Assembly: GCA_020060185.1 (NCBI GenBank)
Contig: JAGVAS010000121.1
Location: 1 to 39,310, forward strand
From: Desulfovibrio sp.
GTDB taxonomy: Bacteria > Bacillota > Dethiobacteria > DTU022 > UBA8154
Length of the DNA stretch: 39,310 nucleotides
Reading direction: 5' to 3'
Positions 1 through 39,310 of the stretch are shown one piece after another. Below the pieces are notes generated by a model. It was given only the letters and a program-made list of their open reading frames with translations, was not told where the DNA came from and did not search any database. The position numbers and the translations under genes are program-made. Position 1 is the first letter of the stretch. Every line of letters starts with the position of its first letter.

Positions 1-95
1 ATCTTATCCGGTACAATTTGATTATTTGGCACATTAAAGCCGAAATTGTGCCCCGTATAGCGCGAAAAAAAGAGTATGGTTTATTTTGAAAGATG

Positions 96-290
96 ACAAC
101 TTGTGCAGCGAAGCTAAAAGCTCACGTTGAAGCGAAGGTTGGAGATGGCCCTGCCGGCATGGAAGCCGGCAGCCGGGAGGTGAGTAGGATTCGAACTCTC
201 CCGGGAAGGTCATCGTAGACTCAAGCTGAAACGTAGAGCTTTCAGAGCGGAACTCGATAGCGAACCAACCTTCGCCACCCCATTTTCATA
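96..290 (+). repeat. Dispersed structured repeat copy R1
   Basis: Shares ACTTGTGCAGCGAAGC.., GATGGCC..GGTCATC basal stem (144-150/208-214), hairpin CTGCCGGC-ATGGAA-GCCGGCAG (151-172), second hairpin CCGGGAG..CTCCCGG (173-204) and 3' end CCAACCTTCGCCACCCCATTTTCATA with other copies; abuts mcp stop codon. Confidence 0.85.
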
Positions 291-2261
291 TTACATCCTG
301 AACTTCTTTACCATTTCCTGGAGTTCTTCGGCCATATTATTAAGCCGTGCCACGTGACCGTTAATCTCTTCCAGAACCGCTGTCTGTTCCTGGCTTGATG
401 CCGCTATTTCCTGGGCTGCTGCAGATTGTTCCTGTGCTCCTGCGGCAATACTAGCAACATAATTGCTTAGCACCGAAACTGATTTTAATATTTCATCAAG
501 GCCTCTTTCTACAAACCGTGCTTTTTTATCCCCTGTTGAAACTGCCACCGCTACAGCCTCCATTTTTTCCACGGCTTCCTGAATTCGCTGCTGAATTCCG
601 GAAATTAACCCTGATATTTCACCTGCAGCCCTACCGCTCTGTTCGGCCAGCTTGCGTACTTCGTCCGCGACTACGGCAAAACCCCGGCCCTGTTCCCCGG
701 CACGGGCAGCCTCTATGGCGGCATTAAAAGCCAAAAGGTTCGTCTGGCCGGTAATCTCCATAATAGTTTTAATGATGACATTTATTTTCCGGGAATAATT
801 GTCCAGATCGGCAACAGAATTACTGACATCCTTTACGACCAGGTCGATCTCTTCCATACTTTTAACCGCTTCCCGCACCGCTGCCACACCTTCACTGGCA
901 ATTTTTTCGCTGTCCTTTCCTTTTTGTGCGGCCTGCTCTGAAGCAGTGGCAATTTCCTGTGCTTTATGAGCCACGCTTTCACCGGCCGTTAAGGCGATCT
1001 CCTCCATAGCAGCATTGCTCTGCTGTACTGCTGAGGAAAGATCCTCTGCCGAAGCGGCTACTTTCCCGGATATCCCCTGAAGGGTCTCAACCATTTCTTT
1101 TAACCCGGCCAGCATGGCATTAAAACTTTCGCCGATCTGTCCGATCTCATCCTGCCGGGCAATATTGACCTGCTGGTTTAAAACACCGTTCTCGGCGTCT
1201 TTCATGCCTTTCACGATCCGGTTGATGGGTTCGGTAATTCCCTGGCTAAATTTGAAGGCCACTCCCAGGGCCACAATTAAGCTTAAACATCCAATTAACA
1301 GGAAACGGTTGCGGCTGGCATTCTTCATCGCGACAAATGGCGCCTCGGGAATCCCGACATAGAGCATTCCCACAACCTCATTGTCATAATCCCTCAGGGG
1401 CATATAGGAGGTTATGTAATAACTATCAACAACCAGAGCGCGTCCGGAAAAAGCCTCACCTTCATCCAGCACCTTTCTGGCTACGTTTTCGGCTGCCCGG
1501 GTACCTATAGCTCTTTCTCCCTGCTCTGTTAAAATAGTAGTGGCAATACGCAGATCTTCCAGGAAAATAGTAGAAGTAACATCGAGGGTTTTAGAAATAT
1601 GATCCACCAGGGTGTTATTATGATTTAAAATTTCCCCGCCAATAAGGACTCCCATGATGCGCTGCATATGGTCATAAACAGGCGCAGCTGCAATTAAGGC
1701 CAGTGCCCTACTCTCCCTTTCGGTGGAAGGAGCCCCCTCCCCGGACGTTCCTTCTATAACAGCATTTCCATCTAAACCTTCTTCTTTTAAGAAGCCCTCC
1801 TGCAAAACTACCACTCCGGAAGCAACCTGACCATGCAAGGCCTTTTTTAGGAGGGGTAGAAAGACACGGTTACCTGTTTGCATTTCACCGCTGGTAGCCC
1901 TGGCCATGACAAAAGAACCGGGGTCCAGTAAAGTTAAAAAATCCAGCTTAAATGCAGCCCTGTCAGTATAGATAGAGGCCAGGGCGGTCCTGAGATTATC
2001 TTCGTTCAAGGCATTTACAAGGGTATATTTATTTGCCGCCAGGTTAACCTGAGAAGCCCGCTGTTCCAGCCTTTTCATAAAAATATCCTCTGCAGCATTG
2101 ATATTCTTTTCCATGGTAATATGGGCCTGTCCTTCAATATTCTCTTCAAGGGAAACAAGAACCAGATACCCCGCTACTATTAAAGGTAACAAAGTTAAAA
2201 GAATTAAAATAGCAAGAAGCTTAAACCGTAATCCTGTTTTTATCTTTTCTTTTCCGGACAT
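291..2261 (-). CDS. Methyl-accepting chemotaxis protein (N-terminal TM, Cache-like sensor region, HAMP, MCP signalling domain)
   Basis: ORF 656 aa; N-terminal TM helix, second TM followed by HAMP ([12 protein letters not shown]..), conserved tip [36 protein letters not shown]. Confidence 0.96.
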
Positions 2262-2280
2262 AAGAAACTCCTTTCCATGC

Positions 2281-2337
2281 TATAAAAATGAGGTGGCAAA
2301 GGTTGGTGCTTACTTAAGGGTTCAAAGAGAGCCGGTT
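2281..2337 (-). repeat. Truncated, inverted repeat copy R6
   Basis: Minus strand AAAACCGGCTCTCTTTGAACCCTTAAGTAAGCACCAACCTTTGCCACCTCATTTTTATA matches the 3' end of R4 AAAACCTGTCTCAAGCGAACCTTGGAGCGAGCACCAACCTTCGCCACCTCATTTTCATA. Confidence 0.75.
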
Positions 2338-3125
2338 TTTTTCTGATAAATGGTATTGTAGCGTTTAAAAAACCCGAATTTACCCGGGTTACTGATATAT
2401 TCCGCCGAGCCGATTACGAGAATACCCCCCGGCTTTAAGACACGGGAAAAGCGCTCTAAGAGAAAATCCTGGGTCTCTGCTTTAAAATAAATAAATACAT
2501 TGCGGCAGAGAATCATAAGGCACCCGGAAACAGGAGCATCAACCAGGAGGTTATGTCTTTTAAAAATTACCTTCTTTTTTATTTCTGTTTTTAAACAATA
2601 TTTCTCCCCTTCCCTGTCAAAATAACGGTGAATATGCTCTTCCGGTGTTTTTTGCACATACTTGAGATCGTAACAGCCTTTTTGGGCTGTTAAAAGCGCC
2701 TTGTCATCCATATCTGTGGCGATGATTTGCGCCCGGTCCAGCACCTTAAGGGAATCAAGAATAATGGCTACAGTATAGGGCTCAGCTCCGATGGAACAAC
2801 CGGCACTCCACACGGTCAGGCTTTCAGGATAGTTTTTCAGCAGTTCCGGAAAAATTTCCTCTTTTAACCTGGCATAAACTTTTTCATCTCGGAAAAATTC
2901 CGAAGTGTTGATGGTAAGGTAATTAAAAAAATACTCCATGGCCGGAGGGGAATCAGCCAGGTACTGGTAAAAAAGATGGAAATCAGGCTTTCTTTCCCTT
3001 TGCATCAACTGCCTGATACGCCGCTCCATCTGCCTGTCCTTGTAACAATCCAGATCAAGTCCGGTTTTTTGATAAAATGCCGCTTTAAATTGAGCATAAT
3101 CCCAGGATCCAGAAAGCATTTCCAT
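2322..3125 (-). CDS. cheR: Chemotaxis protein methyltransferase CheR
   Basis: SAM-methyltransferase motif WSAGCSIGAEPYTVA, CRNVFIYF; ORF is open to 3167 but ATG at 3125 (MEMLSGSWDY) has an AGGAGA Shine-Dalgarno. Confidence 0.95.
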   Translation of the reverse strand: MEMLSGSWDYAQFKAAFYQKTGLDLDCYKDRQMERRIRQLMQRERKPDFHLFYQYLADSPPAMEYFFNYLTINTSEFFRDEKVYARLKEEIFPELLKNYPESLTVWSAGCSIGAEPYTVAIILDSLKVLDRAQIIATDMDDKALLTAQKGCYDLKYVQKTPEEHIHRYFDREGEKYCLKTEIKKKVIFKRHNLLVDAPVSGCLMILCRNVFIYFKAETQDFLLERFSRVLKPGGILVIGSAEYISNPGKFGFFKRYNTIYQKKTGSL

Positions 3126-3144
3126 TATATCTCTCCTTGATTGC

Positions 3145-4197
3145 TTACCAGGTCTTGTTATTAGCAAGTAAACGGGTAATAGCCGGTGCTACCTGTTCCA
3201 GGGGCACAACCATATCTGCCGAACCTTTTTTAATTACAGCCTGGGGCATTCCGGAAATTACGGCGGTACACGGGTCCTGGACAATGGTTTTACCACCTTT
3301 TTCTTTTATCCTGGCCATTCCTTCGGCACCATCCCGTCCCATACCGGTTAAAACAACTCCTATAACAGAAGAGCCAAACGCCTCTGCCACGGATTCCATC
3401 ATCATATCGGCCGAAGGACGGACGTGGTTTACCGGGGCAGCGCGGCTCAAAAAGGTGGTACCATCCTTCACGGCGAGGAGGTGGTAGCCTCCGGGAGCCA
3501 CATAGGCCTCACCCTCCAGAATACTTTCCCCATTGCCGGCTTCTTTTACTTTTATAGGAGAAATTTTATCGAGCCTTTTGGACAGCGAACTGGTAAAACC
3601 TGCAGGCATATGCTGGGTAATAAATACAGCCGCCGGCAGACCTGCAGGCAGGCCCCGCAGCACCTCCTCCAGAGCCCGGGGGCCGCCGGTAGAGGATCCT
3701 ATAGCTACAATCCTACGGGCCAGCCGGCCGATAAGATCCGGCTGTCTCTTCCTGTCTTCAGGAAAGCTCAAGCTCTGGTAATTGCAAATACGGGCACTCG
3801 CGGCCGCCTTTATTTTAAGCGGCAGCAGCCGCTTGATTTCTTCGGCACTTTCTCCTTTAAAAAGAGAAGGTTTGGTTATAAAGTCTACCGCTCCGGAAGA
3901 GAGAGCTTCTATCGTAACTTCACTATCCCTTCTGGTGTGGCTGCTGACCATAATGACCGGCAGGGGGTTGTCCTGCATGATTTTCTTTAGAGTGTCCAGC
4001 CCGTTAAGCCTGGGCATCTCGATATCAAGTGTAATTACATCAGGCTTAAAATTTACTATTTTATGTAAAGCATCTTCACCGTCACAGGCCGTATTAACCA
4101 GTTCCAGCTCACTATCGTTCTGTATTATGTCGCTAAGAAATTTGCGCATAAAAGCGGAGTCATCAACAACCAAAACCTTCAAGCTTTTTTTTCCCAT
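3145..4197 (-). CDS. cheB: Chemotaxis response regulator methylesterase CheB
   Basis: REC domain (VLVVDDSAFMRKFLSDII) plus CheB esterase motifs (AIGSSTGGPRALEEVL, ITQHMPAGFT, GMGRDGAEGM). Confidence 0.97.
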   Translation of the reverse strand: MGKKSLKVLVVDDSAFMRKFLSDIIQNDSELELVNTACDGEDALHKIVNFKPDVITLDIEMPRLNGLDTLKKIMQDNPLPVIMVSSHTRRDSEVTIEALSSGAVDFITKPSLFKGESAEEIKRLLPLKIKAAASARICNYQSLSFPEDRKRQPDLIGRLARRIVAIGSSTGGPRALEEVLRGLPAGLPAAVFITQHMPAGFTSSLSKRLDKISPIKVKEAGNGESILEGEAYVAPGGYHLLAVKDGTTFLSRAAPVNHVRPSADMMMESVAEAFGSSVIGVVLTGMGRDGAEGMARIKEKGGKTIVQDPCTAVISGMPQAVIKKGSADMVVPLEQVAPAITRLLANNKTW

Positions 4198-4232
4198 ACT
4201 TCTTCCTCATTTCCAACTATCCCGGTACATTT

Positions 4233-4718
4233 TTAAAGCTCTTTTTCACCTCTACCTACCGTGGTAATTACAACTTTGCCCGAATCAATAAAAAAACGCA
4301 TTGTACGGCCGAAATTACCCCCCACATCCTCCCCCCGGAGAGGGATCTCCAGTTCTTTCAAAGTCTGCCTGACTGCCTCTATATTTTTTTCTCCGACGCT
4401 GATGCCAGTCTTTTGGAAAGTAAACAGCTGGCTGCCACCGGCAATTTTGGCAGTAAACCTGATCCTTCTCCCGCCAGCTTTTTCCATTTTCTCGACCAGC
4501 AGGGGTATGGCCGTATCGGCAAACTTTGCCGGGTTAAAAGAATTTGACCTGTTTCCAAACTGGCAACTGCTGGAGAGGAGTATGTGAGCCAGCCCCCCTA
4601 CCTTATTTTCCGCATCATGTAAAGCTACTCCGACACAGGAACCAAGCCCCACTGTAATTAAAATTCCCTGGTCCCTGAGAACAGCCAGGTCGGCAATTTT
4701 TACTTTAAATGTATCCAT
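4233..4718 (-). CDS. cheD: Chemoreceptor glutamine deamidase CheD
   Basis: GLGSCVGVALHDAENKVGGLAHILL motif typical of CheD. Confidence 0.95.
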   Translation of the reverse strand: MDTFKVKIADLAVLRDQGILITVGLGSCVGVALHDAENKVGGLAHILLSSSCQFGNRSNSFNPAKFADTAIPLLVEKMEKAGGRRIRFTAKIAGGSQLFTFQKTGISVGEKNIEAVRQTLKELEIPLRGEDVGGNFGRTMRFFIDSGKVVITTVGRGEKEL

Positions 4719-4722
4719 ATTT

Positions 4723-5337
4723 TCACCTGATGCCTAAAAGAGTAAATATTTTGTCCAAAGCCCCCCGGTCGGGAATGATGAGGATGTGGCCGGCAATATG
4801 GCTCTCCCGGGAGTTCAAGAAAGTTCTTAAAAGGACTACTTCATCATCTACAATGTAGGCTTCGGCCATGACAGTGGAAATAATTGCTCCGGACATATCC
4901 ACAGCTATTTCCGGGGGAGAAGGCAGCAACTGCAAATTAGTCATAAATGAAAGGGCATTCAGGTATGAAGAGGTCAGAATATTGCCTACTTCGATTAATG
5001 CTGATAGTCCCATTTCATCAAATTCCCCCCGTGACCCCGGCAGAAGAGTCGATACTAAATTGGAGGCGCTCTCCAGGGAGAGGACGAAGATAATTGTCAG
5101 GCTAATGTCTCCGTGTGACTCGATATATATGCCCGCCACGGGAAGTTCCGCCCCTCCCAGCAGGTCCGGAATATCCTGTAAAAGAGCCAGAGTGGCCACA
5201 GGAACGTCCATTTCCACTTTTTCCTCATTCAACATCTTGGACAGCGAGGTAATGGCATTACCCACACCGATGTTGGCCAGTTCTTTCAGGACATCAAGCT
5301 TGTTTTCGCTAAGTTTCCTTTTCTTCAAGGGGTTCAC
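4723..5337 (-). CDS. cheC: CheY-P phosphatase CheC
   Basis: ELANIGVGNAITSLSKML and LIEVGNILTSSYLNALS (duplicated E-x2-N motifs). Confidence 0.93.
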   Translation of the reverse strand: MNPLKKRKLSENKLDVLKELANIGVGNAITSLSKMLNEEKVEMDVPVATLALLQDIPDLLGGAELPVAGIYIESHGDISLTIIFVLSLESASNLVSTLLPGSRGEFDEMGLSALIEVGNILTSSYLNALSFMTNLQLLPSPPEIAVDMSGAIISTVMAEAYIVDDEVVLLRTFLNSRESHIAGHILIIPDRGALDKIFTLLGIR

Positions 5338-5374
5338 CTCGTTCCCAGTATCTGCCCTGAACCGGTGGACTTAC

Positions 5375-5738
5375 CTACCCTCCCACCTTTTGCAAGGCTT
5401 CTACAATACGATCGGGTTGAAAAGGCTTTACAATAAAATCCTTAGCCCCGGAATTCAAAGCTTCAATAACCAGGGCTTTTTGACCCATGGCACTTACCAC
5501 GACTATCCTGGCCTCGGGATCCTTTTCCATAATCTTTTTTATCGCCGTAATCCCGTCCATATTGGGCATGGTAATATCCATAGTAACCAGATCGGGTTTA
5601 ACAAGTAAATATTTTTCTACAGCCTGAGATCCATCTTCTGCTTCGGCAACAACTTCGTACCCGTTTTTCTCCAATACATTGCGCAGCGTCATACGCATAA
5701 AAGCCGTATCATCAGTGATTAATACTTTTTTTCCCAAG
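5375..5738 (-). CDS. cheY: Chemotaxis response regulator CheY
   Basis: REC-only protein (KKVLITDDTAFMRMTLRNVL...DLVTMDITMPNMDG...KPF); ORF open to 5773 but TTG at 5738 with upstream GGGAGGG is the more likely start; overlaps the cheA 3' end. Confidence 0.93.
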
Positions 5739-7880
5739 ATTAACCCTCCCATCGTCAAGCAAACTGGCAACATCCAGGATGAGAGTTACCCTACCGTCTC
5801 CAAGCACCGTGGCACCAGCAATTCCTTTAATATCATTGATAAAGTTGCCAAGGGATTTAATGACAACTTCCTGCTGGCCCAGGAGCTCGTCGACGATAAG
5901 CCCGGCCTTTTTATCGCCGGTCTGAACAACTACCACAGGATAAACTTCCTGTTCCCGAAATTGCCCCATACCCAGGCTTTCTTGTAAAGAATAAAGGGGT
6001 AAGACCTCTTCCCTCAGGGTAATAACTTTGCCCTGACGGATCGTTTTAATTTCCTGCGGATCCACAAAAAGGTTTTCCCGGATGGCTTCAATGGGAATGG
6101 CATAGACTTCTTTCCCGGACTGGACCATAAGGGTCCTGATAATGGCCAGCGTCAGGGGAAATCTGAGGATAAACCTGGAACCTTTTCCGGAATTACTTTT
6201 TACTTCTACCGTCCCGTTAAGAGTTTCAATAGCTGTCCTGACAACATCCATACCCACGCCCCGTCCCGAAATATCGGTAACCTCCTCAGAAGTGCTGAAA
6301 CCACTGCGAAAGATAAGACGTAGGGCTTCTTCAGAACTCATTTTCTCAGCCTCTTCCCCGGTGATAATCTTTTTCTCCAGGGCCCTGGTTTTAATAACCT
6401 GCGGATCCATTCCCCTGCCATCATCCTCCACGCTAACCACTACATGACTTCCTTCATGATGCGCCTCCAGGAAAATTTTCCCCGCAGGGTTTTTTCCGTT
6501 TTTAATTCTCTCTTCTGCTTCTTCTATTCCATGATCAACGGCATTGCGTAAAAGGTGAACAAGCGGATCACCAACCTGGTTGACAATAGTACGATCCAGC
6601 TCCGTATCTTCTCCGGAAATGAGCAATTCCACTTCTTTATTTCTTTCGAGGCAAAGATCACGGACCATGCGTGGAAAACGGTCAAAGACCTGCTTTATGG
6701 GCACCATTCGTAAAGTCATAACAGCGTTCTGAAGTTCCGTGGTAATCCTTTCCAGTTGTTCCAGGGAACTTTCCAGCATTTCGTCACTTACTTTTTTCCC
6801 CAGATCAACCACGCGGGTACGGTTGATGATTAATTCGCCTACAAGGTTAACCAGGCTGTCCAGTTTCGCTGTTTCTACACGTACTGTTTTTTCCACGTTA
6901 CGCGCAGATAAAGAAGGCGCCTTGACCTTTGGTAAAGCTCGAGGAGTTTCTTCCGGTGTTTCTTCTTCATTTTCCATCAACAAGGATACTTTCCCGGGAA
7001 AAAGGGGCGCCGCAGCGCTATCACCATTGAGGGGTGCTGTAACCGGTGTCTCCGGCTTATCTTCAATATTGACCGGTAAAATGTCTGCACTTTCTATTTC
7101 AGCAATACTTTCAATGGATTTTTTTAAAGCTTCCATATCGGGCCTTCCAACAAGTAATAGGGAAAACTCCCAGTCAAAATTTTCTTCCTCCAGGGCTTGG
7201 AGAGGAGGCATTGTTTTAATTACCTCTCCCTGCTTCTCAACAGCTTTAAGGACCATATAGGCGCGTACCGATTTCAATAGGCAACCATGGAGGAGACAAA
7301 CATGAACATGGTAGATATTATCACCCCTGGAAAGAGCATCCTTAAGCATCTCTTTCTCAAATTCATTCATAATTTCTTTCCAGCTAATCCAGCTCTCCCG
7401 TACCGGTGGTTTCCCCTCTTGTAGTTGCTCACCCTGTTCCAAGGTATCACTTTTAAAAGCAACCTCTTTCCCGGGGTTCTCCTGCCAGCCTTGCAACTTT
7501 TCCTGCATTATTGCTACTTCCCTGTTAAAATCCTCCTGCTTGTCCAGGTTGTCGACAAGAAGCTGTACCAGGTCCACTGCTTCGAAAAGCATATTAACAA
7601 AACCCGTCTCTATTGCGGCCTTTCCACTACGCAACTGGTCCAGCAGGCTTTCCATTTCGTGAGTCAGCCCCGTAATAAGTTCGTACCCCATGGTGCCGGC
7701 CATACCTTTTAAGCTATGCGCGGCACGAAACATTTCCGTAAGCTGTTCGCTGTTGGAGTTTTTTTCCATATCCAGCAGGCAGCGCGTCATATCCTGCAGG
7801 TATTCCTGGGCTTCAGCAAGAAAAAGATCCCTGTACTCTTCCATTACCTCTCCCCCTCTCTCCAACGGGCACCGGTTCAC
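5712..7880 (-). CDS. cheA: Chemotaxis histidine kinase CheA
   Basis: HPt motif AAHSLKGMAGTMGY, H/N/G boxes (LLRNAVDHGIE, DDGRGMD, GRGVGMDVV), C-terminal CheW-like domain. Confidence 0.97.
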   Translation of the reverse strand: MNRCPLERGGEVMEEYRDLFLAEAQEYLQDMTRCLLDMEKNSNSEQLTEMFRAAHSLKGMAGTMGYELITGLTHEMESLLDQLRSGKAAIETGFVNMLFEAVDLVQLLVDNLDKQEDFNREVAIMQEKLQGWQENPGKEVAFKSDTLEQGEQLQEGKPPVRESWISWKEIMNEFEKEMLKDALSRGDNIYHVHVCLLHGCLLKSVRAYMVLKAVEKQGEVIKTMPPLQALEEENFDWEFSLLLVGRPDMEALKKSIESIAEIESADILPVNIEDKPETPVTAPLNGDSAAAPLFPGKVSLLMENEEETPEETPRALPKVKAPSLSARNVEKTVRVETAKLDSLVNLVGELIINRTRVVDLGKKVSDEMLESSLEQLERITTELQNAVMTLRMVPIKQVFDRFPRMVRDLCLERNKEVELLISGEDTELDRTIVNQVGDPLVHLLRNAVDHGIEEAEERIKNGKNPAGKIFLEAHHEGSHVVVSVEDDGRGMDPQVIKTRALEKKIITGEEAEKMSSEEALRLIFRSGFSTSEEVTDISGRGVGMDVVRTAIETLNGTVEVKSNSGKGSRFILRFPLTLAIIRTLMVQSGKEVYAIPIEAIRENLFVDPQEIKTIRQGKVITLREEVLPLYSLQESLGMGQFREQEVYPVVVVQTGDKKAGLIVDELLGQQEVVIKSLGNFINDIKGIAGATVLGDGRVTLILDVASLLDDGRVNLGKKSINH

Positions 7881-7883
7881 ATG

Positions 7884-8390
7884 CTAGGCCCGTGCCTCAA
7901 TTTTTTCCTGTTCTCCCAGGGTAATCTCGTTCATGGCAATTTTTTCCTCGGTTGTCAATATCTTGTCCAGGTTAAGTATAATCAGCAGGCGATCATTAAC
8001 TTTACCGACACCCTTTATAAAGTCCGTACGGGTTCCCGCTATCCTTGATGGGGGAAGCTGTATCGCTGCAGAAGAAAGACGGAGTACCTCTGTAACCGAA
8101 TCCACTATTAATCCTACCTTGCTATCCTGGATTTCTACAATTATGATCCTGGTCTGCTCTCCTCTTTCCTCTAAATCCAGCTCAAAACGCTTGCGAAGAT
8201 CAACTACGGGTATGACTTCCCCCCTTAAGTTTATGACCCCTTCAATAAAATAGGCGGACTGGGGTAGGGGAGTTACCTGCGTCATTTTTAAAACCTCGCG
8301 TACCTGCTGGATATTTACGGCAAACTCTTCCTTTTCAAGCTTAAAAGCTACCATCTGGACTTCAGAAGCAGCTTCATTCTTGTCTTTCAT
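7884..8390 (-). CDS. cheW: Chemotaxis coupling protein CheW
   Basis: CheW fold motifs: VAFKLEKEEFAVNIQQVREVLK, VINLRGEVIPVVDLRKRF. Confidence 0.96.
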   Translation of the reverse strand: MKDKNEAASEVQMVAFKLEKEEFAVNIQQVREVLKMTQVTPLPQSAYFIEGVINLRGEVIPVVDLRKRFELDLEERGEQTRIIIVEIQDSKVGLIVDSVTEVLRLSSAAIQLPPSRIAGTRTDFIKGVGKVNDRLLIILNLDKILTTEEKIAMNEITLGEQEKIEARA

Positions 8391-8396
8391 ATCATA

Positions 8397-9458
8397 TCAC
8401 CCCTTTATTGAATTAACTCTGGAACGGATCATAGCCGTAATCTTAACGCCAAATTGCCTGTTTACCAGGACCACCTCCCCCCTGGCTACCAGTTGCTCAT
8501 TGGCATAAAGCTCTACTGGTTCCCCCAGATAGTTCTCCAAGGCAATTATTTCACCCGGAGATAGAGATAAAACCTTCTTTAGAGGAAGCCTGGCCCTGCC
8601 CAGGATGACATTAATCTCGATGGGGATATCCATAATTAAATTTATTTTTTCATAATCCTCCCGCCGCAACCCGCAGGCGGTTTCTTTAACGCTAAAGCCA
8701 GGAACCGCCTTTACTTCTTTTTCAGGATAAAAAACATTGTCCTTTTCGATAACCGGAGTAAAAACATCCGCCGTGGCAACGATCCCCTGCTCATGGGAAG
8801 ATTTCTCCTCACCTGGAAATAGGGGGATTTCCGACTCTACCATCTCCGAGACGAGGCTGGAAAGAAGACAGGAAGCAGTCTTCCGGCCATATTCAAGGGG
8901 TATTAACTGCAAAAGTTCACTGTCTAAAAGGTCTTCTACAACCATACGGAAGGCTATCTGGATAATAATGCTGTCATCATGGATGGAATCCAAATCGACA
9001 CTTTCCGTTTTTAAATCCTTGTAGCTTACCCGGGGGGGAGAAATATTGATGGGACGGTTGAAAAGATCCGACATCGCCGTAGCCGCAGAGCCCATCATCT
9101 GGTTCATAGCTTCACTTATGGCCGAAAGTTCCAGGTCGCCGAGTTCTTCAGGGTTTTCCGGAGGCTCCATATCCATCATCAGTCCCACGATCTTCAGAAC
9201 ATCATCTTTCTTTACAATAAGGACATTATCACCTTCCAAGCCCTTGAGGTAATCTACCGTTACGATCAGACACGGTATGGGATAGCTGGCACGGACGTCA
9301 TTCATGGTAACGAGGGCAACTTTGGGTGTAGTAATCTGCACTTTCCTGTTAACAAGCTGGGAAAGAGCCGTTGCCGCGGCACCAAGGGATATATTGCCTG
9401 CTTCTGCCAGGGCGTCTTGATACTGCTCGTCCAGAATATTTTCCAGCCGTTTCTCCAT
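8397..9458 (-). CDS. fliY: FliY-type switch protein (CheC-like phosphatase domain plus C-terminal SpoA/FliN domain)
   Basis: N-terminal CheC-like E-x2-N repeats (LAEAGNISLGAAATAL; ISEAMNQMMGSAATAM) and C-terminal SpoA domain (IPIEINVILGRARLPLKKVLSLSPGEIIALE..GVKITAMI). Confidence 0.9.
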   Translation of the reverse strand: MEKRLENILDEQYQDALAEAGNISLGAAATALSQLVNRKVQITTPKVALVTMNDVRASYPIPCLIVTVDYLKGLEGDNVLIVKKDDVLKIVGLMMDMEPPENPEELGDLELSAISEAMNQMMGSAATAMSDLFNRPINISPPRVSYKDLKTESVDLDSIHDDSIIIQIAFRMVVEDLLDSELLQLIPLEYGRKTASCLLSSLVSEMVESEIPLFPGEEKSSHEQGIVATADVFTPVIEKDNVFYPEKEVKAVPGFSVKETACGLRREDYEKINLIMDIPIEINVILGRARLPLKKVLSLSPGEIIALENYLGEPVELYANEQLVARGEVVLVNRQFGVKITAMIRSRVNSIKG

Positions 9459-9464
9459 ATTATA

Positions 9465-9860
9465 TCACCTTAATTTTTTAATTCTTTCCAGAGGATCGAT
9501 AATGTGGGTAATTTTAATGCCGAAGTTTTCATCAATAATAACTACTTCTCCCCGGGCGATAAGCTTTTCGCCAACAAGAATATCTACAGGGTCATTAATT
9601 AAACGATTCAGTTCCACAACCTTTCCGGGGCTGAGCTGGCGGATTTCCTGCATAGTTTTTTTTACTTCACCCAGGCGCACGGATATTTTAAGGGGAAAAT
9701 CCAGGATCAGTTCCAGGTTAGGAGGGGTTTCTTCTTCCACTTCAGGTTGCCCCTTAGTCTTTCCTGTAGAAGGGGTATCTGTTTGATCCTTTTTTCCCAG
9801 GAGGGCATCAATCTCTTCCTGTGTTAAAAACCCCTCAGGCATATTTTTCTTCCTCCTCAC
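9465..9860 (-). CDS. fliN: Flagellar motor switch protein FliN
   Basis: LTQEEIDALLG N-terminal motif and SpoA domain (DFPLKISVRLGEVKKTMQEIRQLSPGKVVELNR..GIKITHII). Confidence 0.92.
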   Translation of the reverse strand: MRRKKNMPEGFLTQEEIDALLGKKDQTDTPSTGKTKGQPEVEEETPPNLELILDFPLKISVRLGEVKKTMQEIRQLSPGKVVELNRLINDPVDILVGEKLIARGEVVIIDENFGIKITHIIDPLERIKKLR

Positions 9861-10830
9861 CGGCCCACCGGGTGATTTGCAGCGCCAGGTTTTGTCCCTG
9901 TCCCCCCGGCTGCCCTTTTAACAAAAGCTCACCTTCAATGTAAATATCCAGATCGTCACCTTCCTGCCGGGAAAGCTGGATAATATCACCTTCCTGGAAT
10001 TGCAGGAATTCAGCCAGGGTAATGGTTGTACGCCCCAGTACAACGCTGAGATTCACATCTACTTTTTCCAGTTGTTTAAGAAGGATCCTTTCATGAAACT
10101 GGGAAGTTTCCTGGTAGGGCTGTTTAAACCAGAATTGGGCCGTAAGTTTGGGCATGATCTTTTCCAGGGTAATATAAGGGAAACAAAGATTTATTAGCCC
10201 CTGGCTATCTTTAATCTGGACGGAAAAGGTAAGCAGGGCCACTGTTTCTGTAGAGGCGAACATCTGGTTGAACTGGGGATTGGTATCCATATTCTCCACC
10301 CGGGGTGTTAAGCTTACGATATCTTCCCATACGTAGCGAAGATTGCTCAAAAGCTTGCCATTAATCTGTCGCATTACGGTAATCTCAATGTCTGTCAGCT
10401 CCCTGGTATGCCTGGGAATACGTCCCTCGCCGCCAAAGACAATATCTATCAGGGGAAAAACAAAAGAAGGGCTGGTTTCCAGCATGGCATTTCCCATTTC
10501 CGGGCTCATATTAAAAACAGTAACCAGGGTGGGTATCGGCAGGGAAAAAACGAATTCTTCATAGGTTACCTGGCTTACAGAGGCCAGCTGTATCTGTACG
10601 GGAATCCTTAAATAAGCAGATAAAAAGTTTCCCAGTATCCGGGCATAGTTATCATGCAAGACCTGAAGAGTGCGCATCTGCTCTTTGGAAAATTTACTTG
10701 GCCGGAGGAAATCATACCGGCGGTAGTCTGAAGTGTCCGCAGATTTGTCTTCCTCTTCCAACCTCCCGCTGCTTAAGGCAGAAATAAGGGAATCGATTTC
10801 TGACTGGGATAAAATATCTTTACTCAGAAT
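9835..10830 (-). CDS. fliM: Flagellar motor switch protein FliM (likely non-AUG start)
   Basis: ORF track starts at TTG 10761, but the same frame continues upstream to ATT(10830)/CTG(10827) encoding (M)..SKDILSQSEIDSLISAL, the conserved FliM N-terminus, 7 nt downstream of GGGGAG. Confidence 0.92.
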   Translation of the reverse strand: MLSKDILSQSEIDSLISALSSGRLEEEDKSADTSDYRRYDFLRPSKFSKEQMRTLQVLHDNYARILGNFLSAYLRIPVQIQLASVSQVTYEEFVFSLPIPTLVTVFNMSPEMGNAMLETSPSFVFPLIDIVFGGEGRIPRHTRELTDIEITVMRQINGKLLSNLRYVWEDIVSLTPRVENMDTNPQFNQMFASTETVALLTFSVQIKDSQGLINLCFPYITLEKIMPKLTAQFWFKQPYQETSQFHERILLKQLEKVDVNLSVVLGRTTITLAEFLQFQEGDIIQLSRQEGDDLDIYIEGELLLKGQPGGQGQNLALQITRWAGEEEEKYA

Positions 10831-10912
10831 TTACCAGCTCCCCTTTTTTCTTTATATACTAACATAAAACAACAATTTTCGAAAGAAAGATAGGGTAAAA
10901 TGTTAAGAAAAT

Positions 10913-11070
10913 CCTGGGCGGGCATGGAAGCCCGCCACAGGACAGCGAACATGGAAGTGAGCTCTGCCGGGTAGACCAATCAAAAGCCGGAGCTTAAGCT
11001 GTAAAACCTGTCTCAAGCGAACCCGTTAGCGAATCAGCCGCCACCAGCAAAACGCTGCGTCTATTCTCAT
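10913..11070 (+). repeat. Dispersed structured repeat copy R2 (5'-truncated)
   Basis: Hairpin CCTGGGCGGGC-ATGGAA-GCCCGCC-A-CAGG; GGACAGCGAACATGGAAGTGAGCTCTGCCGGGTAG..AGCTTAAGCTGTAAAACCTGTCTCAAGCGAACC nearly identical to R4; ends CTATTCTCATA at the flgG stop. Confidence 0.8.
11038..11062. repeat. 25-bp inverted repeat, left arm (partner 12809-12833)
   Basis: CCGCCACCAGCAAAACGCTGCGTCT; reverse complement matches AGACGCAGCGTTTTGCTGGTGGTGG at 24/25. Confidence 0.85.
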
Positions 11071-11071
11071 A

Positions 11072-11926
11072 CTAGGCCTGCACGTTTAAAGTCAGGGCCC
11101 AAAATTCATCGGCAGAAGTAGCCGCCCTGGCGGAAGCCTGCAGAGCCCTTTGCCCGCGGATGAGCATGATCATTTGCCGGCCAACGTCCACATTGGCTTT
11201 TTCCAGGGAACCCTGCCTGATCTCTCCAAAGCCCGCTTTTCCAGCTTTTCCTTCCAGGGGCGGCCCGCTGGCCGCTGAAGGCAATAGAAGGTTTTCCCCG
11301 ATATAAGAAAGGCCCTGGGGGTTGGCAAAGCGGTAAAGAGACAGCTCTCCCAGCTTAATCAAACCGGCAGGGGAATGGCTTTTTTCGCCCGGAAGTTCCT
11401 GGAAGAACTTCCGGCCTTCCCCCGTTTCTTGGAAAGGACGGGCATAAATTTCTCCTCCTGGAGTAATTTCCAGTGTGGAGAAGTCCAGATCTTCATGCAA
11501 ATCCTGCCCGTTAAGAGGAGGGTCAAGACGTAATCCCCTACTGGTAACCATGTTTCCCTCCGAATCCAGTGTAAAATTACCGCCACGGGTAAAAGCATAA
11601 CTGCCATCCGGCCTGATAACCCGCAAATAACCTTCACCGGCAATAGCCAGGTCCAGGTTATTTCCCGTAAAAGCAAGAGGGCCTTCTTCGCAAGATGAGG
11701 TAACACTTAAAAGTTCGACTCCCCTTCCGCAGCGTCGGGGTGCTGAAGGCTCACCTGCTTCCGGCAGGCGGCGCTCTGCCAGGTTCCTGCTGGGCAAATC
11801 CGCGAAGGAAACTTGTTTCTCCTTGTAGGTAACGGTATTAACATTGGCCAGGTTATGAGCGACTATATCCAGCATCTGCTGGTACGCCCGCAAACCAGTA
11901 TAGCTGTTCGCCAGGGATTTAAGCAA
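11072..11926 (-). CDS. flgG: Flagellar basal-body rod protein FlgG/FlgF family
   Basis: Rod/hook family N-terminus SYTGLRAYQQMLDIVAHNLANVNTVTYK and C-terminal EKANVDVGRQMIMLIRGQRALQASARA. Confidence 0.88.
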   Translation of the reverse strand: MLKSLANSYTGLRAYQQMLDIVAHNLANVNTVTYKEKQVSFADLPSRNLAERRLPEAGEPSAPRRCGRGVELLSVTSSCEEGPLAFTGNNLDLAIAGEGYLRVIRPDGSYAFTRGGNFTLDSEGNMVTSRGLRLDPPLNGQDLHEDLDFSTLEITPGGEIYARPFQETGEGRKFFQELPGEKSHSPAGLIKLGELSLYRFANPQGLSYIGENLLLPSAASGPPLEGKAGKAGFGEIRQGSLEKANVDVGRQMIMLIRGQRALQASARAATSADEFWALTLNVQA

Positions 11927-11960
11927 TTTTAATCTCCCCTCACTTTCTACTACAAGTTAT

Positions 11961-12722
11961 TTAGCCCAGGGATCCAAGTTCGTTAGCCGCCCTGGAAAGA
12001 AGACGATCGTAGGTCTGGAAAATTTTCTGGGCCGCTTCGTAACTGCGGCGGGCTTTCACCAGGTCGGTCATTTGCCGGGTTAAATCCGCGTTGGATTCTT
12101 CCAGGTAGCCCTGTAAGACTTCCGCTTCCCCGGCCCTCTGGGGTATGGCACCTTCTACTACCTGGAAAAGGTTATATTCATCTTTCCAGAGAGAATTTTC
12201 GGGGACAAAGGCAAGAAGCTGAAGCCTGTCAACCAGTTCGCTTTCCTCGTAAATGTTTCCGGCGCTGTCCACCACCGGCTGCCCGGTTTTTAAAGTTATC
12301 GGGCCGGATTCACCCAACACGGGATAACCCAGGGAATTGACCAGGATTCCTTCTGCGCTGATCTGAAAATGCCCGTCCCTGGTATAACTTAACCCCTGGG
12401 GAGTTTCTACCACAAAAAACCCCGGCCCCTGTAAAGCCAGGTCCAGGTGCCTTCCGGTTGAAAAAAGGGCACCGGAAATATTTACAACAAAAGTTTCCTC
12501 TACAGCAATATTTTCCGCTGCCAGGCCAACAGGAGAGGCCAATGTTCTTCCCCTTCCGTTTACCCTTTCTGTTCTATAGAGCAAAATCTCGGGAAAGGCC
12601 CTGGCTACAACTTCGCTCCTCTTATAGCCGGGAGTATTAATATTGGCCAGGTTATTGCTGATATTTTCCAGACGAACCTGATTTACCAGCATGGAACCCG
12701 CTGCATTGTAAATACCTCGCAC
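11961..12722 (-). CDS. flgF: Flagellar basal-body rod protein FlgF/FlgG family
   Basis: MRGIYNAAGSMLVNQVRLENISNNLANINTPGYKR, LQGPGFFVVETPQGLSYTRDGHF; C-terminal EESNADLTRQMTDLVKARRSYEAAQKI. Confidence 0.88.
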   Translation of the reverse strand: MRGIYNAAGSMLVNQVRLENISNNLANINTPGYKRSEVVARAFPEILLYRTERVNGRGRTLASPVGLAAENIAVEETFVVNISGALFSTGRHLDLALQGPGFFVVETPQGLSYTRDGHFQISAEGILVNSLGYPVLGESGPITLKTGQPVVDSAGNIYEESELVDRLQLLAFVPENSLWKDEYNLFQVVEGAIPQRAGEAEVLQGYLEESNADLTRQMTDLVKARRSYEAAQKIFQTYDRLLSRAANELGSLG

Positions 12723-12762
12723 AAAAACCCTCCTTACTTACTTATAATTTATTTCCGGGTTA

Positions 12763-12835
12763 CAACAATGGATGATCACGACCTGGTTTAGATCCCGCTG
12801 TGTTTCACAGACGCAGCGTTTTGCTGGTGGTGGAG
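12763..12835 (+). repeat. Satellite module M2 copy b
   Basis: CAACAATGGATGATCACGACCTGGTTTAGATCCCGC matches 19517-19553 (32/37 by eye), then AGACGCAGCGTTTTGCTGGTGG, directly joined to R3. Confidence 0.75.
12809..12833. repeat. 25-bp inverted repeat, right arm (partner 11038-11062)
   Basis: AGACGCAGCGTTTTGCTGGTGGTGG; brackets flgF/flgG with the left arm. Confidence 0.85.
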
Positions 12836-13078
12836 TGACTTGTGCAGCGAGGAAACAAGTTCACTGCGAAACGAGAGCTGAAGACGACCCAGCTGACAGG
12901 ATGTCAGCTGCCGGTGATGACCATGGACGGGAATTCCGCCGGGGAGGTCGTCGGAAGCTCGAGATGAGTAGTAGAACTTGGGCGAGAACCCGGAACTCCG
13001 CTAACAGCAAACGCTGCTCATATAACCTGTCTGTGCGAACCCTTAAGCGAGCACCAACCTTCGCCACCCATTTTCATA
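12835..13078 (+). repeat. Dispersed structured repeat copy R3
   Basis: GTGACTTGTGCAGCGAGG..; GACGACC(12883-12889)/GGTCGTC(12946-12952); hairpin CAGCTGACA-GGA-TGTCAGCTG (12890-12910); 3' end GCGAGCACCAACCTTCGCCACCCATTTTCATA. Confidence 0.85.
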
Positions 13079-13105
13079 CTTATTATCGGCAGTTATTTGT
13101 TACTT

Positions 13106-13636
13106 TTAATTCTTTTTGGCGCTAATTACCCAGAAGGGTTTTTTATCGAGGGAAAGAACCAGTTCTACCTCTCCCCGGCCCATTCTCAATTGCCTGGCAA
13201 TATCCCCGGGAGTAAGCCCTTCCTGAAAGAGGCGGTAAATCTCCCTGCAGCGGTCCAAACCCTCTAAAGGTTCGCTTCCTGCCGGCAAGCCGGTTTCCCG
13301 AACCGTTAATCCCGGCAATGTCACTTCTTTTACCGGGGCTAAAGAGCCTTTTTTAAAGCAGTAATTCCCTTCTTCACCCGCTGCTTTCTTCTGTAAATCC
13401 TGCATTTCCAGGTTAACCCTCTGGACCTGGCCGGAAAGGTCCTCAACTTTGCGATGCAGTTCATGAAGCATCAGGCGTGTGTCCAGGCGGGCTGATTTAT
13501 TTTCTATTCTAAGGAAACGCAAAAAAAAGGGTTCCGGGGGTGGACCTTTGCCGGCCAACCACCAGGTCAGGCAAAAACCGGCCATTGATCCGATAATAAT
13601 ACCCAGGAAAAACATGGCGTTTAAATTTGCCAACAA
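13106..13636 (-). CDS. DUF6115-like protein (N-terminal TM, coiled coil, C-terminal HTH-like segment)
   Basis: TM at N-terminus, coiled-coil centre, EIYRLFQEGLTPGDIARQLRMGRGEVELVLSL; follows sigD, the usual position of such ORFs in Firmicute flagellar clusters. Confidence 0.65.
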   Translation of the reverse strand: MLANLNAMFFLGIIIGSMAGFCLTWWLAGKGPPPEPFFLRFLRIENKSARLDTRLMLHELHRKVEDLSGQVQRVNLEMQDLQKKAAGEEGNYCFKKGSLAPVKEVTLPGLTVRETGLPAGSEPLEGLDRCREIYRLFQEGLTPGDIARQLRMGRGEVELVLSLDKKPFWVISAKKN

Positions 13637-13648
13637 TAATCACCCCAT

Positions 13649-14413
13649 TTACTTTTCCAAATATCCTGCCTTTTGCAGTTCCTCCCTAAGGCTGAAAATA
13701 CACCTGGCGTGTATCTGGGAAACTCTGGCAGTCGAAATATTCAACACCTGCCCGATTTCCCTGAGGGTAAGCTCTTCCTTGTAGTAAAGGGACAGTACCA
13801 TTTTTTCCCTCTCGGGCAGTTCCTCGATGGCCCTGGCCAGTATTTCCTGCCGTTCCTCCTTTTCCAGGCTTTCCTCCGGTGTTGCAAAAGACCCTTCAGA
13901 AAGAAAAAGTTCCTCCCCTGATTCGGAATTTACAGCCAGAGGAGCAAAAAGCAGGGACTCCAGCGATACCAGGGAATAACAATTCATCTGGGCATAGACC
14001 TGTTCCACCGCTTCCGGTGACCAGTGGAGCTCCACAGCCAGTTCCTGCACGGTAGGTTCCCGGCCCAGCCTGTGACTTATTTTTTGCTCGGCATCCTGAA
14101 GCTGGCGTAAACGCTGGTACATAGAACGGGGCATCCACGTAATTCTTCTCAACTCATCAAGCATTGCCCCGCGAATACGCCAGGTAGCAAAGGTTTTAAA
14201 ACTTGCTTCAGAGGAAGGATTGTAACGTTCCAGGGCTTCCAGCAGGCCGATAATTCCGCAGGCCATCAGTTCCTCCTCTTCAACATGTGAAGGCAAACCC
14301 ATGGCCAGGCGCCCGGCTACCTGTTTTACCAGCGGAAGGTACTCCTGGATTAATGTGTCCCTTAAACCCGGATCCCTGGTATGAAAATACTTTTGCCAGA
14401 TTTCCTCGGCCAA
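13649..14413 (-). CDS. sigD: RNA polymerase sigma factor for flagellar regulon (SigD/FliA/WhiG family)
   Basis: Sigma-70 regions 2/3/4: DLRDTLIQEYLPLVKQVAGRLAMGLP, ATWRIRGAMLDELRR, LTLREIGQVLNISTARVSQIHARCI. Confidence 0.94.
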   Translation of the reverse strand: MAEEIWQKYFHTRDPGLRDTLIQEYLPLVKQVAGRLAMGLPSHVEEEELMACGIIGLLEALERYNPSSEASFKTFATWRIRGAMLDELRRITWMPRSMYQRLRQLQDAEQKISHRLGREPTVQELAVELHWSPEAVEQVYAQMNCYSLVSLESLLFAPLAVNSESGEELFLSEGSFATPEESLEKEERQEILARAIEELPEREKMVLSLYYKEELTLREIGQVLNISTARVSQIHARCIFSLREELQKAGYLEK

Positions 14414-14425
14414 GATTTCCCCCCC

Positions 14426-15175
14426 TTATCGTAGCCTCTCCCGCGATATGGTGAAGATATAACGGATAATTTCATCTCTTACTCTTTCGTTAAGATCCAA
14501 AAATTCTATCCCGTACCTGTAACGTACAACCTTGCCTATTTTAAAGGGGTAAGCCCGTACAACTTTTCCCTTTACCAGCACCTCTTTCTGCTTTTTCCCG
14601 TGCAAGAAAAACCGCAGGGCGAGAACACTTCCCTCGGGCAAGTAACGGCCGGAAGCCAACAGCAGCCCTCCACCGCTGATATTGACAATTAATGCTTTTT
14701 CAGGCTCCTGTGATTCTGCCATTATGTTCAGGGGCATCTTTCCCCTGGGGTATTCACCTTTTGGGGCACCTTTTTCCTCCTTCCCGGGTGGCGGCGAGGC
14801 ATCGTTTTCAGAAAGCCCCCCTTCCCCGGAGAGGATCCAGTAATGAGCATCAAGCGCGCAGGGAAAACGGAAAAAATGCCTTCGCTGGCGTCTTTCCACT
14901 TTTTGTGGCCAGGAAATAAGATAAAGGATAACATGCCCGCTGATCTTTGTTCCCAGAACCCTGCTCCTGAAGTAATACAGGGCATCATCCAGGACCACCC
15001 TGAAGGTATAGGCAGCCCCCTCCTGTAAAACAACCTGTTCCTGCATTTTCATGGGGATTCCAATGGCAATATTATCCTTGTTAACTTCCTGGATTATACT
15101 TTTACAATAGGCCCGGCCATTGTGATCATATACCTCCAGGAGCATATTTTCATGAAAAAGGTTTTTTAGATCCAT
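14426..15175 (-). CDS. YcgR-like flagellar brake protein with PilZ domain (c-di-GMP)
   Basis: YcgR N-terminal domain followed by QRRHFFRFP and NISGGGLLLAS PilZ signatures. Confidence 0.85.
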   Translation of the reverse strand: MDLKNLFHENMLLEVYDHNGRAYCKSIIQEVNKDNIAIGIPMKMQEQVVLQEGAAYTFRVVLDDALYYFRSRVLGTKISGHVILYLISWPQKVERRQRRHFFRFPCALDAHYWILSGEGGLSENDASPPPGKEEKGAPKGEYPRGKMPLNIMAESQEPEKALIVNISGGGLLLASGRYLPEGSVLALRFFLHGKKQKEVLVKGKVVRAYPFKIGKVVRYRYGIEFLDLNERVRDEIIRYIFTISRERLR

Positions 15176-15205
15176 TTTTTGTTCCCCTGTTTGCTTAACC
15201 GTAAT

Positions 15206-16090
15206 TTATGAGCCCCACAACTGGATAAGCCGGTTTAAAAAGCCTCCTTCTTTCTTATTTACACCGGAGGCCGCTTCTTCCTCAAAAAGAAGGCGCCGGG
15301 CTATATGCCGTGTACATTGTGCCGCCCGGGAACGGGGGAACTGGAGAACATAGGGAGAACAGCTTAAAACCGCCTTGTGGACGTGCTGGTCGTATTCGAT
15401 ACCTCCCAGGAAATTGATAGTAATATCAAGGAAATTTTGGCATACCTTATCTATTCGTTTAAAAACGTTTTCCCCCTCCTTGGCACTGCGCATCATGTTG
15501 ACTACAAGGTTGACAGTAGAATGCAACCTGTAATTGTTTACTACCTTTATAATGCTGTAAACATCCGTAATAGCCGTGGGTTCAGGGATAGTTACCATGA
15601 TAAGTTCATCGGCAGCGGCAATAAAGCTGAGAACGGTGCGTGAAAGGCCGGCAGAACAATCTATCAGGAGGATATCACCCTTTTCCTCAAGGTAGGAAAG
15701 CCGGGAAATAAGCTGCTCCCGCTGGTGGTTATCCAGGCTGACGATCTCGGATAGTCCGGAACCTCCAGGGACAACCTCCACGTTAAAAGGCCCTCTTAAT
15801 ACTACTTCACTTAAGTCTTTGTAACCCCGGATGACGTCCACCAGGGAGAAACTGGGCTTGAGGTCCATAAGGATATCTACGTTGGCCAGCCCCAGGTCTG
15901 TATCCAGGATAATAGTTTTTTGTCCCCACTGGCCCATTACAACAGCCAGGTTGACCACCAGGTTTGTCTTTCCCACGCCTCCCTTGCCGCTGGCTACGAC
16001 AATAATACGGGAAAGCCCTCTTCTCCGCGGTGCTTTGTGAAACTGGCTTTCCTGGAATATTTCCCGCAAGCGCTCCGCCTGGTCAACCAT
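15206..16090 (-). CDS. flhG: MinD-like ATPase FlhG
   Basis: Deviant Walker A ASGKGGVGKTNLVVNLAV, DTDLGLANVDI, position after flhF. Confidence 0.94.
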   Translation of the reverse strand: MVDQAERLREIFQESQFHKAPRRRGLSRIIVVASGKGGVGKTNLVVNLAVVMGQWGQKTIILDTDLGLANVDILMDLKPSFSLVDVIRGYKDLSEVVLRGPFNVEVVPGGSGLSEIVSLDNHQREQLISRLSYLEEKGDILLIDCSAGLSRTVLSFIAAADELIMVTIPEPTAITDVYSIIKVVNNYRLHSTVNLVVNMMRSAKEGENVFKRIDKVCQNFLDITINFLGGIEYDQHVHKAVLSCSPYVLQFPRSRAAQCTRHIARRLLFEEEAASGVNKKEGGFLNRLIQLWGS

Positions 16091-17172
16091 TATTCTTCCT
16101 CCCCCAGAATCAAAGAACTCATCTTATCGAGATCGGCCAGACAAATATCGTCAGGAACATTTTGCCCGGTAGTGATATATATCGCCGGCAGCCCGGTAAG
16201 ATAGATACCATTGAGCAGTACCCCGTAGGTATTTGTTTCATCCAACTTGGTGAAAATAAGGCGGTTATAATTCATGCAGCGAAAATTTTGGCTGATCAGT
16301 TTTAAGTCCTGTGATTTGGTGGTAGCACTCATGACCATAAAAATCTCCGCTGGGGGCAGGTTATGCAGGTAATTGGACAACTCCTGGATGTGAGCGAGGT
16401 TCAAAGTGCTCCTTCCGGCAGTGTCGATAAGGATACGCTGGCAACCGCTGAGCTTCTTCAGGGCATGTTGCAGTTCCCGGGGTGTCATAACCACCTCCAG
16501 GGGAAGCCCGGTAATATCGGCGTAAGTACGAAGCTGTTCTACTGCCCCGATACGATAATGGTCAATAGTAATAATCCCCACCCTTTCACCCTGGTACAGG
16601 GCATAACGGGCCGCCAGTTTTGCCAGGGTGGTAGTCTTTCCCACCCCTGTAGGCCCCACAAATACCTGGACCTGGGCGCCTTTCTCGGGTGCCGTTTTTA
16701 GCCGTTTACGCATTTTTTTACGCAAAATGAGGCCGGTAATCTCCTCTGTTAGCTGAATTTCTCCAAAAAGGCTTTCCTGGATTTCCTCCATAAATTCCTC
16801 GATAAGCTCTTCCAGGACTTCCTGTTGCTGCAGCCTAAGGCGCCATTTCTTCAGCTCTCCCCGTTCCCTGTCCCTTATTTCTGCAGGGATAAAATCCCTG
16901 GTCGCCAGGCGGTTAACCATCATCTTGAGTTCGCCAAGCTCTTCCTGGATTTGTTTCTGGAAATTAAGATCGTGCGGGTGTTCAGGCTCCCTTGCCCGTA
17001 AAGGATTCTCCACGGCCGCTGTAATCTCCATTTTGCGAGGTGCAAATAGTCCTTTTAAACCCTTTAAACGCACCTTGCGGCTCTGAATAATTACCGCTTC
17101 AGGGCCAAGTTCTTCCCTGATGCGCAGCATTCCTTCCTTCATATCCTGGACATAGTACCTTCTAATTTTCAT
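16090..17172 (-). CDS. flhF: SRP-like GTPase FlhF
   Basis: MKIRRYYVQDMKEGMLRIREELGPEAVI; G-domain GPTGVGKTTTLAKLAARY, DTAGRS, TKLDET. Confidence 0.96.
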   Translation of the reverse strand: MKIRRYYVQDMKEGMLRIREELGPEAVIIQSRKVRLKGLKGLFAPRKMEITAAVENPLRAREPEHPHDLNFQKQIQEELGELKMMVNRLATRDFIPAEIRDRERGELKKWRLRLQQQEVLEELIEEFMEEIQESLFGEIQLTEEITGLILRKKMRKRLKTAPEKGAQVQVFVGPTGVGKTTTLAKLAARYALYQGERVGIITIDHYRIGAVEQLRTYADITGLPLEVVMTPRELQHALKKLSGCQRILIDTAGRSTLNLAHIQELSNYLHNLPPAEIFMVMSATTKSQDLKLISQNFRCMNYNRLIFTKLDETNTYGVLLNGIYLTGLPAIYITTGQNVPDDICLADLDKMSSLILGEEE

Positions 17173-19255
17173 ACTCTTTTAACACCCCCACTGATTCGAC
17201 TTCAAGCTGGGGTAAAATCTCATTGAAAGAAAGAACGGCAAGATCACGTATGTAACGTTCTACCATGCGCCGAAAGGGCAACCTGATACGAGGGGAAGTC
17301 AGGACTACCGGGGAAAACCCCTTATGCCTCAGCCTTTCTATAAGGTTGGAAATCCCCTGCAGGATATGCTGGGCGGTCTCCGGCTCCAGCACGGGATAGG
17401 TGCCGTGTATGGTCTGCTGCAATGAATCCGCAATACGTTTTTCCAGGGCCGGATCCAGGGTGATGACCTGGAGCTTTTTCCCCCCTTCGGCGTAACAGGC
17501 GCTGATCGTCCGGCTTAGAGACTGGCGGACATATTCGGTCAGCACGTCGGGGTCTTTGGTCGTTACGGCGAAATCGGCCAGGGTCTCCAGGATGGTAGGC
17601 AGGTCCTGAAGGGGGATACTTTCCCTTAACAGGTTCTGCAGGATTTTCTGGATCTCGCCGATGCTCATTAAATTCGGGATAAGCTCTTCTACTACGGCCG
17701 GACGGGTTTCTTTAACCATTCCCATCATTTCTTTAACTTCCTGGCGTCCCAGCAGCTCAAAGGCATGAGACCTGATAATCTCTGTCAGGTGGGTAATTAG
17801 TACCGTAGTCACATCTACCACCGTACACCCCTTTAACTCCGCATCTTCCCTGCTTGCGGGAGAAATCCACACCGCCGGCAAATTAAAGGTAGGCTCCCTG
17901 GTAGGGATCCCACCCAGCTCCTCCGCCGAAACCTCTTCAGGATTTAACGCCATCATATATCCGGGGCGAAGCTCTCCCCGGGCCACTTCATTTCCTTTTA
18001 ATTTCAACACATATGTATTGGGAGACAGCTGAAGGTTGTCCCTGATCCGGATAGGACGGATAATCATACCCAGTTCTGCTGACAGTCGCCTCCTGGCGGC
18101 AGTAATGCGCTGCAGGAGATCTCCGTTTTCTCCCTTTTCCGTGAGAGAAACGAGGTTATAGCCTATTTCAATTTCCAGTAAGTCTACCTTCATCAGGGAA
18201 CGTAAATCTTCTTCCGGTGAAGGCAACTCCTCCCGGCTATCTTTGGGTTCTTCTTTTTTCTTCAACCTGGAGGCATGCTCTTCCTTAAGAAGGGTAAAAG
18301 CTCCGAAGCCGCACGCAGCCGACAGGATAAAAAAGGGGAAAAAAGGCAGCGCCGGGACAAGAGCCAGAGATAAAAGAATAAAAGAGACAATGGCCAGAAC
18401 TTTAGGGAAATTAAAAAATTGTGAACTGAAATCAGTTCCAAAGCCTTTCTCGGCCGTGGAACGGGTAACCAGCATCGCAGCCGCAGTAGAAACAAGCAGG
18501 GCGGGTATTTGTGCCACCAGGCCATCTCCTACGGTTAAAATGGTATAAGTCCGGGCCGCAGCTTCAAAGCTCATCCCGCGCTGTACCATACCGATAGAAA
18601 GCCCGCCCAGGATATTGATCAAAACGATAACAACACCGGCAACAGCGTCTCCACGGACAAACTTACTGGCGCCGTCCATAGCACCGAAAAAATCGGCTTC
18701 CTTCTGCAGGTTACGCCTCCTTTTACGGGCCTCCTCCTCGTCAATAAGACCGGCATTAAAGTCGGCATCTATACTCATCTGCTTGCCCGGCATGGCATCA
18801 AGGGTAAAACGGGCCGCTACCTCGGCAATGCGCCCTGCACCGCTGGTGATAACCACAAACTGCACCAGGGTAATAATGACAAAGATAACCAGACCAACTA
18901 CATAATTGCCTCCTACCACGAATTCCCCGAAGGCATTAATAACCCCTCCTGCCCGGGCCTCGGTAAGGATTAAACGGGTAGATGAAATATTAAGAGCCAG
19001 GCGGAAAAGGGTTGCTATTAAAAGCACGGAGGGGAAAGTGGCCAGCTGCAGGATTTCTGTAACAAAAAGAGAAACCAGGATGATAATCAAGGCAAAAGTT
19101 ATATTAATTACCAGCAGCATGTCCAACAATAAGGGACGAATGGGAATGATAATAATGACTACAATAAAGATAAAAGCTACGGCAATAACGATATCCATGC
19201 TTTTAAAAATAGTTGCCAGGGTTGCACGCCAGGTGGTATGGATAGGAGTAGACAC
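17162..19255 (-). CDS. flhA: Flagellar export apparatus protein FlhA
   Basis: PLLLDMLLVINITFALIIILVSLF, ARFTLDAMPGKQMSIDADFNAGLIDEEEARKRR. Confidence 0.97.
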   Translation of the reverse strand: MSTPIHTTWRATLATIFKSMDIVIAVAFIFIVVIIIIPIRPLLLDMLLVINITFALIIILVSLFVTEILQLATFPSVLLIATLFRLALNISSTRLILTEARAGGVINAFGEFVVGGNYVVGLVIFVIITLVQFVVITSGAGRIAEVAARFTLDAMPGKQMSIDADFNAGLIDEEEARKRRRNLQKEADFFGAMDGASKFVRGDAVAGVVIVLINILGGLSIGMVQRGMSFEAAARTYTILTVGDGLVAQIPALLVSTAAAMLVTRSTAEKGFGTDFSSQFFNFPKVLAIVSFILLSLALVPALPFFPFFILSAACGFGAFTLLKEEHASRLKKKEEPKDSREELPSPEEDLRSLMKVDLLEIEIGYNLVSLTEKGENGDLLQRITAARRRLSAELGMIIRPIRIRDNLQLSPNTYVLKLKGNEVARGELRPGYMMALNPEEVSAEELGGIPTREPTFNLPAVWISPASREDAELKGCTVVDVTTVLITHLTEIIRSHAFELLGRQEVKEMMGMVKETRPAVVEELIPNLMSIGEIQKILQNLLRESIPLQDLPTILETLADFAVTTKDPDVLTEYVRQSLSRTISACYAEGGKKLQVITLDPALEKRIADSLQQTIHGTYPVLEPETAQHILQGISNLIERLRHKGFSPVVLTSPRIRLPFRRMVERYIRDLAVLSFNEILPQLEVESVGVLKEYEN

Positions 19256-19279
19256 CCCCGTTCTCTTCTGCTTAAAAAG

Positions 19280-19494
19280 GTTGTGGCGAGCGAAATGTGC
19301 AGCACAGCAAACAGGTTCAGCGAAGCGACGGCCTTAAGATGGCCCGGCGGACATGGAGGTCCGCCGCCGGACAGCGCGAACATGGAGGTGAGCTCTGCCG
19401 GGTAGGCCAATCGAAGGCCTGAGCTTAAGCTGTAAAACCTGTCTCAAGCGAACCTTGGAGCGAGCACCAACCTTCGCCACCTCATTTTCATATT
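19280..19494 (+). repeat. Dispersed structured repeat copy R4
   Basis: GATGGCC(19338-19344)/GGCCAATC(19405-19412); hairpin CGGCGGAC-ATGGAG-GTCCGCCG (19345-19366); 3' end GCGAGCACCAACCTTCGCCACCTCATTTTCATA. Confidence 0.85.
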
Positions 19495-19516
19495 AACCGC
19501 CACGACCCTACTGGTC

Positions 19517-19600
19517 ACAACAATGGATGAAAATGACCGGGTTTAGATCCCGCGATTTTTCTATAGACGAAGCAGCAAACGCTGCGCTATTTTCATATTA
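19517..19600 (+). repeat. Satellite module M2 copy a
   Basis: CAACAATGGATGAAAATGACCGGGTTTAGATCCCGC.. shared with 12763-12799; ends with small hairpin GCAGCAAACGCTGC and CTATTTTCATATTA. Confidence 0.75.
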
Positions 19601-19651
19601 TTAATCTTTTTCCACAAATTACTACAACAGGTAACACCCGGATCTGTTATT

Positions 19652-19680
19652 ATTATATTGTTCTCCTCCAAAATTTGCAA
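19652..19680 (-). promoter_or_regulatory. Putative SigA promoter between flhB and flhA
   Basis: Minus strand TTGCAA-N17-TATAAT. Confidence 0.5.
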
Positions 19681-19695
19681 GTACCTGTCGAAAAT

Positions 19696-20997
19696 TTATG
19701 TGCCGGCAGAGCGCTGCCACCGCTCTTTTTCCTGCAGGCGATAAACCAGGGCGAGAATCTCGGCCACTGCCTGGTATAAATCTTCAGAGATTTCCTCTCC
19801 CACTTCCACCTGGTAAAAGAGCAGGCGCGCCACCGGAGGATCCTGGATAACAGGGATATTATTTTCCCCGGCAAGTTCCCGGATACGCTGGGCCAGCTTC
19901 GCAGCCCCCTTGGCTACCACTACCGGAGCCTGGTCGACCTTTTCCCTGTAGCGCAGGGCTATGGCCAGTTCCGTGGGGTTTGTAATTACCACGGTTGCTT
20001 CAGGAACCCTGGCCAAGCTGCGCTGCCGGGTAATAGCCCGCTGCCTTTCCCTCAGGCGGGCACGTACATGAGGATCCCCTTCCAGGTGCTTGTATTCCTC
20101 TTTGACTTCCCTGCGGGTCATCCGCAGGCTTTTTTGAAATTCGTAGCGCTGGTAAAGAAAATCCAGCAGGGCCAGGAATAGAAAAACAGCCGCCACCCTG
20201 AGGGCCAGGCCCTGCAAAACTTTCTTTAGAAGCAAAGTAAAAACGCCGCTTTCCTGTCCCAGCAGGAGCAGCAATACCGGGAGCTGGGATCTCAGGTAAA
20301 GATAGCTTACTGTCCCTACAATGGAAATTTTGAGCAGGGACTTGATTAACTCAAAAAGAGCGCGCATGGAGAAAATACGTTTAAACCCTTCCAGGGGGTT
20401 AATGCGGTTCAGCTGCGGTTTGATCGCTTCGCTGGAAACAAGGAAACCAATTTGCAGCACATTGGAAACCATGCCAAGAAACAACGCTGCTAAAAGAAAA
20501 GGTGCTGCCAGGGAAAGGTAACGCTCCATAGTAAAACGGGTCAGGTAGTCAAGGGAAAGCATATCCACCTCTATCCCCGGCAGCTCCCGCAGGCAATGGT
20601 ACAGTGTAGAAGTAAAACCGTTTAAAAAATAACGCCGGAAAACAGTAAATAACAAAACCATTCCGAGCATGTTTACCGCCGCATTTACTTCCATACTCTT
20701 CATAACCTGGCCCCGTCTACGGGCTTCCCTTTGGCGATGAAGCGTTGGCTCTTCCGTTTTGTCCTCACCGTCGGCAAAGAGCTGCAGGTTCAAAAGACGG
20801 TCCCCGGCCTGAAAAGAAGCTGTTAAGCCATACCGCTCCCTTAGCCCTAAAAAAGAGACTCCAGTTTTTACCAAAAGGGGACTGTCCCCCCTGTAAAATT
20901 TACCAGGTATAATATGGTAAATATCCCCGGGTGCCCGCCTCGTAAAGCTTGTCCTTGACACCATCTTCTTAAGGTCAACGAGCAGGAATTTCACCAT
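19696..20997 (-). CDS. flhB: Flagellar export apparatus protein FlhB (annotated N-terminus probably over-extended)
   Basis: LQLFADGEDKTEEPTLHRQREARRRGQVMKS; NPTELAIALRY (NPTH-type cleavage site). First ~68 aa are not FlhB-like; TTG at 20793 is a candidate start. Confidence 0.94.
   Translation of the reverse strand: MVKFLLVDLKKMVSRTSFTRRAPGDIYHIIPGKFYRGDSPLLVKTGVSFLGLRERYGLTASFQAGDRLLNLQLFADGEDKTEEPTLHRQREARRRGQVMKSMEVNAAVNMLGMVLLFTVFRRYFLNGFTSTLYHCLRELPGIEVDMLSLDYLTRFTMERYLSLAAPFLLAALFLGMVSNVLQIGFLVSSEAIKPQLNRINPLEGFKRIFSMRALFELIKSLLKISIVGTVSYLYLRSQLPVLLLLLGQESGVFTLLLKKVLQGLALRVAAVFLFLALLDFLYQRYEFQKSLRMTRREVKEEYKHLEGDPHVRARLRERQRAITRQRSLARVPEATVVITNPTELAIALRYREKVDQAPVVVAKGAAKLAQRIRELAGENNIPVIQDPPVARLLFYQVEVGEEISEDLYQAVAEILALVYRLQEKERWQRSAGT
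20877..20889. repeat. REP-like palindromic core GGGGACTGTCCCC inside flhB ORF extension
   Basis: Near-perfect 13-bp palindrome flanked by aaaa/ctgtaaaa. Confidence 0.55.
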
Positions 20998-21015
20998 TTT
21001 TGTCTCCTTTTTACC

Positions 21016-21786
21016 CTACCAGTTCTGCATAATTAACAGAAAATCGCGTGACATTCTATCAAAAACTTCTCTCATCACACTGCCCAGGAGAGGGAGTAAA
21101 AATAAGAAGATCAGGAGCACGAAAGCTACTTTAAGGGGCAGGCCTACAATAAAAACATGGATCTGCGGAACCGCCCTGGAAAGAAACCCCAGGGCAATAT
21201 CCGTTAGCCAGAGAACAATTATTACCGGTGCGGCAATCTGGAAGGCTAGCAAGAAAACACCAGTAAAGGTTTTCAGGTACTGCCAGGCTACCGGGGAAGA
21301 AACAAAAGGCCCCGCAAGCGGCAGCACCTTGAAGCTCTCCTTTAAAGAAAGGAAAAGAATATGGTGCCCGTTAATTGTAAGGTAAAAAACTACCGCCAGA
21401 AAATAAAAAAATTGCCCGATGATTGTTACCTGTCCCCCGAAGAGGGGATCAAAAGCACCGGCCATCATCAGCCCAGCCTTATGGTCCATGAACTGTCCCG
21501 CCATCAGAAAGGCGGAGAAAAAAAGGTAAACCAGAAAACCCAGTATTATCCCTGTTAAAAGTTCCTTCCCCAGAAGGATTACCAATCCCAGGTCGCTGGC
21601 AGGCAGCGAGATCTCTCCCTCCCAGTTAAGGGCCAGGATAACCGATAAAACTAAAGAGAAAAAAATACGCAGCATTACAGGAATCCCCCGCCACGCAAAA
21701 AAAGGTACCACGGCAAGAAAAGCGGCAATACGGGTAAAAATGAGCAGGCAAGGAAACCAGAAATTTAAAAAAAAGGCCTCTGTCAC
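21016..21786 (-). CDS. fliR: Flagellar export apparatus protein FliR
   Basis: Multi-TM 256 aa; LLGKELLTGIILGFLVYLFFSAFLMAGQFMD; gene order fliP-fliQ-fliR-flhB. Confidence 0.94.
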   Translation of the reverse strand: MTEAFFLNFWFPCLLIFTRIAAFLAVVPFFAWRGIPVMLRIFFSLVLSVILALNWEGEISLPASDLGLVILLGKELLTGIILGFLVYLFFSAFLMAGQFMDHKAGLMMAGAFDPLFGGQVTIIGQFFYFLAVVFYLTINGHHILFLSLKESFKVLPLAGPFVSSPVAWQYLKTFTGVFLLAFQIAAPVIIVLWLTDIALGFLSRAVPQIHVFIVGLPLKVAFVLLIFLFLLPLLGSVMREVFDRMSRDFLLIMQNW

Positions 21787-21797
21787 TTTATTCTCTC

Positions 21798-22064
21798 CTA
21801 AAAAAGAGTACCCAGATTTCCCCAGAGGTCAAAAGTAAAGGCCATTACCAGGCGCATTATCCAGCCCCCAAAAATAAGCAGCGCTATAAAAACGGCGGCT
21901 ATTTTGGGAACAAAAGCAAGCGTTGGTTCCTGGATCTGGGTCGTAGCTTGAAAAATACTGACCAGCAGACCTACTGCCAGGCCCACCCCGAGCACAGGTG
22001 CAGAGACAATTAAAATAGTGGTTATCGCTTCCCGGGCAATGCTAAGAACCAATTCAGGAGTCAA
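21798..22064 (-). CDS. fliQ: Flagellar export apparatus protein FliQ
   Basis: 88 aa, two TM; VLGVGLAVGLLVSIFQATTQIQEPTLAFVPKI. Confidence 0.96.
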   Translation of the reverse strand: MTPELVLSIAREAITTILIVSAPVLGVGLAVGLLVSIFQATTQIQEPTLAFVPKIAAVFIALLIFGGWIMRLVMAFTFDLWGNLGTLF

Positions 22065-22110
22065 AAGTCTCCCTCCCCTGCTGAAAAAATACTTCTGTCT
22101 TCACGATAAA

Positions 22111-22884
22111 TCAGCTATAACTCTCTAGCAGGGACTGCACCACCAGGTACCAGCCATCTACCAGGATAAAAAGTAAAATTTTAAAGGGCAGCGAAACAAT
22201 CACCGGCGGCAGCATAAACATCCCCATGGACATGAGGATACTGGCCACAACCATGTCAATAATCAAAAAGGGAATAAAAAGAATAAACCCCATTTGGAAG
22301 GCTGTTTTTAATTCACTAAGGACAAAGGCCGGGATAAGGGCCCGGAAGGGCACCTCGCTGCGGTTCTCCGGGTTCTGGAGGGAGGCAACCTCCAGGAAAA
22401 GGGCCAGGTCTTTCTCCCTGGTATTGTCAAGCATAAATTCCCTTAAGGGATGTCCCCCGGCCTCAACAGCCTCTTCAAAAGTAATCTCTTCCGCCAAATA
22501 GGGAGAAAGTGCTTCCTGGTTGATACGGGTAAGAACCGGCGACATGACGAAAAAAGTTAAAAAGAGAGCCAGGCCGAGAATGATCTGGTTCGGGGGAATC
22601 TGCTGTGTGGCCAGAGCGTTGCGCACAAAGGCCAGCACGATAACAATACGTGTAAAAGAAGTCATCAGCACGACAAATGCCGGGGCAAGACTAACCACGG
22701 CAAGAAGTAATAAAAGCTGCAGCGTTCCCACTATTTGTGACGGTTCTTCACCGGTTCCAACCTGCAAGTTTATATCCGGAATGGGGATAGCCGGCTGGGC
22801 CAGGGCAGCTTCACGAGTGCCATGGCAAACAATGACGGCAATTATTATGCTTCCAAGGAAAGCCAGCCACAATTTTTTTTTCAT
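22111..22884 (-). CDS. fliP: Flagellar export apparatus protein FliP
   Basis: VLMTSFTRIVIVLAFVRNALATQQIPPNQIILGLALFLTFFVM; LIDMVVASILMSMGMFMLPPVIVSLPFKI. Confidence 0.97.
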   Translation of the reverse strand: MKKKLWLAFLGSIIIAVIVCHGTREAALAQPAIPIPDINLQVGTGEEPSQIVGTLQLLLLLAVVSLAPAFVVLMTSFTRIVIVLAFVRNALATQQIPPNQIILGLALFLTFFVMSPVLTRINQEALSPYLAEEITFEEAVEAGGHPLREFMLDNTREKDLALFLEVASLQNPENRSEVPFRALIPAFVLSELKTAFQMGFILFIPFLIIDMVVASILMSMGMFMLPPVIVSLPFKILLFILVDGWYLVVQSLLESYS

Positions 22885-22898
22885 ATTTTCCTGAACCT

Positions 22899-23408
22899 CT
22901 ACCCCTCTGGCCCGTTTATTTTTTTACGTCCTGCTTTTAAATTTCTTGATAATTTTCCCAAATCCTCCTTTAATTTCTCTTTTCTTTGCGCTTTTTTGTC
23001 ATTTTGAGGCATGACTTTCTGTATGATTTGCCGGCCCGGAGAATCTTTAAAAATATCCCTGCTTTTTTCCCTGACCTGGCGCAGTATACCGGCAAAGGAA
23101 AGAAATTCCCGCGGTGTTTTTGTCGTTTCCGGAACTTCCTGTAAAGAATCCTCCCAATCTTTCCCCAGATCTTTAAGCAGTGTAACAGCGTTTGACGTTG
23201 TGGCCAGGAGAAGGTATTCCCTATCCACCTTCACCACATAAAGAAAGGTCCGGTTGTTTAAAGCCAGCCTCTCCACAACTTTCATACGCCTTCCCATACC
23301 CAGGGCAGGGGCGAAATACGGCAGTAAAAAGCGCAAGCCGAAATAGATCAGGACAATTACGAGAGGAAAAGCCACTAAAAGGCGCAAGTAAGCATAATAT
23401 AATTCCAT
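22899..23408 (-). CDS. fliO: FliO-like flagellar biosynthesis protein
   Basis: Short N-terminal TM protein, MGRRMKVVERLALNNRTFLYVVKVDREYLLLATTSNAVTLLKDL, immediately upstream of fliP. Confidence 0.83.
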   Translation of the reverse strand: MELYYAYLRLLVAFPLVIVLIYFGLRFLLPYFAPALGMGRRMKVVERLALNNRTFLYVVKVDREYLLLATTSNAVTLLKDLGKDWEDSLQEVPETTKTPREFLSFAGILRQVREKSRDIFKDSPGRQIIQKVMPQNDKKAQRKEKLKEDLGKLSRNLKAGRKKINGPEG

Positions 23409-23412
23409 TTAT

Positions 23413-23859
23413 TTAATCCTCTTTTAGCGTTTCAGTCTCCCCGGTTCCGATAGCTGTTATCCTCAACCCGAAACGATCATTTATTACCACGACTTCCGCG
23501 TGTCCCAGGAACTGCCCGTTTAGCAATATAGCAGCGCTCTCGCCGGCTATTTTATCCAGCTTGATTACCGAACCTTCCTCCAGCTTAAGGAGATCGCGAA
23601 CCGTTATTTCTGCACTGCCCAGTTCACCACTGACTACAAGGCAAATATTGCCGAAAAAATCCAGTCCCGGTTTTTTAGCGACAGAGTCGACGCAGCGGGA
23701 CTTAAAAGGAGCAAACTCTACCTTTTCAACTACCGGGCTTTTTTCTTTTTCCCCTTCATGGAAAGGGAGGCTTTCCCCGGGAGGGTTAACCTTGTTAACC
23801 TTTTTTTTCATATCCTTCAGGATGGCATCTATTTCCCCCTGGTTCAAATAACCGGCCAA
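23413..23859 (-). CDS. FliN-like SpoA-domain protein (additional paralogue)
   Basis: LNQGEIDAILKDM at N-terminus; C-terminal VSGELGSAEITVRDLLKLEEGSVIKLDKIAGESAAILLNGQFLGHAEVVVINDRFGLRITAI. Confidence 0.85.
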   Translation of the reverse strand: MAGYLNQGEIDAILKDMKKKVNKVNPPGESLPFHEGEKEKSPVVEKVEFAPFKSRCVDSVAKKPGLDFFGNICLVVSGELGSAEITVRDLLKLEEGSVIKLDKIAGESAAILLNGQFLGHAEVVVINDRFGLRITAIGTGETETLKED

Positions 23860-23949
23860 CGCTTACTCCCCCCCGTACTTTAAGTCTTATTGCGGCCGCA
23901 TTGCGTGTAGGCGGCGTCGAGGAACTGGAACTATTATTTCTTTACATCT

Positions 23950-24480
23950 TTACTGGATCATCAGGTGCCAGAAATATACTCCCCGCAGTTTACCGCTGTT
24001 CAGCATACCGTTAATAGTCTCAAAAATTTCTTCCCTTAAGGTCTCCTTGCCTTCAGGGGTATTGATTTCATCAGCAGTTTTTACCCAGAGAATTTTGTTT
24101 ACCCCATCCCTGATTTCCGGCATACGCTTTTCCAATTCCTGTTCCAGTTTCGGTTCGTCAAAACCCAGGTAGAACTTTACGCTTAAAAAACGGCGCCGGT
24201 CAATACCGTTAAGATTAACCACTATCTCCGGGACTTCGTACATAAACTCGGGTTCTTTGATTACGTTTTCCTGGTTTTGTTCTCCCTGCAAATTACCCAG
24301 CAAGTTCGATGCCAGGCCCAGTTTGAGGGTAAGCGCTCCCCCCAGCAGGATTAAAATTACAATTGCTCCCAGAACAATAAACAAGTATTTTTTTGCCTTC
24401 CGGGGTTGGGAAGCGGCATTTTCTTTTTCTTTCTCTTCACCATTCTTGCCCCTTTTGTCCCTGTATTTATCCTGCACCAA
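23950..24480 (-). CDS. fliL: Flagellar basal body-associated protein FliL
   Basis: Single TM then PEIVVNLNGIDRRRFLSVKFYLGFD; C-terminal REEIFETINGMLNSGKLRGVYFWHLMIQ. Confidence 0.9.
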   Translation of the reverse strand: MVQDKYRDKRGKNGEEKEKENAASQPRKAKKYLFIVLGAIVILILLGGALTLKLGLASNLLGNLQGEQNQENVIKEPEFMYEVPEIVVNLNGIDRRRFLSVKFYLGFDEPKLEQELEKRMPEIRDGVNKILWVKTADEINTPEGKETLREEIFETINGMLNSGKLRGVYFWHLMIQ

Positions 24481-24490
24481 GACTGCCCCC

Positions 24491-25270
24491 TCAATCTTTT
24501 ATTTGTTTGATCGAAATAACCACAGTTACCCGCCGGTTGCGCGCCCGGCCTTCCGGTGTTTCATTGCTGGCAATGGGGCGGTATTCCCCGTAACCCGTAG
24601 CCAGAAACCGCTCCGGTTTCAGATTATGCCTTTCCACCAGGTAGCGGGCTACGCTAACAGCCCGTGATACCGAGAGTTCCCAGTTGCTGGGGTAAAGAAA
24701 AGTCCTGATGGGAACGTTGTCAGTATGTCCTTCCACGATGATCTCGTTGGGCAGGCCGGACAAGAGCTCGGCCAGCAGGTCCAGCGTGGGAAAAAACCCT
24801 GATTTAATCTCTGCCCGTCCCGTATCGAAAAGGATTTTTTCCGGCAGTTCCATGACAATGCCCCGTTCTTCCATGTGCAGCTGGATATCCTCCTCCAGCC
24901 CCGAACTTTGCAGAAAAGCTCTTACTTTCTCGTAGGTTACTTCCAGCTGCGCCATCATTTCCAGGAGAGCCGCCTCCTGCTCAGTTAAACCCTGCTCGAC
25001 ATCCCGGGCCATTAGATCCGCCACGTCAATCCTCTGGCCTTCCTCGGCACCTATTTCCGTGGTGCCCATAAGAATACCGGTACGCCCCATGAATGAATGC
25101 TGGATGGCAGACATAACCTCGTAAAAGCGCTGCACATTTACAGAGGAAAACGAGTACAAAAGAACAAAAAAGGTAAGCAAAAGGGTAACCATATCCCCGT
25201 ATGTAGTCATCCAGGCAGGCGCCCCGAAATTGCTGTCATCAGTTTTTGGATTCCTGTTATTTTTACGCAA
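24491..25270 (-). CDS. motB: Flagellar stator protein MotB
   Basis: APAWMTTYGDMVTLLLTFFVLLYSFS; OmpA-like peptidoglycan-binding domain VEGHTDNVPI. Confidence 0.96.
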   Translation of the reverse strand: MRKNNRNPKTDDSNFGAPAWMTTYGDMVTLLLTFFVLLYSFSSVNVQRFYEVMSAIQHSFMGRTGILMGTTEIGAEEGQRIDVADLMARDVEQGLTEQEAALLEMMAQLEVTYEKVRAFLQSSGLEEDIQLHMEERGIVMELPEKILFDTGRAEIKSGFFPTLDLLAELLSGLPNEIIVEGHTDNVPIRTFLYPSNWELSVSRAVSVARYLVERHNLKPERFLATGYGEYRPIASNETPEGRARNRRVTVVISIKQIKD

Positions 25271-25298
25271 TTACCACACTTCCCTTAAACCATGACCT

Positions 25299-26144
25299 CT
25301 AAACCATAACTTTTTCAGAAGTTCCCCTCTCCCCTTCGGGCAGGGCTTTTTGGCCCTCCACCAGCTCCCGGGCCTGGGGAGGCAGGTAAGCTTTTAATTT
25401 TTCCTGCAGGATGCGGGGATTGACCCCGGCCTGCAGGGCCAGCACGGCATCAATAATGGCTTCCTTGCGGGAAACCTCCGCCTCACTGCGGATGGCCAGT
25501 TTCCCGGCAATAGGGTTAAAAATCAGGTTTGCCGCCAGCACCCCGTAAAAGGTAGTCAACAGCGCCACAGCCATACCGGGACCGATAGCTTCGGGATCAT
25601 CGAGGGAAGACAGCATCTGCACCAGTCCGATAAGGGTGCCGATCATGCCGAAAGCCGGAGTCAGGGAACCCCAGGTTCGGTAGAGGTTTTGCCCCATCTG
25701 GTGGCGCTGGATGAGGGTATGTATCTCCGTTTCCATGATATCCCGGATAGATTCCGGCTCAAAGCCGTCGATAACCATCTGGAGACCGTTGCGGAGAAAG
25801 GGTTCATCAATTTCTTCCAGTTCGTCTTCCAGGGCCAGGAGTCCTTCCCGCCGGGCCTTTTGTGCCAGCTTGACAAAAAGCTGGCCCAGGGAACTTACAT
25901 CCTGTTTTTTATCAAAAAGAACCTGCATGGTAATCTTCATTACCTGCCGGACCTGATCCATCTGGAAGTTTATTAGCATGGCGCCAAAAGATCCTCCCAT
26001 GGTAATCATCAGTCCGGGATAATTAACAAAGGCGCTGAGCTTGCTGCCCATTAAAATTCCCCAGAGGACCAGGCCCAGGCCAAAAACCACACCGGCTATA
26101 GTTAAAACGTCAAATTTTTTCATTGAAAACCCCGCTTTAAACAA
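25299..26144 (-). CDS. motA: Flagellar stator protein MotA
   Basis: MKKFDVLTIAGVVFGLGLVLWGI, YRTWGSLTPAFGMIGTLIGLVQML; real start probably internal ATG (MKKFDV). Confidence 0.95.
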   Translation of the reverse strand: MFKAGFSMKKFDVLTIAGVVFGLGLVLWGILMGSKLSAFVNYPGLMITMGGSFGAMLINFQMDQVRQVMKITMQVLFDKKQDVSSLGQLFVKLAQKARREGLLALEDELEEIDEPFLRNGLQMVIDGFEPESIRDIMETEIHTLIQRHQMGQNLYRTWGSLTPAFGMIGTLIGLVQMLSSLDDPEAIGPGMAVALLTTFYGVLAANLIFNPIAGKLAIRSEAEVSRKEAIIDAVLALQAGVNPRILQEKLKAYLPPQARELVEGQKALPEGERGTSEKVMV

Positions 26145-26253
26145 TTAATTAAAGTAACAGCTACCCGCATCTATCGCCTGCTCCTGCTTCCAGAAAAAAA
26201 TCCCAGTATATATTAAACCCCAAGCAGTATATATTCCTTGTATTTATGAGCTT

Positions 26254-26281
26254 TTTCGACAACAAGGCTGGAAATTCCTGC
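26254..26281 (-). promoter_or_regulatory. Putative SigH-type promoter upstream of motA
   Basis: Minus strand GCAGGAATT-N12-GTCGAAA, one mismatch from RNAGGAWWW-N11/12-RNNGAAT. Confidence 0.4.
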
Positions 26282-26358
26282 CTACAGGTCACAAAAAATG
26301 GATAGAAATGGACTACAAATAACTTAAATAGAGCTTTCCCCCCGCCTTACCCCCTGGA

Positions 26359-26573
26359 GGTGGCGAAAGGTGGCGAGCGACTTGTGCAGCGAAGCAAAAA
26401 GTTCACGGTGAAGCGAGGGCTGAAGACGACCCTGCCGGCTGGATGCCGGCAGCCTGCCTTTGACTATGGACGAGAATTTGGCCGGGTAGGTCGTCGGAGG
26501 CCTGAGCTGAACCGTAGAACGATCTCAAGCGGAACTCGGAGCGAGCACCAACCTTTCGCCACCCCATTTTCAT
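26359..26573 (+). repeat. Dispersed structured repeat copy R5 (most complete)
   Basis: Closing stem GGTGGCGAAAGGTGG (26359-26373)/CCAACCTTTCGCCACC (26548-26563); GACGACC(26425-26431)/GGTCGTC(26489-26495); hairpin CTGCCGGC-TGGAT-GCCGGCAG (26432-26452); ends CATTTTCATA next to the flgE stop. Confidence 0.88.
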
Positions 26574-26574
26574 A

Positions 26575-27792
26575 TTAACGCTTGATATTAATAAGCTCCA
26601 GGAGCACCTCGTCGGAAGTGCTTATTACCCGCGTGTTCGCCTGGAATGCCCGGCTGGTGGTAATCATCTCCGTAAACTCATTAGCCAAGTCCACGTTGGA
26701 CATTTCCAGGGCCCTGGACTTGATCATACCGCGCCCTTCAACGCCTGGTAATCCTATCCTGGGTTCACCGGAATTGGAGGAAACATCGTAAAGGTTGGAA
26801 CCTATTTTTAACAGCCCCTCGGGATTGGCGAAAGAGGCTAAGGCTACCTGGGCGATCTGCCGCACCATACCGTTGCTATAGGTGCCGGTAATTACACCTG
26901 TGGACTCGATATTGAAGGTTGCCAGCTCCCCCGGGGCAAAACCGTCCTGCTCCCTGACAATCACATTGCTGTTAAAAGCAAGTTGGGTAAGGGCTGTGAA
27001 ATCGGGAGTAACTTCAAGATCCTCAGCCCCCGTTCCCGGGTTAAAAGTGAAAGGATTAATAGTAGTTTGGCCTGGATCATAACGTCCGTCTTTCGTAAAA
27101 TAAATAGTGCCAGAGCCTAGAGAGTTAGGGGGATCGGCACTATCGAAGATTTCATACTCCCACTCATTATCACCGGTTTTAGTGAAGGTAAAGGTCAGGG
27201 CATGCCTGTTTCCGAGGGAATCATAAATATAAGTATCGTATATATAAGTATCATTAACTTCAGCGGCCGCATTAAGATTCCCCGTAAATCCGATATTACC
27301 CGTGGCCCGGGCGATCGACTCCTCACCCAGGGGAATACGGATCTCGCCCAGAATCTTGGAAATATCTGTTTCTTCCCCCATCCAGCCCATAAGCTTATAG
27401 CCGTTGGCGTTGACCAGCACCCCGGAAGAATCCCGGGTGAAAGAGCCGTCCCTGGTATAGAAGTACTGGTAGCCGTCACTGACTACAAAGAAACCGCGGC
27501 CCTCAATAGCGAGATCGGTTTCCCGGCCGGTGCTGGTAATGGGTCCCTGCGTATGCACCGTATCGATAGAGGAAATCCCCATGCCCAGGCCGATCTGCAT
27601 GGGATTGATACCGCCTCTTCCGGCCAGAGGAGCCGTGGCTCCTCTCAGGGTCTGGCTGAAAATATCCTGAAAACGTACCACACCGCATTTATAAGACACC
27701 GTGTTTACATTGGCAATATTGTTACCGACCACATCCAGCTTGGTCTGGTGGTTGCGCAGACCAGAAACTGCCGTGGATAATGAACGCAACAT
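26575..27792 (-). CDS. flgE: Flagellar hook protein FlgE
   Basis: MLRSLSTAVSGLRNHQTKLDVVGNNIANVNTVSYK; C-terminal ALEMSNVDLANEFTEMITTSRAFQANTRVISTSDEVL; ORF open to 27873 but Met28 is the conserved start. Confidence 0.95.
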   Translation of the reverse strand: MLRSLSTAVSGLRNHQTKLDVVGNNIANVNTVSYKCGVVRFQDIFSQTLRGATAPLAGRGGINPMQIGLGMGISSIDTVHTQGPITSTGRETDLAIEGRGFFVVSDGYQYFYTRDGSFTRDSSGVLVNANGYKLMGWMGEETDISKILGEIRIPLGEESIARATGNIGFTGNLNAAAEVNDTYIYDTYIYDSLGNRHALTFTFTKTGDNEWEYEIFDSADPPNSLGSGTIYFTKDGRYDPGQTTINPFTFNPGTGAEDLEVTPDFTALTQLAFNSNVIVREQDGFAPGELATFNIESTGVITGTYSNGMVRQIAQVALASFANPEGLLKIGSNLYDVSSNSGEPRIGLPGVEGRGMIKSRALEMSNVDLANEFTEMITTSRAFQANTRVISTSDEVLLELINIKR

Positions 27793-27912
27793 TTCAATTA
27801 AGACCTCCTTAGTATGAAAATAGGCTGGTTCGTGGGCTGTTGGCAGAGACTCAGGGCGGGCTGTTTCGGTCATTCCACAGCCCGGGGCTTCCCCCTTAGA
27901 AGGTCCGGCCCC

Positions 27913-28320
27913 TTATTCTACTACCACCGCGCTGTCGATGTTGGTAAAAATATGCTCCCTGATGTTTTCACCATCAAGGGCGGTAATTATAGTCCGGCTT
28001 GGCACCCCGACAATAAAGGCCATCTCCCTGTACAGCAACAGGGAGGAACGGCAACCTTTTGCTGCCGCTCTTTCTACAGCCTGCTCCAGTTTACCCAGTT
28101 CCTCGGGCCCCAGATCTATGCGGCGCGCCTGCAGGCGCTGGCGGGCATGGCTGGAGAAATTAAGGCCCTGTGACCTGGTTTTTTCCAAGATACCGGCGAA
28201 GCTCTCCTGTTCCCCTTTGTTTTTCCCTGCGGGTTTTCGCGCCGTACCGACCTCTTTCAAAGTGGTGGGAAAATAAGGGATATGCACCCGGTTATTTGTC
28301 ATATCGGCACCAGCTTCCAC
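27913..28320 (-). CDS. Flagellar operon protein (TIGR02530-like)
   Basis: 135 aa between flgD and flgE; NFSSHARQRLQARRIDLGPEELGKLEQAVERAAAKG...REMAFIVGVPSRTIITALDG. Confidence 0.8.
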   Translation of the reverse strand: MEAGADMTNNRVHIPYFPTTLKEVGTARKPAGKNKGEQESFAGILEKTRSQGLNFSSHARQRLQARRIDLGPEELGKLEQAVERAAAKGCRSSLLLYREMAFIVGVPSRTIITALDGENIREHIFTNIDSAVVVE

Positions 28321-28374
28321 ATCTACAGTTAACTAACATGACTGTTCTCCTACCATAAGCTCTTTAGCATGCTG

Positions 28375-28809
28375 TTATTCTCCTGCAGCCTGAGACCCTT
28401 GCACCCAGGTAATAGCTCCTAAGGGGTACTCCCTGTCGTTTACCTTGATCAGCGGCATCCCTTCCTGGAAACGCACTCCGGTAACTTCCCCCTGCAGGGT
28501 TATCCCGTTTTCATCTTTAACCTCAACGAACTTGTTTAAAAGGGTCAAGGCCTGGATGGGAGCCTGCGAAGCTGCAAAATCTTCCAAAGTCTTCTGTAAT
28601 TTGATTACCCTCTCCAGCAGGGTAAACTGGGCCACCTGGTTCATAAAATCTCCCATATCCTGCCCCCCGCTGAAAGGATCCTGGTAGCGCATCTGGGTCA
28701 CCAGCAGTTTCAGGAAAGTATCGGTGCCAAGCTCCGTGTTTTTGTTGGGAACAGCGCTGTTCTGTCCGCTGAAAACCCCGGAAGAACCGGCAGAGCCTAC
28801 TTTTTCCAT
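28375..28809 (-). CDS. flgD: Flagellar hook assembly protein FlgD
   Basis: ELGTDTFLKLLVTQMRYQDPFSGGQDMGDFMNQVAQFTLLERVIKL. Confidence 0.95.
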   Translation of the reverse strand: MEKVGSAGSSGVFSGQNSAVPNKNTELGTDTFLKLLVTQMRYQDPFSGGQDMGDFMNQVAQFTLLERVIKLQKTLEDFAASQAPIQALTLLNKFVEVKDENGITLQGEVTGVRFQEGMPLIKVNDREYPLGAITWVQGSQAAGE

Positions 28810-28836
28810 ATAAAAACCCCCTGTTTTGCTTCATGT

Positions 28837-30369
28837 TTATACGAGATAATCCACTCTTCTTTTCTCTCCCCACAGTTCAAGGGATAAACCCTGCGTTTCC
28901 CCCGTCACAGCATCTCCTGAACGTGCATCTGCAAAAGAAGACAGATCGCCTGCCCGGTAACCTTTGGCAAAAGCGAAGCCCTGCCGTCCCTCATCCCTTA
29001 CGAAGACCTGGAAACGTTCGACGTCGAGATTCACCTGTTGGAAGCGCTGCCGTAGCGTTTCCATCTGGCTCTCCAGCAGTTCCTTTATGGCTGCATGCTG
29101 GGTGATGATCTCCCCGGACAGAATACCCTTCATGCGGCGTACGCGAATGAGCACCTCTCCCAGGAACTCAGGCTGCAGCTTGAGGCGCAATTCCTGTTCA
29201 CCGGGCCTTGCCAGGTAGTTAACCCGTTCCACAATCTGCTCCATAATCTCCCGGGAGTACAGCTGTGGATCTCTCAGAACCTGCAGGCCGGAATAAAAAG
29301 GAGTGTTTCCTTCCAGCGCTGCTTTAAAGTTCCCGCTTGAGGACAAAAGAGCTTCTCCGTCCTCACTGGGTAAAAAAGGGTAACGGTTTCCCTGCCCCAT
29401 AGCAATATCCTTATCCTGTTTCCCTATGGAGCTTTCCGCTGCAGGGACTGCCTCCTCTCCCTCTTTTACGTCCAGGTAGGATCTTAAAAAATTTTCAACC
29501 CGGGACAGGAAGGAAGCCGGGGGTATGTGACGAGTCTCATTTTCGGGCAAAACCAGCATGCCGGCAGGATGGTCCTGCAGTTCCCCGAGTATGTCAGGAT
29601 GAAGCTCTTGCAGCGGTTTTCCCTGCTGCAGGTAGGAAAAAGCAAGTGCCCTGGCCTGCGGGGTCAAGCTACCCTGATCGTCCACCAGTGGAATCCGCCC
29701 GTAGAGCAGCTGTTTTTCCAATCCATGGATTTCCTGCTGCGCCTGTTTCCCCGCCTCTTGCGCCTGTTTCCCCGCCTCTAAAAAAGAAAGGCGGCTTTTT
29801 CCGGGCAAACGTGGAGACAGCTCTGCAGGAATATTATCCTGATCGCTGGCAGGAATATCTTGCCGATCGCTGGCAGGAATATCACCCAGATCGCTGGCAG
29901 GAATATCACCCAGTTCATTAAAATGAAATTTCCCGCCTTCCCCGGGAAGTTGTTCCTCCGGGATATTTGTTTCTACTGCTGTTTTTTCCGGTACAAACTG
30001 CAACTCTTCCCCCCCGCCTGCAGGCTCTTCCGCGGGCTGTATGGCCTCGTAGGGCTCAGTCTCCGGCAGGCACTGCTGCAAAGAGTCCCCGGGCTCCTGT
30101 TCCGGAAGCTTAACCCCTTCCCCTGGTGGCTCCACATTAGGCGGGCTGAAGAAACCGGGCATCCCCGGGTTAGAGGTAAATTTTTCCCGGAAAAAGTTTT
30201 CAGGTTTTTTTTCCTCAATATCCCGGGGTAAAGAAGCGGAAGAAGACTTCTCAGAAAATATTCCTTTCAACATGCCGGAAAAATCCTCCCCGGTTTTTAT
30301 GGAAAATCGACCGGTGACGGTTGGGCCGTCTTGCCCGGAGACTGCAGAGGGGAATATTTCTACTCTCAA
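28837..30369 (-). CDS. fliK: Flagellar hook-length control protein FliK
   Basis: C-terminal LARPGEQELRLKLQPEFLGEVLIRVRRMKGILSGEIITQHAAIKELLESQMETLRQRFQ; low-complexity N-terminal region. Confidence 0.9.
   Translation of the reverse strand: MRVEIFPSAVSGQDGPTVTGRFSIKTGEDFSGMLKGIFSEKSSSASLPRDIEEKKPENFFREKFTSNPGMPGFFSPPNVEPPGEGVKLPEQEPGDSLQQCLPETEPYEAIQPAEEPAGGGEELQFVPEKTAVETNIPEEQLPGEGGKFHFNELGDIPASDLGDIPASDRQDIPASDQDNIPAELSPRLPGKSRLSFLEAGKQAQEAGKQAQQEIHGLEKQLLYGRIPLVDDQGSLTPQARALAFSYLQQGKPLQELHPDILGELQDHPAGMLVLPENETRHIPPASFLSRVENFLRSYLDVKEGEEAVPAAESSIGKQDKDIAMGQGNRYPFLPSEDGEALLSSSGNFKAALEGNTPFYSGLQVLRDPQLYSREIMEQIVERVNYLARPGEQELRLKLQPEFLGEVLIRVRRMKGILSGEIITQHAAIKELLESQMETLRQRFQQVNLDVERFQVFVRDEGRQGFAFAKGYRAGDLSSFADARSGDAVTGETQGLSLELWGEKRRVDYLV
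29739..29779 (-). repeat. 21-bp tandem duplication in fliK (EAGKQAQ x2)
   Basis: gcctgtttccccgcctcttgc repeated nearly perfectly; protein EAGKQAQEAGKQAQQE. Confidence 0.85.
29827..29913 (-). repeat. 24-bp minisatellite in fliK (DIPASDxx repeats)
   Basis: (gatcgctggcaggaatatc...)n on + strand; protein GDIPASDLGDIPASDRQDIPASDQDNIPAE. Confidence 0.85.
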
Positions 30370-30439
30370 ATTGTTTCACCTCCTTTCCTGAAAATCCCTG
30401 TTTTTACTAAACCAGGTATCGACCACCTCTCTTCCCGTG

Positions 30440-30886
30440 TCACTCTCCTTCTTTTCTCAGGTAGCCATAAAGGGAAACCTCGTCGTTAAGTCGTTGCTCC
30501 CGGCTCTTTTCTTCCCGGAGATAAGTATTTAAGCTTTTCTCCTTTAACTTTTCCAGCACCTGGCAACTTTTCCAGGATTCCACGACCAGCTTCCGCTGTT
30601 CCTCCACCTGCTCCTGGCTCTGGTAGAGTTCTTGCTGCTTGCTGCGGAAGCGTTCCTGGAGAAAAAGGCGGTAACTTTCAATGGCCGTCAAAGTAAAAAC
30701 ATCCAGCTTTTTCAGCTGCCGTCCCCGGTGAAATTCCAGAAGCCTTTGTTCCTCCTTTTGCAGCTTCTCCAGTTCTTCCTGGATTTCCAGAAGTTCCCTC
30801 TGCCGGCGCGCCAGTTCCTCCTGGGCCAACTTTTTCTCGTCTTCCCTGTAGTCCAAAAGCTTTTGCAGCCTGAATTGGAAAGCCAC
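30440..30886 (-). CDS. fliJ: Flagellar export chaperone FliJ
   Basis: 148-aa coiled coil FQFRLQKLLDYREDEKKLAQEELARRQRELLEIQEEL downstream of fliI. Confidence 0.88.
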   Translation of the reverse strand: MAFQFRLQKLLDYREDEKKLAQEELARRQRELLEIQEELEKLQKEEQRLLEFHRGRQLKKLDVFTLTAIESYRLFLQERFRSKQQELYQSQEQVEEQRKLVVESWKSCQVLEKLKEKSLNTYLREEKSREQRLNDEVSLYGYLRKEGE

Positions 30887-30967
30887 GGTTTTTTATCACC
30901 CCCCATATATATTTTCGCATCTATTTGCACTTTTTTAAGGAGCAGCCCATAATTTTTTAAAAATAGA

Positions 30968-32356
30968 TCATACTCCCCCCGGGAATTGAGGAAAAAGGGC
31001 TTCCAGCGCTTCTTTGCTTTGCTGCCACGAAACCGATTCGGACATATCCTGGCACAGAAACATCCTTAGACTGTCCCGGTAAGCAATGGCCCTGTCTACC
31101 CGGGGGTTGGAACCCCTCACATAGGCGCCGATATTGATCAGATCTTCCGATTCCTTGTAAGCAGAAAGGAGATCCCTTACGAGGGAAGCCTGTTCTTTGT
31201 GCTCTTCTTCGATAAGGTAAGGCATGAGCCTGCTGATGCTGCCCAGCACATCTATGGCCGGAAAATGGTTCCGGGCAGCCAGGTCCCTGCTGAGGATAAT
31301 ATGGCCGTCCAGAATTCCCCTGACGGCATCAGCGATGGGTTCATTAAAGTCATCCCCGTCTACCAGTACCGTGTAAAAGCCGGTAATGGAGCCGCTGCGG
31401 GAGGTGCCGGAGCGTTCCAGCAAGCGCGGCAGGGTAGCAAAAACAGAAGGGGTATAACCTTTTGTTGCCGGGGGTTCCCCGATAGCCAGGCCTATTTCCC
31501 GGAGGGCCATGGCAAAACGGGTTACCGAATCCATCATCAGAATTACCTTAAGACCCTGATCCCGGAAATACTCCGCCACCGTAGTAGCCACCAGGGCCGC
31601 TTTCACTCTTTCCAGGGCAGGGCGGTCGGAAGTGGAAACTACCACTACGGAACGCTTCAATCCTTCAGGGCCCAGATCGTTGTTGAGAAAATCCCCCACC
31701 TCCCGGCCCCGTTCACCCACAAGGGCGATTACACTGACGTCAGCCTCGCTGTAACGGGCGATCATCCCCATAAGGGTGCTCTTACCCACACCGCTGCCGG
31801 AAAAGATACCGATACGCTGGCCCTGCCCGCAGGTTAAAAGGGTATCGATGGCCCTGATACCCGTAACCATTACCTGGTTGATCGGTTTTCTCTCCAGGGG
31901 GTTGGGGGGGGAGTTGTCCACAAGGAGACCCTGCACTTCTCCCCCGATATCCTCCAGGATCGGTTTTCCCAGCCCGTCAATAACCTTGCCTAAAATCCCC
32001 GGGCCTACTTTCACAAAAAAAGGGTGGCCCGTAGCCTTCACGCGGCATCCGGGACCAACCCCCCTAAGGTTGCCCAGGGGCATCAAGAGGGCCCTCCCCT
32101 GGCGGAAACCCACCACTTCTGCCAGGACCGGTTCCCTGCTTGCCGCGACCTCAACCAGGCATACCTCACCCACATAGGGTTTTATTCCGCTTACCTCCAT
32201 TACCAGTCCGATAACCTGTGTAACCCTTCCCTTAACACTTAAAGCCGGGTAGGTCCAAATTTCCTGGTAATATTTAGTATATTCAACAGGCCTGGTCTCC
32301 AGGGTGATTACCCCTCCACCGGTTTTTTCTTTTTCCATCCGGTATTTACTCCTCAT
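30968..32356 (-). CDS. fliI: Flagellum-specific ATPase FliI
   Basis: Walker A GIFSGSGVGKSTLMGMIARY, LVGERGREVGDF, DSVTRFAMALREIGLAIGEPPATKGY. Confidence 0.97.
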   Translation of the reverse strand: MRSKYRMEKEKTGGGVITLETRPVEYTKYYQEIWTYPALSVKGRVTQVIGLVMEVSGIKPYVGEVCLVEVAASREPVLAEVVGFRQGRALLMPLGNLRGVGPGCRVKATGHPFFVKVGPGILGKVIDGLGKPILEDIGGEVQGLLVDNSPPNPLERKPINQVMVTGIRAIDTLLTCGQGQRIGIFSGSGVGKSTLMGMIARYSEADVSVIALVGERGREVGDFLNNDLGPEGLKRSVVVVSTSDRPALERVKAALVATTVAEYFRDQGLKVILMMDSVTRFAMALREIGLAIGEPPATKGYTPSVFATLPRLLERSGTSRSGSITGFYTVLVDGDDFNEPIADAVRGILDGHIILSRDLAARNHFPAIDVLGSISRLMPYLIEEEHKEQASLVRDLLSAYKESEDLINIGAYVRGSNPRVDRAIAYRDSLRMFLCQDMSESVSWQQSKEALEALFPQFPGGV

Positions 32357-33104
32357 CCTCCAGCAGGTACCTCCTTCCGGAAGTAGTTGCCAACTCTAAC
32401 AGCTTCTTCCCCAGGATGTGCAGTTCCTTCTGTAAAAGGAGCTCTACTTCCGCCTCTTCCGACTCCACTTTACAGCTCCCCATTGGAATCCCGTCATCCC
32501 CCAGCAGTTCCAGGACAATATCCTGCTTCAACAACCCCTGGAGCGTATGGAAGCTTTCCCGGCAAATTTTTTCGTCCAGGGGGTTAACCCTCAGGAGTAC
32601 ATTCCTTCCTACGGGAAGAGCATTCAAGGCTCTGGCCATCAGTGCCAGAATACAGCTTGAATCCGTTTCTACTTTGTAGTTAAGAAGCTTTTCGGCTATA
32701 CTTACAGCAATTTGTATAATCTCCGGCTCTGCCCCTGCCAGGATTTCCCAGCGTTCCTTCCAGGCCTTTTCCAGGATCCCGCGTGCCTTTTCCTCTAACC
32801 TGCTGGCCTCCAGCTCTCCCTTTTTAAACCCTTCGTCAAAGCCATCCTTCCAGGCTTGTTCCTTCAGAAGGCGGGCCTCCTCAGCAGCCTGCGCCAGAAG
32901 CTGCCGGCGTTGTTCCTCGCCCTCTTCCCGGATCTGCTTAAGCACCTCTTCCATCTGCTTTGCTATTTCCTCTGAATTGAGGGAAAGCTGCTGGTCAGCA
33001 TCTGCAGTCGCTAAAGAATCCTGAAGTTTTTCCTCCAGCCGGGGGTGATAAACTTTCCAGCCCTTTATTTCAAAACCGCGCAGAATCTTAGACGACGATG
33101 GCAT
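32346..33104 (-). CDS. fliH: Flagellar assembly protein FliH
   Basis: Charged coiled coil then IAVSIAEKLLNYKV; ATG at 33104 (MPSSSKILRG) overlaps fliG 3' end; ORF track extends to 33167. Confidence 0.88.
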   Translation of the reverse strand: MPSSSKILRGFEIKGWKVYHPRLEEKLQDSLATADADQQLSLNSEEIAKQMEEVLKQIREEGEEQRRQLLAQAAEEARLLKEQAWKDGFDEGFKKGELEASRLEEKARGILEKAWKERWEILAGAEPEIIQIAVSIAEKLLNYKVETDSSCILALMARALNALPVGRNVLLRVNPLDEKICRESFHTLQGLLKQDIVLELLGDDGIPMGSCKVESEEAEVELLLQKELHILGKKLLELATTSGRRYLLEDEE

Positions 33105-34098
33105 CTTCACCGCCCCTTGAAATAATAATTTCACCGGCTTCATCCAGGCGCCTGATAATACCGACAATGCGCTGCTGGGCTTCTTCTACTTCACGTAGCC
33201 TTACAGGGCCCATAAACTCAAGATCCTCTCTCAGCATCTCTGCAGCACGCTTGGAAATGTTGCGGAAAACGCGCTCCTTGACCTCCTCACTGGAACCTTT
33301 AAGAGCCTTGGCCAGGTCCTTGCTGTCCACCTCGCGGATAACGCGCTGGATAGAAGCATCATCCAGGGTAATGACATCCTCAAAGATAAACATGCGCTGC
33401 CTGATCTCATCTGCCAAATCGGCATTCTCTTTTTCCAGCTCTTCCAGGATGAGTTTTTCTGTGCCGCGATCCACGCGGTTAAGAATATTGACCAGCGTAT
33501 CCACCCCGCCCGCCTGGGTAAAATCCTGTTGGACAACGGTGGATAGTTTTTCCCGCAGCACTTTTTCCACTTCCTTTAAAATTTCCGGGGAAGTGCGATC
33601 CATCAAGGCTATGCGCCGGGCTATATCAGAACGCATTTCCCCTGGCAATTCCGAAAGAACAACAGCTGCCTGCTGGGAATCAAGGTAAGAAAGGATCAGG
33701 GCTATGGTCTGGGGATGCTCCCGGCTGATCATATTAACAAGTTGTTTAGGGTCGGTATGCCGCACAAAGGTAAAAGGCTTGACTTTTACCTGTTCCTTGA
33801 GGCGTTTGATAATCTCCACAGCCTTGTGATGTCCCAGGGTCTTTTCCAGAATTTCACGGGCATAATCAACACCGCCTTCAAGCATAAACTGCTGCGCCTG
33901 GCCTATAAGCAGGAATTCATCCAGAACCTCGTCGCGTATCTCTTTATCAACACGGCTCAAATTGGCGATTTCCATGGTGATGGCTTCAATTTCCTGTTCA
34001 GAGAAGTGCTTAAGGAGGCGGGAGGAAATCTCCGGCCCCATAGCCAGAAGTAAAATTGCCGCTTTTTTCTTACCGCTAAGTTTTTCCTCCCTGGGCAA
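33088..34098 (-). CDS. fliG: Flagellar motor switch protein FliG
   Basis: LSGKKKAAILLLAMGPEISSRLLKHFSEQEIEAITMEIA; HPQTIALILSYL; C-terminal MFIFEDVITLDDASIQRVIREVDSKDLAKALKG. Confidence 0.97.
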   Translation of the reverse strand: MPREEKLSGKKKAAILLLAMGPEISSRLLKHFSEQEIEAITMEIANLSRVDKEIRDEVLDEFLLIGQAQQFMLEGGVDYAREILEKTLGHHKAVEIIKRLKEQVKVKPFTFVRHTDPKQLVNMISREHPQTIALILSYLDSQQAAVVLSELPGEMRSDIARRIALMDRTSPEILKEVEKVLREKLSTVVQQDFTQAGGVDTLVNILNRVDRGTEKLILEELEKENADLADEIRQRMFIFEDVITLDDASIQRVIREVDSKDLAKALKGSSEEVKERVFRNISKRAAEMLREDLEFMGPVRLREVEEAQQRIVGIIRRLDEAGEIIISRGGEDAIVV

Positions 34099-34115
34099 AG
34101 AAAGCCCTCCTTATG

Positions 34116-35684
34116 TCAGTCTTCTACCATCCAGGAACGCAGGACCGATAAAGCAACATCGGGATTGGTATCCACCATTTTCCTGGCACGACCCTGGGGT
34201 GTATTCTCCAGGGAGACTTCCGGGAAATACTCCTCTTTTTCCTCCAGGGCCAGGAGCTGCTCCAGGGATGGTCCTTCGGCCACAGGAATCAGTTCTTTCC
34301 CTTTTCGCATACGGCGCCGGCGTCTCAAAGCCAGCAGCAGCAAAACAAGTGTTACAAGGACAGCACCTCCCAGAACCGCCTGGCGGATCATCTCCTCCTG
34401 GCGATGCTGCTGCTCCATTTCGGCCAGGGCCGTGTCCATTTTCTCCGCAAAAGACCGGTCAAAACTCATCCCCTGCACGCTGATGAGATCTCCCCGCTCC
34501 GTGTCAAAACCGATAGCTGCGGCAATGAGGTTATTTACCTGTTCAATCTTTTCCGGGCTTAAAGAGCTTTCCCCGTTATCTATCACCACGGAAGTATGCA
34601 TACGCAGCACCTTTCCGGGAGCGGCTATAGTTTTCTGCGTGCTTCCTCCTACTTCGTAGTTAACAATTTCCTCCCGGCGCTCAAAACGGCTTTCCCCTCC
34701 GGGCGCCGCCCCCACATAGCCGGGGTAATTGGCCTCACCCGCTTCGCCCATGACCGGGCCTTCTCCTTCAAAGCTTTCCTCTATGAGCTGGGAGCTGCGG
34801 GGAACCCCGCTCTCGTCGTAAGTTATAACGGTGGTTTCCCGGGAATCAAAATCCATCTCCACTGTAACCAGGGCCAGCGCTTTACCGGGGCCAAAGACTC
34901 TCTCCAGCATACCCTGCACCCTGCGCTCCAGCTCCATTTCAAAACTGCGTTTTACCCCCAGTTGTTTGAGGGCGGAATCAGCTACAGCAATTAAAGGGTC
35001 CGAGGAAGTAACGGCATCATAAAGGATATTGCCCTGGGAATCTATAATGATAATGTTTTCCGGTTTCAAACTCTCCACGCTGGAAGCAACCAGGAACACA
35101 ATACCCCTTACCTGCTCCTGCCTGAGGGCTACAAAGGGGTTCAACTTCAGGTAAACGGCAGCGGAAGGTTCGGCCCTCTCCCTCAGGAAAACACGGGGTT
35201 CGGGGAGGACCAGGTGCACCCTGGCCTGCATGACAGCATCCAGGGAGGTGATAGTTCGCCGCAGTTCCTCCTGGAGAGCCCGCTGCATCTTCACCTGGCG
35301 CTCGAAATCAGTCATTCCCAGGCGCTCTTCGTCAAAGATCTCAAAACCCAGCCCCTGGGCAAAAGGCATCCCTTTCCCGGCCATCTCGATACGCAGCTCA
35401 TCGGCCTTATCTTTAGGCACCTTGATAGTGCCGCCAAAGTCATCCACGCGGTAAGGGATCCCCTGCTCCCGCAAATGCTGTACCAGAGGGGACGCCTGGG
35501 CCGGATCCAGGTTGCTGTAAAGAGTTACATACTGGGGTTTGGATATATACTGGACAATAAGCAGCAAAAAAGCCAGAACCGCTGCAGCAGCGATGACAGT
35601 AACCACCTGGCGGGAACGGGTCATCTCCTGCCATCGATCCAGCAAACTATTATTCATGTTTCCGACTTTTCCTTTATCAGCCAT
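34116..35684 (-). CDS. fliF: Flagellar MS-ring protein FliF
   Basis: LYSNLDPAQASPLVQHLREQGIPYRVDDFGGTIKVPKDKADELRIEMAGKGMP; ARVHLVLPEPRVF. Confidence 0.97.
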   Translation of the reverse strand: MADKGKVGNMNNSLLDRWQEMTRSRQVVTVIAAAAVLAFLLLIVQYISKPQYVTLYSNLDPAQASPLVQHLREQGIPYRVDDFGGTIKVPKDKADELRIEMAGKGMPFAQGLGFEIFDEERLGMTDFERQVKMQRALQEELRRTITSLDAVMQARVHLVLPEPRVFLRERAEPSAAVYLKLNPFVALRQEQVRGIVFLVASSVESLKPENIIIIDSQGNILYDAVTSSDPLIAVADSALKQLGVKRSFEMELERRVQGMLERVFGPGKALALVTVEMDFDSRETTVITYDESGVPRSSQLIEESFEGEGPVMGEAGEANYPGYVGAAPGGESRFERREEIVNYEVGGSTQKTIAAPGKVLRMHTSVVIDNGESSLSPEKIEQVNNLIAAAIGFDTERGDLISVQGMSFDRSFAEKMDTALAEMEQQHRQEEMIRQAVLGGAVLVTLVLLLLALRRRRRMRKGKELIPVAEGPSLEQLLALEEKEEYFPEVSLENTPQGRARKMVDTNPDVALSVLRSWMVED

Positions 35685-35850
35685 AACTACACCTCTTTGA
35701 CATGATTGACAGGAAAAATAAAAATAGCAGGACTCTCATACAAGCGTAAAATTCTTCTTTACCAGGCTTCCATAGAGCTGCCACTTAAACGGGATAAAAG
35801 GCTGACAAGTGCCACCTGATACTCCGGCATTCTTTTTAAACTGCTCGTGC

Positions 35851-36138
35851 TTAAATCTGCATGCGGGTAATTTCCCTGTAAGCTTCAATAACCTTGTTGG
35901 TCAACTGCACGGTAAGCTGCAGGGAAAGCCGGGCCTTTTCCGCCGCAATCATTAGCTGGTGCAGATCTTCTGCTTCTCCGGAAATAAGCCCCTGCAAGGA
36001 TTTTCCCGCCTCAAGCTGCTCCCGGTTAACTTTCTGCAGGGCCTCCTGGAGAAGCTCTCCGAAGGTGGCAGGGCTGGAGGCCTTCTTTTCCTCTTTTTCC
36101 GCTAAGGGCAAAGGAACGACATAAGGATTAATGCGCAT
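35851..36138 (-). CDS. fliE: Flagellar hook-basal body protein FliE
   Basis: 95 aa; SFGELL..ALQKVNREQLEAGKSLQGLISGEAEDLHQLMIAAEKARLSLQLTVQLTNKVIEAYREITRMQI. Confidence 0.94.
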   Translation of the reverse strand: MRINPYVVPLPLAEKEEKKASSPATFGELLQEALQKVNREQLEAGKSLQGLISGEAEDLHQLMIAAEKARLSLQLTVQLTNKVIEAYREITRMQI

Positions 36139-36162
36139 AAATACATCCCCTTTTAAATAAAA

Positions 36163-36588
36163 TTAGCCGCGCCCGATTTCCAGAGCTTTGAGGTAGAGGC
36201 TTTTGGCCGTATTTATTGCCGTGGTATTAGCCTCATAGGAGCGGGAAGCCGTGATCAGGTCTGTCATTTCCTTGGCCAGGTCAATATTCGGGTAGGCCAC
36301 CAAACCATCTTCATTGGCGTCGGGATGCTCAGGGTCATATTCCATCCGGGGAGGATTGGGGTCCTCCACCAGGGCTGCCACCCGTACGCCCAGGCCGCGA
36401 AAAGACGGCGGCACCTGCCTGACCTGACTAAGCCTCTCTTCAAAAACAACCGTCTTGCGCCGGTAAGGCCCCCCGGCAGCGGTCCTGGTAGTCTGCATAT
36501 TGGCCAGATTGCTGGCCACGGTATCCACCCGCAGCTTTTCTGCCGTCAGAGCAGACCCGCTGATCTGAAAAGAACGGAAAAGTTCCAT
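36163..36588 (-). CDS. flgC: Flagellar rod protein FlgC
   Basis: SFQISGSALTAEKLRVDTVASNLANMQTT; VAYPNIDLAKEMTDLITASRSYEANTTAINTAKSLYLKALEIG. Confidence 0.96.
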   Translation of the reverse strand: MELFRSFQISGSALTAEKLRVDTVASNLANMQTTRTAAGGPYRRKTVVFEERLSQVRQVPPSFRGLGVRVAALVEDPNPPRMEYDPEHPDANEDGLVAYPNIDLAKEMTDLITASRSYEANTTAINTAKSLYLKALEIGRG

Positions 36589-36590
36589 TT

Positions 36591-36983
36591 TTAACGCCTT
36601 CCCTCGTTAATTATATAACGCCACCCGGCATAACGATCGCTGATTCTTTGCACCAGAACGTTATAACGTAACTGGTTGCTGACCATGTCCAGCATTTCCT
36701 GGTCCAGATCCACGTTGTTCCCGTCAGACCGCCGGGAGGTCTGGCTTTCCACCTTAACCCGGGGTTCCCCGTTTATGTCCCTGCCGGGTAAATGCCGGGG
36801 ATTGGTTGCCTGCAGAGAAAGTTTCTCCCTGGCCTTGCTGAGCTCTTCGCTGAAAGCCACATAAGATCTCTTGTAACCGGGAGTATTGAGATTGGCAATG
36901 TTCTGCGCTGTTACCTTTTGCCGCAAAGCCGCCACATCCAGGCTTTTCACGAGCCCCTTTGTCACCGGATCGTTCCAGAGCAT
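36591..36983 (-). CDS. flgB: Flagellar rod protein FlgB
   Basis: KSLDVAALRQKVTAQNIANLNTPGYKRSYVAFSEEL; NNVDLDQEMLDMVSNQLRYNVLVQRIS. Confidence 0.95.
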   Translation of the reverse strand: MLWNDPVTKGLVKSLDVAALRQKVTAQNIANLNTPGYKRSYVAFSEELSKAREKLSLQATNPRHLPGRDINGEPRVKVESQTSRRSDGNNVDLDQEMLDMVSNQLRYNVLVQRISDRYAGWRYIINEGRR

Positions 36984-37084
36984 TTTATATCACCTCGAAT
37001 TCTTAATCCTTACCCGGGATAAACTGGATTTAACATCAGAAAAAAGTAAAAATATGCTAAATTATTGATCGCTTTTTCCAAAAT

Positions 37085-37111
37085 ATTCGTCAAAAGGTTA
37101 GAAATTCCTGC
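37085..37111 (-). promoter_or_regulatory. Putative SigH-type promoter upstream of flgB
   Basis: Minus strand GCAGGAATT-N11-GACGAAT matches RNAGGAWWW-N11/12-RNNGAAT. Confidence 0.55.
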
Positions 37112-37164
37112 TTCATACGGCATAGATTTAAAAATTATGGCGATTTATTTTTAATTTTTTCCTG

Positions 37165-37194
37165 TAAACAAAAAAGCCGGTTTGGACAAGCATC
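37165..37194 (-). terminator. Rho-independent terminator downstream of fliS
   Basis: Minus strand GCCGGATGCTTGTCCAAACCGGC followed by TTTTTTG. Confidence 0.75.
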
Positions 37195-37233
37195 CGGCGT
37201 TGAAATTTCCTCATCCCTGAGTTAATCACAAGT

Positions 37234-37785
37234 TTATCTTGTAATGTTCAATTTATTAAAAACTCCCTGTAAGATTTTTTCCTCCTGTATTTTCCCTTCA
37301 TAACCGTTGTAATATTTAACCTTTTTATCTTCAAACAGGTTCTCTTCTTCTAGTAGAACTTCCCGGCCACCTCCAGGAAAATCTTGCACTTGCTTTTCCG
37401 CACCACCCGAACCTTTGGTTTCTCCCAGCGCCACTTTCCAGGCAGCCCTGAGCTCTAGTAGCATCTTCTCCACGTCGTCCAGGGGTTCTGGATCCTTTTT
37501 TATGTTGGCCTCCAGTAAAAGATGGTATATATAATCATAGAGCCGGAAAAGTGCTGTCGCAATCTCTCCTCCTTTTTCAAGATCCAGAGAGACTATTAGT
37601 TCGGATACAATATCCCCTACCCGCAGCAGGTTGTTATTGGCACCCTCCAGATCCCTGTCGTGAAGAGATTTCCGGGCCCGTCCCAAAAAACGCAGGGCTC
37701 CTTCGTAGAGCATCAGCAAAAGCCTTCCCTGATCCGCCGTCTCCACCCGTACTCTCTGGTAATGCAGATAAGGATTGGGGGCCAT
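37234..37785 (-). CDS. fliS: Flagellin export chaperone FliS (long C-terminal extension)
   Basis: NPYLHYQRVRVETADQGRLLLMLYEGALRFLGRARKSLHDRDLEGANNNLLRVGDIVSELIVSLDLEKGGEIATALFRLYDYIYHLLLEANIKKDPEPLDDVEKMLLELRAAW. Confidence 0.94.
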   Translation of the reverse strand: MAPNPYLHYQRVRVETADQGRLLLMLYEGALRFLGRARKSLHDRDLEGANNNLLRVGDIVSELIVSLDLEKGGEIATALFRLYDYIYHLLLEANIKKDPEPLDDVEKMLLELRAAWKVALGETKGSGGAEKQVQDFPGGGREVLLEEENLFEDKKVKYYNGYEGKIQEEKILQGVFNKLNITR

Positions 37786-37874
37786 AAAAAAATCACTCCT
37801 TTTTCTTTACAAGCACTTCTTTTGCAGCCAGGTCTGGTAAAAATTTTACTTCGATTTTTAACTTTAAAAATCCT

Positions 37875-38255
37875 TTAGCGGCGGGTATCGATAAAAAGGC
37901 CGATAATGTTCTGGATCTGAGCGACTACGTTAAGAAGCTTCTCAGGAGGAATCTCCTTGACTATCTCGTTGTCTTTTAGGTTAACAACCTGCACCATAAC
38001 TCTTTCCGATTCCTCATGGATACGAAAGCGCAGGCTCACATTAAAAGTCTCAGCTGTAATGTTAACCTTTTCCACCGCTTCCTGCAAATCTTCCATATGG
38101 GTACGTTCCCACTCCAGGACCTTTTGCTCTCTGCCCATCACTTTGTCCTGCTGCTTTTGTTTTGGATCCTGCCTGTGGCTCTCCTGGACAACTGCCTTCT
38201 GGGTCTGATCGTGGATTTTGTTAAGCTGTATAGGATCAATTCCGTCGATCTTCAT
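37875..38255 (-). CDS. flaG: FlaG family protein
   Basis: VEKVNITAETFNVSLRFRIHEESERVMVQVVNLKDNEIVKEIPPEKLLNVVAQIQNIIGLFIDTRR; ATG 38255 has SD AGGAGGTGA (ORF track starts at GTG 38264). Confidence 0.9.
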   Translation of the reverse strand: MKIDGIDPIQLNKIHDQTQKAVVQESHRQDPKQKQQDKVMGREQKVLEWERTHMEDLQEAVEKVNITAETFNVSLRFRIHEESERVMVQVVNLKDNEIVKEIPPEKLLNVVAQIQNIIGLFIDTRR

Positions 38256-38283
38256 CTCTGTCACCTCCTTTTTCCTAATATAA

Positions 38284-38310
38284 TTATCGGAAAAAATAAC
38301 TAGAATTTTA
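38284..38310 (-). promoter_or_regulatory. Putative SigD (sigma-28) promoter upstream of flaG
   Basis: Minus strand TAAA-N15-TCCGATAA versus consensus TAAA-N15-GCCGATAA; -10 lies about 28 nt upstream of flaG ATG. Confidence 0.8.
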
Positions 38311-38342
38311 ATATCCCTGTATAAAATTAGGGAAAGTTATTC

Positions 38343-38371
38343 TTGACAACGGGTATTCTAATTCTTATCAT
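38343..38371 (+). promoter_or_regulatory. Putative SigA promoter of vapBC-type operon
   Basis: TTGACA-N17-TATCAT, followed by SD GGAGGT and ATG 38415. Confidence 0.75.
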
Positions 38372-38374
38372 AAA

Positions 38375-38399
38375 AAGTAAGGAATTTATTTTCTTACTT
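38375..38399 (+). promoter_or_regulatory. Inverted repeat AAGTAAG-N11-CTTACTT, candidate autoregulatory operator
   Basis: 7-bp perfect inverted repeat between the -10 and the SD of the antitoxin gene. Confidence 0.5.
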
Positions 38400-38414
38400 C
38401 GGAGGTAAGGCAGC

Positions 38415-38639
38415 ATGAAAGCCAAAATTACATCTAAAGGACAGGTTACCATACCCAAAAAGGTAAGGATATCGCTGGGTTTAAAAACAGGTGACGAAAT
38501 CGAATTTGAACCTGCAAGCAAAGGATTTATAATCAAAAAAAAGCCTGGAGCATCCCCTTTCGACAGGTATGTTGGTCATCTCAGCTCTAGAAGAGGTGAA
38601 GACATTGACTCCATAATTGAGGAGCTCCGTGGTAAATGA
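38415..38639 (+). CDS. AbrB/SpoVT-fold antitoxin (VapB-type)
   Basis: MKAKITSKGQVTIPKKVRISLGLKTGDEIEFEP swapped-hairpin DNA-binding signature; 4-nt overlap with PIN gene; GGAGGT SD. Confidence 0.9.
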   Translation: MKAKITSKGQVTIPKKVRISLGLKTGDEIEFEPASKGFIIKKKPGASPFDRYVGHLSSRRGEDIDSIIEELRGK

Positions 38640-39115
38640 TTACAGCAGTAGACACCAATATACTCCTTGATATTCTTATACCCGATTCTCCATACCTGCG
38701 GTCTTCCAAACAGCTGCTTGATGAAGCATACCGGGAGGGGTTAATTATTATCAGTGAAATAGTGTATGCTGAACTGGCTGTGCAATTTCCTGATCCTGAA
38801 GATATAGATGTCTTTCTTAAAGATACAGGTATAGAAGTACTCTCCAGCAGCAAAGAGGTGCTTATAGCTGCGGCAAGAGCATGGTCATCGTTCACCAAGC
38901 AGCGGAAAAAAAATCTAAAACTGCAGTGCTCTATCTGTGGCCATGAAGCGGTTATTACCTGCTCGGAATGCGGGGAGCAAATTATAGCCAGACAACATAT
39001 TCTCAGCGATTTTTTGATCGGCGCCCATGCCTTTCACAATGCAGACTTATTGCTGACCAGAGACCGGAGGTATTACCAGACATACTTCCCTTCACTTAAG
39101 ATAAAGTCACCTTAA
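38636..39115 (+). CDS. PIN-domain ribonuclease toxin (VapC-type) with CxxC-x7-CxxC insertion
   Basis: MITAVDTNILLDIL, SEIVYAEL, SDFLIGAHAF..ADLLLTRD acidic catalytic residues; insertion CSICGHEAVITCSECG. Confidence 0.88.
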   Translation: MITAVDTNILLDILIPDSPYLRSSKQLLDEAYREGLIIISEIVYAELAVQFPDPEDIDVFLKDTGIEVLSSSKEVLIAAARAWSSFTKQRKKNLKLQCSICGHEAVITCSECGEQIIARQHILSDFLIGAHAFHNADLLLTRDRRYYQTYFPSLKIKSP

Positions 39116-39310
39116 CTGGAAATTTTCACAGGAGGAGTAACAGTCCACTTCTGGGAATATTTTCCTGGCAAGCAGGAACCGTCCCCACTTGCCGTCCTCA
39201 CTTGCTATCCGTCGGGTGTGGAAAATAATTATAGGCACTAAAATATGGAAGCAGCCATTAAATAGTGAATATAAGGGTTCTTCAAGGCAAATTTAAGGAT
39301 TTTCGCAGGA

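Follow-up and report, generated by a model that had tools for sequence, protein, structure and literature searches.

A dispersed fold-back repeat of Dethiobacteria with a TwoAYGGAY-like core and near-invariant GGA loops

Main finding

The five structured repeats (R1 to R5) located in the window, which denotes the whole 39,310-nt stretch of DNA analysed (contig JAGVAS010000121.1 of assembly GCA_020060185.1, deposited as Desulfovibrio sp. and placed by GTDB in the Dethiobacteria), belong to a dispersed repeat whose multiplication is recent and took place separately from lineage to lineage. The fold shared by these copies is maintained by selection or an equivalent process. An earlier note on this DNA had read compensatory changes among the five copies as a sign of selection on structure rather than only recent duplication. 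The first half of that statement holds, as covariation exceeds a phylogeny-preserving null even when the alignment ignores the structure and the loop GGA is invariant; the opposition does not, because the copies form a dispersed repeat with recent, lineage-wise multiplication and the constraint is concentrated on the internal branches of their tree. Duplication and structural selection both apply. It is very likely that R1 to R5 represent a mobile repeat with a selected fold that is related to the TwoAYGGAY motif, and the fuller explanation, in which a mobile repeat of Dethiobacteria, non-autonomous and non-coding, has a TwoAYGGAY-like core and a possible link to the regulator CsrA, is assigned a probability of roughly 0.6.

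Structure of the copies in the window

R1 to R5 all fit a single fold composed of a long stem, an enclosing stem and two hairpins. The parts of R1 and the cores of the remaining copies are as follows (all on the plus strand where a strand is given).

About 99-293: R1, whole repeat
114-242, plus: R1, folded core; 141.4 bits to the covariance model, one of its 22 seed sequences
118-128 (118-123 and 125-128), plus: R1, 5' arm of the outer stem; partners 230-233 and 236-241, covarying pairs of helix 1
230-241, plus: R1, 3' arm of the outer stem; covariation
144-150, plus: R1, 5' arm of the enclosing stem (GATGGCC); pair 145-213 significant in the structure-blind test
208-214, plus: R1, 3' arm of the enclosing stem (GGTCATC), pairing with 144-150
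151-172, plus: R1, hairpin 1; loop ATGGAA at 159-164, GGA at 161-163
173-204, plus: R1, hairpin 2; GGA at 187-189, tandem G.A mismatch at 182-183/193-194
10882-11003, plus: R2, degraded core; 42.4 bits, E=5e-9; site empty in the sister genome G002
12853-12980, plus: R3, core; 126.8 bits, seed sequence; site empty in G002
19308-19442, plus: R4, core of a second subfamily; 104.8 bits, seed sequence; site empty in G003 and G002
19496-19600, plus: core-less unit limited to the outer ends, immediately downstream of R4, flanked on both sides by TTTTCATATTA
26395-26523, plus: R5, core; 128.8 bits, seed sequence; site empty in G003

The apical stems that the earlier note had described for R1 to R5 are all paired as written, including GGCGGGC/GCCCGCC in R2, and the same is true of the enclosing stems (GATGGCC/GGTCATC in R1, GACGACC/GGTCGTC in R3 and R5, GATGGCC/GGCC-A-ATC in R4) and of the adjacent hairpin, CCGGGAG/CTCCCGG in R1 (173-179 and 198-204) and CCGG.CAG/CTG.CCGG in R4. 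Two other descriptions require amendment. Pairing had been placed at 144-214, where pairs do form, but in R1 it reaches from about 118 to 241; and a loop close to ATGGAA is indeed seen in R1, but the invariant element is the GGA in the loops of both hairpins. Hairpin 1 of R1 is formed by CTGCCGGC (151-158) and GCCGGCAG (165-172). R2 is missing most of the 5' half, though it retains both GGA hairpins, and scores 42 bits compared with 105-141 for the others, and the subfamily of R4 occupies several dozen more places in this genome and in G003. The cores of R1, R3, R4 and R5 fold with energies 5.8-6.9 standard deviations below those of dinucleotide shuffles (z = -6.4 for R1), and the minus strand of R1 folds worse than the plus strand (-51.1 versus -65.2 kcal/mol).

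Stem letters vary freely while the loop GGA stays near-invariant, being present in hairpin 1 of 170 of the 174 copies compared, in hairpin 2 of 162 and in both hairpins of 159. The loop consensus CANGGANG is matched by hairpin 1 in 95/174 copies and by hairpin 2 in 106/174, and the loop of hairpin 1 is often one base shorter (CAGGANG). The second loop of R1 reads TAGGATT, hence it is not a strict AYGGAY, and a gap of 23 nt separates the two GGA motifs of this copy.

Several minor features accompany the fold. Hairpin 2 carries a tandem G.A mismatch in all copies, which is swapped for Watson-Crick pairs in some of them, and tandem G.A pairs have been reported for TwoAYGGAY as well (PMC4333381). 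The 3' part of R3 contains about 50 additional bases (approximately 12981-13030) with an end-like GCTAACAGCAAACGCTGC, which suggests a composite or nested copy. A resemblance of R1 to a tRNA-like T-arm near 188-203 was dismissed as chance, being missing from the other copies.

Covariation

Chance is ruled out on several grounds. In a set of 22 diverse copies, standard pairs fill 92.4% of pair cells, double changes occur in 25 of the 38 pairs, and the covariation score of 0.476 stands above those of the shuffles (0.222) and of the slid controls (0.096 at most), the latter being no proof on their own since the structure came from such sequences. A script resembling R-scape (an independent implementation; R-scape itself was not used) was therefore written, in which a G-test with average-product correction is set against a null that replays the substitutions of each branch of a FastTree tree at random columns. 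With a model-guided alignment of 117 copies, nine of 7875 column pairs are significant (E<0.05) and all nine belong to the structure; when the test is restricted to structure pairs, 20 of 38 pass. When 113 copies are aligned with MAFFT, blind to the structure, seven pairs are significant, each of them structural, and the top 11 pairs are likewise all structural. In the coordinates of R1, pairs 152-171 and 155-168 of hairpin 1 rank within the top three of this blind test, and 178-199, 180-196, 181-195 and 184-192 of hairpin 2 are significant. The check that the earlier note had proposed, an R-scape analysis with additional copies, accordingly yielded covariation above the phylogenetic expectation, as judged by the R-scape-like script.

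Selection is further supported because invariant GGA loops could not be created by duplication or by hairpin repair. Moreover, G.T mispairs exceed A.C mispairs (220 versus 80, or 158 versus 80 when one doubtful pair is removed), an excess that identifies the plus strand as the structured one, be it as RNA or as single-stranded DNA.

Copy number, insertion sites and element ends

The covariance model recovers 75 matches in the examined stretches of this genome, a few places being counted twice, which corresponds to about 70 copies, a minimum given that the draft (2.47 Mb, 200 contigs) is incomplete; a BLAST search places R1 among at least 45 sites. Within the class, 32 of the 98 genomes searched with the model, representing 18 of its 49 genera, contain the core, several of them harbouring at least 20 copies, and an exact core pattern occurs in named relatives including Dethiobacter sp. 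SURF_39; viral contigs gave no match to one exact core pattern. The copies are mostly intergenic, most of them overlapping no open reading frame of 90 codons or more, and their orientation relative to flanking genes is approximately random (31 -/-, 22 +/+, 17 -/+ and 14 +/- among 84 copies that have a gene on each side). The five copies of the window are situated within a cluster of flagellar and chemotaxis genes, and each runs antisense to the flagellar genes. Inspection by eye placed one copy from another genome (L066 of G016) upstream of, and in the same orientation as, a gene with a SpoVAD-like product.

The flagellar clusters of G002 and G003 are otherwise collinear with the window, but their matching intergenic regions lack R2, R3 and R4 in the first genome and R4 and R5 in the second. 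These regions are too diverged to define an exact empty-site junction, and no target duplication could be discerned.

In this genome, full copies start with ACCGCCACGACCC and finish with TTTTCATATTA, without plain inverted ends. Because TTTTCATATTA also stands before many copies, tandem units are possible. Elsewhere, the ends as judged by eye are complementary yet lineage-specific (CACTACAGC... in G020, TGTAGACAAAG... in the TwoAYGGAY copies of G214). The core is common to the lineages and the ends are not. A search for Y1 and IscB families revealed no transposase linked to the repeat. Y1 transposases are present in relatives, and BLAST of the element against the surroundings of Y1 genes returned nothing; Y1 loci were rejected as a partner, having no ends in common with the repeat. 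As a separate observation, full copies (L011 at approximately 1395-1500 and others) possess a 5' module, GGATGAAAATG, complementary to the 3'-end ATTTTCAT, an arrangement that may recall the pairing of guide and cleavage site in IS200/IS605 elements.

Constraint on the tree of copies

The distribution of changes over the tree indicates when the fold is under constraint. In the tree of 174 copies, internal branches account for 3 changes in GGA columns and terminal branches for 23, compared with 352 and 456, respectively, in the remaining unpaired columns (p=0.0009). Of the changes in paired columns, the share that breaks the pair rises from 28% internally to 43% terminally (p=1e-5), and the share of double changes falls from 49% to 23% (p=5e-13). 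These p-values assume independent changes, which is not strictly true, and the contrast rests on parsimony over a tree built from the same short sequences. Some constraint persists on terminal branches. A one-genome subset test, small in size (29 and 21 private changes), gave private changes per column in the R1 subfamily of 0.38 for paired and 0.40 for unpaired positions at an 80% threshold, and 0.20 and 0.32 at 85%, rarely compensated; in the R4 subfamily, 6 of 27 private changes are compensated. Constraint is strongest in lineages that kept multiplying and weaker in single copies. Compensatory changes therefore arose mostly in spreading lineages, and covariation is no proof that any single copy, R1 included, works in place.

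Relation to TwoAYGGAY and other known systems

An Rfam scan of the window returned nothing at curated cut-offs, and the TwoAYGGAY model (RF01731) gave no hit in the window copies or in 15 copies from relatives. Against its gathering threshold of 43 bits, a diverged copy of the same genome (L088) reaches 40.0 bits (E=3e-4) and L042 reaches 25.4 bits. In the reciprocal direction, the covariance model, built without RF01731 members, matches 18 places in 40 TwoAYGGAY stretches, some of which overlap one another, with a best E of 2e-14. Besides this mutual detection by the two models, the repeat resembles TwoAYGGAY (Weinberg et al. 2010, PMC2864571) in having two adjacent hairpins with AYGGAY-type loops within a long stem and in being multi-copy, as that motif is in many Bacillota genomes. 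It differs in that its best copy stays below the threshold, many of its hairpin-1 loops are shorter by one base and its outer ends are lineage-specific. Judged from these sequence comparisons, the core is a divergent relative of TwoAYGGAY and not a member by the Rfam criterion.

Hits to TwoAYGGAY (E<=0.001) occur in 52 of 399 sampled Bacillota genomes, often several in each. In the several Bacillota genomes inspected, bona fide copies are 80-95% identical per genome over 170-310 nt, and some have complementary ends. In G214, certain bona fide copies (L306-L309) lie beside or between the arms of terminator-like inverted repeats. No mention of repeats or mobility was found in passages of open full-text papers that name the motif, subscription literature lying outside the search, and the view of TwoAYGGAY as a mobile repeat may be new.

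Other systems share particular traits with the repeat. Like the CsrB/RsmZ class of small RNAs and the flaA leader sponge, it displays GGA in hairpin loops, the CANGGANG consensus and a pair of sites spaced by about 20 nt; unlike the CsrB/RsmZ class, it has two sites per unit instead of many, is dispersed rather than a single gene, and is known here from sequence. With MITEs, REPINs and palindromic intergenic repeats it has in common a short, non-coding, fold-back and intergenic nature, near-identical copies and insertion differences between species, whereas a central folded module with conserved loops, common to genera and families while the ends vary, sets it apart. HEARO/IscB and IS605-associated RNAs are likewise structured RNAs inside mobile elements; an assignment to HEARO/IscB omega RNA was rejected, since Rfam returned no match and an IscB-type RRXRR protein is absent from the genome.

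CsrA as a candidate partner

TwoAYGGAY has been proposed to bind CsrA on the basis of its loop motif (PMC4333381), GGA being the motif on which this regulator docks. The CANGGANG consensus is cited as the high-affinity CsrA loop, and the spacing of GGA motifs for CsrA dimers is 21 nt in the flaA leader, with a stated optimum of 18 nt (PMC6692469, PMC4894983). At the sequence level, the repeat presents GGA in loops with this consensus, and the 23-nt gap of R1 is close to both values. Among the 399 Bacillota genomes, csrA occurs in 48 of the 52 with TwoAYGGAY hits compared with 244 of the 347 others (70%; p=0.0004, uncorrected for relatedness). Within the Dethiobacteria, the association between csrA and the repeat is not significant (10/19 versus 7/21, p=0.34), and csrA was not found in G028, G030 and G033, which are 92-96% complete, despite hits of the model.

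The draft assembly of this genome lacks csrA, which is present in G002-G004. In G003 and G004, a three-gene ABC transporter is followed by csrA; in the present genome the same transporter adjoins fliW, and the edge of contig C169 falls inside its ATPase gene. Because that edge lies within the transporter that adjoins csrA in G003 and G004, the gene probably falls in an assembly gap, and its absence was dropped as evidence against CsrA once traced to the contig end. CsrA is a good candidate for the partner of the GGA loops, and the chance that it is the actual partner is put slightly below even.

Proposed mechanism and alternative explanations

The plus strand would form, when single, a long stem around two adjacent hairpins whose loop GGAs stand about 23 nt apart, and this folded strand would be needed when the element multiplies or is active. 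The two GGA hairpins may bind a CsrA-type dimer, most likely within the transcript of active copies, so that the element would act as a dispersed titrator of CsrA or control itself through CsrA. Most copies would decay following insertion.

An unlikely alternative is a MITE- or REPIN-like DNA element in which the fold serves solely for recognition of the single-stranded DNA by a trans-acting transposase, the GGA being a protein contact and no RNA function existing. Complementary ends that differ by lineage (G020, G214), core-less units consisting of ends, constraint that is strongest during propagation and the Y1 transposases of relatives all agree with it. Recognition of ends by a transposase would, however, predict the opposite of what is observed, namely a core that stays while the ends vary; BLAST of the element against loci around Y1 genes revealed no linked transposase, and the match to the CsrA loop consensus and the association with csrA would be left unexplained. 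A purely mutational origin, in which imperfect palindromes are perfected without selection, is very improbable. Long inverted repeats are corrected by template switching or intrastrand repair, and 23% of the paired-column changes are double even on terminal branches, as such a process would allow. It predicts equal action on all branches, though double changes are twice as common internally (p=5e-13), and it could neither keep the loop GGA nor favour G.T over A.C mispairs.

Somewhat less probable than the DNA-only element is the possibility that the copies are independent small-RNA genes serving in place as CsrA sponges, their multiplicity reflecting dosage and not selfish spread. Such a role was put forward for TwoAYGGAY (PMC4333381) and agrees with the loop consensus, the spacing and the co-occurrence with csrA. 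Pairs and GGA loops are nevertheless lost after insertion and the sets of sites differ among sister species, against which the redundancy of about 70 copies could relax selection on each. A cis-acting leader or attenuator of adjacent flagellar genes is the least probable reading of all: five copies do lie within the flagellar and chemotaxis cluster, and flagellin mRNAs are under CsrA control in other bacteria, but each copy runs antisense to the flagellar genes, orientation across the genome is random, neighbours are diverse, and R2-R5 are missing at the same sites in sister species. The preferred explanation remains the mobile repeat with a TwoAYGGAY-like core and a possible CsrA link.

Implications

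To our knowledge, no function has been established for TwoAYGGAY since 2010, one motif-based proposal concerning CsrA aside, and we know of few RNA antagonists of CsrA in these bacteria. The present analysis adds that TwoAYGGAY members and their close relatives are dispersed fold-back repeats multiplying per lineage, and that, in the clade studied, spreading lineages keep the GGA loops while individual copies decay. The meaning of the window shifts from five functional structures to a mobile TwoAYGGAY-like module that keeps its two-hairpin GGA fold while spreading. It also carries a caution, as repeats in a genome can covary because of selection acting while they propagate, and individual copies need not be functional. 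If CsrA is the partner, a mobile element would carry sites for a global post-transcriptional regulator. A broader and more doubtful proposal, offered tentatively, is that TwoAYGGAY RNAs are widespread mobile fold-back elements of Bacillota with a paired CsrA-binding module rather than ordinary small-RNA genes, so that selfish repeats would seed CsrA sites or exploit CsrA for their own control.

Other repeats

A second short palindromic repeat, GGGGACACACCTCTTGCAGAGGAATGTCCCC, was observed within or beside elements in three species (L214, L217, L219 and L221 in G009; L200 and L203 in G020; L014 in the present genome, G000). In the window, a 24-nt repeat in three to four tandem copies lies at 29825-29912, within a 510-codon open reading frame of the flagellar cluster.
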